A stretch of 64,000 bases of DNA from an uncultured Acidobacteriaceae bacterium (GTDB lineage: Bacteria; Acidobacteriota; Terriglobia; Terriglobales; Acidobacteriaceae): positions 1 through 64,000 of the forward strand of contig CAINJJ010000056.1 of NCBI GenBank assembly GCA_903849645.1. The letters run 5' to 3'. The position numbers were made by a program, and so were the translations under genes. Shown here piece after piece: positions 1-64,000 of this stretch; within the stretch, counting starts at the first letter, position 1, and every line of letters begins with the position of its first letter. A model generated the notes under the pieces. The model was not told where the DNA came from. It saw only the letters and a list, made by a program, of their open reading frames with translations, and searched no databases.

Positions 1-65
1 CGCCGAATCAACTTCGGCACTCCCCAAAGAAAAATGCTTGTCCGCGAAATCAATGCCTGGCGGGG

Positions 66-132
66 TGGTCTACTTTTACTCCGCCACGTCACGCCGCTAA
101 CGCGGCGCTACGTGGTCTATTTTTGCTCCGGC
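66..132. repeat. Direct repeat pair around a hairpin
   Basis: Two near-identical 20-nt units (66-85 and 113-132, about 17/20 identical, core TGGTCTAYTTTTRCTCCGSC) lie on either side of a strong palindrome: CCACGT at 84-89 pairs with ACGTGG at 110-115, and CGCCGC at 92-97 pairs with GCGGCG at 102-107. Such repeated TGGTCTACTTTT units remind me of the multiple terminal repeats of some IS21-family ends, so this may be a remnant of another element than the one at 1166. That link is inference; the repeat and palindrome are seen directly. Confidence 0.45.
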
Positions 133-183
133 GCGTACACATTTGAGCGGGAGCGCGCGGCGCGATGTGCCAGCAGAGCGGTC

Positions 184-579
184 ATGGGTTGGCTCGAGGA
201 AGAGGGTGTTCCAAGTACGGAGCGAAGCCAAGTGATCGCGGAGACGCGCTTTTACCTTTCAAATGTTGCTCCTGCCACCGTTGGCCAGCAGGAAGCTGCC
301 CTGATGGATATGCTTTTCGATGAAGTGGTAAGCCAATCCCGGTCGACTCACGTCGAGACTGACGGAAAGGTGCCGCTGATCAGGTTTGTACTGAGACTTG
401 CACTTTGGTCTCTCAACGAAGTCGCTGATGACCAAGTGCGTCAAAGGGCGCTTGAATTGGCCCAAGAGGGGCTTTGTCCAGAAGGCCGGACTGAAGGAGC
501 CACCGGCCAGGGACGTCCGGAGATCCCCCGAGGGAGCGATGACAACCGAAGCTGCCCTGGAGCCGGTATAAAGGCGTGA
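184..579 (+). CDS. Hypothetical protein
   Basis: Open frame of about 131 residues starting at an ATG at 184. I do not recognise a family. The first half has a normal helical look (MGWLEEEGVPSTERSQ..., a region rich in Leu, Ala and Glu), while the last 40 residues are Gly/Arg/Pro-rich and look like read-through. The same frame can be opened as far up as 34, but that extension would translate the repeat/hairpin at 66-132, so I prefer the later start. No clear ribosome binding site. It lies in accessory DNA left of an insertion sequence and may be a decayed gene. Confidence 0.3.
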   Translation: MGWLEEEGVPSTERSQVIAETRFYLSNVAPATVGQQEAALMDMLFDEVVSQSRSTHVETDGKVPLIRFVLRLALWSLNEVADDQVRQRALELAQEGLCPEGRTEGATGQGRPEIPRGSDDNRSCPGAGIKA

Positions 580-1159
580 CAAAAGGCTCCAGACGGGTTT
601 CAAGCCACTCTAGCGATATGAGATGTAAGTCCGTTCCGAGTGAACCCACAGAGGCGAACGGAATTTCCCCTAGCGGGGGCTTCCGTGAATACCTCTACCC
701 CGGCGCCGAAAATTGCGCCTTTCAATGCTGTCCCGGACTCTGGGTGGGATGCCTCACCTGGCCGTAATGGGCCAATTCGGCTGCCATATCGGCTTGAATG
801 CGGTCCAACGTCAGCCGGATGCGCCGATTGGTCTTGCCAAGTCTCCACAGGGAGAAGAGGATGCCCGCCCAGACAGTGGCCAACATAACTGCAAACCCGA
901 ACTTGTAGACCAAATCCATGACCGGGTTATAGAGCCAAGTCGAAAGGAACGCGCATGACTGAGATCCCCGTCTCAACTTCGGCTTTGGCGTCATCGCCAT
1001 GGGGCGGCTCTTGCCGTCATCGGCGAGGGTGTGATTTCACTCGTACTGACCGGCGGCGAACTGGCTCACTTTTAACGCAAAACGACACCGAGGCAGAATC
1101 ACTCACAGTCGCGAGCAGCACAAATGCCCATCTGGTTCATCTCTGGCAGGGCTTTGTCT
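580..1159. other. Region without a convincing gene
   Basis: Apart from the short minus-strand frame at 722-919 I see no supported gene here. Plus-strand frames of 60-80 codons exist but have poor composition and no ribosome binding sites. The stretch ends at the target site of the IS21 element and probably is decayed island DNA. Confidence 0.5.
722..919 (-). CDS. Putative small single-span membrane protein
   Basis: Frame of 65 residues from an ATG at 919. The N-terminal third is one hydrophobic segment (VYKFGFAVMLATVWAGILF), followed by basic and amphipathic sequence (RLGKTNRRIRLTLDRIQADM). This is a plausible topology for a tiny inner-membrane protein with a cytoplasmic tail. No family is recognised and the ribosome binding site is weak, so it could be chance coding. 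Confidence 0.35.
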   Translation of the reverse strand: MDLVYKFGFAVMLATVWAGILFSLWRLGKTNRRIRLTLDRIQADMAAELAHYGQVRHPTQSPGQH

Positions 1160-1165
1160 GTGCTA

Positions 1166-1201
1166 TGACGGGCGACAATTAGAAGTACCGGTCAACGACA
1201 A
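1166..1201 (+). repeat. IS21 left terminal inverted repeat with target duplication
   Basis: Left end TGACGGGCGACAATTAGAAG..., inner part CCGGTCAACGACAA (1188-1201). It matches the reverse complement of 3676-3711 at 27 of 36 positions. The target duplication GTGCTA lies immediately outside at 1160-1165. Confidence 0.88.
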
Positions 1202-1265
1202 ACAAAACTCCCGATGCAACGACAATTAGGCCAAGCGTATTCCGGTTCATCGGAGCGGAGGCGGA

Positions 1266-2750
1266 TTGGTCACGGACAAGCAGGTTCGGAGGTTGTTTGC
1301 GTTGATAAAGAGAGAGGAGAACCAGGAGATTGCGGCGTCCAAGGCGGGGATGGACCCGAAGACGGCGCGAAAGTATCGCCGTCATGGCGGATTGCCCAGC
1401 GAGTTGCCGGCGGCGGTACGCGGTCGGACACGGCCCGATCCGTTCATCGATGTTTGGGACAATGTGCAGAAGCTGTTTGAGGACAACGCCGGGCTTGAGG
1501 CCAAGACGGTGTTCGAGTTTTTGCAGCGACAGAACCCCGGTCGCTTTCAGGATGGGCAGGTGCGCACTTTGCAGCGGCGCGTGAAGGTGTGGCGCGCGAC
1601 CGAGGGTCCGGCCCGGGAGGTGTTCTTCGCCCAAGAGCATCCACCGGGTCGACTGGGAGCGTCGGACTTTACGCACATGGAAGAGCTGGGCGTGACCATC
1701 CAGGGACAGAGTTTTCCGCACCTGATCTATCACTTCGTGCTGACTTACTCGAATTGGGAGGCAGCAACGGTGTGCTTTTCGGAGAGCTTCGAGAGCTTGA
1801 GCGAAGGGTTGCAGAACGCGCTGTGGGTGCTGGGCAAAGTGCCGCACCGCCATCGCACTGACCGGCTTTCGACGGCAGTCAACAACATGAGCGACCCTGC
1901 CGAGTTCACGGATCGCTACAAGGGGCTGATGCGTTGCTACGGTCTGGAGAGTGAGAAGACGCAGGCCGGCCATGGCAACGAGAACGGCGATGTGGAACAG
2001 CGGCACCATCGCTTCAAGCGGGCCATCGCGCAGGAGTTGATGCTGCGCGGTAGCGTGGACTTCTTGAGTGTTGATGCATACAAGTCGTTCCTTCGAGCGA
2101 TGCTGGAGCGGCTGAACGCCGGGCGCGGGCAGCGTCTGCACGAAGAGATGGAAGCGATGCGCGAGTTACCGGTACGGCGCATGGAGTCATTCAAAAGCGA
2201 GCGGGTGAAGGTCGATTCGGGCAGCCTGATCTATGTGGACCGCAACGCGTACTCGGTGCCAAGCCGGTTGATCGGCGAGCAAGTGGAGGCGCGGCTGTTT
2301 ATGGACCATGTGGAGGTCTGGTACGGGCAGAAGAAGGTGGCCGAGATGCCACGCTTGCGCGGGCGGCAGAAGCATCGCGTGGATTACCGGCACATCATCG
2401 ACTGGCTGGTGCGCAAGCCGGGCGCCTTCGAGCACTACCGGTACCGTGGCGAGTTGTTCCCCACCAGCCGCTTCCGCATGACCTTCGATCTGCTTGAGGA
2501 GCAACTTGGGCAATATCAGGGCAGCAAGGAATATCTGAAGATCCTGGAGTTGGCTGCCAGAGATAGCGAGGTCAGAGTCGATGCGGCGCTGCTCGTCCTG
2601 CTGGGACCAGGCGATGAGCCGATCAGCGCCGCGGCGATCGAGGCCATGCTGGGCGCCGAGCAGAACACCACCATCCGCGATGTCGAGGTGGCGGTGGTGG
2701 ATCTCAGAGTCTTCGATCAGTTGTTCACGGCACAGGAGGTGCTGCAATGA
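1266..2750 (+). CDS. istA: IS21-family transposase IstA
   Basis: DDE transposase of IS21 elements; it binds the element ends and joins them to target DNA, helped by the IstB ATPase. The 494-aa length is normal. An N-terminal helix-turn-helix lies at about residues 3-40 (KREENQEIAASKAGMDPKTARKY). The catalytic core follows: D134 (in SDFTHME), D199 (in RTDRLSTAV) and E244 (in ENGDVEQRHH) are the likely DDE triad. The C-terminal part carries the Mu-like beta-barrel region (YSVPSRLIG). The start is TTG at 1266, with GGAGG at 1257-1261 just upstream. The stop overlaps the istB start (ATGA at 2747-2750), which implies translational coupling. Complete and apparently functional. Confidence 0.96.
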   Translation: MVTDKQVRRLFALIKREENQEIAASKAGMDPKTARKYRRHGGLPSELPAAVRGRTRPDPFIDVWDNVQKLFEDNAGLEAKTVFEFLQRQNPGRFQDGQVRTLQRRVKVWRATEGPAREVFFAQEHPPGRLGASDFTHMEELGVTIQGQSFPHLIYHFVLTYSNWEAATVCFSESFESLSEGLQNALWVLGKVPHRHRTDRLSTAVNNMSDPAEFTDRYKGLMRCYGLESEKTQAGHGNENGDVEQRHHRFKRAIAQELMLRGSVDFLSVDAYKSFLRAMLERLNAGRGQRLHEEMEAMRELPVRRMESFKSERVKVDSGSLIYVDRNAYSVPSRLIGEQVEARLFMDHVEVWYGQKKVAEMPRLRGRQKHRVDYRHIIDWLVRKPGAFEHYRYRGELFPTSRFRMTFDLLEEQLGQYQGSKEYLKILELAARDSEVRVDAALLVLLGPGDEPISAAAIEAMLGAEQNTTIRDVEVAVVDLRVFDQLFTAQEVLQ

Positions 2751-3532
2751 GCGCGGCCCCTCAAATCAGAACGGCGTTGACGGAGAACTTGAAAGCACTG
2801 CACCTGCCTGCGATGCGCGAGTGCTTCGAGCAAGCCGCGCAACAAGCGGAGAAAGAAACACTGAGTTATGAGCAGTACCTTCTTGGATTATCGGAGCGAG
2901 AGTGCGAATCGCGGCGGCGTAATCGCATTGCGGTGCTGTTGCGCGAGTCGGGGTTGCCGCGAGAGAAGACGATGGCGAACTTCGACTTGAAACGATTACC
3001 TGTCAAGGCTGGACGACAACTGAAGGCGCTGGTGGACGGAAGCTTCCTCGACCGCCGGGAGAACTTGCTGCTGTTCGGCAATCCTGGCGCGGGCAAGAGC
3101 CACTTGCTGTGCGCCCTGGCCCACGAGCTGATTGCGCAAGGACGCCGGATGAAATACACCAGCTGCGCCATGCTGGTGCAGGATCTGCTGGTGGCCAAGC
3201 GCGACCTGCGGCTGAGCAAAGAGATCAAGAAGTTGGGCCGCCATGACGGCCTGATCATCGACGAGATGGGCTATGTCCAGCAAAGCCGCGAGGAGATGGA
3301 GGTGCTGTTCACCCTGCTATCGGAACGATACGAACGCGGCAGCGTACTGCTGACCAGCAATCTTCCGTTCTCCAAGTGGGAAGGGATCTTCAAGGACCCG
3401 ATGACCACGGCGGCAGCCATCGACCGGCTAGTACATCACTCCGTCATCGTGGAACTGAACATCCCCAGCTACCGAATGGAGGAGGCCAAGAAGAATCGAG
3501 ACCCAGTGCCGGAAAGCAGCGGAGCCAACTGA
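2747..3532 (+). CDS. istB: IS21-family helper ATPase IstB
   Basis: AAA+ ATPase related to DnaC that selects and remodels target DNA for the IstA transposase. It is 261 aa, the usual length. Visible motifs: Walker A GNPGAGKSH at residues 111-119, Walker B LIIDE at 169-173, and the sensor-like TSN in VLLTSNLPF. The N-terminal 60 residues are the helical IstA-interacting region. Its start overlaps the end of istA by 4 nt. No truncation or frameshift is visible. Confidence 0.96.
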   Translation: MSAAPQIRTALTENLKALHLPAMRECFEQAAQQAEKETLSYEQYLLGLSERECESRRRNRIAVLLRESGLPREKTMANFDLKRLPVKAGRQLKALVDGSFLDRRENLLLFGNPGAGKSHLLCALAHELIAQGRRMKYTSCAMLVQDLLVAKRDLRLSKEIKKLGRHDGLIIDEMGYVQQSREEMEVLFTLLSERYERGSVLLTSNLPFSKWEGIFKDPMTTAAAIDRLVHHSVIVELNIPSYRMEEAKKNRDPVPESSGAN

Positions 3533-3553
3533 CGCGAGGTGGAGACCGGCCTC

Positions 3554-3620
3554 CGTTGTTGCTGGCAGGCCCTCCGCTCCGCCCCTTCGGGGCTACGCTC
3601 CGGTCCTGCCAGCAACAACG
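3554..3620 (+). terminator. Long hairpin downstream of istB inside the IS
   Basis: CGTTGTTGCTGGCAGG (3554-3569) is perfectly complementary to 3605-3620, giving a 16-bp stem; the loop contains a second hairpin (GCCCC-TTC-GGGGC at about 3581-3593). There is no T-tract, so it is not a textbook terminator. It may stop transcripts leaving the element or form a structured RNA. Confidence 0.6.
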
Positions 3621-3675
3621 CCATCTCAGCAAGGAAAGGAAAGAACGAAGTTCCAACAACTATCGGGAATTATGG

Positions 3676-3711
3676 TTGTCGTTGACCGGAAAGAGTAGTT
3701 GACGCCAGACA
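3676..3711 (-). repeat. IS21 right terminal inverted repeat with target duplication
   Basis: Right end; its reverse complement starts TGTCTGGCGTCAACTACTCT and contains CCGGTCAACGACAA. The target duplication GTGCTA follows at 3712-3717. Confidence 0.88.
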
Positions 3712-3717
3712 GTGCTA

Positions 3718-3859
3718 ATGCGATTTCTCATGCTAATGTTTTTAGCGTGAATATAAGCATTAGCAGGGTATTCAGGTCACACATGTCTCTATGAAGTACA
3801 GCGATAAAGCATCTATTTTGTTTAATTTACGTTTTGATTGAACAAGTTGGGAATATGTA
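3718..3859. other. AT-rich spacer with TGCTAATG repeats
   Basis: No gene. The octamer TGCTAATG occurs at 3713-3720 and 3731-3738, and its inverse CATTAGCA at 3758-3765, so 3731-3765 can fold into a hairpin. The stretch is much richer in A and T than the backbone, in keeping with foreign DNA. Confidence 0.5.
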
Positions 3860-3889
3860 TGGCGGAGAGAGGGGGATTCGAACCCCGTG
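3860..3889 (-). other. 3' fragment of a tRNA-Ser gene, candidate attachment site
   Basis: Read on the minus strand, the sequence is a T-arm (GGGG-TTCGAAT-CCCC) followed by CTCTCTCCGCCA. This is the T-stem, acceptor 3' strand and CCA typical of bacterial tRNA-Ser. Nothing upstream on that strand resembles the rest of a tRNA (no anticodon arm, no variable arm). A 3'-end duplicate of a tRNA is what tyrosine-recombinase integration leaves behind, so I read it as an att site of an integrated element whose intact tRNA-Ser lies elsewhere. Confidence 0.7.
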
Positions 3890-3975
3890 GAGCATCCTTT
3901 GCGATTCGCCATTCTGTGATCCGCTCCATAGGACATGTCCAGCCAATTCTGAAGATCTTGCTGGCAGTCCAATTT

Positions 3976-4542
3976 TCAGAAGAGTATTTCGTTCCAATCC
4001 GGCTCCACCAACAACCTTGGACGTTTGGGTCCTCTTATGAGACTTCGGGTGTCATCTGCCAAGTCCGATGTCCTGTATAAATTCAAATCGGCCAGATCGC
4101 CTGGAGGAAGGTACGCACAAGCATTCCACAGGTGCACCTTGAATTGAGTGACCCTTTTGGAAAAGACCATGTTGGCCTTCAATAGTCCAAGGAGCCTGTC
4201 TTCTAAGGCTTCCTCGATACGGAGGACGCGCCTCTTCCCCTTAGCGTTCAGGACAAAAAGCCGCGCCCGATGGTCATCGGGATCGACCTGAACGGTTCCC
4301 GTGGATTTCTCCAGGAACTTCGCAGCCCGGCGGACGTTGTCTTTGGATTGCCCGGTCGCTTTTATCACTTCACTGAACTTCACCCCCCGTCCGTGCAAAT
4401 AGGCGCGTTGCATAATCGACCAATGCAAAATGTTGATTCCCTCAGCATCGAGGGCTTGGTTCAGGGCCCAATAGAGAATGTCAAGAATCTGTTGGACCTG
4501 GTCGACCAGACGCGGCAGGGGCGGCTTTCGGGATTTTGTCAT
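3976..4542 (-). CDS. MarR-like winged-helix regulator
   Basis: 188-aa protein with the layout of a MarR-family repressor. N-terminal helices (QVQQILDILYWALNQ) come first, then a helix-turn-helix (about residues 50-80, VKFSEVIKATGQSKDNVRRAAKFLEKSTGTV) and a wing (VDPDDHRARLFVLNAKGKRRV), then a dimerisation helix. The C-terminal 50 residues extend past a usual MarR protein and are unassigned. The start codon at 4542 lies 5 nt from a perfect 21-bp palindrome (4548-4568), which suggests autorepression. The gene stands alone, divergent from the excisionase/integrase pair, so it may control island functions. It could also be a more distant wHTH family member. Confidence 0.65.
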   Translation of the reverse strand: MTKSRKPPLPRLVDQVQQILDILYWALNQALDAEGINILHWSIMQRAYLHGRGVKFSEVIKATGQSKDNVRRAAKFLEKSTGTVQVDPDDHRARLFVLNAKGKRRVLRIEEALEDRLLGLLKANMVFSKRVTQFKVHLWNACAYLPPGDLADLNLYRTSDLADDTRSLIRGPKRPRLLVEPDWNEILF

Positions 4543-4547
4543 CTGAG

Positions 4548-4568
4548 ATAGGAGCAGTATGCTCCTAT
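4548..4568 (-). promoter_or_regulatory. Perfect palindromic operator at the regulator gene
   Basis: ATAGGAGCA-GTA-TGCTCCTAT: 9-bp arms, 3-bp spacer, perfect. On the minus strand a candidate promoter (TTGCGA, 17 nt, CATACT) puts its -10 box inside the palindrome, so a bound dimer would block transcription. The predicted transcript would start very near the ATG at 4542 (nearly leaderless). The palindrome is seen; the operator role is inference. Confidence 0.65.
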
Positions 4569-4949
4569 TTTATCGCCATCGCAACCGTTATTTATGTCTA
4601 TATATATCAATTACTTGACAATCTTGTAATCAGCGCGACTCTTCAACTTTTGGGTCAAAATACCGCGCGCGCTGGATGCGCCGAACGTTTGGCAGTCATA
4701 GGACTCCTTCGCATTCTGGATCTGCTGGCACGGATTCGGTTCCGCCTGCACCTTCTAAGCCTAAGGGCCGTTCACAGTGGCATTGACAAATGTCATCGGT
4801 TCAGAGCCCACAAAGCCTCGTGGTTTCGTGACAAGAATCTCGATCAGGCTTTGAACCCTCTTTGGGGTGGGGTAGCCCGAAGCTTAGGTATCTGCGCTCC
4901 ATCCCGAGTAGATCGGGCAGCTCAACCAAATATTTGTGGAGAACTCGTG
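4569..4949. other. Intergenic region between regulator and excisionase
   Basis: About 380 nt with no convincing gene. The first 70 nt are AT-rich and hold the promoter of the minus-strand regulator; a TTGACA at 4615-4620 on the plus strand has no good -10 partner. A plus-strand frame runs through into the excisionase gene, but its composition and lack of a ribosome binding site argue against translation from its far-upstream ATG. Confidence 0.4.
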
Positions 4950-5273
4950 ATGTCTAGGGTTATCGAGATCGATTCCGTGGCACGACCGGTCCCCGGTGCT
5001 GCAAAAGCGGCGCGGGACACACAATGGGGCTCATATGAGCCATTTGTGGACGAATTTGTGGTTGCAAGCTTCCTGGGGATAGAGCCTCGCCGGGTACTCG
5101 AGATGGCTCGGAAGGGGGTCATCCCCGCGCATCCGATCGGCGGCAAGCGGAAGACATGGCGTTTTCGAATCTCAGAGATCGACGCTCACTTCACTATTCG
5201 CAGCGATAAGCAGGGTCCTGCTACCATCGGTCTGGCAGTTCCCGGCACCCAGGAAAGGAAACGCGTTGGGTAA
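4950..5273 (+). CDS. Excisionase-like helix-turn-helix protein
   Basis: 107-aa protein with a MerR-type helix-turn-helix of the excisionase/HTH_17 kind at about residues 35-75 (FVVASFLGIEPRRVLEMARKG, then IPAHPIGGKRKTWRFRISEID). Such small proteins bind attachment-site DNA and steer integrases toward excision. Start: ATG at 4950 preceded by GGAG at 4938-4941. It overlaps the integrase start by 8 nt, so the two are translated as a pair. The long N-terminal arm before the HTH is unusual for Xis and unassigned. Confidence 0.65.
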   Translation: MSRVIEIDSVARPVPGAAKAARDTQWGSYEPFVDEFVVASFLGIEPRRVLEMARKGVIPAHPIGGKRKTWRFRISEIDAHFTIRSDKQGPATIGLAVPGTQERKRVG

Positions 5274-6489
5274 AGGGACGGTTAGTAAAAAGCATCGTGC
5301 AAACGGATTGACCTGGATCTATCGGTATCAAACCATGCGAGCTTTGGACGGCAAGAAGGTGGAGAACACTAAAGCAGTTGGCTTGGTGAAGGACATCGGG
5401 AAGTCGGAAGCGGCAGCATGGAAAGAAGTCGGTCGTCTGGGTCTTGACAACAACATTGGCCAGTCGAAGGGAGTCCAACCCACCTTCCGTGAACTGGCCG
5501 AACATTTCCGGCAACATGATCTGAGAAAGGAGCATGGTATCGGGGTGAAGGCCGCAGAGACGGTTATCACCGCGGAACTGCTCCTAAACAAATGGGTGTT
5601 GCCGCGGTGGGGAGACCAGAACGCAGCCGACATCAAGCCTCTCGAAATCGAGGCATGGTTCGAAGCGCTCACCTATCGGCCCCAGGGCAAGAAGGACACT
5701 CCCTTGAGTTGGGGGTCTGTAGTCAAACTGAAATCGGTGATGGCTCAGGTATTCAAGCACGCACAGCGCCACGAATTGATCCCGGCGACCATCGGAAGAG
5801 ATGGACGACCGACCAACCCAGTGGTGTTGGCGCGCTCCGAATCCGGTTCCAGCTACGAAGCGCGAGTTGTCAATCCTGAACAGATGATAGTCATGTTGAA
5901 GGAACTCTACAGCCCGGAGACACAACTCGAATGGACCCTTGCCTTGCTCCACGGGGCTACGGGACTTCGCCCCGAAGAAGCCTTCGGGCTGAAGTGGGGC
6001 GACATCGATTGGCTGAAGGGACAGATCAACATCCGGCGTGGCTGGTCAAAGGGCAAGGAAACGTCTGGCAAGAACGAGGGCAGCATGACAGAGGTCGCGA
6101 TGCACAACGGTCTGGGCCAAGCGCTTCTGGCTTGGCGGCGGGAATCCTGCTACAGCAAGGATACCGATTGGGTGTTCGCTTCGCGCAAGGGGAAGGGGAA
6201 GATCCCCAGGTCGGCGAGCATTGCTGCGCAGGACTATCTTCGGCCAGCAGCCGTGAAGGCCGGCGTCATTCCGGATGGCTACAAGGGCCGCTTCGGATGG
6301 CACAACTTGCGTCATTCGCTGGCAACGTTTTTCGCCGCCAACGAGGTGAACCTGCCGGTGATCCAGAGCATTCTCCGGCACGCCAAGCCTTCAACAACGG
6401 CGCTCTACTTGCACCGGGTCAACGCGGCGCAGCTGACCGCGCAGGCGAAGTTCCTGGAGGCGATCAACATCAATACAACAGCCGAATAG
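5266..6489 (+). CDS. Tyrosine-type site-specific recombinase (integrase)
   Basis: 407-aa phage-type integrase. An N-terminal arm-binding part is followed by a SAM-like core-binding domain (about 72-175) and the catalytic domain (about 200-390). Catalytic residues seen: R235 (GLRPEEAF), H346 and R349 (HNLRHS), H372 (RHAKPSTT) and nucleophile Y381 (ALYLHR). The start is TTG at 5266 with AGGAAAGG upstream, overlapping the excisionase gene. The gene ends 74 nt before the 3' end of tRNA-Val, the classical position of an integrase beside its attachment site. It probably integrated the DNA to its left. Confidence 0.93.
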   Translation: MGKGTVSKKHRANGLTWIYRYQTMRALDGKKVENTKAVGLVKDIGKSEAAAWKEVGRLGLDNNIGQSKGVQPTFRELAEHFRQHDLRKEHGIGVKAAETVITAELLLNKWVLPRWGDQNAADIKPLEIEAWFEALTYRPQGKKDTPLSWGSVVKLKSVMAQVFKHAQRHELIPATIGRDGRPTNPVVLARSESGSSYEARVVNPEQMIVMLKELYSPETQLEWTLALLHGATGLRPEEAFGLKWGDIDWLKGQINIRRGWSKGKETSGKNEGSMTEVAMHNGLGQALLAWRRESCYSKDTDWVFASRKGKGKIPRSASIAAQDYLRPAAVKAGVIPDGYKGRFGWHNLRHSLATFFAANEVNLPVIQSILRHAKPSTTALYLHRVNAAQLTAQAKFLEAININTTAE

Positions 6490-6563
6490 GCCACCTTGGG
6501 TTGGAACTTGGGTTGGAGGAGATATGCGGGAGGATCTAAGAACAGCTAAACCATTGATAATAA

Positions 6564-6640
6564 TGGTAGGCACGACTGGATTCGAACCAGCGACCTCTTC
6601 CGTGTCAAGGAAGCGCTCTAACCAACTGAGCTACGCGCCT
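6564..6640 (-). tRNA. tRNA-Val (anticodon GAC)
   Basis: On the minus strand: acceptor AGGCGCG pairs with CGTGCCT (one G-U), D-arm GCTC...GAGC, anticodon stem CTTCC/GGAAG with loop TTGACAC (anticodon GAC, Val), T-loop TTCGAAT, and encoded CCA at 6566-6564. It is 77 nt and complete. Its 3' end faces the integrase gene, so it is the likely insertion target of the island. Confidence 0.95.
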
Positions 6641-6914
6641 GCAAAGCTGCTTCAGCTAGTCTATCAGGATCGCGGGAACAGGGAAAGACTGATGGGCGGC
6701 TGTGGGCGCGATGCTTTACCATCGGTGACGAAAAGGAGCCACCCTTCCACCGATGCGGAGTCGGGAGCTCAGGCTGCGCGACCGGGGTGAGGGGGATTTG
6801 ATCTCCGGCCGCGGATGGGCGGGAGGGCGCTTCAACCCCAGCGGAAGAGGCTGGCGTGGGCAGGCTTCGCCATTGGATGGGACTGAGAAAAGACCTGCGC
6901 TGACACGACGAACT
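6641..6914. other. Intergenic region upstream of the phosphatidyltransferase gene
   Basis: 274 nt containing the promoter side of tRNA-Val (minus) and the leader of the plus-strand gene at 6915. No further gene is supported. The plus-strand frame is open back to 6753, but the added residues are Arg/Gly-rich and lack homology character. Confidence 0.4.
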
Positions 6915-7511
6915 ATGGCCGAGACTGCAAGCAATCAGCTAAACCGGTTCAGCACCGCCCCCAACCTGCTCACGTTGCTGCGTATCTGCCTGGCGCCTTT
7001 TCTGGTGGCGGCCATTCTGGAGAACCGGTTCGAGCTGAGCTTCATTCTGTTTCTGGTGGCCGGGCTGACAGATGCGCTGGATGGCCTGTTGGCGAGGGCG
7101 CTGAAGCAGCGCACCATGCTGGGCCATTATCTTGACCCCGTGGCGGACAAGCTGCTGCTGAGCACGCTGTTCCTGGTGCTGATGCACAAGGGACTGATTC
7201 CGGCGACGGTGACGGTGCTGGTCTTTGGCCGGGACGTGGGCATCCTGGTGGTGGCGGCCATCCTCTATGCGGCGGTGGGCAGGCGGGAGTTCCAACCCAG
7301 CGTCTTTGGCAAGGCCAACACGCTGGCGCAGGTGTCCGCGGTGGCCTCGGTGCTGTTGCACGAGGTGATCCGGGCGCCGTGGGTGGTGGTCTCTGAGAAA
7401 TGGGCTCTTTGGGCCACCATGGCGCTGACCGTGTTCTCGGGACTCCACTACGCATGGTTCGCGGCCAGACGTGTGACCGCGCCGGCCGCCAATGGCCCCG
7501 CAACGCCGTAA
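6915..7511 (+). CDS. pgsA: CDP-alcohol phosphatidyltransferase (PgsA-like)
   Basis: Integral membrane enzyme of phospholipid synthesis, probably making phosphatidylglycerophosphate from CDP-diacylglycerol and glycerol-3-phosphate. The family signature D-x2-DG-x2-AR-x8-G-x3-D-x3-D is complete: D53, D56, G57, A60, R61, G70, D74, D78 in TDALDGLLARALKQRTMLGH... and its continuation. There are about six membrane segments and 198 aa, normal for the family. I chose the ATG at 6915 because the protein then starts as PgsA proteins do (short polar end, NLLTLLRI); the ribosome binding site is weak. The acceptor alcohol is not provable from sequence, so the symbol is tentative. Confidence 0.8.
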   Translation: MAETASNQLNRFSTAPNLLTLLRICLAPFLVAAILENRFELSFILFLVAGLTDALDGLLARALKQRTMLGHYLDPVADKLLLSTLFLVLMHKGLIPATVTVLVFGRDVGILVVAAILYAAVGRREFQPSVFGKANTLAQVSAVASVLLHEVIRAPWVVVSEKWALWATMALTVFSGLHYAWFAARRVTAPAANGPATP

Positions 7512-7532
7512 CCGGCTCCAAGTCTGGGGGTG

Positions 7533-7697
7533 TCAGAGGTCGCTTGAGGCTTCCTCCGGTTCAGCGCTCTCTTCGATCTCCATGTCGCGGAACTCCTCGG
7601 AGTCAAAGACTTCGCCACAGTCCACGCACTCGACAAATTCTGTGTCTTCGTGGCGGGAGACGATTCGGACCTTGGGATGTTTGCAGGCGGTGGCCAT
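7533..7697 (-). CDS. Small zinc-ribbon-like acidic protein (54 aa)
   Basis: A 54-residue protein read from the ATG at 7697 to TGA at 7533. It starts MATACKHPKVRIVSRHED and carries C5 and H7 plus a CxxC knuckle (C24, C27 in ECVDCGEVFD), followed by a very acidic tail (EEFRDMEIEESAEPEEAS). This looks like a mini zinc ribbon. AGGA precedes the start at a good distance. It lies convergent with the phosphatidyltransferase gene and divergent from iscR. Function unknown. Confidence 0.7.
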   Translation of the reverse strand: MATACKHPKVRIVSRHEDTEFVECVDCGEVFDSEEFRDMEIEESAEPEEASSDL

Positions 7698-7848
7698 CGT
7701 TCCTGGTGTTGGTTGGATAAAGTGCTCTTTCCGCCAGATTCTACCCGTAAATCGTCCAATTTGAAATCGATATTTGTTGAATCCTGGCGGGAATGCGTGG
7801 TTCTTCCCGGAATCCAGGACGGGTTCCGGGGGAAGCAGGTTGGGGCGC

Positions 7849-7878
7849 TTGTAATTCCGACAGAAACGGTCGTATACT
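7849..7878 (+). promoter_or_regulatory. Candidate promoter of the isc operon
   Basis: TTGTAA (7849-7854), 18-nt spacer, TATACT (7873-7878), 30 nt before the iscR ATG. Just downstream is a CCGA-N5-TCGG inverted repeat near 7890-7902, which could be an IscR or other Rrf2-type site controlling the operon. The promoter is seen as a motif match only. Confidence 0.5.
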
Positions 7879-7907
7879 GAATGCGGACCGAAGAAGTCGG
7901 ATATTCA

Positions 7908-8366
7908 ATGCTCAAGTTGACCAAAAAAGCGGATTACGGGTTGATGGCGCTCAAGTACCTGGCCGAGCACCCCGAGATGCCAGCGCTCAGCGCCAAGGAT
8001 GTTGCGGATGCGTATGGGATTCCGGCGCAACTGCTGGCCAAGATTCTGCAACAACTGACGAAATCGGGGCTGCTGCGCTCCCATGCGGGGATGAACGGCG
8101 GGTATGCGCTGGCCCGGGATGCGCGGGAGATTTCGGCGTTTGAGGTGATTCTCTCGATCGATGGGCCGTTTTTTATTACCTCGTGCACCAAGGGCAAAAC
8201 CGGCTGCGAATTGACGCCGAGCTGCACCATCAAGGAGCCGCTGGCCAGGGTGAATGAGACCATCGCCGGTGTGTTGAAGAGCATCAGCATTCAGGACCTG
8301 GCCGAGCACGAGTCGCCCGCGCCGCGCGCCAAAGAATCGCAACAACTGGTTTCACTCAACAGGTAG
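7908..8366 (+). CDS. iscR: Rrf2-family Fe-S cluster regulator IscR
   Basis: 152-aa winged-helix regulator that senses iron-sulfur supply and controls the isc operon. It begins [19 protein letters not shown], the typical Rrf2 N-terminus. The recognition helix region ([23 protein letters not shown]) is followed by GGYALAR. Three cysteines C93, C100 and C106 ([14 protein letters not shown]) are the expected [2Fe-2S] ligands. I start at 7908 rather than the upstream in-frame ATG at 7881, which would put extra residues before the conserved start. It is first in the isc gene set and probably autoregulated. Confidence 0.92.
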
Positions 8367-8418
8367 CGGAAGAATCAGGCCCGGCTTTGGATCGGGCTGT
8401 AAAGAGGATGGAGAACGC

Positions 8419-9672
8419 ATGAGCACAGTGACAAGCCACGTTGAAGTGCCGGCCGGGGTAAGCCTGCCGATCTATATGGATAACCACGCCACCAGCCCGC
8501 TGGACCCGCGGGTGCTGGAAGCGATGCTTCCCTACTTCACCAGCAAGTTTGGCAATGCGGCGAGCCGCAACCACTCGTTTGGGTGGGAGGCCGAGCAGGC
8601 CGTGGAGACGGCGCGTGAGCAGATTGCGCGGCTGATCGGGGCCTCCGCCAAGGAGATCATCTTCACCTCCGGCGCCACCGAGTCAAACAATCTGGCCATC
8701 AAGGGCATCGCGGAGATGTACCGCGAGCGCGGCAACCACATCATCACGCAGGTGACCGAGCACAAGGCCATTCTGGACACGTGCAAGCGGCTGGAGAAGC
8801 ATGGCTACCGGGTGACCTATCTGCCGGTGAAGGCCGATGGCCTCATCGACATGGACGACCTGAAGCGGGCAATGGACGAGAAGACCATCCTGGTTTCCAT
8901 CATGGCGGCCAACAACGAGACCGGCGTGCTGCAGCCAATTGCCGAGATCGGCAAGCTCTGCCACCAGAAGGGCGTGCTGTTCCACACAGATGCTGTGCAG
9001 GCCGTGGGCAAGGTGCCCATCAATGTGATCGCGGACAACATCGACGTGCTTTCGCTCTCCGGGCACAAGCTCTATGGCCCCAAGGGCGTGGGCGCTCTTT
9101 ATGTGCGGCGACGGAACCCAAGGGTGCAGATTGCGGCACAGATTGACGGCGGCGGCCATGAGCGGGGCATGCGGTCGGGCACGTTGAACGTGCCGGGCAT
9201 TGTGGGTCTGGGCAAGGCCTGCCAGATTGCCTTTGAAGAGATGGACTCCGAAGCGGCTTATCTGCGCGGCCTGCGCGACCGGCTGAGGAACAAGCTGGAG
9301 TCGGAACTGGATTATGTGCAGGTGAACGGCTCGTGGGAGCATCGGCTGCCGGGCAACCTCAACATGAGCTTTGTGTATGTGGAAGGCGAGTCGCTGCTGA
9401 TGGGCATCAACGATGTGGCCGTTTCCAGCGGCTCGGCCTGCACTTCGGCGACGCTGGAACCCTCGTATGTGCTGAAGGCGCTGGGCCTCGGCGACGATGT
9501 GGCGCACAGCAGCATCCGCTTTGGCCTCGGCCGATTCAACACCCAGGCCGAAGTGGACTACGTGGCGGCCAAGGTCATCGACATCGTCAAGCACCTGCGC
9601 GAACTTTCTCCCCTCTACGAGATGGTGAAAGAGGGCATCGACCTGACCAAGATTCAATGGGCGGCGCATTAG
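8419..9672 (+). CDS. iscS: Cysteine desulfurase IscS
   Basis: PLP enzyme that takes sulfur from L-cysteine and passes it as persulfide to IscU. It is 417 aa. PLP-binding lysine K217 lies in [10 protein letters not shown], the conserved TEHK histidine is at about 114, and the catalytic loop has C341 in SSGSACTSA. There is an N-terminal extension of about 16 residues compared with E. coli IscS, whose homology begins at [10 protein letters not shown]. Start ATG 8419 has GGAG upstream. It follows iscR by 52 nt and precedes iscU. Confidence 0.96.
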
Positions 9673-9720
9673 AAATAGGGATCAGGGGTCAGGGATCAAC
9701 AACTCTGTTCCCGCCATCCA

Positions 9721-9762
9721 CCACTGACCACTATCCACTGTCCACTGTCCACTGTCCACTGA
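9721..9762 (+). repeat. Heptanucleotide tandem repeat (CCACTGT)6
   Basis: Six consecutive 7-nt units: CCACTGA, CCACTAT, CCACTGT x3, CCACTGA. The array lies in the iscS-iscU gap, 37 nt before the iscU start, and is preceded by a GATCAGGGGTCAGGGATC stretch. Copy number may vary by slippage. Confidence 0.85.
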
Positions 9763-9798
9763 TTTTCAAGCGGCTTCCCCGCAAAAAAGGAGCAACAC

Positions 9799-10224
9799 AT
9801 GGCATACAGCGACAAGGTAATTGATCACTACAACAACCCGCGCAACGTGGGCCAGTTGGACAAGAGCTCGACGGAAGTGGGCACGGGTCTGGTGGGCGCG
9901 CCGGAGTGCGGCGACGTGATGCGCTTGCAGATTCGCGTCAACCCCGAGACGCAGGTGATTGAAGAAGCCAAGTTCAAGACCTTTGGCTGCGGCTCGGCGA
10001 TTGCGAGTTCTTCCCTGGCGACCGAATGGATCAAGGGCCGCACGGTGGACGACGCGCTGGCCATCAAGAACACGGACATTGTGAAGGAACTCTCGCTGCC
10101 GCCGGTCAAGATTCACTGCTCGGTGCTGGCCGAAGATGCGATTCGCGCGGCCATTGGCGACTGGAAGAAGAAGAACAGCGTGGCAGAGGCGGCGGAGGTT
10201 ACGGCCGCAACCGCAGCGCACTAA
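9799..10224 (+). CDS. iscU: Iron-sulfur cluster scaffold IscU
   Basis: Scaffold on which [2Fe-2S] clusters are built from IscS sulfur, later released by HscA/HscB. It is 141 aa. The three ligand cysteines are C37 (PECGDV), C64 (FGCGSA) and C107 (KIHCSVL), and the HscA-binding LPPVK motif is exact at about residues 100-104. It starts AYSDKVIDHYNNPRNVG, the canonical N-terminus. AAGGAG precedes the ATG at 9799. The C-terminal tail is Ala/Glu-rich. Confidence 0.97.
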   Translation: MAYSDKVIDHYNNPRNVGQLDKSSTEVGTGLVGAPECGDVMRLQIRVNPETQVIEEAKFKTFGCGSAIASSSLATEWIKGRTVDDALAIKNTDIVKELSLPPVKIHCSVLAEDAIRAAIGDWKKKNSVAEAAEVTAATAAH

Positions 10225-10299
10225 GGATCTGCTTCTTGACTATGCGCGTCCACAGCCGGGCGCGTTGGAGGCAGGGGCCATGCCAATGAAAAGGGAAAT

Positions 10300-10713
10300 A
10301 TGTCGAACATCGTAACGATTGGATCACAGCCCGCGGCGGGGACGGCCGTCATGCCGCCCAAGCCGGAGTCTGTCGCGGCGCAGGGCCTGCAGGTGACGGA
10401 GAAGGCCATCAAGCGCATTCGCGTGGCCATGGCCAAGGAAGGCATTGCGCCCGAGGAAGGCGGCCTGCGCCTCGGTGTGATGGGCGGCGGCTGCTCTGGG
10501 CTCTCCTACTCCATCAAGTTTGATACGCAGCCGCGAGAGCGCGACCGCGTTTACGACTTCGACGGAGTGCGCGTCTTTGTCGATCCGAAATCGTTTCTCT
10601 ATCTCCACGGCATGACGCTCGACTACGAAGAGACACTCATGCGGCAGGGATTCAACTTCATCAATCCGAACTCCTCGCGCTCCTGCGGCTGCGGTTCGTC
10701 CTTCTCGTCCTAG
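10300..10713 (+). CDS. iscA: A-type Fe-S carrier IscA
   Basis: 137-aa HesB/IscA-type carrier protein. The three conserved cysteines are C65 (GGGCSGLSY), C129 and C131 (SRSCGCGSSF). An N-terminal extension of about 30 residues (Ala/Pro-rich) precedes the core that begins at LQVTEKAIKRI. It lies in the isc gene set, 75 nt after iscU, and likely delivers clusters to apo-proteins. It could equally be called ErpA-like; context favours IscA. Confidence 0.93.
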   Translation: MSNIVTIGSQPAAGTAVMPPKPESVAAQGLQVTEKAIKRIRVAMAKEGIAPEEGGLRLGVMGGGCSGLSYSIKFDTQPRERDRVYDFDGVRVFVDPKSFLYLHGMTLDYEETLMRQGFNFINPNSSRSCGCGSSFSS

Positions 10714-10821
10714 ATCTTCCGGGATCCGAGTCTCCGGGCCTTTGCAGGCCGAAGCAATTAAGATGGATAACGTTTGCATTGCCGGAAGGTATTCAAGGAT
10801 GATGCGGCGATGGGTGGAAAG

Positions 10822-12213
10822 ATGAACAAGTCGGTTGGTAAAGCGAGGTTCGTTTGTCTCTTTCTGGCCATTCTATTTCTTTCATCCTGTGCGCGGGCGC
10901 AATGGGCGGAGTTGGTCTCTGACAAGGACGCGGCGGCGCGAATTCAGTGGTGGCGTGAGGCCAAATTTGGCCTCTTCATGCACTGGGGCGTCTACTCCAT
11001 ACCCGCACGCGGCGAGTGGGTTCAATGGCAGGAGCAGATTCCTGTAGACGATTATGCCAAGCTGGCGGACCAGTTTCATCCCGACAAGTTTGATCCTGAT
11101 GCGTGGGCCGCTCTGGCCAAAGCCGCGGGCATGAAGTACACCGTTCTGACCGCGCGCCACCATGATGGATTTGCTCTGTTTGACGATCCAGGCAGCGGCT
11201 TTACTGCAATGAAGTCCGCTGCTCATCGCGACTTTGTCGCCGACTATGTGACGGCTGTGCGCAAGGCCGGGCTTCATGTTGGGCTGTATTACTCTCCGCT
11301 TGATTGGCGATTTCCCGGCTTTTTCTTTCCCGGCATCTACAAGGCGAACGCCGAGGAGCTGCGGACCCAGTACCATCGCCAACTGAACGAACTGGCCTCC
11401 CATTACGGCAAGCTCGATGTCCTCTGGTTTGACGGCGGAGGCGGCGATTGGCTTGGCTTCGGCGGAGCCCACTTCACCGGCAGCGGATGGGCCGCGCGCC
11501 CCAAGAATCAACGCTATACCGGCGCCTTCAGTTGGCGGGATGATGAAGCAGTCAACAATCTGAGAAAGTTGCAGCCTTCGATCATCGTGAACGACCGCAC
11601 AGATGCCGCGGCCGATTACCGTTCCAGGGAAGGCGACGGCGCGCTCGGCGATTTTGAAAACCGCTACCCATGGGAGCTTTGCACCACCATTACCGATGGG
11701 GCGTGGGGATACCAGCCCGACGCGAAGGTCAAGCCTCTGGACTATCTGATTCGCCTGCTGGTCTCAGCCGTGGGGCGCGATGGAAATTTCATCCTCAACG
11801 TCGGCCCCCGGCCAGACGGGCAGATTGATCCTGCGCAGGCGACCCGGCTGATCGAGATCGGCGCATGGCTTCATCAGAATGGTTCGAGTATCTACGCCAC
11901 GCGCGGCGGACCATATCTGCCCGGCGATTTCGGGGTTTCAACCTATCGCGGCAACAAGATCTTTTTGCATGTCCTCAACCCCTCTGGCGCAGCGCTTACC
12001 CTGCCTGCCCTGCCAGCCAGGATCACCGGTTGCTCCAATCTGGGCGGCGGAGATGTCCCATGCAAGCAACGCGAAGACGGCGTGGAAGTTGCTCTTGGAA
12101 TATCTCCGGATGCCGTTGACACCATCATAGAAATCACGCTCGAATCGCCGGCGGCGGAGATCAAGCCGATTCCTACTCCGCTCACGCCGAAGGCGGCAGC
12201 CGGACAGCCGTAG
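10822..12213 (+). CDS. GH29 alpha-L-fucosidase, probable lipoprotein
   Basis: Glycoside hydrolase of family 29, releasing terminal alpha-L-fucose. About 463 aa. The N-terminus has a signal with a lipobox-like LSSC (C23), suggesting an outer-face or periplasmic lipoprotein. The family core is clear: KFGLFMHWGVYSIPARGEW, TARHHDGFALF, and LDVLWFDGGG with D204 as probable nucleophile. A beta-sandwich C-terminal part follows. I chose ATG 10822 (GGAAAG upstream, signal peptide directly after); 10774 and 10810 are in frame. It sits between iscA and hscB on the same strand, breaking the usual Fe-S gene set. Confidence 0.92.
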   Translation: MNKSVGKARFVCLFLAILFLSSCARAQWAELVSDKDAAARIQWWREAKFGLFMHWGVYSIPARGEWVQWQEQIPVDDYAKLADQFHPDKFDPDAWAALAKAAGMKYTVLTARHHDGFALFDDPGSGFTAMKSAAHRDFVADYVTAVRKAGLHVGLYYSPLDWRFPGFFFPGIYKANAEELRTQYHRQLNELASHYGKLDVLWFDGGGGDWLGFGGAHFTGSGWAARPKNQRYTGAFSWRDDEAVNNLRKLQPSIIVNDRTDAAADYRSREGDGALGDFENRYPWELCTTITDGAWGYQPDAKVKPLDYLIRLLVSAVGRDGNFILNVGPRPDGQIDPAQATRLIEIGAWLHQNGSSIYATRGGPYLPGDFGVSTYRGNKIFLHVLNPSGAALTLPALPARITGCSNLGGGDVPCKQREDGVEVALGISPDAVDTIIEITLESPAAEIKPIPTPLTPKAAAGQP

Positions 12214-12306
12214 GGTTTCCGGGAGTCTGTCAAAGTTCATTTTCTCAAGTGAATGCTCACGTCACTTCTCGAAGCTGTTTCTTGGAAATGTTATGCGAGT
12301 TAAACC

Positions 12307-12999
12307 ATGCTGAAAGTCCTCGACTCCGCCGTACCCGTTGCCTGTTGGTCGTGTTCCATTGGACACAACGATTTCACGCTCTTCTGCCCTCACTGCAGCA
12401 AGATTCAGCCGCCTCCGGGCGGCGATTATTTTTCAGTCTTCAGCCTTGCGCCGAAGCTGAACCTGGATCTAGCCGCGCTGGAGCACGAGTTTCACCGCTT
12501 GAGCCGCAAGCTGCACCCCGACCGCTTTGCCCGTTCACAGGACAACGAGAAGCAGTGGAGCCTGGCGGATACGGCGCTGCTCAACGATGCCTATCGCACC
12601 CTCAAGGATCCGCTGCGGCGCACCGAGTATCTGCTCAAGCTTGAAGGCGCGGAGATTGGCGAAGAACACAGCGGCAAGGATCGTGTTGACCCGTCGCGGG
12701 TTCCCGCGGACCTGCTGGAAGAGGTCTTTGAGCTGAACATGCAACTGGAAGAGATGCGCGCAGCTCACACGTCGGGCGAGAAAGACGCCGCTCTCGAAGC
12801 CAGCCTGCTTGATGCAAAGGAAAAGTTTGAAGCCCTTTTGCAGGCAGTGGACAGCGACCTGCGCGCGGAGTGGCTGGTGTGGGATGCGGGCGACGGCACA
12901 GTGCGCCAGCCCTCGCAAAAAAGAATGGTGGCCCTGCTCAACCGGCGGCGCTACCTGAGTAATCTGGTTCGCGACGTAACCGAGACCCTGGGAGCTTGA
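12307..12999 (+). CDS. hscB: Fe-S co-chaperone HscB with N-terminal zinc ribbon
   Basis: J-domain co-chaperone that brings IscU to HscA. It is 230 aa, longer than the 171 aa of E. coli HscB because of an N-terminal zinc ribbon (C13, C16, C27, C30: CWSC...CPHC), as known from mitochondrial HSC20. The J-domain has HPD at 70-72 (RKLHPDRFA); the C-terminal three-helix bundle binds IscU. It is followed 9 nt later by hscA. ATG 12307 is the only start that keeps the ribbon whole. Confidence 0.93.
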   Translation: MLKVLDSAVPVACWSCSIGHNDFTLFCPHCSKIQPPPGGDYFSVFSLAPKLNLDLAALEHEFHRLSRKLHPDRFARSQDNEKQWSLADTALLNDAYRTLKDPLRRTEYLLKLEGAEIGEEHSGKDRVDPSRVPADLLEEVFELNMQLEEMRAAHTSGEKDAALEASLLDAKEKFEALLQAVDSDLRAEWLVWDAGDGTVRQPSQKRMVALLNRRRYLSNLVRDVTETLGA

Positions 13000-13008
13000 A
13001 GACATAAC

Positions 13009-14949
13009 ATGGCGGAAGGACGCGTAGTTGGCATTGACCTGGGAACCACAAACTCCCTGGTCGCATATATGGAGGGCGACAGGCCGGTGGTCATTCCCGG
13101 CGTCGACGGATCGAACCTGGTGCCGTCCGTGGTGGCCCTTGACCCTGTTCCGCCCGAGGGCGGCAGGCCCACCGTCACCGTGGGCAACAGCGCGCGCAAG
13201 GCGCTTATCCAAACCCCCGAGCGGGTCATCTATTCAGTGAAGCGGCTCATGGGCCGCGGCGTGGATGAGATCCAGGCGGAGCTGAAGCTCTTCCCTTTCC
13301 GACTGGCGGATGATGTGGAAGCCGGCGAGGTGCCGCGGATTCAACTGGGCGAGCTGCGGTTTACGCCGCCGGAGATCTCGGCCTATGTGCTGCGCCAGCT
13401 CAAGAGGAACGCCGAGCGGTTTTTTGGCGCGCCGGTGACGCAGGCGGTCATTACCGTGCCCGCCTACTTCAATGACGCGCAGCGGCAGGCCACCAAGGAC
13501 GCGGGGCGCATGGCGGGCCTTGAGGTGTTGCGGCTGGTCAACGAGCCCACAGCAGCGGCGCTGGCCTATGGCCTGGACCGCGCAAAAGAGGGCACGATCG
13601 CCGTCTATGACCTGGGCGGCGGCACATTTGACATCTCGATTCTCAAGCTGCGCGACGGCATCTTCGAGGTGCAGTCCACCAATGGCGACACGCACCTGGG
13701 CGGCGACGACATCGACAACCTGCTGCTCACGATTGCACTCGATGAGATCCATGCCGAGCACGGGGTTGACCTGCGCCGGCATCCGGGCGCTGTGCAGGCC
13801 CTGCGCAAGGCGGCCATCGAGGCCAAGATTGCACTCTCCAGCGAAGAGATCGCTCACTTCGACATTGAGCTGCCGAATGGCGACCGCTATCAGCGCGAGA
13901 TTCCCCGCGAGGTCTTTGAACAGTTGATTGAGCCGGTGCTGGAACGCACCGCCGGCCCTTGCAAGCAGGCGCTCGCCGACGCCGGCATCACTGCGGACCA
14001 GATCGACGAAGTGGTGATGGTGGGCGGTTCTACGCGCATTCCCGCCGTGCGCCAGCTTGTGGATGATCTCTTCCGGCTCAAGGCGCGCGGCAAGCGGCCT
14101 CAGATCGAATTGAATCCCGATGAGGTGGTGGCCCTTGGCGCGGCGGTGCAGGCGGGCATCCTGGCTGGCGCTTCAAAAACTACGGAAGAGATGCTGCTGC
14201 TGGACGTGACGCCTCTTTCGCTGGGCATCGAGGCTCTGGGCGGAACGGTGGCGCGCATCATCCAGCGCAACTCGACGATTCCGGCATCGGCCACCGAGCA
14301 CTTTACCACGGGTGTGGACGGACAGACCAACGTGGCCATTCACGTGGTGCAGGGCGAGCGTGAACTGGCTGCCGACTGCCGGTCGCTGGCCCGGTTTGAC
14401 CTGCGCGGCATTCCCCCCATGAGCGCCGGACTGCCGCGCATTGAAGTGCGCTTTCTGATCGACGCGGATGGCATCCTGCAGGTGACGGCGCGGGAGCAGC
14501 GCAGCGGCCTGGCCGCACAGATTGAGGTCAAGCCAACCTACGGGCTGACCGACGAGCAGGTGGAGGGCATGATTCTCGACTCCTTTGACCACGCCGAGGA
14601 GGACTTTGCCAAGCGCTTGCTGATTGAGGCCCGCAATGAAGCGGAGACGATCTTGACAGCGGTGGAACGTGCCCCCGGCAGCGCGGCGTGGCAGCAGCTA
14701 TCGAGTGCCGAGACAGCAGCCATTGAAGCGGCGCGCGACCACCTGAATCTGGTAAAGCTGGGCGAAGACTCCGCGATGATTCGTGCGGCCACGCTGGCGC
14801 TGGACCAGGCGACGCGGCGGTTTGCCGAACTGATGATGGAGTCCGCGGTGTCAACCGCCCTGCGCGGCAAGACGATGGACACGGCAGATGACGACCTGGG
14901 CGAGGCGGTAACCGCTCCGCATCCCATGGCTGCCGCCGAGTTCAAGTAG
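13009..14949 (+). CDS. hscA: Hsp70-type Fe-S chaperone HscA
   Basis: Specialised DnaK-family ATPase that promotes cluster transfer from IscU. It is 646 aa. Nucleotide-binding signatures: GIDLGTTNS (8-16), [13 protein letters not shown], and [14 protein letters not shown] substrate-binding domain and helical lid follow. The C-terminus is not the EEVD-like DnaK tail, and the place directly after hscB and before fdx identifies it as HscA rather than the general DnaK. Confidence 0.94.
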
Positions 14950-14977
14950 AGCGGCGAGCGAAGAAAGGAAGAGTCTC

Positions 14978-15391
14978 ATGAGTGAAGGAACCGAAAAGAT
15001 CATTCCGCCGGAGAAGCTGGTGCGCGTTACTTTTCAGCCCGAGGGCCGGACGGTGGAGTTCGAGTTTGGCACGCTGCCCTATGATCACCACGGCAGGCCG
15101 ATGTCGTTTCTTGACGTCGCGGAGAACTTCAACGTTTTTCTTGACCATGCCTGCGGCGGCGTCTGCGCCTGCACCACATGCCACCTGTGGATCAAGGACC
15201 AGGAAGGCATCAGCGAGGCCGACGACGACGAGTTGGACCGCATGGACATGGCCGCCGACCAGCAGTTGACCTCGCGCCTCGGCTGTCAGGCGGTCATTAC
15301 CCGCCCCGGCGACTATGTGGTGGAGATTCCCAGCTGGAACCGCAACTATGTCTCCGAAGGCAAGCCGCTCACCCTGGCCGAACCCAAGTAA
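14978..15391 (+). CDS. fdx: ISC-type [2Fe-2S] ferredoxin
   Basis: Electron donor for cluster assembly. It is 137 aa. Ligand cysteines follow the C-x5-C-x2-C ... C spacing: C59, C65, C68 (HACGGVCACTTCHLW) and C103 (RLGCQAV). C63 is an additional, non-conserved cysteine. The N-terminus carries about 14 extra residues. It lies between hscA and iscX, as in the proteobacterial isc operon. Confidence 0.95.
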   Translation: MSEGTEKIIPPEKLVRVTFQPEGRTVEFEFGTLPYDHHGRPMSFLDVAENFNVFLDHACGGVCACTTCHLWIKDQEGISEADDDELDRMDMAADQQLTSRLGCQAVITRPGDYVVEIPSWNRNYVSEGKPLTLAEPK

Positions 15392-15402
15392 GGAGCCCTC
15401 CC

Positions 15403-15621
15403 ATGCCGCGCGAGATTCTCTGGACCGACGCCGAAGAGATCGGCATTCAATTGCAGGAAAAGTTTCCCGACCTTGACCCGCTGACGGTGCGGTTCACTGA
15501 CCTGCACAGCTATGTGACCGGCCTGGAAGGCTTCGCCGACGACCCGCTCAAATCGAACGAGCCGCGGCTGGAGGCGATCCAGATGGCGTGGCATGAAGAG
15601 TACAAGGACGCACAGGGTTAG
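15403..15621 (+). CDS. iscX: Fe-S assembly protein IscX
   Basis: 72-aa acidic protein of the IscX (YfhJ) family, an iron-binding modulator of IscS. Family features are visible: ILWTDAEEIGIQLQEKFPDLDPLTVRFTDLH and a C-terminal EAIQMAWHEEY. Start ATG 15403 with AAGGAG at 15390-15395, 11 nt after fdx. It is the last gene of the isc set. Confidence 0.94.
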   Translation: MPREILWTDAEEIGIQLQEKFPDLDPLTVRFTDLHSYVTGLEGFADDPLKSNEPRLEAIQMAWHEEYKDAQG

Positions 15622-15696
15622 CGGCTGACGGCGTCACGGCAGGCTGGGCTCGATAGAGTTCTGCGCCCTCGATGGGTTGGTCTGTCCGCATTCAGG

Positions 15697-16527
15697 TCAA
15701 GCGCGTTCGACGGCCTCGATCTTCCTGGTCAAATCAAGAGTCAGGGCTTCAGCAGTCGCGTGGAAGCGTCCCCGTTCGCGCGCCGGAAGCTCATCGAGCA
15801 GATCCTGATACGGCGTGTCTGTGCAGTTTTTGAACGCGCGGAATCCCGCCGCGTCGGCCATCCTGCAGCTCACGCTGATGAGCTCGGGGAGGCTCCAGGC
15901 GCCGTCTTTCTTCATAGGCGCGTGATGCTTCGAGACAATCGCTTCAAACTCCTGTGGCATCTTCCAGTCGGAGATCAGTTGCCGTCCCGCTTCGCAGTGG
16001 TTGCAGCCAAACATCTGCGACTCCGCCTCCAGAATGCTCGCCGGAGCCCCCGTGTGGTTCTCCAGCAGCAGCCCATATTCTTTGGGCCGTATCACCGCCA
16101 GCGCCAGCCGGCCAACGTCGTGGATGACGCCCGCGGTATATGCGGTGTCCTTATCCAGGAATCCGGCGGAGGCCAGTTGCGCCCCAATGAGCGCGGAGGC
16201 CAGATTGTGGCGCCAGACCAGCCGCATGGAAGGCTGATTGAACGCTTTTCCCAGATAAGCTCGCGTGCCGACAGTCAGGCAGATGCCCTGGAGGTTGTTG
16301 GCCCCGAGCACGGCAATGGACTGAAGAATGCTTTTGGTAGGGAAGCGCGGCGCATAGAGGGCTGAGTTGGCAATGGTGAGTATCTCGCCGGCAAAGGCCG
16401 GGTCCGAAGCGATCAGTTCGCTCAACTGGTGGAGTTGAATGGTTTCGCGATTGACCAGTTGCAGGACGCGAATGGCAACCTGCGGGAAGGGAGGCAGCCG
16501 GAGATGCGCCCAGGGAACATTCGACAT
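15697..16527 (-). CDS. HDOD domain signalling protein
   Basis: 276-aa protein with an HDOD domain filling most of its length (LPPFPQVAIRVLQLVNRE, ASDPAFAGEILTIANSALY, then AGVIHDVGRLAL). HDOD proteins are non-catalytic relatives of HD phosphohydrolases used in bacterial signalling; the HD pair is partly kept here as HDVGR. I start at ATG 16527 (AGGGCAGGCG upstream); an in-frame start at 16587 would add 20 residues of weak quality. It stands alone, convergent with the isc genes. No effector domain is attached. Confidence 0.85.
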   Translation of the reverse strand: MSNVPWAHLRLPPFPQVAIRVLQLVNRETIQLHQLSELIASDPAFAGEILTIANSALYAPRFPTKSILQSIAVLGANNLQGICLTVGTRAYLGKAFNQPSMRLVWRHNLASALIGAQLASAGFLDKDTAYTAGVIHDVGRLALAVIRPKEYGLLLENHTGAPASILEAESQMFGCNHCEAGRQLISDWKMPQEFEAIVSKHHAPMKKDGAWSLPELISVSCRMADAAGFRAFKNCTDTPYQDLLDELPARERGRFHATAEALTLDLTRKIEAVERA

Positions 16528-16651
16528 CGCCTGCCCTGCCTTTCTCAATGGAACATTGGTCAGCTCGTGCCGCCGGTGTGAGAACACGAATGGCCGCGCG
16601 AACTTGGGTCAGGGCTGATGCCCTGGTGCTCTGTGGCGCGCCGCGGACTTT

Positions 16652-16666
16652 GATAGTTCTACTATC
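16652..16666. promoter_or_regulatory. Short perfect palindrome, possible operator
   Basis: GATAGT-TCT-ACTATC in the 290-nt gap upstream of the HDOD gene. Perfect 6-bp arms. The rest of 16528-16820 shows no gene. The regulatory role is a guess. Confidence 0.3.
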
Positions 16667-16820
16667 GGCATCCACTCGAAGTTGTTTGAGGGGGCGCAGC
16701 GCGCGAGGGGAAGCTGATGTGCCGGACAGGGACAGAAGCTGCGATGCATTTTCAAAACGGGCGCAAGAGCAGACCGCGACGGGAAGGCCGTGCGCGGAAT
16801 TGGCCGCGGAGGAGAAAGCG

Positions 16821-18539
16821 CTAGCCCCGGTTGCCGGTCCTGGCCAGGCGCGGGACGGTGAGAAGGGCCACGGCAAAAAGGAAGATGGAGGCGGCGATGA
16901 ACTCCAGGTGGCCGTGGCGCAGATCTTCAAAGAGCAGCTTGACGGCGACCAGCCCAACGGTCGCATAGGCCAGACGGAGCAGTTCCAGGCGTCTCCAGTG
17001 TGAACCGGCATAGGCCAGGGCCACCGCGGCGCCGCAGAGGGTAAGTGTGCGCGCGAAGGCGATGTGGTGGACCTCTGGCGCAATGGCGAGGGCTGCCAGC
17101 CAAACGAACCCCTGCACGAGCCAGGCAGCGGCGGCGCCAACGGCGAGCACGGCGACCATGAGCCTGAGGGTCTTGGGGGCCCAGCCTTGCCGCGAGTCGG
17201 GCGGGCCGGCGGCGTAACAGATGACCGCTGCCAGGGAGACGATGGCAACGCTCCAGCCCGGCGCGACGGGAAGCGACCCGGCTAGGGCGCTGGGTATATA
17301 GCCAAACAGACCGGAACCAACGGCGGCGGCGGCGAGATAAAAGAGACCGTGCAGTTCAAGGGCCCGCCGGCCCAGGCGCGGCCCGAGAAGGGTGGCGGTG
17401 ATGGCGGCCGCTGCCAGGCAGGCCGAGAGCCCCAGCGGAGGCAAAGTCAACACGCAGCCGGTGGCAAGAAGGGCCGCGCTCCATCCGCCAAACACGGTGC
17501 TGTTGCGTGGATCTTCCGCCTTTTCAAAGAGGAGGGAAACCGCCGCGTAGCCGGCCGCCGAGAGCGCAAGGCAGATCAGGCCAAACGCCGTTCGCCCGCC
17601 CTGAGGAACAAAGTAAAGCACGCTCAAGGCCGCCAGCAGAAAGGCGAGCATTGACTGGACGGTTTCAAAGATGCTGATTCTCTGCCGCAACACAGTAACC
17701 CGCAGGGTGACGCTTGCGGCGAAGATGAGGAAGAGCAATGCGCTGGGCAGCAGGAGGCCCACGGCGCTGAGCGCCGGGTACTCGGCGCGCGCGGCTGCCG
17801 GCCCGGAGTAGATGAAGAGCACAGCCCAGACCGCGAGGTCCGCGGCCAGGGCCACCATCGGCCGCACGCTCAGCTCATGGTTGCGCTCGGCCGCATATTC
17901 GCAGATGAGCACCATGAGCAGCAGCACCCAGAGAAAGGGCATCAGGTCGTGGGTGGCAATCGCGAGGGCGAGCGCCACCGCGGCGGCTGTCCCATTGGCG
18001 ACCCAGAAGACGGGCGCGAGGTCGCGCTTCCAGGCCAGCACCGATGCCGCCAATACAAACGCGCCCAGGAGGGCGGCGGCCGCGGCGGCGGGCAGGACCT
18101 TGAAGCGCAGGGTGAGTTCCCAAAGCATGGGAGCGAGAATCAGCGCCGAGGTGCCGGCATAAACGCCGCTGGCCAGCAAGGCTCCGGCGGGGATGCGCAC
18201 AGCCCCCACGAGCCACAGGATTGCGTAGGCGATGGCAAGGGCCGCAATGGCGGTTTTGGGCAGTGAACTGGATTCAGCGACGGCGCGGAGCACATAGGCT
18301 CCGGCGATGCCCAGCATGGCCTTGCCCAGCACGGAGAACAAGCTGCCGGCCTGCGCCAGCGAAGGGGCTTCCTCGCCTTGCCGCGCCAAGGCGGCCGCGG
18401 CGGATTGCGGTTCAAAGGACTGAGCGGATTCATCGGCGAGGGCCGCGGGCTGTTCCAGGACGGCGACGCGCCGCTCCAGCATCTCGACCCGCAAGGTCAG
18501 CCGTTCGAGTACATCGGGAAGATCTTCCATACATTCCAC
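16821..18539 (-). CDS. DUF2339-like polytopic membrane protein
   Basis: 572 aa. A short N-terminal coiled coil (DVLERLTLRVEMLERRVAVLEQ) is followed by a linker and about fifteen hydrophobic segments rich in Ala and Leu. This matches the DUF2339 architecture (coiled coil, then many membrane spans). No catalytic motif is seen and the function is unknown. It is the last gene of the minus-strand redox cluster, 26 nt after the NrfD gene, so it may be co-transcribed with it. Confidence 0.7.
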   Translation of the reverse strand: MECMEDLPDVLERLTLRVEMLERRVAVLEQPAALADESAQSFEPQSAAAALARQGEEAPSLAQAGSLFSVLGKAMLGIAGAYVLRAVAESSSLPKTAIAALAIAYAILWLVGAVRIPAGALLASGVYAGTSALILAPMLWELTLRFKVLPAAAAAALLGAFVLAASVLAWKRDLAPVFWVANGTAAAVALALAIATHDLMPFLWVLLLMVLICEYAAERNHELSVRPMVALAADLAVWAVLFIYSGPAAARAEYPALSAVGLLLPSALLFLIFAASVTLRVTVLRQRISIFETVQSMLAFLLAALSVLYFVPQGGRTAFGLICLALSAAGYAAVSLLFEKAEDPRNSTVFGGWSAALLATGCVLTLPPLGLSACLAAAAITATLLGPRLGRRALELHGLFYLAAAAVGSGLFGYIPSALAGSLPVAPGWSVAIVSLAAVICYAAGPPDSRQGWAPKTLRLMVAVLAVGAAAAWLVQGFVWLAALAIAPEVHHIAFARTLTLCGAAVALAYAGSHWRRLELLRLAYATVGLVAVKLLFEDLRHGHLEFIAASIFLFAVALLTVPRLARTGNRG

Positions 18540-18565
18540 CCGAGAAAATGAAACCGTACTTTGCC

Positions 18566-19744
18566 TCAGTCTCCGGCAGCGGCGGCTTCCGCGGCCTTCT
18601 CAGGCCACGGCGGCAGCAGCTTGACAAAGACCCACAGAAAGACCAGCGGCAAGAGCGTCAGAAAGACAGCCACCAGGAGCCCTTCGCGCGTCACCAGGGT
18701 CATCTTGTAGGTGGTGTAGCCGAGAAAGCTCTTTGAGAACAACTGCCCGCCGATCACCACATTCCAGCGCATGGCGAAGATGCCCACCAGGGTCAGGCAG
18801 CCGGCCACCACATACATCCGCTTGCGCACAATCTCGTTCAGCTTCACCACCTGCGTGATGCCCAGCAGGATGATGGGCGTCAGAGTGCCCAGGCAAATCT
18901 GAATGACGATGTGCGGAATATAAAGCTGCGTATGAACCAGGAAGTTGAGGCTGCGGAACGACTCGTCGGCCTCATAGATGCGGTGGATCAGGTCGAGCAT
19001 CTCCAGGCTGAAGTCGATGATGAAGATGTAGAAGAGGTACATCGCGATGGTGTCCACGCAATGCACGTCGATCTTCTGCCCGCGCAACCTGGTGGCCGCC
19101 ATGTAAAGCAGCATGACCCCCGCGATGCCCGACACCATGGCCGAGAAGATGAAGACCACGGGCATCAGCGGAGAGGACCACCAGGGGTTGGCCTTGATGG
19201 AGCCGAAGATGAAGCCGACGTAGCCGTGCAGCATGAAGGCCGAGGGGATGCCGATAAGCGTGACGATCCAGCCCACCTTGTCGTCAATCGCCAGCGCCCG
19301 CTCGCTGATGTTGGTGGAGCCGAGGGTCATGATGCCGTAGACCAGCCGCAGCAAGCCCTTCGAACTCTGATAGAGCATCACGATGTCGCGGCGGTAGTCG
19401 AGCCAGATCTCCAGCACCAGCACAGCCATCAGGTACCACAGGTACACATAGCCGAACATGGCCATGGCCGAGGTCGAGTGGGGCGTGAAATACATCTCCG
19501 GCGAACGCTCCGGGTGGCCCAGGTGCAACTGTAGAGGCAGGGGCGCCACCAGCAAAAACGACAGCGCCGTCAGCAGCGCCAGCCGGTAGGTGGGCTTGAC
19601 CGCCTCAACCCGGAATACCCGCTCCAGCGAGGCCAGAATGAACGCGCCAGCGACCAGTCCCGTGATGAAAGGGTACAGGACGATCAACACGCTCCACTGG
19701 AGCCCCACTTCGTTTGGATACATGAAGCCTTCAACACCGTTCAT
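18566..19744 (-). CDS. NrfD/PsrC-type quinone-interacting membrane subunit
   Basis: 392-aa membrane protein with eight to ten spans, of the NrfD/PsrC polysulfide-reductase membrane-subunit family. Typical features are the first spans with GLVAGAFILASLERVF and the LHLGHPERSPEMYFTPHSTSAM stretch following a membrane segment. These subunits exchange electrons between membrane quinones and an attached ferredoxin subunit. It follows the four-cluster ferredoxin gene by 46 nt in the same operon. ATG 19744 begins MNGVEGFMYPNEVG. Confidence 0.9.
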   Translation of the reverse strand: MNGVEGFMYPNEVGLQWSVLIVLYPFITGLVAGAFILASLERVFRVEAVKPTYRLALLTALSFLLVAPLPLQLHLGHPERSPEMYFTPHSTSAMAMFGYVYLWYLMAVLVLEIWLDYRRDIVMLYQSSKGLLRLVYGIMTLGSTNISERALAIDDKVGWIVTLIGIPSAFMLHGYVGFIFGSIKANPWWSSPLMPVVFIFSAMVSGIAGVMLLYMAATRLRGQKIDVHCVDTIAMYLFYIFIIDFSLEMLDLIHRIYEADESFRSLNFLVHTQLYIPHIVIQICLGTLTPIILLGITQVVKLNEIVRKRMYVVAGCLTLVGIFAMRWNVVIGGQLFSKSFLGYTTYKMTLVTREGLLVAVFLTLLPLVFLWVFVKLLPPWPEKAAEAAAAGD

Positions 19745-19790
19745 AACCCCTCACCCATCTCTCGAATCAACCTGTTCATCCGTCAATCCC

Positions 19791-20522
19791 TTATCGAACC
19801 GAGCCGTCAAGGCCGTTATAGAAGGCCTTGGCGCCGGTGGCCATCTGCGGCTTGAGCACCTGCACGTTGTGGGTCTTGAGGAACTCGTGAATCGGATCCT
19901 TGGGATTCTTGAGGTCCACAAGCTGGCGCGCGCCGGTGGGGCAGGTCTCGCAGCAGGCAGTCGTCAAGCCCTGCGTAATGCGGTGGTAGCAGAGCGTGCA
20001 CTTGTCGGCAACGTCCTTTTGCGGATGAATATAGCGGCAGCCATAGGGGCAGGCCTGCACACAATAGGCGCATCCCAGGCAATATTTCTGGTCCACCAGC
20101 ACCACGCCGTCGGGCGCAACAAACGTAGCGCCCACCGGGCACACCTGCGTGCACGGCGAGTCAGCGCATTGGTTGCACATCTTGGGGACAAAGAAGTACT
20201 TCTTGTCGTCTTCCTGCGCCATCGGGAATCCGTCCTTGCCCCCGTTCGGCGAAATCACCTGGGGTTCGGTCATATCTTCGTCGGTGACGTGATACCGCTC
20301 CACCCAGGTGCGGAAGTGGCCGTCCGGCACGTCGTTCTCCGTGGCGCAGGCGCGCACGCAGTTGCCGCAGCCGATGCACTTGGTCACGTCGATGAGCATG
20401 CCCCACCAGTGGTCGCTCATCCTGTAGTTGGGCGAGTCTTCGGGAGTGCCGGCGAGCACGGACTTCCATGCAACGGCCGCCGCCGGCAACAGGATCAGCA
20501 TTTGACGCCGATTGAACTTCAC
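19791..20522 (-). CDS. Four-cluster ferredoxin subunit (NrfC/DmsB-like), Tat-type N-terminus
   Basis: 243 aa with sixteen-cysteine periodicity for four [4Fe-4S] clusters: CIGCGNCVRAC (49-59), CNQCADSPCTQVCPVGA, CLGCAYCVQACPYGC, and CTLCYHR with CCETCPTGA. The N-terminus FNRRQMLILLPAAAVAW resembles a Tat signal/anchor, so the protein is probably outside the membrane. It passes electrons between the NrfD subunit and the cytochrome. Its GTG start at 20522 overlaps the cytochrome stop (GTGA), showing translational coupling. Confidence 0.92.
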   Translation of the reverse strand: MKFNRRQMLILLPAAAVAWKSVLAGTPEDSPNYRMSDHWWGMLIDVTKCIGCGNCVRACATENDVPDGHFRTWVERYHVTDEDMTEPQVISPNGGKDGFPMAQEDDKKYFFVPKMCNQCADSPCTQVCPVGATFVAPDGVVLVDQKYCLGCAYCVQACPYGCRYIHPQKDVADKCTLCYHRITQGLTTACCETCPTGARQLVDLKNPKDPIHEFLKTHNVQVLKPQMATGAKAFYNGLDGSVR

Positions 20523-21088
20523 TTTGCACCTCCCGCATCGATGGCCGGACTATGCGGCTGGTGGCAGGTCTCGCAGGGCAGACCGTTGGAGTGTTCCGCA
20601 ATCACAACCTGCGGAAAGCCCTTGGGCTTGGCCGCGCTTGCGGCGTGGCAGCGGGCGCAGAGAACCGCCGTGTCAGGCCGTTCCGGCACCACCGAAGACG
20701 GATCGTCGGCGTGGCGCACAACCGGGGGGTCGGCAACGGGCCGTGGAATGGCGAGCGCGACCAGCTTCTGCAGCATGTCGGGCGCCGGCTCCGCGGGTGC
20801 GGGCAACCGCCTGGCGAGCGCGCCGTGGCAGGCTTCGCAGTTCACATGCGCATGCTTGCCCGCATTCTTCTTCTCCGCCACATCGGAGTGGCAGGCCTCG
20901 CATGCGTCATGTCCGGAGAACTTGACCGGATGAGCGGCTATCTCGCCCATCGCGGCGCCGCGATAGTGACCATACTGCCCGAAGCTCTTGGGCACCACGT
21001 AGTGGCGCACCACAAGAAAGATCAGGAAGGCGAGAACGAAGAGTCCCGCAAACCGGAAAAGATGCCCCGCATCCTTGAAGACACTCAT
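20519..21088 (-). CDS. Membrane-anchored tetraheme cytochrome c
   Basis: 189 aa with one N-terminal membrane helix (FRFAGLFVLAFLIFLVVRHY) and four CxxCH heme sites at 63-67, 84-88, 144-148 and 172-176, like NrfB/NapC-like or cytochrome c3/c7-type subunits. It probably carries electrons on the outer face. First gene of the operon; GGAAAGGG precedes the ATG at 21088. No molybdopterin or nitrite-reductase catalytic subunit lies nearby, so the terminal reaction is unknown. Confidence 0.9.
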   Translation of the reverse strand: MSVFKDAGHLFRFAGLFVLAFLIFLVVRHYVVPKSFGQYGHYRGAAMGEIAAHPVKFSGHDACEACHSDVAEKKNAGKHAHVNCEACHGALARRLPAPAEPAPDMLQKLVALAIPRPVADPPVVRHADDPSSVVPERPDTAVLCARCHAASAAKPKGFPQVVIAEHSNGLPCETCHQPHSPAIDAGGAK

Positions 21089-21154
21089 GAAGCCCTTTCC
21101 ATTTGAACCCGTACCGGCAGTTTTCGCAGATTCATTCAGGTGTGATCTGGAACA

Positions 21155-21171
21155 TTCCCAACAAATGGGAA
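21155..21171. promoter_or_regulatory. Palindrome TTCCCA-N5-TGGGAA in divergent promoter region
   Basis: Perfect 6-bp arms with spacer ACAAA, 67 nt upstream of the cytochrome start and in the 239-nt region shared with folD. Possible operator; the regulator is unknown. Confidence 0.4.
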
Positions 21172-21196
21172 CGTACAGGAGTTCGCATCACGTTTG

Positions 21197-21216
21197 TATG
21201 TGAGGAAAATCACATA
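21197..21216. promoter_or_regulatory. CRP/FNR-type binding site
   Basis: TATGTGA-GGAAAA-TCACATA: a perfect 20-bp palindrome containing the exact CRP consensus TGTGA-N6-TCACA. It lies between the cytochrome-ferredoxin-NrfD operon (starts 21088, minus) and folD (starts 21328, plus). About 110 nt upstream of the redox operon, it suits an activator of the CRP/FNR superfamily. The motif match is direct; the identity of the regulator is inference. Confidence 0.7.
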
Positions 21217-21327
21217 GGGACGTGACGTTCCCTGGCAATGCGCCGGGCAATGATCCCCCTGGCCCTCAGCCGCTTGCAGCAGTTCAATTTAGGGCCGAAG
21301 CGGTACGATGATCTCAGGGAGAGCAGG

Positions 21328-22242
21328 ATGCCAACCATTCTCGACGGCGCCGCCATTGCCGCGGCCATCAAGCTGGAAGTGGCGGAGGAAGTGAAGGCGC
21401 TGGCGGCGCAGGGTGTGCGGCCGGGCCTGGCGGCGGTGCTGGTGGGCAACCTGGCCGCCTCCGAGATTTATGTGCGCAGCAAGGTGCAGAGCTGCGCCGA
21501 CCTCGGCATCTACAGCGACTTGATCACCCCGCCCGCGGATGTCACCACGGAAGACATGCTCGACCTCGTGTCCGCCCTCAACAGCCGCGACGACATCGAC
21601 GGCATCCTCATCCAGTTGCCCCTGCCCGCGCACGTGGATACCAAGGCCCTGCTCGACGCGGTCTCGCCGGCAAAGGACGTGGACGGATTTCACCCGGTCA
21701 ACGCGGGGCGGCTCCAGGCAGGCCGCCCGGCGCTCGCACCCTGCACGCCCGCGGGCATCATTGAGATTCTCAAGCGCAGCGGCATTGCCATCGCGGGGCA
21801 ACATGCGGTGGTGGTGGGCCGCAGTGACATTGTGGGCAAGCCAGCCGCCATGCTCCTGCTGCATCAAAACGCCACCGTCACCATCTGCCACTCCAAGACG
21901 CGCGACCTGCCCGCGATCACGCGCCAGGCGGACATCCTGGTGGCCGCCATCGGCCGCGCCGGCTTCATTACCCCCGAGATGGTGCAGCCCGGCGCCACCA
22001 TCATCGACGTCGGCATCAACCGCATCACCGACCGGGCCGAGTTTGACCGCTTTTTTGCGGGAGACGCCAAGCGCGAGGCCACCTTCCTCAAGCGCGGTTC
22101 GACGCTGGTGGGGGACGTGCATCCCAAGGCGTTCGAGATGGCCGGGGCCTATACGCCGGTCCCCGGCGGCGTAGGTCCGCTGACCATCGCCATGCTGATG
22201 GCCAACACCGTGCGCGCCGCCAGGATGCGGCGAGGGCTCTAG
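21328..22242 (+). CDS. folD: Bifunctional methylene-THF dehydrogenase/cyclohydrolase FolD
   Basis: Interconverts 5,10-methylene-THF and 10-formyl-THF in one-carbon metabolism. It is 304 aa. Signatures: AASEIYVRSKVQSCADLGI (K of the YxxxK catalytic pair), ILIQLPLPAHVDTKALLDAVSPAKDVDGF, and the NADP-binding VVGRSDIVGKPAAMLLL and GGVGPLTIAMLM. ATG 21328 starts at the conserved MPTILDG; AGGGAGAGCAGG lies just upstream. It is followed after 1 nt by coaE. Confidence 0.97.
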   Translation: MPTILDGAAIAAAIKLEVAEEVKALAAQGVRPGLAAVLVGNLAASEIYVRSKVQSCADLGIYSDLITPPADVTTEDMLDLVSALNSRDDIDGILIQLPLPAHVDTKALLDAVSPAKDVDGFHPVNAGRLQAGRPALAPCTPAGIIEILKRSGIAIAGQHAVVVGRSDIVGKPAAMLLLHQNATVTICHSKTRDLPAITRQADILVAAIGRAGFITPEMVQPGATIIDVGINRITDRAEFDRFFAGDAKREATFLKRGSTLVGDVHPKAFEMAGAYTPVPGGVGPLTIAMLMANTVRAARMRRGL

Positions 22243-22243
22243 C

Positions 22244-22939
22244 TTGCTGCGCGTTGGTCTCACCGGCGGTCTGGGCAGCGGCAAGAGCACCGTCGCCGCC
22301 TTCTTGCGCTCGCTGGGCGCCGAGGTCATTGAAGCCGACGAGTTGGGCCGCGCGCTGATGGAACCGGGGCAGGCGGTCTTCGCGGAGATCGTCCGCATCT
22401 TCGGCTCTGGGGTCGTCGGCTCCGATGGCCGCCTGAACCGTGCGCGGCTGGCCGAGCTGGCCTTCCAGGGCGGGCGCGTCAATGAGTTGAACGCCATCGT
22501 GCACCCGGCCGTGATTGCCGCCCAGCGGCTGTGGATGGAGCAGGTCTTTGCGCGCAATCCCGCCGCCGTGGCGGTGATTGAGTCGGCGCTCATCTTCGAG
22601 GTGGAGCGCGACGCCCGGGCCAGGGGCGAAGAGGAGACCGTTCTGGCCGACTGGCGGCGGCGCATCGACCGCGTAGTGGTCGTCACCGCTCCCGACGAGG
22701 TAAAGGTGGCCCGCTACGCGGCCCGACTCGCCCAATCCGGAGCCGACCCCGCGCGCGCCGAGGCCGATGCCCGCGTTCGCCTGGCGCACCAGATTCCCGA
22801 CGCCGTCAAGGCCGCCAAGGCCGACTATATTCTGGAAAACACGGGAGACAGGGCGGCACTCCAGGCCCAGGTGGAGGCCCTCTGGCTGCGGCTGCGCGAA
22901 GAGAGCAACAATTCTCTCCGGGACGAGTCTTTAGAATAA
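22244..22939 (+). CDS. coaE: Dephospho-CoA kinase CoaE
   Basis: Last step of coenzyme A synthesis: phosphorylates the 3'-hydroxyl of dephospho-CoA. It is 231 aa. P-loop GLGSGKST at 9-16, then EADELGRALMEPG and IVHPAVIA, with the lid region around ADWRRRIDRVVVV. It starts at TTG 22244, 1 nt after the folD stop, implying coupled translation. An insert around residues 120-145 (ARARGEEETVLADW) lengthens the family core slightly. Confidence 0.93.
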   Translation: MLRVGLTGGLGSGKSTVAAFLRSLGAEVIEADELGRALMEPGQAVFAEIVRIFGSGVVGSDGRLNRARLAELAFQGGRVNELNAIVHPAVIAAQRLWMEQVFARNPAAVAVIESALIFEVERDARARGEEETVLADWRRRIDRVVVVTAPDEVKVARYAARLAQSGADPARAEADARVRLAHQIPDAVKAAKADYILENTGDRAALQAQVEALWLRLREESNNSLRDESLE

Positions 22940-23025
22940 GAATTGGCAGCCGCGCTTCTTGGGAGTGGAACCGGGGCGCTCAGCGGCCGTATCCATACTG
23001 AAAGGTCTTATCAGGTTCAAGAGCC

Positions 23026-24180
23026 ATGAAACTGCGCCGGGTTCTATTGGTCGTTCTATTGGTGGGTGGATTCTGGTATCTCACCACCCACCTTTCTCAA
23101 GGTCTGAGCCATTTTTCGCTCTTCAACGCGAGCAGCTCCGGGTCCCCGCTGGAGCTGACGGAGGCGCAGGCCGCCCCCGCCTACGACGCCGAGGAGCAGA
23201 ACAATATCGGCATCTACAAGCGGGTGCTGCCATCGGTGGTCAACATCACCTCCACCACCCTGGTTTTCAACTTCTTTTACGGAACAGTGCCGCAGCAGGG
23301 CCAGGGCTCGGGCTTCATCCTCGACAAGTCCGGCCACGTCCTCACCAACTATCACGTGGTGGAGAATGCCAATCGCGGCATCGAGGTGATGCTGAGCAAC
23401 AAGCACAGCTACAAGGCCAAAGTCGTCGGCACGGACCGTGTCCACGACCTCGCCCTGCTGCAGATTGACGCGCCAAACCTGCAGGCGGTCACCTTGGCCG
23501 ACTCCGCCGACCTGGCCGTGGGACAGAAGGTCTACGCCATCGGCAACCCCTTCGGGCTCAGCGGCACCATGACCCGCGGCATCATCAGCTCCATCCGCTC
23601 CATCAAGAACGCCGACGGCGCGCCCATTGAAGACGCCATCCAGACCGACGCCGCCATCAATCCCGGCAACTCCGGCGGCCCGCTGCTCAACTCGCGGGGG
23701 GAAGTCATCGGCATTAATACGATGATCGCCTCCAACGGCGCGGACCAGAGCTCCGGCATCGGCTTTGCCATCCCCATCAACACGGCCAAGGCCGTCCTGT
23801 CGGACCTGACCCGCTATGGCCGCGTGAAGCGCCCCTCGCTGGGCATTGTCTCCTACGCCATTGGCCCCGAGCTTGCCTCGCAGATGGGCCTCGCCGTCGA
23901 GCAGGGAGTTCTGGTGCAGAAGGTGGTTCCCGGCGGCGCTGCCGAGAGGGCCGGCCTGCGCGGCGGCACACAGCAGGCCTATGTGGGCAACACCCCCATC
24001 ATGCTGGGCGGCGACCTCATCGTCGCGGTGGACGGCCAGGAAGTGACCGACCCCCAGGACATCAACGCCCTCATGGACAAGCACCAGGCAGGCGACACCA
24101 TCAGCGTCACCATCTATCGCGGAAGCAAGCAGATCACGCTCAAGCTGATCCTGGGAGAAGCGCGCGGAGTCGCCACTTAG
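23026..24180 (+). CDS. HtrA/DegP-type serine protease with PDZ domain
   Basis: 384-aa envelope protease. An N-terminal signal anchor (about residues 6-20) is followed by a trypsin-like domain with triad H110 (TNYHVVE), D141 (VHDLALL) and S216 (NPGNSGGPL), then a single C-terminal PDZ domain (about 275-375). One PDZ domain makes it DegS/HhoB-like rather than DegP-like. It degrades or senses misfolded envelope proteins. It stands 86 nt after coaE with its own leader. Confidence 0.92.
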   Translation: MKLRRVLLVVLLVGGFWYLTTHLSQGLSHFSLFNASSSGSPLELTEAQAAPAYDAEEQNNIGIYKRVLPSVVNITSTTLVFNFFYGTVPQQGQGSGFILDKSGHVLTNYHVVENANRGIEVMLSNKHSYKAKVVGTDRVHDLALLQIDAPNLQAVTLADSADLAVGQKVYAIGNPFGLSGTMTRGIISSIRSIKNADGAPIEDAIQTDAAINPGNSGGPLLNSRGEVIGINTMIASNGADQSSGIGFAIPINTAKAVLSDLTRYGRVKRPSLGIVSYAIGPELASQMGLAVEQGVLVQKVVPGGAAERAGLRGGTQQAYVGNTPIMLGGDLIVAVDGQEVTDPQDINALMDKHQAGDTISVTIYRGSKQITLKLILGEARGVAT

Positions 24181-24213
24181 AGCTTTTCCAATTCACTGCG
24201 GACCTGAGTGCCC

Positions 24214-24249
24214 CATCCATTGCGCGTCTTGCAGCGCAATGGGTGGGAG
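24214..24249. repeat. REP-like palindrome after the HtrA gene
   Basis: CCCATCCATTGCGC (24214-24227) and GCGCAATGGGTGGG (24236-24249) pair at 13 of 14 positions around an 8-nt loop. A related hairpin ending ...AATGGGTGGG is found at 50904-50934, so this is a repeat family. It also may end transcription between the convergent protease and mutY genes. Confidence 0.75.
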
Positions 24250-24342
24250 GCAGCCAAAGTTCGGGCTTAGCTGTTCCAGGAAAATGCTTGAAACCCCTCA
24301 AAAGCTGAAGCGCGACCAGGAGTCAGTGCGCAAGGCCGCGCC

Positions 24343-25428
<1,086 letters not shown>

Positions 25429-25464
25429 GCGCTCAGATTAAGCCATCCAGCCGCTCGCGCCGGG

Positions 25465-28194
25465 TCACCCATGCACCTCGATCAGCATCTCCTGGCCGGC
25501 GGTAAGCTTGGCTGTCGCCTCCAGGCTCACCACGGCATGTCCCTCGTGGAAGGTCTGACTGCCTGGAATGCTCTTCCCGCCGATGGAGACCGAAGCCCCC
25601 GCACCCGTTGCGGCAAACGTGCAACTGCGGCAGGCCAGGGTTCCCCCCAGCACCTTGATGGAGAGCCGCGCGGCCCCCGCTGCGTTCCTCAGCGCAAACG
25701 TGCCCCATCCGGTCCCCGTCGACCAGAAGCACTCAAATGCCGGGTGGGCCACCCTGGGGACAGCGACCACCGATTCCCGCGCCCCATCGTAGCTGAATCC
25801 GCTCAGCGCAACCACCGCCGACCAGGCTGCCATCGCCCGCGCGTAGTGGTGGCCGCACTCGGCTTCATCCCAGGGGTTGCGCTTCTCCCCGTCGTAGCGG
25901 TGGCGGATGTTCCCAATGCACTCCAACCCTTCTTTGACCATTCCCCAGTTGAGCATCAGCGTCGCCGCCGTGTATTCAAAGCCGGTCATGGTCTCGGCAA
26001 AGTAGGGGAACGGCACCAGCGGCCGTTCGGCCTTGCCATAGTCGCAAATCACCACCGACGCTTCGTCATTCAGGGCAAAGGTGCGCTCCGTGTTGGCGTG
26101 TCGCGTGAGGCTGCGCTTGTAGTTGTAGCGGTAAACGGACTGGAGCGCCGCGCGAATCTTCTGCGGCGCGACCAGTGGCCCCAGGCCGCTGATGTCCGCC
26201 AGGTACTGGCCTACCAACTGGTCCACCAGGCATCCGGCGCCCACCTGGTACTCAGGATGCTCCGTATTCTCCGAACCCATATCGCTGCGCAGGTGATCGG
26301 CAATCTCCTCCTTGCGGAAGCCGCGCGGCCTCTGGATATAAAACTCGCCGTTGAAGAGGTTGGCGTCGATCCAGCGGCTCCCCTGCTCAAAAAGGGCTCG
26401 ATAGGTCTGGGCCGAGTCTGCGTCCCCTGCCGCGCGGGCCATCTCCTCCCCGGCGCGGAGAGCGCCCAGGTAGTAGATGCCGCACATGGGGTTCGGCCCA
26501 TAGAACTCGACGTCGTAGGTGTTGTGCTGCACGCCCTCCATCACGCCGTCCTTGTTGGCGTCCCATCCGCCCGGCACCCAGGCGAACTCGAGCGCCTTTT
26601 TGGTCGGCGGCCATGTGGCGCGCAGCAGCTCCCGGTCGCCGGAGAGCTTCCAGTCGAGCCAGGCATGCATGATCTGCCCCATCTGCCCGTCCGCGGCGGC
26701 AAACCCCGACCTGCCCTTGCCCGCCGGCAGCAGTTGCCGGAAGTGGATCGCCCCAGCCTCATCCATGGAGTAGCCATAGGCGTTTCTGCGCAGCGACCGC
26801 GCAAACGAGGGGAACAGGAACGGCGTGACGGTCTCGTAGTTCCAGACATGGGTGCAGTTGCCAAAGCAGCAGCCGCTCGAGTCATCGCTGCCCTCAAATC
26901 CGTGAAACTCCCCGTCGGCGGTGCGGAAGCAGGTGGTGGTGGCCAGCGTGGAGAGGTTGGCGCTTGCCGCCTCCTTCACCACCGCCGGCAGCGTGCTCGC
27001 GCGCAGGGCATTGGCGAAGAGCCGGGTCCGTGCCTCCAGGTCGCCACGATGCTCCGCCGCGTACGCCACGGCGTCCCATGCGCTCTTGAATCGCACCGCG
27101 TAGGCGTTGCCGATGATCGTCTTGCCCTCGCCCTTGGGCGCCTCCCACCCGCACCAATCGGGCGTGCGATTGGGAAAGCGCCAGCCGAGCATGAACTCAA
27201 AGGTCGCCGTTTGCCCCGCCGGAATGGTCCGGGACAGGCACAGGACGCCAACAATGTTGCGCGCCCCCGACTCGGGCTCAAGCTCGCCGTCCTTCGAGAA
27301 ATGGTCCCAGAAGTGAAGCGGCGCGTTCCACCAGCGCCCGGCCGGCCAGCCCGTCCAGTGCGTCACCTTCGCGCCATCGGGAATCGCGCCCAGCACAAAC
27401 TCGCCGGCCATCGGGTCCTCCGGCGTGAGCGCCGAGTTGCTCATCACGATCCCGGCCAATCCATCCCCGGAGCGAAACTCGTTCTTGCGTCCCTGGTCCG
27501 GCTGTTGCTGTGCCGCTCCGCCATCGTCCGCGCGCGGAGCCACGGGATTTTCGATGGAAAACGCAATGCCCACCCGTACCGCCGTGTGCCCCGGATTCCG
27601 GACCGCATAGCGCAGCGTGGCCACCGGAAGCCCCGAGTCCTCCGGATCATGCGGAATGAAGGGCGAAAAGGCGTCCAGCTTCACCTCCACCGGCAGGGCG
27701 GAATCTTCAAAGTCGATGTGCGCCAGCGGGTACTCGCCGGTGAAGTCCGCTGACTCAAGCCGGCTCAAGCCTGGCGCGTTGCTGGAGCCGAGCCCGTCCT
27801 GGCCCTCATAGGGCGGCTGAATGCGCGACTCGAGCACCCGCGTCACCGCCTTGGCTCCCGGCGCCTGCGCCCAGATCGAAGGAAAGGCATACGCGGGGCG
27901 ATAGCCCTTGTTGGGCCGGTTGAATATCTCCCAGTTCACAAGCTGCCCACGGCCCCCGAGGCCGATGCTGCCTGCCGCCACTCCGCCAAGAGGAAAGGAG
28001 ATCATGCGCAGTTGCCGCCCGCTGAACCGTCGTGGATAGGCCGGGTCCCCGGTGCGGTGTTCAATTTCCGGCCTGGCGTTGGTCTCGGTCTTCAGCGGCG
28101 CGGCAGACGCCGGTTCGTGGAGCGTTGCCGCTCCCAGCGCTCCGGCAGCCTGCTTGAGAAAATTGCGGCGGTCCAGTTCAAGCTTCTTCGTCAT
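25465..28194 (-). CDS. GH116-family glycoside hydrolase, Tat-exported
   Basis: 909-aa enzyme of the GH116 (GBA2-type, older DUF608) family, which includes beta-glucosidases and beta-xylosidases. Tat signal DRRNFLKQAAGALGAATL near the start, then the GH116 N-terminal domain (PLGGVAAGSIGLGGRGQLVNWEIFNRPNKG) and the catalytic (alpha/alpha)6 domain with GVQHNTYDVEFYGPNPMCG. A C-terminal tail is unassigned. ATG 28194 is preceded by GGAAGGA. It stands alone; substrate specificity cannot be read from sequence. Confidence 0.9.
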   Translation of the reverse strand: MTKKLELDRRNFLKQAAGALGAATLHEPASAAPLKTETNARPEIEHRTGDPAYPRRFSGRQLRMISFPLGGVAAGSIGLGGRGQLVNWEIFNRPNKGYRPAYAFPSIWAQAPGAKAVTRVLESRIQPPYEGQDGLGSSNAPGLSRLESADFTGEYPLAHIDFEDSALPVEVKLDAFSPFIPHDPEDSGLPVATLRYAVRNPGHTAVRVGIAFSIENPVAPRADDGGAAQQQPDQGRKNEFRSGDGLAGIVMSNSALTPEDPMAGEFVLGAIPDGAKVTHWTGWPAGRWWNAPLHFWDHFSKDGELEPESGARNIVGVLCLSRTIPAGQTATFEFMLGWRFPNRTPDWCGWEAPKGEGKTIIGNAYAVRFKSAWDAVAYAAEHRGDLEARTRLFANALRASTLPAVVKEAASANLSTLATTTCFRTADGEFHGFEGSDDSSGCCFGNCTHVWNYETVTPFLFPSFARSLRRNAYGYSMDEAGAIHFRQLLPAGKGRSGFAAADGQMGQIMHAWLDWKLSGDRELLRATWPPTKKALEFAWVPGGWDANKDGVMEGVQHNTYDVEFYGPNPMCGIYYLGALRAGEEMARAAGDADSAQTYRALFEQGSRWIDANLFNGEFYIQRPRGFRKEEIADHLRSDMGSENTEHPEYQVGAGCLVDQLVGQYLADISGLGPLVAPQKIRAALQSVYRYNYKRSLTRHANTERTFALNDEASVVICDYGKAERPLVPFPYFAETMTGFEYTAATLMLNWGMVKEGLECIGNIRHRYDGEKRNPWDEAECGHHYARAMAAWSAVVALSGFSYDGARESVVAVPRVAHPAFECFWSTGTGWGTFALRNAAGAARLSIKVLGGTLACRSCTFAATGAGASVSIGGKSIPGSQTFHEGHAVVSLEATAKLTAGQEMLIEVHG

Positions 28195-28341
28195 GGCAGA
28201 TTCCTTCCAACAATGGCTGGGAGGAATTGTAATGGGCTGGTTCAGGGGGACGGGCGTCATTGAATCTGAAGATTGTGCTTTCCCGAGTCGCCGCTGGCGA
28301 GGGATGGGGAGCAACTGGCCTCCGCGTCGCGGCCAGGGGGA

Positions 28342-29130
28342 TTATTCGGCGGGGGTTTGAGACTTGCGGATGGCGCGGCCCTGGGCGGCTGGAGCAGGTT
28401 CGGGCGGGGCCGGCGCGGGGGCCGGTGCCAGGGTGGGGTCCCAGTAGAGCAGGCGGCCGCAACTGTCGCAGGTGAGCAGTTCGCCTTCGCGGAGCTGGTT
28501 CCAGACCTGGGGACGGACGCCCATCTGGCAGGCGGTGCACTGCTGGTTGACGGCGCGGGCAAGGCCGCTACCGCGGGAGCCGCAGAGGCGGTCAAAGCGA
28601 GTGAGAAACTCGGACTCGATGAGGGGACGGAGGGCTTCGCGCTCGACGGTCAGTTCGGCCTGCTGGGCGGTGAACTCTTTGAGACGGAGGGCGAGGCGGT
28701 GGCGAGCTTTTTCCAGGGCTCCTGCGAGCAACTCGACCTGAGCGCGGGCGGCGGCAAGGCCGGCTTCAAGAGCCTCTGTGCGCTCCAGGCTGGTGAACTC
28801 CTCGTTCTCAAGGCGTTCGGCCTCGGAGTCGGCAAAACGGGTCTCGTGGTCGATGGCCTCGGCCTGCGCGGGAGTGGTGACGGTGTCCTGCTGGGCGCGG
28901 TAGCGGGCAGCCTTTTTGCGGTGGGCCTGGATTTCGCGGTCGAGCCGGGTGCGGAGCGATTCTTCGCGACTGAGCGCGTCGGAAGTCTCGGCGGCGTGGC
29001 GCTCGGCGGCGGTGAGCGCGGCCTGGGCCTGGGCGACCTCCGCGGGCAGGGCGCGAATGGCCTGGGCGATGCGCAAGCGCTCGAGTTCGACCGCTTGCAG
29101 CTTTACGAGGTTTTCAATCTGCGCTTGCAT
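28342..29130 (-). CDS. Coiled-coil protein with C4-type zinc ribbon (DUF164/CdsZ-like)
   Basis: 262 aa. Residues 1-180 form a long antiparallel coiled coil ([20 protein letters not shown]...). A zinc ribbon follows with cysteines C198, C201, C221 and C224 ([10 protein letters not shown]...[12 protein letters not shown]). This is the zf-RING_7/DUF164 family. The tail is Pro/Ala-rich. Start chosen at ATG 29130, where the coiled coil begins; the frame stays open far upstream only because it mirrors the opposite gene. Role unknown. Confidence 0.88.
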
Positions 29131-29241
29131 CCGTGCAGTGAGTCTAACGCTTTTACCTGGGGTTAAGAAATCTCCAGGCTGGAAGGGAACAGCCAGGCGG
29201 GCGGAATCCTGCGAAAATGGAGCCGAATGGGGGAGGGCGCT

Positions 29242-30885
29242 ATGGGGACCGGCAAACCCTGGTGGCGGCATTGGGGCCTTCGCGTGGCGGGCGCGCTGCT
29301 GGCGGCGGCGGCCGTGGCGGTAGGGGTGCTGCTCCGCCAGGCAGAGCCGCTGATGCGGGCAGGGATCATTTCGGCGGTCGAGAACCGCTTTCACGCGCGT
29401 GTGGAGCTGGATGGATTCAGCGTTTCGCTGATGCGCGGCCTGGAGGCGCGCGGCACCGGCTTGCGCATCTGGCCGCCGGCCGAGGTGGCGGGCGTGACCG
29501 TGCCGCCGGGACAGGGCGAGCCGCTGGTCAGGTTGGAGGAGTTCGACTTTCGTGCGCCGCTGGAGTACCGGCCGGGGATGCCGATTCACCTGTCGGTGGT
29601 GGAGCTGAAGGGGCTGACGGTGCATTTGCCGCCGCGGTCGCACTTCGAGCATGGCGCGCAGATGGGGCCGCCGGGGAGCAGGCTGAAACAGGCGATGCCC
29701 GCGATGGTGCGTTTTGAGCTGGACACGCTGGAGTGCACCGGGGCGGAACTGGTGGTGGAGACGAGCAAGCCGGGGAAGCTGCCGCAGGAGTTCGCGATCG
29801 ATCACGCCCGGGTGACGCACATTGCCGAAGGCGGGGCGATGGGCTTTGAGGCGGAGCTGACCAACCCGCGGCCGCTGGGGACGGTGCGGACGACGGGCAG
29901 CTTTGGCCCATGGGAGACGGCGGACCCCGGCGAGAGCCCGCTGAATGGCGAGTACCGGCTGGAGGATGCCGACCTGGGGAGCTTCAAGGAGATTGGCGGA
30001 AGGCTGAACTCGACCGGGAACTACGCCGGGACCCTGCGCGACCTGGTGGTGGATGGAGAAGCGGAGACGAAGGACTTCCGGCTGACGCATTTTGGCAATG
30101 CGCTGCCGTTGAAGACGCGCTTCCACGCGCAGGTGGACGGGACCAACGGTGACACGCTGCTGGAGCCGGTGGAGGCCACGCTGGGCCAGTCGCACTTTTG
30201 GGCGCGGGGCCAGATTGTGCGCGTGGCGGAGGCCGCGGCGGCGGGAGAGAAGCCGAAGTTTGGGCACGACATTACGATGGCCGTGGATGTGGACCGGGCG
30301 CGGATTGAGGACTTTTTGCGGTTGGCGGGCAGGACGGACACCGTGCTGCTGACGGGCGATCTGAAGACGAAGGCGAAGCTGCACATTCCGCCGGGAAAGG
30401 CCCCGATGCACGAGCGGCTGAGCCTGGAAGGCAGGTTTGCCCTGGACCGGGCGCGCTTTGCCAGCGCCAAGGTGCAGGGCCGGATTGCGGAGCTGAGCCT
30501 GCGGGGGCAGGGACGGCCCGACGACCTGAAAACCACCGATGCGGGCGCAATTCTGTCGGCCTTGAACGGGCGGTTTGCGCTGGGGGGCGGCGTGCTGTCG
30601 CTGCCTGAGTTGCAGTACACCGTGCCGGGGGCGACGGTGCAGTTGCAAGGAAGCTATGCGCTGGAAGGTGGCGCGCTCAAATTTGACGGTTCGGCGCGGA
30701 TGGACGCGACGGTCTCAAAGATGGTGGGCGGGTGGAAGGGGTTTCTGCTGAAGCCCGCGGACCGGTACTTCCGGAAGGAAGGGGCAGGCACGCTGATTCG
30801 CATCCACATTGACGGGACGCGGGATGAGCCGAGGTTCGGGATTGATTTCGGGCGGGTGAAGAGCACCATCGAAGTGAAGCCGTAA
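29242..30885 (+). CDS. AsmA-like envelope protein
   Basis: 547 aa with one N-terminal membrane helix ([20 protein letters not shown]) and a long beta-rich periplasmic region of repeated short strands. An AsmA-type C-terminal motif region follows ([21 protein letters not shown], then [27 protein letters not shown]). AsmA-clan proteins are bridge-like lipid-transfer or outer-membrane assembly factors. I prefer ATG 29242 (GGGAGGG upstream) to 29227. Divergent from the zinc-ribbon gene. Confidence 0.78.
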
Positions 30886-30960
30886 GGTTTGTGGTAGTTT
30901 GACTGGGGTTGCACCGTTGCCGGAAAGACGAGCAGCGGACCCACAAAAGAGGAGACCGCA

Positions 30961-32742
30961 ATGAACTGGACCTATTGGACTAGAGGAATCGCAAACGGGG
31001 CAGCAGGGTTGTTGCTGGGAGCGTTGACGCTGACCGCGGCAGGGCAGGGTGCGCCGCCCGCAACCGCATCCCACGCGAACGCGCAGGACTGGTGGAAGAA
31101 CGCTGTGCTGTACGAGATTTATCCGCGCAGCTTTCAGGACTCGAACGGAGACGGCGTCGGGGACCTGAAGGGCATTTCACAGCGGATGGACTACTTGAAG
31201 GACCTGGGCGTGGACGCAATCTGGCTGACGCCGGTGTATCCGTCACCGCAGGCCGACTTTGGCTACGACATCTCGGACTACGAGAACATCGACCCGAAGT
31301 ACGGCACCCTGGCCGACTTTGACCAGTTGATTGCCGCGGCCAACAAGCGGCACATCCGCGTGATCATGGACATGGTGATGAACCACACGTCGGACGAGCA
31401 CAAGTGGTTTCAGCAGTCGCGCGCGTCGAGGGAGAATCCCTATCGCGACTGGTATATGTGGCGCGACGGCAAGGGGGAGACGGCCACCGACCCTGGGCAG
31501 CCGCCCAACAACTGGCAGTCGGCGTTTGGCCACTCGGCGTGGCAATGGGACGAGAAGACGCGGCAGTACTACTATCACAAGTTTTATGTGAGGCAGCCGG
31601 ACCTGAACTGGGACAACCCCAAGGTGCATGAGGCATTCAAGGAGATTGTGCGCTTCTGGCTGAAGCGCGGGGTGGCGGGGTTCCGGTTTGACGCCATCAC
31701 GACCCTGTTCGAGGACCCGAAGCTGGCCGACGAAGGCGCGGTGAAGGACAAGGACGGCAAGCCGCTGATGAACGCTTTCGGCGAGCCGGTGCTGGACAAC
31801 TCGAAGACCGACAACCTGCCGGGGGTGCATCCGGTGATGCAGGAGATGCGCGGCGTGTTTGACGAGTTTGGCTCGGGCGGGTTTCCCGGCACGCGGCTGC
31901 TGATCGGCGAGACCTATGTGCCCAACATCGTGGAGCTTGCCAAGCAGTATGGGCCGCCGGGAAAGCCGGAGTTTCACCTGCCCATGGACACGCAACTGGC
32001 CTTTATCAACAAGCTCGACGTGGCGGCGTTCCGCGGCAAGCTGGTGGACGTGGAGACGCAGATTGGGGCCCATACGCCGCTGCTGCTGTTTGACAACCAT
32101 GACAACCCGCGCATGGACGCGCGCTATGGGGACGGAGTACACGACACCGAGATCGAGCGGGCGCTGGCGGCGGTGCTGTTTGCCAGCCGCGGTGCGAGCC
32201 TGTTCTATTACGGCGACGAGATCGGCATGAAGACCACGCCGCCGGCGCGCAAGGAAGACGTGAAGGACCCGGTGGGCGTGACCGGCTGGCCCAAGGAGAA
32301 GGGCCGCGACGGCGAGCGGACTCCGATGCAGTGGGACGTGCGGCCAAACGCGGGCTTCACCGACCAGTTCTCGAAGCCGTGGCTGCCGGTGCCGGCAGAC
32401 GCCAGGGCCGCCAACGTCGAGGTGGAGAAGATGAACCCCAACTCGCTGTTTGCCTGGTATCAGCGGCTGATCCGGCTGAAGAAGACGAATCCGGCTCTGG
32501 CGCTGGGGGACGAGACGATGCTGGACACGACCAATTCGCGGGTGCTGAGTTGGAAGCGCACGGCGGCGGGCTCGCCTTCGGTGGTGGTGAGCGTCAACTT
32601 TACAGCCGAGCCGCAGACGGTGAACCTGGGCGCAGCGGGCAAGCTGAGGACGCTGCTCAAGTCGCCCGGCGGCGCAGACGCATCCGCGCTGGACCAGATT
32701 GTGCTGGCGCCGTTCGGGGTGTTCATCGGCGAAGTGCAGTAA
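30961..32742 (+). CDS. GH13 alpha-glucosidase-type enzyme, exported
   Basis: 593 aa. Signal peptide (about 1-28) followed by the alpha-amylase (beta/alpha)8 fold: YEIYPRSFQDSNGDGVGDLKG, MDMVMNHTSDEH, and catalytic D244 (GFRFDAI), E317 (LIGETYV) and D381 (DNHDNPR). The QPDLNWDNP motif and the spacing resemble oligo-1,6-glucosidase / alpha-glucosidase subfamilies. AGAGGAG precedes the ATG. The next gene starts within 1 nt of its stop. Confidence 0.92.
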   Translation: MNWTYWTRGIANGAAGLLLGALTLTAAGQGAPPATASHANAQDWWKNAVLYEIYPRSFQDSNGDGVGDLKGISQRMDYLKDLGVDAIWLTPVYPSPQADFGYDISDYENIDPKYGTLADFDQLIAAANKRHIRVIMDMVMNHTSDEHKWFQQSRASRENPYRDWYMWRDGKGETATDPGQPPNNWQSAFGHSAWQWDEKTRQYYYHKFYVRQPDLNWDNPKVHEAFKEIVRFWLKRGVAGFRFDAITTLFEDPKLADEGAVKDKDGKPLMNAFGEPVLDNSKTDNLPGVHPVMQEMRGVFDEFGSGGFPGTRLLIGETYVPNIVELAKQYGPPGKPEFHLPMDTQLAFINKLDVAAFRGKLVDVETQIGAHTPLLLFDNHDNPRMDARYGDGVHDTEIERALAAVLFASRGASLFYYGDEIGMKTTPPARKEDVKDPVGVTGWPKEKGRDGERTPMQWDVRPNAGFTDQFSKPWLPVPADARAANVEVEKMNPNSLFAWYQRLIRLKKTNPALALGDETMLDTTNSRVLSWKRTAAGSPSVVVSVNFTAEPQTVNLGAAGKLRTLLKSPGGADASALDQIVLAPFGVFIGEVQ

Positions 32743-33435
32743 ATGCAAGACAGCATCGCGCCCAGCAGCGCAGGAGTTGGCGGGCTGCAGGGCGCGATGG
32801 AGAGAACAAGCGGAAGGCGGTGGACTGTGAAGCGAGCTCTGTTGCTGGTGCTGGTGGGCGCGGCGGCGCTTTTGATTTCGGCGCAGGCAAAGCCGAAGAA
32901 GCAGAAGGCGGAGCTGCCCGCGGTCTTTGACCATGCGCAGTATGTGCGCGTGGAGGCGGAGGGCGGCGACAGCTTTACGCCGGGGCTCTACCCGGAGGAT
33001 CGCGAGGCCATCTACGACGTGGAGCAGGGGCTGCACGACTGGAAGCGCTACACCATCGCGCACAAGCGCGAGGACGCGGAGCTGGTGTTCGTGGTGCGCA
33101 AGGGGCGGCTGGCGAGCGTGACGCCGCGGGTGATGGGCGGCATCGGAAGCCGGCCGCAGGACAGGAACCCGGGGTCGCAAAGTCCCGGTTCACAGGGGCC
33201 CATAGGGCGGTCCCCAAATGCGCAGGACCCGTTCGGCGACCGGTCCGCGGGCGTCGGCCTGGGCGCGGAGGGCGGGCCGGCCGACGACATGCTGTCGGTC
33301 TACATGGTGAATCCAGCGGGGGCGCTGAGCGGCCCCATCTGGACGCAGAGCCTGAAGGGCGGACTGGAGATGCCGGGGCTGCAACTGCTGCGGCGCATCC
33401 GCCAGGAAGTGGATGCCGCGTACCCGAAGAACTAG
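32743..33435 (+). CDS. Hypothetical exported protein
   Basis: 230 aa starting directly at the GH13 stop (TAAATG), so probably translated with it; an ATG at 32797 is an alternative nearer the hydrophobic segment RALLLVLVGAAALLISAQA. After the signal comes a mixed domain (ELVFVVRKGRLASVTPRV), a low-complexity Gly/Pro/Gln linker (about 140-165), and a conserved-looking end (PLWTQSLKGGLEMPGLQLLRRIRQEV type). No family recognised. Exported location is inferred. Confidence 0.65.
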   Translation: MQDSIAPSSAGVGGLQGAMERTSGRRWTVKRALLLVLVGAAALLISAQAKPKKQKAELPAVFDHAQYVRVEAEGGDSFTPGLYPEDREAIYDVEQGLHDWKRYTIAHKREDAELVFVVRKGRLASVTPRVMGGIGSRPQDRNPGSQSPGSQGPIGRSPNAQDPFGDRSAGVGLGAEGGPADDMLSVYMVNPAGALSGPIWTQSLKGGLEMPGLQLLRRIRQEVDAAYPKN

Positions 33436-33767
33436 GGCAGACGGAATCCCTTTTCGAGCGGCTGCCGCTTTATACGGCGCGACAGGACGCGGAGAAAGCC
33501 ATCCAATCACCTTCGGCGCAAAAGAAGGCAGGGCTCCCAACCGCCGCGCCTGCGGCGCGATAGAGCGCGAGGCGGGCAGCGGGGGATGAAGGCAGACAAC
33601 CTGATTCTGCTGCCTGTGGCGGCTCTGGACCTTATCGTTCTGTTCTCCCGCCCCATCCGTCAACCGTCAGGCCCTAGTTATCGGACAAAGCCGCACCCTC
33701 CTCGACACTCGGAAGATCGGCCCGCCCGGCCTACACTGAAGAGGCTCTGGATTCTCCGCACTCCCTC
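33436..33767. other. Intergenic region, no gene seen
   Basis: 332 nt. It holds a GC-rich hairpin (CGCCGCGCCTGCGGCGCG near 33541-33558) that may end transcription of the preceding gene, and the promoter of the next gene. Frames in both directions lack coding character. Confidence 0.4.
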
Positions 33768-34730
33768 ATGCGCCGAAGCCTCATCTTCGCTTGTGCAGCC
33801 GTAGCCGTCTTTCTGCTCGCGGCCTCGGGTTCGCCGGCTTTTGCCGTCAAGGCGCGGCCTGCCGCTTCCGCTGCGCGCTCCCGCAAAAAGACCCCGCAGC
33901 CTGCCCCTCATCGCGCCGCCCGCGCAGCGCAGCACAGCCAGCGCCCTGCCTCCCGTCGCCATGCTCCTTTGGCTCGAAGGAGAGCCGCCTCCCCAACAAC
34001 CGCCGGGAGCGCCGCTCCCAGCCGGCCTGCGTCGATGCGCAGGGTATCCCTGCGCACCCGCCGCCAGGCCGCCGCCTCGCCTCTCCGCGGCTCCGCCGAG
34101 TCGCTGGCCCGCCAGAACGACAGGACGGAAGCCGATGGCCTCGAGCGCATCGAAGACGAGGCCGATCTCGCCGACCGCATCGCCCACAACCTGCTGGTCC
34201 CGGTTCCCGCCTCGCCCGCCCTCGTCGTCAACGGCAATCTCTCCCCCGACCATCGCTACTGCCGCCCCTGGACCGCCGCCTTCCTCGCCGACCTCGCCCG
34301 CGCCCATGCGGCCCTCTTTCACCATCCATTCGAGGTCAGCTCCGCCGTGCGCACCGTGGAATACCAGAAGCACCTCCGGGGCACCAACGGCAACGCCGCC
34401 CAGGCCGAGGGCGACATCGTAAGCCCCCACCTCACCGGCGCCACCATCGACATTGCCAAGAGCGGCCTCACCCGCCAGGAACTCGCCTGGATGCGCGCCC
34501 GCCTGCTGCCTCTCCAGCAAGCCGGAAAAATCGATGTCGAAGAGGAGTTCCGGCAGGCCTGCTTTCACATCACCGTCTACAAGGCCTACGCCGCCCCCGG
34601 CCTCAACGCCGTCGAGCCCAGACCCAGCTCGCCCGGTTCCGCGCCGCCCAGGGCCACGCCGCCCCCGCCCGCCCCTCCGGCCTCCCCCGGCCAAATCGCC
34701 TCAGGCGGCCCAGTCTCCGTGGGCCGCTGA
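33768..34730 (+). CDS. Exported peptidase M15-like protein (DUF5715 type)
   Basis: 320 aa. Sec signal ending AFA at about 26, then a basic Ala/Pro/Arg-rich linker (to about 115) and a domain resembling D-Ala-D-Ala metallopeptidases of the M15 clan: FEVSSAVRTVEYQKHLRG, SPHLTGATIDIA (H...D) and FHITVYK (H), giving a possible H-D-H zinc site. It would trim peptidoglycan cross-links. The C-terminus is Pro-rich. Family placement is by motif only. Confidence 0.65.
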   Translation: MRRSLIFACAAVAVFLLAASGSPAFAVKARPAASAARSRKKTPQPAPHRAARAAQHSQRPASRRHAPLARRRAASPTTAGSAAPSRPASMRRVSLRTRRQAAASPLRGSAESLARQNDRTEADGLERIEDEADLADRIAHNLLVPVPASPALVVNGNLSPDHRYCRPWTAAFLADLARAHAALFHHPFEVSSAVRTVEYQKHLRGTNGNAAQAEGDIVSPHLTGATIDIAKSGLTRQELAWMRARLLPLQQAGKIDVEEEFRQACFHITVYKAYAAPGLNAVEPRPSSPGSAPPRATPPPPAPPASPGQIASGGPVSVGR

Positions 34731-34841
34731 ACGCTCTGCCGCTCGACCTCAAGGCCACTCAACAGAATTTGATTGTGCACTTTGCGCCCGGCAGGGTTAC
34801 AATCGCGGCCAAAGCCATCACTGGCTGAGCGAGGCGGATTC

Positions 34842-35615
34842 ATGAGCGATTTGGAAGTTCAGACACCGGCAGGCGCTGTGCCCCAGGAGCCCGGCCTGTC
34901 CCAGTGGGCGCGCGTCACCAACACCTTCACCGCGCCGTCCAAAACCTTTGACGACATCAAGCGTGGCCACCGCAGTTGGTGGCTGCCTCTTCTCATCATG
35001 GCGATTGTCGGCTATATCTTCTTTGCCGCGGTCAACTTCAAAGTCGGCATGCCGACGGTCGTCGACAACCAGATGAAACTGGCCAGCGAGAAACAGCAGG
35101 AGTAGATGGCAAAGATGCCTCCCGAGCAGCGGGAGATGTCGGCAAAGATCTCACTCTACGTCACAGAAGGGGTCTTCCTGGCCAGCCCGGTCATGGTCCT
35201 GGCTATGGCTGCGATCGTTGCCGTGGTCCTGTGGGGCACCATCAACTTCGTCTTTGGCGGAAAGGCGACATTTGGCGGTGTCTTTGCCGTCTGGTTCTTT
35301 GCCAACCTGCCTTCCGTGATCAAGTCGCTTCTGGGCGTTCTGGTCCTCTTCGCGGGAGGCGCCCCGGAGTCCTTTAACATCAAGAACTTTGCTCCCACCA
35401 ATCTCGGAGCCTTCCTCAACCCGCTGGAGACCAACAAGGCGCTCTATGAACTGGCCAGTTCTCTTGATGCAATCACGATCTGGTCCCTCGTCCTCATGGG
35501 AATCGGAGTCGCGGCTGTGGCAGGCGTCAAGCGCTCATCCGGCTATATCGCGGTCTTTGGCTGGTGGGCCATCATAGTCTTGTTTGGCATCGGCATGGCC
35601 GCCATCAGCGGCTGA
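34842..35615 (+). pseudogene. Yip1-family membrane protein interrupted by in-frame TAG
   Basis: Two frames in the same register, 34842-35105 (87 codons) and 35106-35615, together read as one Yip1/DUF1282-like protein. The N-terminal soluble part has WARVTNTFTAPSKTFDDIKRG, followed by five membrane segments (WWLPLLIMAIVGYIFF and four later). They are separated only by a TAG at 35103-35105 (CAG-GAG-TAG-ATG-GCA). Sequence around the stop continues the same helix (LASEKQQE / MAKMPPEQREMSAK). One substitution explains it. It may be a recent pseudogene, a sequencing error, or two peptides with the second restarted at the adjacent ATG. Confidence 0.75.
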
Positions 35616-35637
35616 TTCAGATCCAGGGCATCAAACC

Positions 35638-35670
35638 AAACGGCGCGCATCCTTGGGATGCGCGCCGTTT
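35638..35670. terminator. Bidirectional terminator between convergent genes
   Basis: Perfect 15-bp stem AAACGGCGCGCATCC / GGATGCGCGCCGTTT with a 3-nt loop, flanked by A on the left and T on the right, between the Yip1 gene (plus) and fabF (minus). Confidence 0.88.
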
Positions 35671-35692
35671 GCTCTCTTGCCGAAAAAAGCTC

Positions 35693-36940
35693 CTACTCGT
35701 TCCACCGCCGCATGATCAGCGTCGCGTTGATGCCGCCAAACCCAAACGAGTTCGACAGGGCAATATCAAAGCTGTGCGCAATCGCCTTGTTCGGCACATA
35801 GTCCAGCTTGCACTCCGGGTCGGGATTCTCCAGGTTGATCGTCGGCGGCAGCATCTGGTGCTGCAATGCCAGCACGGAGATGCCCGCTTCCAGACCGCCC
35901 GCCCCGCCCAGCAGATGCCCGTGCATCGACTTGGTGCCGGAGATCTTCAGCTTGTGGCTCAGCGCGTGCTCGCCAAACACCAGTTCAATCGCCCGCGACT
36001 CGTTGCCGTCGCCCGCCGGTGTCGAGGTCGCATGGGCGTTCACATAGCCCACTTCCTCTGGCCGGATGCCTGCATCCTTGAGCGCCGCCCGCATGCTGCG
36101 CTGCGCGCCCGCGCCTTCCGGCGCAATGCCCGTCATGTGATATGCGTCCGCGCTCATGCCGTAGCCGATGACTTCAGCCAGAATCTTAGCCCCGCGCGCC
36201 CTGGCAAACTCCAGCTCTTCCAGAATCAGAATGCCGGCGCCCTCGCCAATCACAAATCCATCGCGGTCCTTGTCAAAGGGACGGCTTGCCCGGGTCGGCT
36301 CGTCGTTGCGCTGCGAGAGAGCGCGCATGGCCGCGAATCCGCCCACCGACAGGGGCGTCACCGAGGCTTCCGCGCCGCCCGCAATCATCACATCGGCGTC
36401 GCCGTGCATGATCATGCGCACTGAGTCGCCAATGGCATTGGCCGATGTCGCGCAGGCCGTTGCCGTGGCCGAAATCGGCCCCTGCGCCCCGTAGCGAATG
36501 CTGATCTGCCCGGCGGCCATGTTCACAATCACCGCCGGAATAAAGAAGGGAGAGATCTTGCGCGGCCCGCCTTGCAGCAGGTTGGTGTGCTCCCGCTCAA
36601 TGATCTCAAAGCCCCCGATGCCCGACCCGATAAACACGCCCACCCGCTCGGCAATCTCCGGCTTGATCTCCAGCCCCGATTGCGTCAGCGCTTCGTGGGT
36701 CGCCGCGAACGCAAAGTGGATGAAGCGCCCCATCTTGCGCGCTTCCTTCTTGTCCACAAAGTTCAGCGGGTCAAAGTTCTTCACCTCGGCGGCAAAGGTC
36801 GTCGAAAAGCCAGTGGTATCGAACCCCTGAATAGGGGCCATGCCGCTGGCGCCGGCCAAAAGCTGTTGCCAAACCTCGGGAGCGGTATTGCCTACACCGC
36901 ACACCAGCCCCAGGCCGGTGATGACTACGCGTCGGCTCAC
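35693..36940 (-). CDS. fabF: Beta-ketoacyl-ACP synthase II FabF
   Basis: Condensing enzyme of fatty-acid elongation, joining malonyl-ACP to acyl-ACP. It is 415 aa. Catalytic C163 (TATACATSANA), H303 (NAHATSTPAGD) and H340 (SMHGHLLGGAGG). It starts at GTG 36940, three nt after the acpP stop, so translation is coupled to acpP. Full length compared with E. coli FabF (413 aa). Confidence 0.96.
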   Translation of the reverse strand: MSRRVVITGLGLVCGVGNTAPEVWQQLLAGASGMAPIQGFDTTGFSTTFAAEVKNFDPLNFVDKKEARKMGRFIHFAFAATHEALTQSGLEIKPEIAERVGVFIGSGIGGFEIIEREHTNLLQGGPRKISPFFIPAVIVNMAAGQISIRYGAQGPISATATACATSANAIGDSVRMIMHGDADVMIAGGAEASVTPLSVGGFAAMRALSQRNDEPTRASRPFDKDRDGFVIGEGAGILILEELEFARARGAKILAEVIGYGMSADAYHMTGIAPEGAGAQRSMRAALKDAGIRPEEVGYVNAHATSTPAGDGNESRAIELVFGEHALSHKLKISGTKSMHGHLLGGAGGLEAGISVLALQHQMLPPTINLENPDPECKLDYVPNKAIAHSFDIALSNSFGFGGINATLIMRRWNE

Positions 36941-36943
36941 TGG

Positions 36944-37195
36944 TTACTTGGCGCCTTTCGCGCTTTTTTCGTTCTTCTCGATGTACTCCACCGCGTCCTT
37001 CACGGTCTTGATCTTCTCGGCGTCTTCGTCGGGAATCTCCAGGTCAAAGGCCTCTTCGAACTGCATTACCAGCTCGACCACGTCCAGCGAATCCGCGCCC
37101 AGGTCTTCCTGAAAGCTCGCGCCGGGAGTTACTTCGGCCTCGTCCACCTGCAACTGCTCAACGATGATCTGCTTTACCTTCTCTTCCACGGCCAT
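36944..37195 (-). CDS. acpP: Acyl carrier protein
   Basis: 83-aa carrier of growing acyl chains. Phosphopantetheine site S36 in [12 protein letters not shown]; acidic helix II typical. The C-terminal tail ([11 protein letters not shown]) is more basic than in E. coli. ATG 37195 with AGAGGAG upstream; an earlier in-frame start would add a non-homologous stretch. Immediately followed by fabF, the standard fatty-acid pair. Confidence 0.96.
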
Positions 37196-37486
37196 GCGTG
37201 TTTCTCCTCTTGAGTGTTTGAAACTCTGGAATCTCTTCAGGGCACTATCCGATTCAGTTCCCGCCTGCCTACCATAAAGGCACATGGCCGCGAGACACAA
37301 CCACCACGTCAACAAAATGCGTGGCTCCCCGAAACTCCAAGTCTACCGGGCGGCTCCCGGTGTGTAAAGCCTTTGCGCCCCGCCAAATAGGGAATCGAAA
37401 CCACGCCCCCCCCAAACCAGCCGAAATTGACAGGAAATGCACAGAGAAAAGGCGTACATTAGGCGAAGTACACAGGGGAAACTCCC

Positions 37487-38953
37487 ATGCAGTCTTTGTT
37501 CGCCACTGTCGCCGCTGCCTTTCTCGGCGTCGCTCTGGGCTTTTGGCTCCGGGCCGCCTCCACCCGCGCTGAAAAGGCCCAGCTTGAGCGCCGCGCCGCT
37601 GAACTCGCCGCTGAATTGGCCTCCGTGCGCGCCGAGCTCTCCCGCTCCCAGGCCGACTCCTCCGCCCGCGCCGGCTTCGAGTCCCTCGCTTTCGAGCGCG
37701 AAAAGGCCCTCGCCGTCCTCGCCGCAGACCGCGAAAAGCTGCGCCTTGAACTCGATGCCCGCGCCGCTGCCGCCACCAGCCACGCCGCCCGCATCAGCCA
37801 GTTGGAGGCCGAACTCCAGGCCGAGCGCCAGGGCTTGCAGGAAAAGCTCGCCCTCCTCGAAGCCGCCAAACAGGCCCTCGCCCACCAGTTCGAAGCCCTC
37901 GCCGCCGACATCCTCGAGAAAAAATCAAAGAGCTTTTCCGAAGGCAGCCAGAAGGAGATTGGAACCCTCCTCAACCCGCTCAAGGAGCAGATCAAGGAGT
38001 TTCGCGACAAGGTCGAGCAGGCGCAGAGCGACTCCAAAACCGGTGTCACCAAGCTCGAAACCCTCATCGGCACCCTCGGCGGCCTCAACCAGCAGTTGAC
38101 CGCCGAGGCCCGCAACCTCACCACCGCGCTGCGCGGCTCCTCCAAGGCCCAGGGCGACTGGGGCGAACTCATCGTGCGCAACCTGCTGGAAAAAGCCGGC
38201 CTCCGCGAGGGAGAGCAGTTCCGCGTCCAGGAGACCTTTGACGCCTCCGCGCCCGACAGCGACGAGCGCCAGCGCAAGGCGCGCCCCGACGTGATCGTCA
38301 ATCTCCCCGGCAGCCGCCACCTCGTCATCGACTCCAAGGTCTCGCTCAACGCCTACACCGACTCCGTGAACGCCGAAACCGAGGAAGCCCGCAACGCCGC
38401 CGTCAAGCGCCACCTGGCCAGCACGCGCGCCCATGTGGACGAGCTGGCCGCCAAGCGCTACCACAAGCTCAACTCCCTTGAAACCCCCGACTTTGTCGTC
38501 ATGTTCGTGCCCATCGAGCCGGCCTTCCTCGTCGCCCTTCACGAGGATGAGGGCTTGTGGCGCTATGCCTACGAGAAGGAAGTCCTCCTCGTCGGCCCAA
38601 CCACGCTTCTGTTTGTCATTCGCATCGTCGATAACCTGTGGCAGCAGGAGCTCCAGGCCCGCAGCGTCCAGGATGTGATGAACCGCGGCGCGGAGTTATA
38701 CGACAAGTTTGTCAACTTTGTGAGTGATCTTGAGGCGGTGGGCAAAAGCCTACGCGGCGCCGACCAGAGTTATGGCCTTGCCATGAAAAAGCTCAGCGAA
38801 GGCCGAGGCAATCTCATCCGCCAGGTGGAAATGCTCAAAGGCCTCGGCGTGCGCACCAGCAAGTCTCTGCCCCGCAATCTGCTCGACGCCGCCGGCGAAG
38901 ACGAGTCCAGCCTCGCCCTTCCCCCGGACGCCGAAGACTCACCCGATGCCTGA
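37487..38953 (+). CDS. rmuC: DNA recombination protein RmuC family
   Basis: 488 aa. An N-terminal membrane anchor (about 5-22) is followed by a long coiled coil (30-150) rich in Ala, Glu and Arg, and the RmuC core with PD-(D/E)xK-like fold (RPDVIVNLPGSRHLVIDSKVSL; D and the DSK motif visible). RmuC limits inversions between short repeats. GGGAAACTCCC precedes the ATG. Divergent from acpP. Confidence 0.92.
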   Translation: MQSLFATVAAAFLGVALGFWLRAASTRAEKAQLERRAAELAAELASVRAELSRSQADSSARAGFESLAFEREKALAVLAADREKLRLELDARAAAATSHAARISQLEAELQAERQGLQEKLALLEAAKQALAHQFEALAADILEKKSKSFSEGSQKEIGTLLNPLKEQIKEFRDKVEQAQSDSKTGVTKLETLIGTLGGLNQQLTAEARNLTTALRGSSKAQGDWGELIVRNLLEKAGLREGEQFRVQETFDASAPDSDERQRKARPDVIVNLPGSRHLVIDSKVSLNAYTDSVNAETEEARNAAVKRHLASTRAHVDELAAKRYHKLNSLETPDFVVMFVPIEPAFLVALHEDEGLWRYAYEKEVLLVGPTTLLFVIRIVDNLWQQELQARSVQDVMNRGAELYDKFVNFVSDLEAVGKSLRGADQSYGLAMKKLSEGRGNLIRQVEMLKGLGVRTSKSLPRNLLDAAGEDESSLALPPDAEDSPDA

Positions 38954-39111
38954 GTCGAGCCCCGCTCACTCCGCCAACGGACGCGCAGCGCGGCCAACCC
39001 CGCCAACTCCGCTCTGCAAACGCCGCCCGCATCCGCTCCCCGGCTGTCTCCGCTCTTGAATTCCCGCGGCAGCGTGGTCCAGTGCGCACGAGTCTCGTGT
39101 ACACTGCAACC

Positions 39112-39330
39112 ATGAGGAATATCACCTTCAGCGCCAAAGAAGATGTGATCGATCAGGCTCGCCAGGTCGCCCACGACGAGCACAAGACCCTGAATGACGC
39201 CTTCCGTGAATGGCTGGCGCAATACGCATCGTCACGCTCGGACGCGGCTGGCTTCGATGAGTTCATGAGCCGGATCAATCCGATGCGGGCGGGCCGCCAT
39301 TTCACGCGGGACGAGATGAATGAGCGATAG
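39112..39330 (+). CDS. vapB: VapB-type antitoxin
   Basis: 72 aa. The start MRNITFSAKEDVIDQARQVAHDEHKTLNDAFREWL is a ribbon-helix-helix DNA-binding domain; the tail (FDEFMSRINPMRAGRHFTRDEM) would wrap the toxin. Start ATG 39112; a TACACT -10-like box lies 10 nt upstream. Its end overlaps the PIN toxin gene by 11 nt, the standard antitoxin-first arrangement. Confidence 0.85.
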   Translation: MRNITFSAKEDVIDQARQVAHDEHKTLNDAFREWLAQYASSRSDAAGFDEFMSRINPMRAGRHFTRDEMNER

Positions 39331-39742
39331 ATTCTTTCTCGACACAAATATCTTCGTCTACTCCGCAACCGACGACGATCCCGCCAAAGCCCGCATTGCA
39401 ACTGAACTGATTCGCAAGGCGCTCACCACCCACAACGGCGCTGTGAGCTACCAGGTGGTTCAGGAGTTCTTCAACCTCGCTCTGAAACGTTTCGAACGTC
39501 GTATGAACATCGAGGACCGCCAGGAGTACCTCGCGCGTGTGTTTCGGCCGCTTCTCAAGATTCACTCGTCGCTGGCTCTCTACGAGGAGGCGCTCCGGCT
39601 GTACGCGGCCAACAAGCTTCAGTGGTATGACGCGCTGATCGTCGGCGCAGCCCGCCAAAGCGGTTGCGCGCTCCTCTACTCAGAGGACCTGCAGCATGGC
39701 CAGAAGTTCGGCGGTCTCAAGATTGTCAATCCATTCCTTTGA
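39320..39742 (+). CDS. vapC: PIN-domain toxin VapC
   Basis: 140-aa PIN ribonuclease. Acidic site residues: D8 (FFLDTNIFVY), E49 (VVQEFFN), D104 (WYDALIV) and D123 (SEDLQHG). VapC toxins cut tRNA or rRNA when free of antitoxin. Overlaps vapB by 11 nt. Complete. Confidence 0.9.
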   Translation: MSDRFFLDTNIFVYSATDDDPAKARIATELIRKALTTHNGAVSYQVVQEFFNLALKRFERRMNIEDRQEYLARVFRPLLKIHSSLALYEEALRLYAANKLQWYDALIVGAARQSGCALLYSEDLQHGQKFGGLKIVNPFL

Positions 39743-39762
39743 ACGGGAAGGGACGGGAGCTC

Positions 39763-40338
39763 CTAAATGCGGTCCGTTACCCCAAACGCCGCCCGCATCC
39801 GCTTCCACGTGGTCCCCAGGTCCTCTGGCAGCACCCGCGTCTCCCCCACCGTGGTCATGAAGTTGGTGTCGCCCGCCCAGCGCGGCAGCGCGTGGAGATG
39901 CAGATGCCCGGCCACCCCGGCTCCCCCGGCCCGGCCCAGATTCATGCCAAAGTTGAAGCCGTGCGGACGGTAGAGTCCTTCCAGCGCCCGTTCCGTGCGC
40001 TGCGCCATCTCGATCAGCTCATGCGCGGTCTCAGCCGGCAAGAGCGCCAGCCGGTCCAGATGGGCATAAGGCATGACCATCACATGGCCTGATGTATAAG
40101 GATAGGCGTTCAGGCAGATGAAACAGTGCCGCCCGCGCACAATCAGCCCACCGGCGGCCTCCGCCTCGTCCGCGCTCATCCCGCCGGCAATCGCGTGGTC
40201 AATCGACGCCATCAGGTTGCAGAAGACGCAATGATGGTCGCCCTCCCAGGCCGAAAGGCTCGCCGGCACGCCCGGCCGCGCTGCGCCGTCGGCCGTCGTC
40301 ACATAAGCGAAGCGCCAGGGGGTCCAAAGATGATCCAT
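39763..40338 (-). CDS. HIT-family hydrolase/phosphorylase (Ap4A-type)
   Basis: 191 aa. Histidine triad GHLHLHALPRW near residue 144, with upstream CVFCNLM and the CFICLNAYPYTSGHVMVMPY core, as in bacterial and archaeal HIT proteins of the Ap4A phosphorylase / nucleotide hydrolase type. The N-terminal MDHLWTPWRFAYV is characteristic of that branch. Convergent with vapC. Confidence 0.92.
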   Translation of the reverse strand: MDHLWTPWRFAYVTTADGAARPGVPASLSAWEGDHHCVFCNLMASIDHAIAGGMSADEAEAAGGLIVRGRHCFICLNAYPYTSGHVMVMPYAHLDRLALLPAETAHELIEMAQRTERALEGLYRPHGFNFGMNLGRAGGAGVAGHLHLHALPRWAGDTNFMTTVGETRVLPEDLGTTWKRMRAAFGVTDRI

Positions 40339-40925
40339 ATGTGTGCAGCCGCCTCTCCTGCCTGCCCGTTCAGGCTTCTGCGCAAACCGCTACCGGAAGA
40401 TTGTAGCTTGGCAGGGGTCCGTCACCGTCCCCTTTCACCACCATCTGCCAGACCGCCGGATTGACCGCCGCTCCCCGCATTCGCAAGCCTTCCCGGCCTT
40501 CCGCTTCCTTGCTGAAGAAATCTCCCCGGTGCCCGCGCGGCCCGCAAGTCCATTGCTGCCCGGCTTGTCCCATGTGAAATTGCGGTTGCAATGCGGTATG
40601 GCCAATCTGTTCAATTGACGGGAGAAAGCAGAGGTTGCTAAACTCATGAGCGTAGCTTGCTGCGCGGATTCCAGCAGCGAGTTGCGGCCGCCCTCCAGCA
40701 TGCTGTAGCCTGCCGGGTGTTTCCCAAGGAGCCCAGTCCTTTTCCACGCCCGTGCAAACGGCTGGGAGGACTGTCCTTCGCGAGAACCACTCTGACACAG
40801 TCTCACGGCTCGCTTGGCAGGGAATCGGTCTCCGGCATCCCTCGTTACGGCAATCCCGGAAGAGGCGCCACCCCCAGCGGCAGGCAATATCCGTCGCGGG
40901 TCTAAGGAATCCCGGAGCTGCAGCG
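40339..40925 (+). promoter_or_regulatory. Long upstream region and leader of rpsA
   Basis: 587 nt without a supported gene. A candidate promoter TTGACG (40615-40620), 18 nt, TAAACT (40639-40644) would give a leader of about 275 nt before the rpsA ATG. Long leaders on S1 genes can hold autoregulatory structure, but I cannot fold it here. Confidence 0.45.
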
Positions 40926-43022
40926 ATGGCAAACGTCCTCAATCCCGAAACCGAGAGCATAACCCTGAACACCGAATTGGAAACCCCCACCCTCGAGCCT
41001 GCGACGGAGCTGGAACAGCCGTTGCCCGAATCCACGTCCACCCCTGAGACCGCCGAAGTAGCCGCAGCAGTCGAACTTCCCGCGCTGGACGCCGATGCCC
41101 CAACCGAGCCTGTTGTCGAGGCCGTGCACGTGGTGGAAGACACCACAGAGGCCGCGCCCACTCCAGCGGTTGCCGCGGAAGTTCCCGCGCAATCTCCGCC
41201 CGAAGCCCTGGCCGAACCAGCCGTAGAAGCTGCTCCTGAGCTTCCCCCGGCCCCCGTAGCCGAGGCCCCGCAAGAGGCCCCCGCCCCGGTCGCCGCCGCG
41301 CCCGCCCCTCACAAGCCAGAGCACAGCCTTGAGTCCATGGACGACTTCTCCGCTGCCCTCGAAGCTTTCGAGCGCGAGCAGGCCGCTGAGGCCGCCGCCG
41401 TCGAAGCTTATGGCGACAAGATTGTCTCCGGAACAGTCCTCAAGCAGACAGAGAAGCACCTCGTCGTCGACGTAGGCCTCAAGTCCGAGGGCCTTGTGCC
41501 GCTCGAGCAGGTCCTCGACCACACCGGCGCGGTCAAGTTCAAGGCAGGCGATGTCATCGACGTGGTCATCGAGCGCGAGGAGCCGGAAGGCGGCTATCTC
41601 GTCAGCTTCGAGCGCGCCCAGCGCCTGCGCGTGTGGGACGTCATCGAGAAGGCTGCCAACGACAAGACCCCGGTCATCGGCACGGTCGTCAGCCGCGTCA
41701 AGGGCGGGCTTACCGTGGACATCGGCCTCAAGGCCTTCCTCCCCGGCTCCCAGCTTGAGATTCGCCCCGTCCGCAACCTCGACGGCTATCTCGGCCAGCA
41801 GATTGAAGTCCGCGTCATCAAGCTCAACAAAAAGCGCGGCAACGTCGTCGTCAGCCGCAAGGAAATCCTCGAGGAAGAGCAGAACGCCAAGCGTTCCACC
41901 ACCCTCGACCAGTTGGGCGAAGACGCCATCCTCACCGGCACCGTCAAGAACCTCACCGACTACGGTGCGTTCGTTGACCTCGGCGGCATCGACGGCCTGC
42001 TTCACATCACCGACATGAGCTGGGGCCGCCTCACGCACCCCCGCGATCTGGTCAACGTCGGCGACGAGATCCAGGTCAAGGTGCTCAAGTTCGACAAGGA
42101 CAAGCAGCGCGTCTCGCTCGGCTTCAAGCAGTTGACGCCCGATCCGTGGCTTGACGCCACCGAGCGTTATCCCGTTGGCGCACACGTCCATGGCCGCGTT
42201 CTCTCGGTCACTGACTACGGTGCGTTCGTCGAGCTCGAGCAGGGCATCGAAGGCCTGGTTCACCTCTCTGAGATGACCTGGTCCAAGCGCCTCAAGCACC
42301 CCTCCAAGCTGGTCAAGCCCGGCGATGAGGTCGAGACGGTGGTGTTGAGCGTCAACCCCTCTGATCGCCGCATCTCCCTCGGCATGAAGCAGCTCCTCGA
42401 CAACCCCTGGGAAAACCTCACCGAGCGCTATCCGGCCGGCACCGTGGTTGAAGGGCGCGTGCGCAACCTCACCGACTTTGGCGCCTTCATTGAGATCGAA
42501 GACGGCATTGACGGTCTGGTCCACGTCTCCAATCTCAGCTGGACCAAGCGCGTCAAGCACCCCTCTGAAGTCGTCAAGAAGGGTGAAAAGGTCAAGGCAG
42601 TCGTTCTCGGCGTCGAGCCGCAGAACCGCCGCCTCTCCCTCGGCATCAAGCAGTTGCAGCCCGATGTGTGGGAGAGCTTCTTTGCCACCCACCGCGTCGG
42701 CGACCAGGTGCACGGCAAGGTTCTCCGCACCGCGCAGTTCGGCGCTTTTGTTGAAATCGCCGAGGGCGTGGAAGGTCTCTGCCACATCTCCGAAGCGGGC
42801 GATGAGGGCGGCGGCTCCAAGCTGGAAACCGGACTCGAGCACGAGTTCAAGATCATCAAGATCAACGTGGAAGAGAAGAAAGTGGGTCTCAGCCTGCGCG
42901 CCATTGGCCACGAAGCCAGCCGCGCCCAGGTCGAGCACTACAAGGAGGCCGCCCACAAGCAGCCTGTCTCCAGCTCCACCACGACCCTTGGCGACCTCAT
43001 CAACTGGAAGAAGGACAACTAG
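40926..43022 (+). CDS. rpsA: 30S ribosomal protein S1 with Pro/Ala/Glu N-terminal extension
   Basis: 698 aa. Six S1/OB domains from about residue 163 to 690; domains 3-5 carry the typical DYGAFV and HPS(K/E)(L/V)VK motifs. S1 helps mRNA bind the 30S subunit. The first 135 residues are an unusual low-complexity extension rich in Pro, Ala, Glu and Val (TPTLEPATELEQPLPE and similar). Only at SMDDFSAALEAFEREQ does it resemble the usual S1 start that binds S2. ATG 40926 follows a TAAGGAATCCCGGAG leader. The extension is real in frame but its role is unknown. Confidence 0.94.
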   Translation: MANVLNPETESITLNTELETPTLEPATELEQPLPESTSTPETAEVAAAVELPALDADAPTEPVVEAVHVVEDTTEAAPTPAVAAEVPAQSPPEALAEPAVEAAPELPPAPVAEAPQEAPAPVAAAPAPHKPEHSLESMDDFSAALEAFEREQAAEAAAVEAYGDKIVSGTVLKQTEKHLVVDVGLKSEGLVPLEQVLDHTGAVKFKAGDVIDVVIEREEPEGGYLVSFERAQRLRVWDVIEKAANDKTPVIGTVVSRVKGGLTVDIGLKAFLPGSQLEIRPVRNLDGYLGQQIEVRVIKLNKKRGNVVVSRKEILEEEQNAKRSTTLDQLGEDAILTGTVKNLTDYGAFVDLGGIDGLLHITDMSWGRLTHPRDLVNVGDEIQVKVLKFDKDKQRVSLGFKQLTPDPWLDATERYPVGAHVHGRVLSVTDYGAFVELEQGIEGLVHLSEMTWSKRLKHPSKLVKPGDEVETVVLSVNPSDRRISLGMKQLLDNPWENLTERYPAGTVVEGRVRNLTDFGAFIEIEDGIDGLVHVSNLSWTKRVKHPSEVVKKGEKVKAVVLGVEPQNRRLSLGIKQLQPDVWESFFATHRVGDQVHGKVLRTAQFGAFVEIAEGVEGLCHISEAGDEGGGSKLETGLEHEFKIIKINVEEKKVGLSLRAIGHEASRAQVEHYKEAAHKQPVSSSTTTLGDLINWKKDN

Positions 43023-43043
43023 CTTCCTCCTCCACTCAAGGCC

Positions 43044-43075
43044 AGCAACGGCCACCCTCCGGGGTGGCCGTTGCT
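43044..43075 (+). terminator. rpsA terminator hairpin
   Basis: AGCAACGGCCACCC / GGGTGGCCGTTGCT, perfect 14-bp stem with a TCCG loop, 22 nt after the rpsA stop. No T-tract, so efficiency is uncertain. Confidence 0.7.
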
Positions 43076-43145
43076 GCGTTGCTGCCTGTCCCAGCCACAC
43101 TTCGCCGTCTGGTCCCCTGCGCCGCCCAGCCGCTAAACTGGGACT

Positions 43146-44645
43146 GTGCCAGGCTCCTTTCACATTGAATACTTCGGATGCAGGGCCGCCCGCGCCGATG
43201 GTGAGGCGGTTGGTACGCACCTGCGCGCCGCCGGGCTCGCCGAAGAGGCCCCCTCCCTCGCCGATCTCGTCGTCGTCAACACCTGCAGCGTCACCGCCGA
43301 GGCCGACCGCGCCGCCCGCGCCTACATCCGCCGCGCCCGCCGCCTCAACCCCGATGCCCGCATCGTCGTCACCGGCTGCTACGCCCAGCGCGCCCCTCAG
43401 GAACTGGCTGGCCTGCCCGGCGTCGCCGCCGTCATCGGCAACAGCCACAAAGCCCTCGCCCCCGAAATCGCCCTCCGGACCCTCGGCCTCCGCCCCCAAC
43501 TTCCCACGGAACTCGTCCAAATCCTCCCGGCCGCGTTCACTCCAGCCCCCCAACAAACCGAAACGCCGGCCCCACCGCAGGTGGCGCAGGTGGCGCAGGC
43601 GGTGGTGTGGGCCGATGATCGCTTCGCCCACTCCTTCCTTGAGGAGGCGCAACTCACCCCCGGCCAGCAGACCCGCCCCAACCTCAAGATTCAGGAGGGC
43701 TGCGGCAACCGTTGCACCTTCTGCGTGATTCCATTCACGCGCGGTCCCTCAAGAAGCCTGTCCTCCGAGGCGATTTTGCGCCAGGTGGAGGGATTTGTCG
43801 CCGCCGGGGGCAGGGAACTGGTCCTCTCCGGAATCAACCTGGGCCGCTGGGGCCGTGAACTCCCCTCCCCGGCAGACCCAGGCGCCCCCCGTACCCTGGC
43901 CGCGCTGGTGCGTCTCATCTTCGAGCGCACCACCCTGCCCCGACTCCGCCTCAGTTCCATCGAACCCATGGACTGGGACCCCGCGCTCATCGCCCTCATG
44001 GCCGGGTTCGCCAACCCCGCAGCCGGCTCGCCGCGCCTCGCCCGCCACGCCCATCTGCCCCTGCAGTCCGGCTCTGACGCCGTCCTCCGCCGCATGCACC
44101 GCCGCTACCGCCCCTGGCACTACGCGCAAAAGGTCGAGGCCCTCCTCCATGCCGCCGGCCCGGATCTCACTCTCGGGGCGGATGTCATGGTCGGCTTCCC
44201 CGGCGAGACCAACGCCGAGTTCGAAGAGACGGTCGCCCTCATCCGCGCCCTCCCTTTCGGCTACCTTCATCTGTTTCCGTTTTCGCCCCGACCCGGCACC
44301 CCCGGCTGGGCTCTCCACGCGGAAAGCCCCGTCGCCCCGCGCGTGGTGGATGAGCGCATGGCAGCCCTCCGCGCCCTCGCCGCCGAGAAGTCCCGCGCCC
44401 ACCGCGGCCGCTTCCTCGGCAGGCAATTGGAGGCAATCACTCTCCACACCCCCGCCGAACTCGCAGCCCAGGGCCGCACCTCCGCGCTGACTGAGAACTT
44501 CCTGCCCGTCGAGATCGAGGGCCGCATGGAGGCAAACCAGCTTGTCCGGATCTCCGTCAGCGGGCTCACCCCAGACGGAGCGCTCGCTGCCAGCCTCCAA
44601 CCGTCAGCCTCGCCTCAGTACGCCGCCACCGCGACATCGGTCTGA
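43146..44645 (+). CDS. mtaB: tRNA methylthiotransferase (MtaB-like radical SAM)
   Basis: 499 aa; adds the methylthio group to t6A37 of tRNAs. The N-terminal MTTase domain has cluster cysteines C12 (FGCRAARADG), C47 (NTCSVT) and C78 (TGCYAQ). The radical-SAM motif is C186-x3-C190-x2-C193 (GCGNRCTFCVIP). The C-terminal TRAM domain is weak. It starts at GTG 43146. A 9-bp tandem duplication encodes QVAQVAQ at about 145-151. Its 3' end overlaps the convergent vapC gene by 31 nt. Confidence 0.88.
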   Translation: MPGSFHIEYFGCRAARADGEAVGTHLRAAGLAEEAPSLADLVVVNTCSVTAEADRAARAYIRRARRLNPDARIVVTGCYAQRAPQELAGLPGVAAVIGNSHKALAPEIALRTLGLRPQLPTELVQILPAAFTPAPQQTETPAPPQVAQVAQAVVWADDRFAHSFLEEAQLTPGQQTRPNLKIQEGCGNRCTFCVIPFTRGPSRSLSSEAILRQVEGFVAAGGRELVLSGINLGRWGRELPSPADPGAPRTLAALVRLIFERTTLPRLRLSSIEPMDWDPALIALMAGFANPAAGSPRLARHAHLPLQSGSDAVLRRMHRRYRPWHYAQKVEALLHAAGPDLTLGADVMVGFPGETNAEFEETVALIRALPFGYLHLFPFSPRPGTPGWALHAESPVAPRVVDERMAALRALAAEKSRAHRGRFLGRQLEAITLHTPAELAAQGRTSALTENFLPVEIEGRMEANQLVRISVSGLTPDGALAASLQPSASPQYAATATSV

Positions 44646-45007
44646 GCGAAGTCCGTCCCTTTGAACAAAAGCTCCTCGCCCGTCTCCCTCGCCAGCGCAT
44701 AAGCCATGCAGTCGCCAAAGTCGAGCTTTGCCGGGTGCCGCCCCTTGCCGTAGCGCACAAAGGCCGCCCGCGCCAGCCGCGCCTGGGACTCGGTAAACGC
44801 CACAATCTCGATGCGGAATCGGGCGATGAGAAGGTCCAGTCCGCGGAAACCCTCCTCTCCTCTGCGCGATTGCAGGATCATGGACGATTCCAGATAGCTT
44901 GCTGATGACATCCGTGCAATGGAGCTTTTAGCGATGGCAACGTCGAACAGATGGCCCTCGGGCTCTTCCAGCAGCATGGCGACCATCACTGAGGAATCCA
45001 CGATCAT
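44615..45007 (-). CDS. vapC: PIN-domain toxin VapC (second module)
   Basis: 130 aa. Acidic residues D4 (MIVDSSVMVAML), E40 (SYLESSM), D96/D99 (LDFGDCMAYA) and D119 (GTDFAQTDV) form the PIN active site. Start ATG 45007 overlaps the antitoxin stop (ATGA). Subgroup resembles Rv0624-type toxins. Its stop lies inside the end of the convergent mtaB gene. Confidence 0.9.
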   Translation of the reverse strand: MIVDSSVMVAMLLEEPEGHLFDVAIAKSSIARMSSASYLESSMILQSRRGEEGFRGLDLLIARFRIEIVAFTESQARLARAAFVRYGKGRHPAKLDFGDCMAYALARETGEELLFKGTDFAQTDVAVAAY

Positions 45008-45261
45008 GAGGGTAGTCCGTTCTCGTCCCAGCCCATGATTTCGTCCTCGCTGCGCGTGTCCAGCACAGGGCGCGAGGCGCAATGATGAGTGATCGCCCGG
45101 ACATCATCAAGCAGAGCCTGAATGTTCTGCTGCTTCCGCTCCTCGCGAGCCAGCCGCTCCCGCATGGCAATCGTGATCGCCACCGTAATCGACTCCCCCG
45201 TGGTGGCCGCGAGGCGGCGCGCCAGGCTGTCGGCTTCGGGAGACTTGATGCTGATCGCCAT
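45004..45261 (-). CDS. vapB: VapB antitoxin (Rv0623/PSK type)
   Basis: 85 aa. MAISIKSPEADSLARRLAATTGESITVAIT is the characteristic N-terminus of Rv0623-like antitoxins, followed by a helical toxin-binding part ending in SEDEIMGWDENGLPS. Overlaps vapC by 4 nt. Complete module. Confidence 0.9.
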   Translation of the reverse strand: MAISIKSPEADSLARRLAATTGESITVAITIAMRERLAREERKQQNIQALLDDVRAITHHCASRPVLDTRSEDEIMGWDENGLPS

Positions 45262-45399
45262 GGTACCTGACCTCCTGCTTGTCTACCTGTCTATACGATA
45301 GCGCCGCCTCAGATTCCCCGGCCGCCCTCTCCTCGTTCCACCTCAGGCCCCACTCCCCACCCGCCGCAAACTGCTCGTTTCACAGAGCCAGCCCAGTGC

Positions 45400-45405
45400 T
45401 ATACT
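45400..45405 (+). promoter_or_regulatory. Candidate -10 box of infC
   Basis: TATACT 77 nt upstream of the infC start; the best -35 (TTTCAC, 16 nt upstream) is poor. The gap 45262-45481 holds no gene. Confidence 0.4.
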
Positions 45406-45481
45406 CAGTGTGCGCCCGTGCGTCCGCGGCCAGTTCCGGTTGTTCCGGACAGCGGACCCCGACGACTCTTGGAGGAGCACC

Positions 45482-46093
45482 ATCGCACTCGACAAACGTT
45501 CAGCAAAGTCTTTTGTTCGCATCAACGACCGCATTCGCGCACGCGAAATCCGCGTAATCGACGAAAACGGCGAGCAGCTCGGCATTCTGGCCCCTTTTGA
45601 AGCGCTTCGCATGGCCCGTGAACGCGGCCTCGACCTCGTCGAGGTCTCTCCCAACGCTGTTCCGCCCGTCTGCCGCATCCAGGACTACGGCCGCTTCCTC
45701 TACGAGAAGGAAAAGAGCGACCGCGCCGCCAAAAAGAAGCAGAAAGTCATCGTCGTCAAGGAGTGCAAGTTCTCCGTCACCGTCGACGAGCACGACTACC
45801 AGACCAAGAAGAACCAGGCCGTCCGCTTCCTCAACGACGGCGACAAGGTCAAGGCCAGCCTCCGCTTCCGCGGCCGCCAGATGGCCCACCGCGAGCTGGG
45901 TTACGCCATCATCAACCGCCTCATCCAGGACATCGGCGAGGCCGGCATCGTCGAGTTCATGCCCCGCATGGAAGGCACCATTCTGCATGCGATTCTGGCT
46001 CCGAGCAAAAAGCAGGAAGCCCCCAAGCCCAAGCCTCCCGCGCCCCCGGCGCCGGTGGCCGCGCCCAAGGCGCCCGTGCCCCAGGCTCAGTAA
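45482..46093 (+). CDS. infC: Translation initiation factor IF-3, ATC start
   Basis: 203 aa when started at ATC 45482. Sequence: N-domain (ALDKRSAKSFVRINDRIRAR, EIRVIDENGEQLGI), linker, C-domain (VKECKFSVTVDEHDYQTKK, KASLRFRGRQMAHRELG). A strong GGAGGAG at 45471-45477 lies 4 nt before the ATC, and no ATG, GTG or TTG occurs at a sensible place. infC genes are known to use rare starts (AUU in E. coli) for autoregulation, since IF-3 rejects them. The C-terminus has a Pro/Ala/Lys tail. Normally followed by rpmI; here the next such gene is 8.7 kb away. Confidence 0.93.
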   Translation: MALDKRSAKSFVRINDRIRAREIRVIDENGEQLGILAPFEALRMARERGLDLVEVSPNAVPPVCRIQDYGRFLYEKEKSDRAAKKKQKVIVVKECKFSVTVDEHDYQTKKNQAVRFLNDGDKVKASLRFRGRQMAHRELGYAIINRLIQDIGEAGIVEFMPRMEGTILHAILAPSKKQEAPKPKPPAPPAPVAAPKAPVPQAQ

Positions 46094-46120
46094 GCCCCCT
46101 CGCCAGCTCTCAAATCCCCA

Positions 46121-46143
46121 AGGCCGTCCTCTCCGGACGGCCT
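46121..46143 (+). terminator. infC terminator hairpin
   Basis: AGGCCGTCC-TCTCC-GGACGGCCT, perfect 9-bp stem 28 nt after the infC stop, with no clear T-tract. It separates infC from the restriction genes. Confidence 0.6.
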
Positions 46144-46194
46144 CGGCGTTAGATGAGGTGGTCTTATGCAGATGAACTGCTTCCTGCTAAAATC

Positions 46195-46206
46195 CCGCCT
46201 AGGCGG
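46195..46206. promoter_or_regulatory. Perfect 12-bp palindrome before the nuclease gene
   Basis: CCGCCTAGGCGG, 8 nt upstream of the HNH nuclease start. Such a position fits an operator; a controller protein gene is not adjacent. Possibly also bound by the methyltransferase itself. Confidence 0.4.
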
Positions 46207-46214
46207 AATTGTGA

Positions 46215-47402
46215 ATGTGGCGATGGGACCAAGGGCATCTCGCGTATTTCCAGTTTGATGCTTTGCGTCAGATGTCTGCCTTCGCGACGAGGCACGATTT
46301 CAAGACTGCCGGGCGGCGGGAACTCAAGGCAGAGACCGGGCTCGATTTTGCAGCACCGGTCACGCATAGTCCGTGGCGGAACTATTCCAGAGTGCTTAAG
46401 CTCTGTCTCGTGGTGAGCGAGTTGGGCGGAATCGCGCAACCAACCCGCGTTGCGCAGCTCCTTGCGTCCCCAGGAACAGTTACCTGCGACGAATACCTCC
46501 ATTTCCTTGCGCGCGCCTTCACAGACCCGTCGCCGGCACTTGAAGGGTGGCAGCCCAACGCCGTCTGTCGCTACCCGCTCTTGTTTGCTCTCAAATATCT
46601 GCTAATTAAGAGGGCAGTTCTCCATGAGCCGGTTTCAACGCTTGCGGAGGTTTTTGGCGCGTACCTTCAGACTGGGCTCGTCGGGGATGAACCTGATGCG
46701 GATTTTGTCGATGCCGTTGGCCGCCGAGGGAGATTTGAGGTTGCGGGACGGAATTTGGACAACGCCTCAATTCGCCAGGCGAGGGAAAGCATAAAGGTAA
46801 TTTCGCAGATTTCGTATCTACATCTAGAGAACCTGAGGATCGTTCTATCCCTTGATGCAACGAGTGCGCTGTCAATTCTTCAAGCACTCAGGCCAGTTCG
46901 AGGACAAAAGGCTACCAACCGTGAGGCTGAACTGCGAAGGTTGGCAGGACAGTTCAAGGCGGACGAGGAAACCAGTTTCGCTAGTTATTTGAACTCTGCA
47001 GCTAACGATGTAATTCAGAGCGGCTTTGTGGAGGGAAGCAAAGTCAAGAAGTCTCACCTCGTGATCGAGCGAAACAACCGCTTGAGAGAAGCATATTTCC
47101 GTTCCCATCGTTCACCTCTTTGCGATGTGTGTTCGCTTGACACGAAGGCCACATATCCTTGGGCGAAGCGAGTTCTCGACTTGCACCATTTACTTCCCCT
47201 TTCTTCCGGAATACAGGTAAAGAAAGCGAGCACGACCTTCGATGACCTTGTGCCTGTCTGCCCAAGTTGCCATCGAGCCATCCACCGATTCTACGATCAA
47301 TGGCTGACTCGCGAGGGGTTGGACGACTTCCCGAATGAAGTGCAAGCTCGAGTGGTTTATCAGAACTTAAAATCTGGATTCCGTGGGGCTATCCATGCAT
47401 AG
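46215..47402 (+). CDS. HNH restriction endonuclease (partner of C5 methyltransferase)
   Basis: 395 aa. The C-terminal third is an HNH zinc-finger nuclease: CDVC (about 306), LDLHHLLPLSSG, and VPVCPSCHRAIHR. The first 300 residues are unassigned and probably give DNA recognition. It overlaps the 5-methylcytosine methyltransferase gene, so together they form a type II restriction-modification pair. The coding sequence is visibly less GC-rich than neighbours, a sign of transfer. The ribosome binding site is weak. Specificity unknown. Confidence 0.82.
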   Translation: MWRWDQGHLAYFQFDALRQMSAFATRHDFKTAGRRELKAETGLDFAAPVTHSPWRNYSRVLKLCLVVSELGGIAQPTRVAQLLASPGTVTCDEYLHFLARAFTDPSPALEGWQPNAVCRYPLLFALKYLLIKRAVLHEPVSTLAEVFGAYLQTGLVGDEPDADFVDAVGRRGRFEVAGRNLDNASIRQARESIKVISQISYLHLENLRIVLSLDATSALSILQALRPVRGQKATNREAELRRLAGQFKADEETSFASYLNSAANDVIQSGFVEGSKVKKSHLVIERNNRLREAYFRSHRSPLCDVCSLDTKATYPWAKRVLDLHHLLPLSSGIQVKKASTTFDDLVPVCPSCHRAIHRFYDQWLTREGLDDFPNEVQARVVYQNLKSGFRGAIHA

Positions 47403-48609
47403 CCTTCTGTTTCCTGACTTGAAAGCTGTGACCGTGAAGGCTGCACTTCAAGCGAAGTTGCTGACCCGCGCGGTGAGTTCAGGAGAGCCGCTGTCCGTGA
47501 TTCTGCGCAATGCAGGCCTGAGCTACGACGATCTTGTATATGAGAGAAGCAAGACTGGAAGGCGGAGTGTCGGTGCCCCGCTCTCGCTGGAGAGACTTGT
47601 ACAGCCTGAAAATGGCGTTCCAATTGTTAGCTTCTTTACAGGATGCGGCGGTATGGACCTCGGGCTGGAAGCTGTCGGCTTCGGGCAGGTTGCTTCCTTT
47701 GAAATCAATGATCTCTTCTGTTCGACATTGCGCCATAACCGACCTGATTGGCGGGTCTTCGGCCCTCCTGATCATTCGGGAGACGTTTCAAATTTTGAAG
47801 ATGTTGCTAGCGTACTCCGGAAGTTAATCCCAAGCCCATTCGAGGGCCTATTTGTTGGGGGGCCACCATGCCAGCCGTTTTCAATTGCGTCCAATCAGCG
47901 GTTCGCAAAGTGGGGCGAAAACTTCAAACGAACCGGATTCGCCCACGAGAAGAACGGTAATCTCCTCTTTGACTTTGTAAGGCTCATTGTTAAGTTCAAG
48001 CCAAGAGCGTTCATTATTGAAAATGTTCCAGGACTAAGGGATCTGGACGGCGGAGAGCAGTTGTCCGAAGCTGTCAAGATGCTCGAAAGTGCGGGTTACA
48101 AGGTAGAGGAACCATTCGTCTTGGACGCATCGCATTTTGGAATCGCCCAACAAAGACAGAGGCTGTTTGTGGTGGGAAATCGCGCAGGCCTTTCTTTTAC
48201 TCGCCCACAGCCTGCGGTGGCTTGGGTTGGCGCTGGAAGCGCACTCACGCACGGCTCACTAAACGCTCCAAATAATGAGACCCGAGAGCACAAAGCAGAG
48301 TCAATTCTGAGATACATGAGGCTCGACTATGGTGAGCGGGACCAACTCGGGCGAGTCGACAGGCTTGATCCAGGGCTTCCCTCGAAGACTGTGATTGCCG
48401 GTGGAACAAAGGGGGGCGGTAGGTCCCATCTACATCCAGAGATTCCGCGAACACTTAGTGTTCGGGAAAGCGCACGGCTCCAGACCTTTCCGGAGGACTA
48501 TGTCTTCCTAGGACCCACAGCGCGACAGTTTACCCAGGTTGGGAACGCCGTCCCCCCAGTGCTCGCGGCTCAACTTGGGACCAGCGTCTTTCGAAGTTAT
48601 TTTCGTTAA
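47395..48609 (+). CDS. DNA (cytosine-5) methyltransferase
   Basis: 404 aa from ATG 47395 (a GTG at 47383 is also possible). An N-terminal 75-residue extension precedes the MTase domain: motif I IVSFFTGCGGMDLGLEAVGF, motif IV GGPPCQPFS (catalytic Cys 159), motif VI IIENVPGL, motif VIII QQRQRLFVVG, and motifs IX-X (RESARLQTFP, QVGNAVPP). All are intact. It protects host DNA from the HNH nuclease encoded just upstream, overlapping by 8 nt. Less GC-rich than the backbone. Confidence 0.95.
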   Translation: MHSLLFPDLKAVTVKAALQAKLLTRAVSSGEPLSVILRNAGLSYDDLVYERSKTGRRSVGAPLSLERLVQPENGVPIVSFFTGCGGMDLGLEAVGFGQVASFEINDLFCSTLRHNRPDWRVFGPPDHSGDVSNFEDVASVLRKLIPSPFEGLFVGGPPCQPFSIASNQRFAKWGENFKRTGFAHEKNGNLLFDFVRLIVKFKPRAFIIENVPGLRDLDGGEQLSEAVKMLESAGYKVEEPFVLDASHFGIAQQRQRLFVVGNRAGLSFTRPQPAVAWVGAGSALTHGSLNAPNNETREHKAESILRYMRLDYGERDQLGRVDRLDPGLPSKTVIAGGTKGGGRSHLHPEIPRTLSVRESARLQTFPEDYVFLGPTARQFTQVGNAVPPVLAAQLGTSVFRSYFR

Positions 48610-48629
48610 TCTGGCAACGAACGCAACCT

Positions 48630-50891
48630 ATGCCGCTTCAGTCCTGCCCCGTGTATTCTGTCGGCATGTCCCTTGCCCGCGCATTTCTTTTCGCAACGTC
48701 GTTCTTTTGCGCGATGCTCGCCCTGCCTCTGCTCGCGTTCGCGCCGGTGCTTGCCGCCCAAGCCCCGACGGATCCCGCCCCAGTGACCTCCAGCGCGGCG
48801 GCCCATTGGCCCACGAGCGAAGACCTGCGCCACCTCAAGTCCATCAGCGCCCCCCGGCTCTCGCCCGATGGCAAACAGGTCCTCTTCTCCATCACTGAGT
48901 CCACCGCCGACGGAGCCGCAACCCACCTCTGGCTTGCCCCGGTCGGTGCGCCCGCCGCCAAGCCCCGCCAGATCACCTTCTCGCCCCCTTCCGACAAGAA
49001 GGGTGAACACGCCGCCCAATGGACTCCCGACGGTTCAGCCCTCTTCTTCCTCGCCCACCGCGGAGAAAACACCCAGCTCTTCCGTCTTGACCTCCGCGGC
49101 GGCGAGGCCGCTCCCTTGGACCTCAAAGTCCTGCCCCCGGTCGACGAATCCAAAGAGAGAGACGCCCTCCCGTCCGCAGCAGCCGCTACCCCGGCCCCCG
49201 CTCCAAACCCAGCATCCAGTCCAGAAAAGAAGCTTGACGCCGCCCCCGAGCCGCTGCCCCTCGATGTCTCCGGATTTGCGCTCTCCGAAGACGGAAAATG
49301 GCTCGCCCTCTGGGCCGCCGATCCTGAAACTCCCGGCGAGAAGAAGCAGAAAGACGCCAAGGCCGACGCTTCCTGGGTCAACCACGACCGGCACCTCACC
49401 CGCCTCTACCTTGCCGCGCTCAGGCCCGATGGCGTCCTCGACGGCCCCCTGCGCCCCGCCGCCGTCCCGGCCGATGTCCAGTCAGCCCTCTGGTCTCCGG
49501 ACTCGGCGCATCTGTGGGTCGCCACCGAGCAGCCCAATGACGCCTCCGACCTTGGCCCCGCCTCCGCCGCCTGGCTGCTCGACCCCGCCGCCCCCGCCCA
49601 GCCCGTCAAGCTCGATGCCGTACCTGCGACCCTCGGCCGCGGGGCCGCCTGGCGTCCCGACGGCCGCGAAATCGCCTTTCCTGCCCAGACGCCCCAGGAC
49701 GCGCCACCCGGCTACGAAGAGCTCTTCGCTCTCTCCGTCGGTCCGGGCGCTGCCTCGATTCAGCCGCGCCCTCTCACCGCCGGTTTTGCCGGGCAGGTCA
49801 ACGCCTCCAGCCTCTTCTACACCGCGGATGGATCTCTCGTAGCCCTGGCCGGCGTCGGCACCCGCTCCCTCCCCATCCGCATCGCCCCCGGCGCTCCAGC
49901 GCAGCCCGTCGCAGCCACTCCCGCCACGGGCGTCGTCTCCGCGCTCTCGACCAATCGCCGCCAAACCGGCTGGGTCTGGCTGGCCGAGAGCGGCGGCACG
50001 CCCCAAAGCCTCTGTTTCGCCCCCCAGCTCGGCGCCGTCTGCCAGCCTGTACCCATCCCGGCGCTTGCCCCCGCCGGACTCCGTACCCTCGCCCCGGAAC
50101 TTGTTCGCTGGCAGAGCGGCAAACTCACCATCGAGGGCCTGCTCTACCTGCCGCCGCTCTCCGGCTCGGCCAAAGCCCCCCTCGTCGTCGACGTCCACGG
50201 CGGCCCCTTCGGCGCTTGGGAGCAGCATAACGACGCCTTCGCCGCCTTCCTCGTCGGCCAGGGCTGGGCCGTCCTCCAACCCAACCCCCGCGGCTCCTCC
50301 AACTATGGCGTCCCCTTTGCCGCCGCCAACAAGAACGACCTCGGCGGCGGCGACTACCAGGACGTGATGGCCGGAGTCGACGCCGTTCTGGCCAAGTACC
50401 CCCTCGACCCCGCCCGCATGGCCCTCATCGGCTACAGCTACGGCGGTGAAATGGCAGGCTTTGTCGAGGGCAAGACCGACCGCTTCAAGGCCATTGTCAG
50501 CGGCGCTCCGGTCATCGACCAGTTCAGCGAATACGGCACCGAAAAGGACTCCTGGTACGACCGTTGGTACTTCGGCAAGCCCTGGGAGCACCTTCAGGAC
50601 GCCTGGCGGCAGAGCCCGCTCTCCGGCGCATCGCGCGCCAAGACGCCCTTCCTGCTCCTCCAGGGCCAGGCTGACGTCACCGACCCCCTCGGCCAGGCCC
50701 AGGAGATGTATCGCGCCCTGCGTCAGGCCGGCGTGCCCGTCGAACTTGTCACCTACCCCCGCGAAGACCACGGTCCCCTCGCCATGGGCCTTTACGGACA
50801 CCCGGTTCCCGAGCCCTGGCACGGCTTCGACGCCCGCCGCCGCCTGGTCGACTTCATCCAGAAAGCCTTCGCCGCCACTCCCGCCCAGTGA
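48630..50891 (+). CDS. S9-family serine peptidase, exported
   Basis: 753 aa (or 741 from ATG 48666, which sits directly before the signal sequence and behind a TATTCT box). A signal peptide is followed by a beta-propeller region with WD-like repeats (ISAPRLSPDGKQVLF, AAQWTPDGSALFFL, SALWSPDSAHLWV). The C-terminal alpha/beta hydrolase domain has GYSYGGEMAG (Ser), GQADVTDP (Asp) and REDHGP (His). Related to acylaminoacyl- and dipeptidyl-peptidases. An Ala/Pro insert lies near 180-205. Confidence 0.9.
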   Translation: MPLQSCPVYSVGMSLARAFLFATSFFCAMLALPLLAFAPVLAAQAPTDPAPVTSSAAAHWPTSEDLRHLKSISAPRLSPDGKQVLFSITESTADGAATHLWLAPVGAPAAKPRQITFSPPSDKKGEHAAQWTPDGSALFFLAHRGENTQLFRLDLRGGEAAPLDLKVLPPVDESKERDALPSAAAATPAPAPNPASSPEKKLDAAPEPLPLDVSGFALSEDGKWLALWAADPETPGEKKQKDAKADASWVNHDRHLTRLYLAALRPDGVLDGPLRPAAVPADVQSALWSPDSAHLWVATEQPNDASDLGPASAAWLLDPAAPAQPVKLDAVPATLGRGAAWRPDGREIAFPAQTPQDAPPGYEELFALSVGPGAASIQPRPLTAGFAGQVNASSLFYTADGSLVALAGVGTRSLPIRIAPGAPAQPVAATPATGVVSALSTNRRQTGWVWLAESGGTPQSLCFAPQLGAVCQPVPIPALAPAGLRTLAPELVRWQSGKLTIEGLLYLPPLSGSAKAPLVVDVHGGPFGAWEQHNDAFAAFLVGQGWAVLQPNPRGSSNYGVPFAAANKNDLGGGDYQDVMAGVDAVLAKYPLDPARMALIGYSYGGEMAGFVEGKTDRFKAIVSGAPVIDQFSEYGTEKDSWYDRWYFGKPWEHLQDAWRQSPLSGASRAKTPFLLLQGQADVTDPLGQAQEMYRALRQAGVPVELVTYPREDHGPLAMGLYGHPVPEPWHGFDARRRLVDFIQKAFAATPAQ

Positions 50892-50903
50892 TACCCGCGC
50901 GCG

Positions 50904-50934
50904 CCCATTCGCCATCTTTCCGGCGAATGGGTGG
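50904..50934. repeat. REP-like palindrome after the S9 gene
   Basis: CCCATTCGCC (50904-50913) pairs perfectly with GGCGAATGGG (50922-50931), followed by TGGGAGACCCC. Same layout as the hairpin at 24214-24249, also downstream of a gene. Confidence 0.75.
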
Positions 50935-50970
50935 GAGACCCCAAAACCCGAATACTCACCCCGGTGGAAG

Positions 50971-50990
50971 CAGGGGCATTCATGCCCCTG
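50971..50990. repeat. CAGGGGCAT palindrome, copy 1
   Basis: CAGGGGCAT-TC-ATGCCCCTG, perfect 9-bp arms. The same palindrome, differing only in the spacer, occurs at 55690-55709. Confidence 0.8.
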
Positions 50991-51056
50991 AACGCAAGGC
51001 CTCAACGGGGCCCTCAGGCCCGGAGCTGCCATCTCGATCCCGCGTCCCGCGCCGCC

Positions 51057-51824
51057 TCAATCCCACCGCAGCGCCCGCAACTCCTTCACCTTCATGGGCG
51101 GCAGCGGCAACACAATAAACCCCTCCCGCCAGTGCCCATCCTCGCGCCGCGGCGGTTGCCCCACAATCCGCGCCCCCGCGCCCGTCTCCTGCTCCAGTTC
51201 CAGCCCCGCCAGCCCGCCCACGATCGCCTGCAACTGGTCGTGATTGGGCGGCCGGTTCACCGTCAGCGGCGCCAGAGCGCGCAGCGCGCCAAACGCCTCC
51301 GCCAGGTCGCTCACCCGGCAGCGCCGCTTGGACGGCAGCGGCTTCAGCCCCAGCGACTTCCATGCCGCAAACGGATAGCTCTCCACCAGTACTCTCTGCT
51401 GATTCTGTTCCTGCGGCGAACCCGGCCGGGCCGCCGTCTCCAGCCGCCGCCACCCCCGCCGGCAAAGCCCCTCATACACATCCAGGCAAAACTCCGCGAA
51501 ACGCCGGTACGTCACCGGCTTCACCATCCCCGGCAGCCCCGTCTTGGCCGCGGTGTTCAGTTGCCGCTCGCTCACCCGCGCGTGCTCCAGGCCGTTGCCT
51601 TCTGACTTCCACGCCTGCGGTCCGTCCAGCAGCAGCACCCGGATGCCCCGCACCCCACATTCGTGATTCAGCCGGCCCGCCAGCGTCTGCGCGTCCACTG
51701 GCCCCGCGTCGTTCCAGGGCAGAATTTCGCAGTCAACCGCTCCCCCGGCTCCCGTCCGGTCAAGCACCACGATGCCCAGGTCCGACCAGCGGCCAAAGGC
51801 GAGATCCACAGAAAGCACAGCCAT
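51057..51824 (-). CDS. DUF429 family protein
   Basis: 255 aa. Begins MAVLSVDLAFGRWSDLGIVVLD, an RNase H-like first strand with an Asp (D7) as in DUF429 proteins, and continues with DGPQAWK and VLVESYPFAAWKSLG, which are family features. The fold suggests a nuclease-like activity but none is established. Stands alone, convergent with the S9 peptidase gene. Confidence 0.82.
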   Translation of the reverse strand: MAVLSVDLAFGRWSDLGIVVLDRTGAGGAVDCEILPWNDAGPVDAQTLAGRLNHECGVRGIRVLLLDGPQAWKSEGNGLEHARVSERQLNTAAKTGLPGMVKPVTYRRFAEFCLDVYEGLCRRGWRRLETAARPGSPQEQNQQRVLVESYPFAAWKSLGLKPLPSKRRCRVSDLAEAFGALRALAPLTVNRPPNHDQLQAIVGGLAGLELEQETGAGARIVGQPPRREDGHWREGFIVLPLPPMKVKELRALRWD

Positions 51825-51975
51825 CCCCTGACCCTAACGCCGCCGCTCCCGCCCGCGCAATCCATCACCCCCGCCGCCGCCGCCACTCCCAACCGCAAAT
51901 GAAACCGCGGGCCGATTCGGAACCCGCCCCCGCACCCCAAAACCTGCCCGGCGCTGTGCTAAACTCCCTCACGTC

Positions 51976-53583
51976 ATGCGAATCCCACTCCGTGCGCTCC
52001 CAACTTTGCTCCTCCTTGCGGGCCTGTCCGCCACACCCCTCGCCGCTCAGGACCCCGCCGCCCCCCACCTTGAAAAACGCGGTGTCACCACCCAGCTCAT
52101 CGTCGACGGCAAGCCCTTTATCATGCTCTCCGGAGAGCTCCACAACTCCTCCTCCTCCTCCCTCGACTACATGAAGCCCCTCTGGCCCAAACTCACCGCC
52201 ATGGGCCTCAACTCCGTCGTCACCCCGCTCAGTTGGGAGCTTGTCGAGCCAGTCGAAGGCCACTACGACTTCGCCCTCGTCGACGGCCTCCTCGCCCAGG
52301 CCCGCGACAACCACCAGCGCATCGTCTTCCTCTGGCTCGCCTCATGGAAGAACGGCATGTCCAGCTACGCCCCCGTCTGGGTCAAGCAGGATACCCGCCG
52401 CTTCCCCCGCGTCGTCGAGCACGGCGCCGAGGTTGAAATCCTCTCTCCCGCCTCCGCCGCCACCCAGGAGGCCGACGCCCGCGCCTACGCCGCACTCATG
52501 CAGCACATCAAGGAGGTGGACTCCCGCGATCACACCGTCCTCATGATGCAGGTCGAAAACGAAGTGGGCGTCCTCGGCGACTCCCGCGACCACTCCCCCG
52601 CCGCCAACAAGGCCTTCGCCGCCCCCGTCCCTCCCGAGCTGACCGCCTACCTCAAGGCCCACCGCGACAACCTCTATCCCCAGTTGCGCGCACTCTGGGA
52701 GGCCAACGGCGCACGCACCGCCGGCTCCTGGGCCGAGGTCTTCGGCGACACCACCCGCGCCGATGAAATCTTCATGGCCTGGCACTATGCCCGCTTCATC
52801 CAGGCCGTCACCGCCAAGGGCAAGGCCGCCTACAACCTCCCCATGTACGTGAACACCTGGCTCGCCGGCGACGCCACCACCCCCGGCGACTTCCCCTCCG
52901 GCTGCCCCGAGCCCTGGGTCGTCGATGTCTGGAAGGCCGCCGGCTCCGCCCTCGACTTCTACTCCCCCGACCTCTACGCCTCCAACTTTGCCGAGTGGAG
53001 CCATCGCTACCACCGCGATGGCAACCCCCTCTACATGCCCGAGACCCGCGGCGGCGCTGCCGGAGCGGCCAACATCTTCTACGCCCTCGGCGAAGAGGCC
53101 GGCTTCGGCTTCTCCCCCTTCGGCATCGAAGACGAGATGGACGAAAAAGGCGACCTGGCCCAGAGCTACAAGGCCCTCGCCGCCCTCGCCCCTCTCCTCG
53201 CCGAGCACCAGGCCGCCGGCGACGTGCACGGCTTCACCCTCGACAAGAACAACTCCTCGGTCGACTTCACCCTCGGCGGCTACACCGTCCACGTCACCCT
53301 CGATGAAATCTTCGGCTACCACGCTGACTCGGGCTACGGCCTCCTCATGGCCACCGGCAAGGACCAGTTCCTCGGTCTCGGCAAGGGCTTCCGCGTCTCC
53401 TTCACCCCCCGTGCCGCCGGCCCTCAGGTCGGCATCGCCGCTGTTGACGACGGCAGCTTCGAAAACGGAGCATGGGTACCCGGCCGCCGCCTCAACGGCG
53501 ATGAAAACGACCAGGGCAAGGGCTGGCGCTTCGACCCACGCCACCTCAGCACCATCAAGGTGACCCTCTACCACTTCGAATAG
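51976..53583 (+). CDS. GH35-like glycoside hydrolase with DUF5597 domain, exported
   Basis: 535 aa. Sec signal (cleavage near LAAQ, 24), then a GH35/GH42-type (beta/alpha)8 domain: FIMLSGELHNSSSS, the acid/base E196 in QVENEVG, and the probable nucleophile E356 in YMPETRGG. A C-terminal DUF5597 domain follows. Likely a beta-galactosidase-type enzyme acting on plant or microbial polysaccharide. Alone in transcription unit. Confidence 0.9.
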   Translation: MRIPLRALPTLLLLAGLSATPLAAQDPAAPHLEKRGVTTQLIVDGKPFIMLSGELHNSSSSSLDYMKPLWPKLTAMGLNSVVTPLSWELVEPVEGHYDFALVDGLLAQARDNHQRIVFLWLASWKNGMSSYAPVWVKQDTRRFPRVVEHGAEVEILSPASAATQEADARAYAALMQHIKEVDSRDHTVLMMQVENEVGVLGDSRDHSPAANKAFAAPVPPELTAYLKAHRDNLYPQLRALWEANGARTAGSWAEVFGDTTRADEIFMAWHYARFIQAVTAKGKAAYNLPMYVNTWLAGDATTPGDFPSGCPEPWVVDVWKAAGSALDFYSPDLYASNFAEWSHRYHRDGNPLYMPETRGGAAGAANIFYALGEEAGFGFSPFGIEDEMDEKGDLAQSYKALAALAPLLAEHQAAGDVHGFTLDKNNSSVDFTLGGYTVHVTLDEIFGYHADSGYGLLMATGKDQFLGLGKGFRVSFTPRAAGPQVGIAAVDDGSFENGAWVPGRRLNGDENDQGKGWRFDPRHLSTIKVTLYHFE

Positions 53584-53784
53584 CGCCTCAACCCACTCCA
53601 CCCGCGGGGGCGGCTCACCAGCCCCCGCCACCCCTCAGTCCATCTCGACACCCCCTACCCCCCTCATTCATAATGGGTAACACCACCCCGCCGCATCGCC
53701 ATGAGGGTGGCCCGCATCCCCTCCTGCCTGGGTTCCAACCTCCACTTGCAAGCCAGGGCTCAGGCCCGGAAAAGGATTCGTACC

Positions 53785-54195
53785 ATGACCTACGCTCCCC
53801 GCGTTCGCCTCTCCCCCAGCCGCAAAATCCTGCCCGCCCTCCTCGTGGCCCTCCTCCTGCTCGCGGCGCCCACCCTCCGCGCCCACCACGGCCTCGCCGC
53901 CTTTGACACCACCCACACCATCAAGCTCGAAGGCGCCATCACCGGCCAGGACTGGGTCAACCCCCACGCCTTCATCTATGTCGACGTCAAGGGCGCCGAC
54001 GGCAAGGTCGTCAACTGGAAGCTCGAACTCGGTAGCCTCGGCATGCTTACCAAGTACGGCGGCTGGACCGAGAAGACCGCCAAACGCGGCCTCAAGGTCA
54101 CCTTCCAGGGCTTCCCCGCCAAAGACGGCTCCCCCTACCTCTCCCTGGGCAGAATGTGGTTCCCTGACGGCCAGTCCCTTGAAGGCAAGCCCTAG
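53785..54195 (+). CDS. DUF6152 exported protein
   Basis: 136 aa. Signal ending LRAHHG; the HHGLAAFDTTHTIKLEGAI and DWVNPHAFIYVDVK stretches and the LELGSLGMLTKYGW-like segment are typical of DUF6152. Small periplasmic protein of unknown role, common in Acidobacteriota. ATG 53785 with GGAAAAGGA upstream. Followed by a small membrane protein gene 2 nt later. Confidence 0.85.
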   Translation: MTYAPRVRLSPSRKILPALLVALLLLAAPTLRAHHGLAAFDTTHTIKLEGAITGQDWVNPHAFIYVDVKGADGKVVNWKLELGSLGMLTKYGGWTEKTAKRGLKVTFQGFPAKDGSPYLSLGRMWFPDGQSLEGKP

Positions 54196-54197
54196 CC

Positions 54198-54689
54198 ATG
54201 TCCACCCTCCTCGAACTCTGCAAATCGCTCGAGCAGACCCCCATCGCCGCCTCCGTCCGCCAGTCGCTCTGGCTCTTCCCGCTGCTTGAAATCCTCCATC
54301 TCCTCGGCATGGTCGCCGTCCTGGGCGCCATCGCCGCCTTTGATCTCCGCCTCCTCGGCTGGCTCATGCCCCGCCAGCGCGTCTCCGAGCTCGCCCCCCG
54401 CATCTTCCCCTGGGTCTGGACCGGCTTTGCCCTCCAGGTGGTCACCGGCGGCCTGCTCTTCTCCTCGGAGGCCGCGCACATGGTCCTCAACCCCGCCTTC
54501 CGCATCAAGATGCTCCTCCTGCTTCTCGCCGGGGCCAACGCCCTCCTCTTCCAGCTCACGGTCTTTCCTGGCGTGGCCGCCTGGGACCAGGACCGCATCC
54601 TTCCCCTCCGTGCCCGGCTCGCCGGCGCAGTGTCCCTCATGTGCTGGATAGGCGTCGTCGCCGCCGGCCGCATGATTGGCTTCATCTGA
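54198..54689 (+). CDS. DUF6644 membrane protein
   Basis: 163 aa with four to five membrane segments; [35 protein letters not shown] is the DUF6644-like N-terminus. Two nt after the DUF6152 gene, so the two act as a pair. Function unknown. Confidence 0.8.
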
Positions 54690-54723
54690 ACCCGCCTCAC
54701 TCGCCCCGCCACCCAACTTGCGC

Positions 54724-54729
54724 TATACT
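54724..54729 (+). promoter_or_regulatory. Candidate -10 box and leader of rpmI
   Basis: TATACT 88 nt upstream of rpmI, giving a short leader rich in inverted segments (CAGGG-AGA-CCCTG type). Because infC is far away, rpmI-rplT needs its own promoter, and this is the best match. An L20-type autoregulatory leader is possible but not shown. Confidence 0.45.
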
Positions 54730-54817
54730 GGTTGAAGCCTCAAGAGGGCAGGGAGACCCCTGTCTGACGGGGCCACCCGGACCCGGGGCTTACCTCTGGT
54801 CCAAATCGAGAAAAACC

Positions 54818-55015
54818 ATGCCCAAGTTGAAGACCCATACGGGCGCGAAGAAGCGCTTCAGCAAGACTGGCACCGGCAAAATCAAGCGGGGCCAGACCAA
54901 GACGCGCCACATCCTTACTTCGAAATCGCCAAAAGTGAAGCGCAAGCTCGGCCGCACCCTGCTTGTCTCCGACGGCGACTACAAGAAGGTAGCGCGCATG
55001 ATTCCCTACGCCTGA
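54818..55015 (+). CDS. rpmI: 50S ribosomal protein L35
   Basis: 65 aa, basic, [24 protein letters not shown]..., complete with the KSPKVKRKL and VARMIPYA ends. ATG 54818. Confidence 0.97.
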
Positions 55016-55232
55016 GCCACCTGCGGTGGGGCGGACCTTTGGTTTGGGTTCGTGCCGCTTCAGTTGCCGGGCCCCAGTCGAATCCGCTTCGGCGGACAGG
55101 GGCCCCCGGAAGCCAAGACGATTGCCTTCCGAGAGATTCAGGCTTGCTCAAAGCGAGTGAAGAGGTCAAGCCCAAGAGTTTTGGGCCTCCTGCCTCCAGC
55201 CGCTGAACCGACTCACCAAACGGAGAACACCA
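55016..55232 (+). other. Long rpmI-rplT spacer
   Basis: 217 nt between L35 and L20 genes, usually only a few dozen. It contains several GC-rich complementary segments (GGGCCCCAGTCG ... GACAGGGGCCCC) and no gene. It may hold an L20-binding autoregulatory structure. Confidence 0.4.
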
Positions 55233-55607
55233 ATGCCCCGCGTAAAACGCAGTACCAAGCGGAATGACCGCCGCAAAAAGATTCTTGAGAGAGCCAGTGG
55301 ATACTTCCTTACCAAGTCCAAGCTCTATCAGGCAGCCCAGGAAGCCGTCGAGCGCGGCCTCAAGTTCGCCTACACCGGCCGCAAGCAGAAGAAGCGCCAG
55401 TTCCGCTCCCTCTGGATTGTCCGCATCTCGGCCGCCTGCAAGCTCAACAACTTCAGCTACTCCCAGCTCATCAACGGCCTCAAGAAGGCCGGCATCGAGC
55501 TCGATCGCAAGATACTCTCCGACATCGCCATCCAGGACGCCGCCGGCTTCACCGCCCTCGTCGAAAAGGCCAAGGCCACCCTCGCCGCCGAAGTCAAGGC
55601 TGCGTAG
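55233..55607 (+). CDS. rplT: 50S ribosomal protein L20
   Basis: 124 aa. [25 protein letters not shown], then [20 protein letters not shown] and [18 protein letters not shown], all typical. A CGGAGAACACC leader precedes the ATG at 55233. L20 also represses its own operon in other bacteria. Confidence 0.97.
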
Positions 55608-55637
55608 AAGCCACCCGGCACTCCACCCGTTCCAAAC

Positions 55638-55667
55638 AAAAAGCCCCGGAGCAATCCGGGGCTTTTT
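55638..55667 (+). terminator. rplT rho-independent terminator
   Basis: AAAAAGCCCCGGA-GCAA-TCCGGGGCTTTTT: perfect 13-bp stem with T5, 31 nt after rplT. The best classical terminator in the window. Confidence 0.95.
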
Positions 55668-55689
55668 GGCGTCCGGCCGGCGGAGGGCG

Positions 55690-55709
55690 CAGGGGCATTT
55701 ATGCCCCTG
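55690..55709. repeat. CAGGGGCAT palindrome, copy 2
   Basis: CAGGGGCAT-TT-ATGCCCCTG; same palindrome as at 50971-50990. Confidence 0.8.
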
Positions 55710-55789
55710 AAACCGCTCATGCCCACATTCGGCTTGACTGGCTGCTGGGAAAGGCATCTTCTTGCCTGAATTTCCCGAACTGCATACCT

Positions 55790-56091
55790 CAGGGGCTAAA
55801 GCCCTTCGTTCTTTTGTCGCATTTGCGGCCCGGGACCGAGAGGGTACCCCGCCGTGCCCTTGTTACAAAACAAGACCGAGGCGAGTTTTTCCGCAGCCTG
55901 TTTAGCTCCTGCGGGATGCTCTTCGGGCCTGTAAAGCCGCGCCTTGTTCTCACGCCGCCGGAGAAACCTCTCAACAAGCCGCAACTTGAAACGGCACGAC
56001 TCCAACGGCCGCCCAATGCCAAGGTTATGTAACAAGGGCACGGCTTCAGCCGGGCCAAGAACCAATCAATGAGAGCGGGCTTCAGCCCCTG
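55790..56091. mobile_element. MITE-like element with long imperfect inverted repeats (302 bp)
   Basis: The outer ends CAGGGGCTAAAGCCC (55790-55804) and GGGCTTCAGCCCCTG (56077-56091) are inverted copies (14/15). The inner ends GCCGTGCCCTTGTTACA (55851-55867) and TGTAACAAGGGCACGGC (56028-56044) are a perfect 17-bp inverted repeat. Arms are thus 65-78 nt with variable middle parts, enclosing 160 nt of non-coding sequence. No obvious target duplication. It could instead be two facing copies of a genome-wide repeat. Confidence 0.6.
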
Positions 56092-56122
56092 CGGGTGTCT
56101 CTGATTCCGGCCACTCACCGAG

Positions 56123-56413
56123 TTATGGGTGCTTTGCCCTGGAGTCCCCCTTATTTCTTGGCCAGACGTTCAATCCACAGGCAAACCAATGCAGCCCTGA
56201 TTCATCCATTGGCCCGTAGATTCTGCCCTGGATTTCGATTTCATAATGGGGCTCCGAGTCTTCGCCCATCCAGAATTTGGCAGCTCTTCCGCCTTTCCCC
56301 TCAATACTGGCGACCGCATCGAACACATCAATCTGAACCAGAGGGCGACGCTCAGTTGCAGCCCGTGTCCTCAGAATGATTTCGCTGGCGCTCGAAGCAT
56401 GTGGCTGGGTCAT
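56123..56413 (-). CDS. Hypothetical protein
   Basis: 96 aa, unrecognised. Balanced composition with DVFDAVASIEGKGGRAAKFWMGEDSEPHYEIEIQGRIYGPMDE, a likely small alpha/beta domain, ending basic. ATG 56413 with GAGAGACGG upstream. Same strand and order as the DpnI-like gene and the next small gene, so perhaps one transcript. Confidence 0.5.
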   Translation of the reverse strand: MTQPHASSASEIILRTRAATERRPLVQIDVFDAVASIEGKGGRAAKFWMGEDSEPHYEIEIQGRIYGPMDESGLHWFACGLNVWPRNKGDSRAKHP

Positions 56414-56490
56414 CCGTCTCTCATCCAGAACTCGTTGTGTTATCCCGCAATTCCTTACCCCGAACGAGCCAGGTGCACCGCTGCGCGGAC

Positions 56491-56769
56491 CTAGTCGCAG
56501 AGGAACTCCCGGTGGGCCTCGAACCCCTTGCTTGGGGCGACTCCCTCCGGCCAGCGGTCCGAGAAAATGAGCTCGATTGTCTCGGTTCCGTCCTGAAAAG
56601 TCCTGCGAACGCGAGTCAGACCAACGAGCAGGTGGCCATCCGGGAAAGTCAGCCGTGAATCTTCCACACCATACATTTGGTCGAGGTAATCAATCGCAAA
56701 GTACAGGTCCTGAACGGAACGAATCCTCAGAGTTTCCTTGTCGACCCTGCATTCCATCTGTTTCCCCAT
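56491..56769 (-). CDS. Hypothetical protein
   Basis: 92 aa, unrecognised. MGKQMECRVDKETLRIRSVQDLYFAIDYLDQMYG..., then TFPDGHLLVGLTRVRRTFQDGTETIELIFSDRWPEG, a plausible small alpha+beta fold. Lies 50 nt downstream of the DpnI-like gene on the same strand. Confidence 0.55.
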   Translation of the reverse strand: MGKQMECRVDKETLRIRSVQDLYFAIDYLDQMYGVEDSRLTFPDGHLLVGLTRVRRTFQDGTETIELIFSDRWPEGVAPSKGFEAHREFLCD

Positions 56770-56819
56770 CGCTCACCCATCCAAGGTGATCGTCAGAATA
56801 GATCGGAACGGCAAATAGA

Positions 56820-57590
56820 TCAATCGATAACCCGATATTCCCCCCGCCCCTCAAACGCCAGCACGCCCAAATCGCGCAAAATCTGCAACTGCTGCCGAAT
56901 CTTGTCCCGCACATGCCGGTTCCCGGGATAGGCGCGCGCAAACTCAGCCTCCAGCGCATACAGGTCCCGCAGCGCGAATGCCGGCTTTCGCAGCCCGCGA
57001 ACCATCCGCAGCGTCAGCAGCGTCCAGCCGCGTTGGTCGGCGGACTTGCCGGCCAGCGGAAGGAACCGCTGGAACCGCTTTCTCACTTCAGCTACGGGTT
57101 GCGCCACCCCTTGCGCCACAACCGCAATCTCCCCGTCAATCGCAATTCGGTCAAGCCGTATGTTGCAGCCGACCCACCCGGCGCGCCTTGCATTTGGGCC
57201 AAGCGGCGGACGTTCCACGACGACATCAGGCACGAGGAAACTGGAATGGATTGCGGTCAGGGAACGAATCCGCCATTCCTCCGTTCGCTCCAGCAGGCAG
57301 AGGGTTGGGGCAGTTCCCGCTGTAACGCGCTGTATCATGGAGGCGTACGCCCCATCCACAAGCGAGCCATGGGGCCTCCGCTGAAATGTCTTCAGCTCGT
57401 ACCGATGGCTGCACTTGGGACAAACAAAGTCCGTGGCCTTGGTGTTGGCGCTGGTCTGCTTCACGGAGTCGGCGTCGCACGCGAGGCAATAGACATTCCG
57501 CAGGAACCATCCCTCCGACAGCACCCTCGCTTGCTGCGAATGGCTTTGATATTTAGCGGCGAGGCTCAAATCGCAGGTCAGGTTCATCAT
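56820..57590 (-). CDS. DpnI-type methyl-directed restriction endonuclease
   Basis: 256 aa, the length of DpnI (254). Shared features along the whole protein: N-terminal YQSHSQQARVLSEGWFLRNVYC; zinc-site cysteines C35, C38, C57, C60; PD-(D/E)xK-type residues D54 (ATDFVC), E65 and K67 (YELKTF); DGAYASMIQRV; ARRAGWVGCNI; and a C-terminal winged helix ending IRQQLQILRDLGVLAFEGRGEYR. DpnI cuts only GATC with methylated adenine, using both domains. If specificity is kept, this cell cannot tolerate Dam methylation and excludes Dam-modified DNA. No methyltransferase gene adjoins it, as expected. It could also be a Dam-replacing type enzyme. Confidence 0.93.
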   Translation of the reverse strand: MMNLTCDLSLAAKYQSHSQQARVLSEGWFLRNVYCLACDADSVKQTSANTKATDFVCPKCSHRYELKTFQRRPHGSLVDGAYASMIQRVTAGTAPTLCLLERTEEWRIRSLTAIHSSFLVPDVVVERPPLGPNARRAGWVGCNIRLDRIAIDGEIAVVAQGVAQPVAEVRKRFQRFLPLAGKSADQRGWTLLTLRMVRGLRKPAFALRDLYALEAEFARAYPGNRHVRDKIRQQLQILRDLGVLAFEGRGEYRVID

Positions 57591-57616
57591 CCCAATCTAT
57601 TCCCTCTCCGCCATCC

Positions 57617-58606
57617 TCACTTCCCTCCCAGAAACCCCTCCACCGCCTTCAGCCACATCTCCGGCTGGTCCACAAAGTTCATGTGCCCCGCATCCGGCAA
57701 AATCACAATCTGCGAGCCGGGAATCTTGTCGTGCATCTCCTTGCTCAGCCAGGGGTCGCTCTCGTCGTGCTGGCCCACCACCATCAGCGTGGGCACCTGA
57801 ATTGACGGCAGCCGGTCCAGGTACTCCACGCTCTTGAGGTTGCCGTCGATGACAAACTCCCCGTGCTCGCCCCACATCACCCGGTAGAGCTCCCAGTTGG
57901 AGGGAGCGTTGCCGGTCGCCGGGTCATAGCTGGAGTCGGGCCGCGCCCCATAGAGAAATGGAAAGTAGCCCGGTCCCCAGGCCAGGTTGCTGTACTCGGC
58001 CGCGTAGCGCCCATGCTCCCACGGCTCGCCCTTGCCAAACAGGCCCGCCTTCTCCAGTTCATTGAGCCGCTTGAGCTTGTCCGGAGCCATCTGCGCCTTT
58101 TCGTGCGCCAGCACCTCGTTCATCTGCCGCGTCGAGGGGAAGGTGCTGTTCAAAATCAGGTGGGCCAGGTTCTGCTGGTACTTGAGCGCATAGGCCTGCG
58201 CCAGCACGCCGCCATAGCTGTGCCCCAGCAGGTCGATTTTGCCCAGGTTGAGGCCCACGCGGACCGCTTCCACATCCTCCACCATGGCCTCGACGGTGTA
58301 GAGGCTCGTGTCCTCGAGCCGCTGCGACCGCCCCGACCCGCGCTCGTCGATAAACACCAGCCGGTGCGTCCGCGCCAGGGGCAGCAGCCACGGCAAAAAG
58401 TAGCTGTGGTCCGCGCCCGGCCCGCCATGCACCACCACCAGCGGCGCGCCCGCGCCCAGCGTCTTGTAGTAGATGAGAACGCCGTGGGCGTCTACAAAGC
58501 CCTCCTGCTGCGTATAGACAGCCGGGGCGGCCTGCGTGGAGGCTTGGGCGGCGGCTAGGGAGGCGAGGGAAGCGGCAACAAGGGCGGCAAAAACCAGTCT
58601 CTTCAT
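57617..58606 (-). CDS. Alpha/beta hydrolase, proline iminopeptidase-like, exported
   Basis: 329 aa. Signal peptide (KRLVFAALVAASLASLAAAQA), then an S33-type hydrolase: HGGPGADHSY, DERGSGRS, nucleophile Ser in LGHSYGGVLAQAYA, Asp in VGQHDESDP and His in DAGHMNF. Cap domain present. Releases N-terminal residues (Pro or others) from peptides, or acts on other small esters. Upstream in-frame ATGs at 58615 and 58645 exist; 58606 gives the best signal peptide. Confidence 0.88.
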   Translation of the reverse strand: MKRLVFAALVAASLASLAAAQASTQAAPAVYTQQEGFVDAHGVLIYYKTLGAGAPLVVVHGGPGADHSYFLPWLLPLARTHRLVFIDERGSGRSQRLEDTSLYTVEAMVEDVEAVRVGLNLGKIDLLGHSYGGVLAQAYALKYQQNLAHLILNSTFPSTRQMNEVLAHEKAQMAPDKLKRLNELEKAGLFGKGEPWEHGRYAAEYSNLAWGPGYFPFLYGARPDSSYDPATGNAPSNWELYRVMWGEHGEFVIDGNLKSVEYLDRLPSIQVPTLMVVGQHDESDPWLSKEMHDKIPGSQIVILPDAGHMNFVDQPEMWLKAVEGFLGGK

Positions 58607-58723
58607 GGGAGTCATGCTACCCCAGACGCCCGGCCAAACGCACACCCTCCGCCCCGCCCGGCTCTGACGCAGGCTCCAGCCTCCGCGCCTGCCCCACGCC
58701 GTGGTTTATCCTGACCTTTACGC

Positions 58724-59830
58724 ATGATGACTGACACGATTCCCAATCTCACGGCATTTGACGAGGCCGCGCTCGACCAGGCCTTTGCCGCTCTGGCCCG
58801 GCAGGCGCAGGACGCCGCCGCGGCGCTCAACGGCGAGGCCGACGCCGAGGCATTTCGCCTGGACTGGCTTGGCCGCAAGCAGGGCCGCCTCAACGACGTC
58901 TCCGGCCGCTGGCTCAAGGCCGCGCCTCCCGAAGCCAAAAAGGCCCTCGGTCTGCGCTTCAACGCCCTCAAGGCTGAGGTCGAGCGCCTGCTGGACGCCG
59001 CTCTCGGCGCGGGCCCAAGCGACGCCGCCCTCGCCGCCGAGGCCATCGACATCACCCTCCCCGGCACCCGCCGCCTCACCGGCGCCGAGCACCCCATCAC
59101 CCGCACCCTCAATGAAATCGTCAGTGTTTTTGCCGCGCTAGGCTACTCCGTCGGCGTGGGTCCCGAGGTGGAGACCGACTACTACAACTTCGAGAGCATG
59201 AACTTCCCGCCCGGCCATCCGGCGCGCGACACCCAGGACACGCTCGTGGTCGCCGCGCAGGACCGCCGCCCCCTCCGCGACCGCCTGCTGCTCCGCACCC
59301 ACACCTCCCCGGTGCAGATGCGCACCATGGAGATGCAGCCGCCCCCCGTCCGCATCGTCATCCCCGGCAAGGTCCACCGCAACGACGCGCAGGACGCCAC
59401 GCACTCGCCGATTTTTCACCAGGTGGAGGGCCTCTGCGTGGACACCAACATCACCTTCAGCGACCTGAAGGGCACGCTGGACCACGCCATGAAGGCGCTC
59501 TTCGGCTCGGCCGTCAAGACGCGCTTCTTTCCGTCGTTCTTCCCCTTCACGGAGCCCTCGGCCGACGTGCAGATAAGCTGCATCTTCTGCGGCGGCAAAG
59601 GCTGCCGCAAGTGCAAAAACTCCGGCTGGATTGAGTTGCTGGGCTGCGGCATGGTTGACCCCGCCGTCTTCGCCTTCGCCGCTGAAAAGCAGCCCGCCTA
59701 CGACCCCAAAAAAATCTCCGGCTTCGCCTTTGGCATGGGCGTGGAACGCATCGCCATGATGAAGTACGGCATCAGCGAGATAGGCAGCTTCTACGCCGGA
59801 GATATGCGGTTTCTGGGACAGTTTGTCTAG
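58724..59830 (+). CDS. pheS: Phenylalanyl-tRNA synthetase alpha subunit
   Basis: 368 aa. N-terminal coiled coil, class II catalytic domain with motif 2 (GKVHRNDAQDATHSPIFHQVEG) and motif 3 (FAFGMGVERIAMMKYGI). The insert CIFCGGKGCRKCKNSGW carries four cysteines like a zinc ribbon. Complete. Normally followed at once by pheT; here a small gene lies between. Confidence 0.96.
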   Translation: MMTDTIPNLTAFDEAALDQAFAALARQAQDAAAALNGEADAEAFRLDWLGRKQGRLNDVSGRWLKAAPPEAKKALGLRFNALKAEVERLLDAALGAGPSDAALAAEAIDITLPGTRRLTGAEHPITRTLNEIVSVFAALGYSVGVGPEVETDYYNFESMNFPPGHPARDTQDTLVVAAQDRRPLRDRLLLRTHTSPVQMRTMEMQPPPVRIVIPGKVHRNDAQDATHSPIFHQVEGLCVDTNITFSDLKGTLDHAMKALFGSAVKTRFFPSFFPFTEPSADVQISCIFCGGKGCRKCKNSGWIELLGCGMVDPAVFAFAAEKQPAYDPKKISGFAFGMGVERIAMMKYGISEIGSFYAGDMRFLGQFV

Positions 59831-59852
59831 CGAGTCAGCGCGCATTGCGCGA

Positions 59853-59869
59853 GCAAGTCAGCGAGTCAG
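59853..59869 (+). repeat. Left inverted repeat flanking the four-helix-bundle gene
   Basis: GCAAGTCAGCGAGTCAG; its reverse complement matches 60241-60257 at 16 of 17 positions. A further GAGTCAGCG unit at 59832-59840. Confidence 0.75.
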
Positions 59870-59872
59870 CGT

Positions 59873-60244
59873 ATGAGCAGAACTCGGCACTATCGTGATT
59901 TGATTGCCTGGCAAAGGTCCATGGACTTGGCGCGGACGCTGTATGCAGTCACGGAGGAGTTTCCGAAATCCGAGACATTTGGACTGCGCATGCAACTTCG
60001 CCGGGCAGCTGTCAGCGTTGCCAGTCGCATCGCTGAAGGCCACGGCAGACTGACTGACGCCGAAAACCGCAAGGCACTCAGTGCCGCCCGCGGCGCTCTG
60101 AATGAACTTGAAACTCAAATGGAATTGGCCAGCAGCCTGGGCCTCATTCCCTCCAATGCGAACGAGAAACTATTGGACCTGGCTTCTGAGGTCGGAAGAC
60201 TTATCAACGGATTGATCGGCGTGCTTGAGCCGCTGCATGACTGA
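59873..60244 (+). CDS. Four-helix bundle protein (23S rRNA intervening-sequence type)
   Basis: 123 aa. YRDLIAWQRSMDLARTLYAVTEEFPKSE, then LRMQLRRAAVSVASRIAEGHGR and ALSAARGALNELETQMELA, the S23/IVP signature. Family members are encoded in rRNA intervening sequences or scattered as orphans. Here it sits between pheS and pheT inside flanking 17-bp inverted repeats, like an inserted cassette. Function unknown. Confidence 0.88.
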   Translation: MSRTRHYRDLIAWQRSMDLARTLYAVTEEFPKSETFGLRMQLRRAAVSVASRIAEGHGRLTDAENRKALSAARGALNELETQMELASSLGLIPSNANEKLLDLASEVGRLINGLIGVLEPLHD

Positions 60245-60257
60245 CTTGCTGACTTGC
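60241..60257 (-). repeat. Right inverted repeat flanking the four-helix-bundle gene
   Basis: CTGACTTGCTGACTTGC, mate of 59853-59869; a partial copy GCTGACTTGC follows at 60271-60280. The repeat overlaps the end of the gene. Confidence 0.75.
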
Positions 60258-60298
60258 ATGTGCGAAGCATGCTGACTTGCTGAGAGAAAAGACACAAG

Positions 60299-62410
60299 AT
60301 GAACATACTGACCAAATGGCTAAGAGCCTATCTTCCGGAACTCCCGGCCGACGATGCCCAACTCGCCGAAGACCTCACCCTGCGCGGCATCGCCGTTGAG
60401 GGCGTCTATGACCTCGGCCCCGGCAACGGCTCCCTCTACGAAATGGACATCACCACCAATCGCGTGGACGCCATGAACCACTACGGCGTGGCCCGCGAAG
60501 CGGCGGCCATCTACGGGTTGGCGCTGCCTCCGCTGGCCTTCCCGCTGCCCGAGCCCAGGGCGACCACCTCGCCGTTTTCCGTGCGCATTGAGGCCGACGA
60601 TGCCTGCGGACGCTTTACCGCCCGCGTCCTGCGCGGGGTGCGCATCTCCGACTCCAGGGACTGGTTCTCCGGCGCTGAAGTGTCCACCTACTTCGCCCTG
60701 CTCGAGCAGAAGTGCATCTCCAGCGCCGTCGACGCCACCAACTTTGCCTGGCTCGCCATGGGCCAGCCCACCCACGCCTTCGACCTCGACAAGATCGAGG
60801 GCGGCATCGTGGTCCGGCGCGCCCTCAAGGGCGAGAAGCTCAAGACCCTCGACGGCGTGGAGCGCAGCCTCGACCCCGAAGACCTGGTCGTGGCCGACCA
60901 CGCCAAGGCGCTGGCCCTGGCCGGCGTCATGGGCGGCTGGGACACCATGATTACCCCCGCCACCACAAACGTCCTCGTCGAGGCCGCCTGGTTTGACCCC
61001 ATGGCCGTCCGCCGCACCGCCCGCCGCCACGGCCTGCACACGGACGCCAGCCACCGCTTCGAGCGCGGCGCCGATTTCAATGCAGCCCCGCTCGCTTCAG
61101 CCATCGTCAGCAGCATCATCCTGGCCAACGGCGGACATATCGAAGGTGATTTGGTGGACGTGCAGGCGGCCTCCGCCCACGCCCGCACCGCCGGCCGCCA
61201 ACCCATCGCACTCGCCCTCAGTGAGGTGCATCGCCTACTCGGCGCCACCGTGGACAAGGAAGGCATCACCGCCGCCACTGTCGAGCACGTGCTCACGGCC
61301 CTGGGATGCGGCCTCGCGCCCCAGCAGGGAAGCGCGTCCGCCTGGCTCGTCACCCTCCCCAGTTGGCGGCTCGACATCGAACGCGAAATCGACCTCATTG
61401 AAGAGGTGGCCCGCGTCTACGGCTACAACGGCTTCCGCAACACGCTGCCCTCCTTTGGCGAGGGCGTCCGCGCCCTGCCCTGGGCCGAGAGCGAGTCCGT
61501 GGTGCGCCGGACCCTCCTCGCCGCCGGCTTCCATGAGGCCATCGCCAGCACCTTCTGCTCCACCGCCGAGGCCGCGCTTACCGCGCCCCAGCCGGGCCAG
61601 ATCGTCCCCCTCGGCAATCCGCTCAGCGAAGAGGCCGGCGTCCTCCGCCCCTCGCTCGTTCCCGGCATGCTGGCCATGATCGCCGGCAACCTGCACCGCG
61701 ACGTCAGCGACGTGCGCCTGTTCGAACTTGGAACGGTCTTCAGCGGGTCCACTGAGAAAGTCGAGGAGCGCCCGGCGCTGGCCTTTGGCGCCGCCGGCAG
61801 CCTGCCGGAGCAGGGCCCGCTCCATGCGCCGCGGCTCATTGAATTCCACGACATCAAGGGCGTCGTCGAGCAGGTCCTGGCGCGCTTCCAGATGCGCTCC
61901 GTCTACTTTGACCGTTTCCCGGCCGACTCCGGCCTGATGCCTGCCTGGCTCCATCCCTATCGCGCCGCGCGGGTCGCCGCCGACGGGCTCACCGTGGGCT
62001 GGTTTGGCCAGCTTCACCCCGCCGAGGCCGCCGCGCGCAAGCTCAAGGACCCAGTCCTGGTGGGCGAAATCTACGTCGACCGACTCTACAAGTTCGCCCA
62101 GCGCAAGCCCGCCGCCAGGGAAATCTCGCGCTTCCAGCCCGTGCGCCGCGACTTCTCCCTAATCCTCGACAAGACCATCGCCTGGGAAAAGATTGATCAG
62201 GCCCTGGCCGGCCTCCGCATCCCCGAACTGGTCGACTGGCGGGTGCGCGAGGTCTTCCACGACGCCAAGCTCGGCGACCGCGACTACTCCCTGCTCATGG
62301 GGACAACCTTCCAGGCACCCGACCGCACCCTGCGCGAGGAAGAGCTCAGAAGTTTCCAGGAACAGGTGGTGGAAGCTGTTGGCAAGGCAGGCGCACGGCT
62401 ACGGAGTTAG
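60299..62410 (+). CDS. pheT: Phenylalanyl-tRNA synthetase beta subunit
   Basis: 703 aa. N-terminal domain lacks the usual tRNA-binding (EMAP) insert (E. coli PheT is 795 aa), as in several phyla. B3/B4 editing domain (YFALLEQKCISSAVDATNFAWLAMGQPTHAFDLDK), B5 DNA-binding-like domain, catalytic-like fold and C-terminal anticodon-binding FDX-ACB domain (RFQPVRRDFSLILDK). Complete. Confidence 0.95.
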   Translation: MNILTKWLRAYLPELPADDAQLAEDLTLRGIAVEGVYDLGPGNGSLYEMDITTNRVDAMNHYGVAREAAAIYGLALPPLAFPLPEPRATTSPFSVRIEADDACGRFTARVLRGVRISDSRDWFSGAEVSTYFALLEQKCISSAVDATNFAWLAMGQPTHAFDLDKIEGGIVVRRALKGEKLKTLDGVERSLDPEDLVVADHAKALALAGVMGGWDTMITPATTNVLVEAAWFDPMAVRRTARRHGLHTDASHRFERGADFNAAPLASAIVSSIILANGGHIEGDLVDVQAASAHARTAGRQPIALALSEVHRLLGATVDKEGITAATVEHVLTALGCGLAPQQGSASAWLVTLPSWRLDIEREIDLIEEVARVYGYNGFRNTLPSFGEGVRALPWAESESVVRRTLLAAGFHEAIASTFCSTAEAALTAPQPGQIVPLGNPLSEEAGVLRPSLVPGMLAMIAGNLHRDVSDVRLFELGTVFSGSTEKVEERPALAFGAAGSLPEQGPLHAPRLIEFHDIKGVVEQVLARFQMRSVYFDRFPADSGLMPAWLHPYRAARVAADGLTVGWFGQLHPAEAAARKLKDPVLVGEIYVDRLYKFAQRKPAAREISRFQPVRRDFSLILDKTIAWEKIDQALAGLRIPELVDWRVREVFHDAKLGDRDYSLLMGTTFQAPDRTLREEELRSFQEQVVEAVGKAGARLRS

Positions 62411-62477
62411 AGGCGGAAAACACCGCATTCCGCGCTATACTTGCACGGATACGGCGCGTGTCCGCGGAGGTTTTTCG

Positions 62478-62825
62478 ATGACGCAATCCTTCTGGGAATC
62501 GGAAGTCGAGGAGCAGGCGCAACCAGAGCTTCCCCTGCCGCCGCCCGCCCCGCAGGCCGCGGAAACCGCTCCAGCCGTCATCACGGCGGACGATTTTTCC
62601 GCACTGGAAGAGCGCATCCTCCGCGCGGTTACGCTCGTCAAGCGTGAACGGCAGGCGCGGGCCGCCGCCGAGCAGCGCGCCCAGTTGGCGGAAGAGCAAC
62701 TGTGCGCGCACGTGCCGCAGCTTGACCGCCTGCAATCGGAGTTGAACGCACTGCGCGCCGAGCGCGACCAGGTGCGCCAGCGCGTCGAGCGCCTTCTTTC
62801 CCAGCTCGACGCTCTGGAATTGTGA
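62478..62825 (+). CDS. Coiled-coil protein, ZapB-like
   Basis: 115 aa. Acidic, Pro-rich start, then one long coiled coil (DDFSALEERILRAVTLVKRERQARAAAEQ..., ending RQRVERLLSQLDALEL). GCGGAGG precedes the ATG at 62478. It lies 12 nt before zapA, which suggests a role with ZapA at the FtsZ ring; that role is by position and shape only. Confidence 0.75.
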   Translation: MTQSFWESEVEEQAQPELPLPPPAPQAAETAPAVITADDFSALEERILRAVTLVKRERQARAAAEQRAQLAEEQLCAHVPQLDRLQSELNALRAERDQVRQRVERLLSQLDALEL

Positions 62826-62837
62826 CGCCCAGCAACT

Positions 62838-63170
62838 GTGAGGTCAGGATTGGCTGAAGAACCGCTCAAATACGTTACCGTTCAGATCTACGACCAGACC
62901 TACCATCTCTCCGGTCAGGACGCTGCCCACATCGGCCGTCTGGCCGAGCAGGTGGACGCCAAGATGCGCGCCGTCGCCGCCCAGGGCCGCACCGTGGACT
63001 CGCTGCGCGTGGCCGTGCTGGCCGCCCTCAACCTGGCCGACGAGCTCTCGCAGGCATCCCAGGTGGCTCCCGCCGGCGCCGCCAACGCCCGCCTCAGCCA
63101 CGCCCGCGCCGTCAGCCTCCGCGGGCTGCTCGACGAAGTGCTCGAGGAAGAGCTGAAGACCGGGTCGTAA
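62838..63170 (+). CDS. zapA: Cell division protein ZapA
   Basis: 110 aa from GTG 62838 (TTG at 62850, behind AGGTCAGGA, is an alternative giving MAEEPLKY). VTVQIYDQTYHLSGQDAAHIGRLAEQVDAKMR is the ZapA N-domain; the rest is a coiled coil that bundles FtsZ. The 6S RNA lies directly downstream, as in many bacteria. Confidence 0.9.
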   Translation: MRSGLAEEPLKYVTVQIYDQTYHLSGQDAAHIGRLAEQVDAKMRAVAAQGRTVDSLRVAVLAALNLADELSQASQVAPAGAANARLSHARAVSLRGLLDEVLEEELKTGS

Positions 63171-63288
63171 AAATCGCTCTTTGGTCGGGTCAAAACCGGG
63201 CCCAAAACAGGCGGCGGAGAAAACTACCACGCCGCACCCGTTGCGCACAAGACTTGTAATTTCGCGCCCGGACCCATACTATCCGCAA

Positions 63289-63483
63289 TAGAAACCGGCC
63301 TGCAAAGCAGGTGGGCGATCAATGCTGGTTGAACCAACATTCAATGAACAGGGGCTCAACTCGACAATCGGTTCTGTGTGCCGTGTCCGCCAGTCCGGAA
63401 TGCCTAACGAACCGCGGAGAGCTCCACCTTCTTAGGAAGGGTTCACCAGCGCATCATTCACGGCCCAGTGGGTCGGATTCTAC
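63289..63483 (+). ncRNA. ssrS: Probable 6S RNA
   Basis: Position directly after zapA is the classical place of the 6S RNA gene. A promoter TTGTAA (63255-63260), 16 nt, TACTAT (63277-63282) points to a start near 63289. The 5' end AGAAACCGGCC can pair with the 3' GGGTCGGATTCT (63470-63481), giving the closing stem, and the middle offers paired arms around a large internal bulge (CCACCTTCTTAGGAAGGG hairpin within). 6S RNA binds sigma-70 RNA polymerase. Ends are approximate. Confidence 0.6.
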
Positions 63484-63591
63484 TTTCCAGTCCCTGCCGC
63501 CGCGCCCAGGCCTCCGGCGATCAAACCGGAACCGGCCCTTCCCCAGGGCGCTCTGCTCCGAGCCACTTCATCCATCCAGCCCCGCAGACGC

Positions 63592-64000
63592 CTAAACCCC
63601 GCGCAGCGTGCCCACGCGCTCATGCCCGTGATCGTCCTCGACCGGCGCGTTTCCGGCGCGTATCACCAGCCGAGTGCCGCATCCCGCCGCCCGCGCCGGG
63701 TCCAGCTCCCGCACCACGTCGGACAGGAAAAGCATCGCGCCCGTCTCCACGCCCAGCGCCCCGGCAATCGCCGCATAGCTGGCCTGCGCCGTCTTCGGCC
63801 CCACGCGCGTATCAAAATAGCCCGCAATCCGCTCCGTCAGATCGCCAAAGTTCGAGTAGCGGAACAAGAGCCGCTGCGCCTCCGCCGACCCCGACGAGTA
63901 GATCGCCACCCGACCCCGCGCCGCCCAGCGCTCCAGCGCCTCGGGAACATCCTCAAACAGCGTGCCCTTCAGCTCGCCGCTCTCAAAGCCCGACTTCCAT
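63592..64000 (-). CDS. mtnC: Enolase-phosphatase / acireductone synthase MtnC (partial)
   Basis: C-terminal 135 residues of a HAD-family enzyme of methionine salvage that makes acireductone from 2,3-diketo-5-methylthiopentyl phosphate. Motifs seen: WKSGFESGELKGTLFEDVPE, VAIYSSGSAEAQRLLF, GYFDTRVGPKTAQASY, and the FLSDVVRELDPARAAG acidic motif. The start lies beyond 64000 (N-terminal part missing because of the window edge, not truncation). Confidence 0.93.
   Translation of the reverse strand, partial: WKSGFESGELKGTLFEDVPEALERWAARGRVAIYSSGSAEAQRLLFRYSNFGDLTERIAGYFDTRVGPKTAQASYAAIAGALGVETGAMLFLSDVVRELDPARAAGCGTRLVIRAGNAPVEDDHGHERVGTLRGV

Follow-up and report, generated by a model that had tools for sequence, protein, structure and literature searches.

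A DpnI-type methyl-directed restriction endonuclease gene in the variable rplT–pheS slot of an Acidobacteriaceae genome

R.DpnI of Streptococcus pneumoniae (type IIM; 4esj, 4kyw) binds Gm6ATC with both of its domains and cuts with the N-terminal one, sites methylated on one strand being less well cut (PMC4117772), and it restricts methylated double-stranded DNA (PMC3573125). Pneumococci carry either DpnI or DpnII (PMC3573125), and DpnII has been termed an allelic alternative to DpnI (PMC4081073). In Neisseria, the DpnI homologue Drg (Dam-replacing protein) has GmeATC specificity, is inserted into dam in some strains, truncating it, and has been likened to minimal mobile elements (PMC4269198). 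Two alternations of this kind are already in print, one between DpnI and DpnII in pneumococcus and one in Neisseria, where drg and dam (including truncated dam) alternate beside leuS.

Here we describe a DpnI-type gene in the window, that is, the whole stretch of 64,000 nucleotides analysed, which comes from an uncultured Acidobacteriaceae bacterium (Table 1). The predicted protein shares with R.DpnI its domain order, length, active site, Cys4 zinc site and methyl pocket, at about 35% identity; unlike in pneumococcus, the gene downstream is a small open reading frame (ORF), orfA, and not DpnD. As in the case of Drg, the DpnI homologue lies beside a tRNA-synthetase gene, but this gene is pheS here and leuS in Neisseria, the phylum and the slot differ, and no dam remnant was found in the window. 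By analogy with these systems, we regard the rplT–pheS slot as a further example of the known alternation behaviour of DpnI.

Table 1 Features of the DpnI-type gene and of the slot that contains it
Feature	Position in window	Strand	Basis
DpnI-type methyl-directed restriction endonuclease, 256 aa	56820..57590	-	ORF, Pfam, PDB sequence search, PADLOC, AlphaFold, Foldseek
PD-(D/E)xK active site D54-x10-E65-x-K67 (DpnI D53, E64, K66)	57390..57431	-	residue comparison
Cys4 zinc site C35, C38, C57, C60	57411..57488	-	residue comparison
GATC/methyl-reading loop R127-G141 with L130, R136, W139	57168..57212	-	counterparts DpnI R126, L129, R135, W138, G140
C-terminal winged helix (DpnI_C) with K230, R232	56832..57038	-	Pfam, residue comparison
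rplT (50S L20), left border of slot	55233..55607	+	TIGR01032
pheS, right border of slot	58724..59830	+	TIGR00468
alpha/beta hydrolase, second slot occupant, pheS side of DpnI	57617..58645	-	Pfam
orfA, 92-aa DpnI companion, 50 bases downstream of DpnI, same strand	56491..56769	-	

The original prediction, made from the DNA letters, was that this protein matches DpnI along its whole length, and profile, sequence and structure searches all agree with it. Both Pfam domains score well above threshold (DpnI, PF06044, E = 3.8e-49, residues 2–178, 167.2 bits against 26.7; DpnI_C, PF17726, E = 5.4e-22, residues 185–253, 78.2 bits against 23), and PADLOC assigns the protein to mREase_II, the type II methyl-directed REases (9.6e-67). 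When PDB sequences were searched with phmmer (E <= 1), DpnI was the sole match (4esj, 4kyw; 5.5e-56), residues 2–254 of the window protein aligning with residues 4–256 of the DpnI chain, whereas a search of NCBIfam gave no match at E <= 0.001. Since homologues begin at residue 2, the true start of the gene is probably the second ATG, at 57587.

The residues expected of a DpnI enzyme are likewise present. The catalytic triad and the four zinc cysteines are exactly where the original prediction had placed them, the cysteines being invariant in our alignment of homologues (A1), and the C-terminal winged helix that it proposed coincides with the DpnI_C domain and keeps both of its basic residues. 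In DpnI numbering, which is shifted by one relative to the window protein and so fits D53, E64 and K66, the contacts Ser17, Asn48, Asp78, Arg126, Leu129, Arg135, Trp138, Gly140, Lys229 and Arg231 are identical and Gln18 is also retained; this set includes the methyl pocket (Leu129, Arg135 and Trp138, with Gly140). The roles of these residues in catalysis, GATC reading, methyl sensing and winged-helix binding are taken from the DpnI structure paper (PMC4117772). One published contact is changed, Asn77 being replaced by Val; Asn77 is a flank contact said to make no contribution to specificity (PMC4117772). An AlphaFold model of the window protein (pLDDT 93.7, pTM 0.89, from 31 aligned sequences) places DpnI first in a Foldseek search of the PDB (4kyw_A, 2.3e-26, TM 0.64; 4esj_B, 7.7e-25, TM 0.88, rmsd 2.0), and as far as sequence and predicted fold go the catalytic residues are in place. 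Judged by sequence and model, the ORF is a full-length DpnI homologue and not a chance resemblance; by homology it is a further member of the already known DpnI/Dam-replacing family (type IIM) and very likely encodes a defence enzyme that cuts Gm6ATC.

From these computed features we infer cleavage activity. In particular, the enzyme would cut double-stranded DNA at Gm6ATC and spare unmethylated GATC, with the PD-(D/E)xK domain and its Cys4 zinc site reading and cutting, and the winged helix reading a second site. No partner methylase would be needed, absence of GATC methylation marking self, and phage or plasmid DNA that comes in from Dam-type hosts would be destroyed. The further suggestion that the enzyme blocks uptake of Dam-methylated DNA and so shapes gene exchange needs narrowing. 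Natural transformation brings in single strands. Since DpnI restricts double strands, entry of phage and of double-stranded plasmids should be affected, and natural transformation should largely escape.

A different reading is that the window protein recognizes Gm6ATC but no longer cuts, acting as a methylation sensor or regulator. Such a role is conceivable within the family, as Gln replaces the catalytic Glu64 in 24 of 93 aligned DpnI homologues (the alignment being without L064 and L065, which gave no match) while most of the DNA-reading residues are kept. The window protein, however, has Glu at this position and retains D54, E65 and K67 together with the DNA contacts listed above; QxK sites are, moreover, catalytic in Mrr-type nucleases, and the Gln form may still cut. 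We therefore consider a pure sensor highly improbable here and continue to read the gene as encoding a nuclease. The Gln64 forms (for example L103, L104, L111, L155 and L158) belong mostly to one clade, whose members come from Acidobacteriota, Chloroflexota, Planctomycetota and Verrucomicrobiota.

A working DpnI and a working GATC-methylating enzyme should be incompatible within a single cell, and for this reason the gene would be expected to alternate with GATC-type restriction–modification systems. The genome of the host, whose kin support its original description as Acidobacteriota-like, contains a single DpnI copy (4.54 Mb in 56 contigs, given as 100% complete) and gave no match to the D12 (Dam-class) methylase profile PF02086, a profile that, as a control, matched in 4 of 14 named genomes, among them E. 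coli; PF05869 methylases were likewise not found in the 4.54 Mb. Three PF01555 methylases are present, none belonging with Dam and DpnM in the D12 class: two adjoin REases, one SmaI-like and one XhoI-like, and the third (L004) is similar to type II methylases of plasmids, among them one annotated HindIII. With no D12-class methylase found in the host, its GATC sites are likely unmethylated, which fits the earlier proposal that the enzyme excludes Dam methylation from the host. In a post hoc comparison uncorrected for kinship, made on the window and on stretches of the other genomes and left out of our verdict, the ratio of observed to expected GATC was 0.81 (the window's genome, G000), 0.63 (G486) and 0.77 (G445) in DpnI carriers, 0.60 in a congener with a broken DpnI (G457, measured on 12 kb) and 0.75 to 0.97 in 10 congeners in which DpnI gave no match, which is suggestive of GATC tending to be rarer in carriers.

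We surveyed the region between rplT and pheS in congeners. The slot region upstream of pheS could be taken from 64 of the 79 other congeners, as 66 stretches (of the remaining 15 congeners, 5 had no pheS match and 10 had partial or edge matches). The tally covers the 53 stretches in which both rplT and pheS were placed; it excludes 6 stretches cut off by a contig end, of which three contain the hydrolase, and 7 in which rplT was out of reach, and two stretches (L090, L067) were replaced in it by others of the same genomes (L232, L233). The gap is below 450 bases in 27 of the 53 stretches, whereas 13 contain the alpha/beta hydrolase, 2 contain DpnI (whole in G486, broken in G457), and 11 contain neither hydrolase nor DpnI, with gaps of 600 to 3,735 bases. 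Among six of the larger inserts that we inspected (in G452, G516, G496, G382, G518 and G511), G452 and G516 each have an AbiL-like pair, which in G516 adjoins the hydrolase; G496 has a Vsr gene together with genes for a C5 methylase and an Eco29kI-type REase; G382 has a DUF1761 protein; and in G511 nothing apart from the hydrolase was assigned. Thus rplT–pheS is a variable slot in which congeners can carry other defence genes. In G518 the slot is occupied by a single gene (L177, 6042–7811, minus strand) whose 589-aa product matches nothing in Pfam or PADLOC at E <= 0.001 and is a candidate new defence protein.

Carriage of DpnI is sparse: within the genus 5 of 80 genomes have it, and within a phylum sample 11 of 396, the window's own being included in both counts and three of the 11 having short or broken frames. 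A 53% homologue is carried, away from the slot, by the cultured Terracidiphilus gabretensis S55. The position between rplT and pheS is shared by the gene of the window, by those of congeners G486 and G457, and by those of three further Acidobacteriota records (L096, L098 and L100). Two small ORFs accompany it on the rplT side in the window. For orfA, homologues follow DpnI at a distance of about 55 to 310 bases in L096 (41%), L098 (31%, E = 4e-4) and L100 (44%); a search of G486 found none, and Pfam (E <= 1), PADLOC and NCBIfam (both E <= 0.001) gave no match. The other, orfB (56123–56413), was discarded as a system component, having no match (E <= 0.01) in 94 DpnI loci, as was the ORF at 59873–60244, which encodes a four-helix-bundle family protein and adjoins pheS also where DpnI is absent.

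The opposite state of the slot is seen in a single congener, Acidobacteriaceae bacterium fen_408 (G457; record PLOI01000010.1, a metagenome bin given as 87% complete), so that one locus holds DpnI in the window and in G486 and, in this one case, a restriction–modification operon. The DpnI frame of fen_408 is 84% identical to the window protein up to residue 141 (tblastn); by eye, the last shared residue is A137, directly before G138-W139 of the window protein, and the ORF ends at 156 aa, the gene thus being interrupted just ahead of the methyl-sensing tryptophan. Just two Ns occur in this stretch, about 150 bases upstream of the DpnI start, and the break itself is free of them. Downstream on the same strand follow a 150-aa ORF, two methylase genes (M1 and M2), a gene for a 344-aa putative nuclease, a 117-aa ORF and then rplT; the operon of two D12 methylases and putative nuclease appears intact (L075, 6911–10950). 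M1 matches TIGR00571 (dam; 9.6e-77, 258.2 bits against a cut-off of 114.85), has both DPPY and the C-terminal tail motif, and finds DpnM as its best PDB sequence (5.9e-62).

Where DpnI alternates with DpnII in pneumococcus, the alternative in the congener is an operon of two D12 methylases and a putative nuclease, and its methylases are homologous to those of AlwI systems; AlwI itself has a fused pair of methylases with GGATC and GATCC as targets (PMC4081073). M1 and M2 align with residues 1–238 (51%) and 366–707 (47%) of a fused methylase of Priestia, which is followed by an AlwI REase gene (PF09491, 2.5e-99); the same order of fused methylase and AlwI-family REase was found on Geobacillus and Acinetobacter plasmids, and so on all three plasmids examined. 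Stand-alone relatives of M2 adjoin DpnII-family REases on three of the four plasmids examined (Sphingomonas, Rhizobium and Paracoccus), the fourth (Rhodococcus) adjoining a hypothetical protein. Unlike in AlwI systems, however, the two methylases of fen_408 are encoded separately, and the putative nuclease lies outside the AlwI family: it matches DUF7226, with AAA_assoc_C below cut-off and nothing else, and has no PDB relative by sequence. M1 and M2 probably make Gm6ATC. The main alternative, by analogy with MhoVII, is GATG/CATC, which is methylated by that fused-methylase system related to AlwI's (PMC12898733), although the first methylase half of the MhoVII-type system is classed as YhdJ and not as Dam (PMC12898733).

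Taken together, these observations lead us to favor, with considerable confidence, the view that the window gene encodes a type IIM enzyme cutting Gm6ATC that sits in a variable slot and alternates with GATC-type restriction–modification systems. How it came to be in the slot is less clear-cut. The five slot DpnI proteins in our tree fall within one 11-row Acidobacteriaceae clade (support 100/99), and synonymous divergence of DpnI is similar to that of the neighboring synthetase genes in two cases (G457: dS 1.60 over 141 codons, against 1.88 for pheS and 1.67 for pheT; L100: pS 0.73 against 0.75), as would suit a gene native to the slot in this family and lost many times, with no horizontal exchange. 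On the other hand, DpnI exceeds both pheS and pheT in synonymous divergence, uncorrected for codon bias, in G486, L096 and L098; the slot position is established for five of the 11 clade rows, the other six being L060, L061, L062, L097, L099 and L101; and G445 carries its DpnI at another place in the genome, the slot being empty. (The tree leaves out L102, L075, L073, L063, L074 and L076, as duplicates or fragments, and L114, as short.) We therefore hold purely native descent to be possible but somewhat doubtful. Phages and plasmids were each considered as a source of DpnI and set aside: 50,697 phage records contained one partial match (30% of the protein), and 2 of 72,556 plasmid records matched, both of them 2.17-Mb records of Neisseria gonorrhoeae.

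Methylase genes were also sought around DpnI in a wider set of loci. The locus set comprised the best 80 of at least 534 DpnI matches, from many phyla, and because these were ranked by likeness to the window protein, the proportions below are not population estimates. With probes that came from DpnI loci, 30 of these best 80 of at least 534 showed a GATC-type methylase match no more than 2.5 kb from DpnI (four of the 30 being probe sources), and none was found beyond that distance in 628,018 bases of the same set. When outside D12 probes were used, from the Psychrobacter DpnII system and the Priestia AlwI system, a GATC-type methylase gene or stub was found within 2.5 kb in 16 of the best 80 of at least 534. 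The D12 frame is cut short and lacks the C-terminal tail motif (by a self-made pattern, E[LI][LI][IV].NY, which the Psychrobacter enzyme meets) in 15 of these 16, leaving stubs from about 20 residues upwards, L129 being frameshifted. Six of the frames (L117, L123, L125, L127, L136 and L170) match the 299-aa Psychrobacter enzyme to residues 283–287 and then continue with different sequence; that losing the last dozen residues kills these methylases is an assumption. DpnI is open in 14 of the 15 loci with a cut-short methylase (a stop is present in L165), and the sixteenth locus found in this screen of the best 80 of at least 534 is that of fen_408, with M1 whole and DpnI broken. An M1 stub and a nuclease C-terminus, remnants of a fen_408-type operon, flank DpnI in L056 (G307); M1 without its end and a nuclease N-terminus surround it in L158 (Methylacidiphilum); and a nuclease C-terminus lies beside it in L058 (G084).

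These remnants bear on the explanation that DpnI is ordinary defence cargo and that methylase pieces near it merely reflect clustering in defence islands. Unrelated defence systems do occupy the slot, and in the window slot itself no methylase remnant was found (best probe E 0.077). Clustering of this sort, however, sits poorly with matches confined to 2.5 kb of DpnI in the best 80 of at least 534 loci, with breakage of the methylase in 15 of 16 cases and of DpnI in the other, and with remnants of one operon framing DpnI in L056 and L158; we regard it as unlikely and retain alternation as the preferred reading. A related pattern is seen in L125 and L127, in which DpnI is near-identical (dS 0.02) and dpnM has diverged (dS 1.3). 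The two have an almost identical DpnI–DpnD stretch (DpnD in L127 being PF14207), and identity shifts in a step close to where dpnM ends, which is what the entry of a single cassette into two operons would lead one to expect. In Bacteroidota-type loci, the DpnM-like genes that precede DpnI have a low dN/dS, 0.045 to 0.087 (13 of 15 pairs computable), which we at first took to mean living methylases; the contrast between DpnI and dpnM in L125 and L127 undercuts this, since the constraint may predate the insertion, and the shortened genes may still be living methylases.

One set of loci is not what strict exclusion of methylases by DpnI would predict. DpnA-like methylases that look intact, having both the DPPY and SAM motifs (self-made patterns), adjoin DpnI in 11 of the best 80 of at least 534 loci (L117, L119, L123, L129, L130, L136, L149, L155, L163, L172 and L174, two of which are probe sources), and DpnI is open in 10 of the 11 found in this screen, with a stop in one. 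Such enzymes would be suicidal beside DpnI if double-stranded GATC were their substrate. Coexistence has precedent, however, in that pneumococcal DpnA methylates single strands (PMC3573125) and that three gonococcal strains have a DpnIIB-like gene after drg (PMC4269198). Class-wide exclusion of D12 methylases was also considered and rejected: D12 matches occur in 177 of the 396 phylum-sample genomes and in 5 of the 11 that are DpnI-positive (strong in G009, G307 and G159, weak in G049 and G280). As D12 covers many targets, this co-occurrence neither supports nor refutes exclusion of GATC methylation.

The 15 broken methylases of 16, together with fen_408, resemble the DpnI/DpnII and drg/dam alternations and raise the possibility, to which we give an even chance, that DpnI cassettes are polarity switches in many phyla, inserting into GATC-methylating operons and truncating the methylase, with the reverse, as in fen_408, also occurring. 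DpnII-type operons would be the targets in Bacteroidota and AlwI-like ones in Acidobacteriota and Verrucomicrobiota, and the host would turn from 'methylated self' to 'unmethylated self'. The open-access literature matches listed for acidobacteria with DpnI, restriction–modification or Gm6ATC included no acidobacterial report, and none of the matches listed was seen to deal with the slot in Acidobacteriaceae, with its AlwI-like alternative or with breakage across phyla. Hosts with opposite self/non-self codes on GATC would each cut DNA from the other kind, and the window genome and fen_408 would form a natural pair within the Acidobacteriaceae, with opposite predicted codes in one chromosomal slot. 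Should the wider pattern hold, breakage of GATC methylase operons would have been one of the ways in which DpnI spread, and the evolution of methyl-directed restriction would become testable with methylomes; in practice, DNA intended for such hosts should, we infer, come from dam-minus E. coli. By eye, a similar stretch of about 30 codons in frame lies directly upstream of DpnI in L116, L120, L123, L125, L127, L130 and L165, joining it to methylase stubs cut at varied points, and is perhaps a repeat or recombination element.
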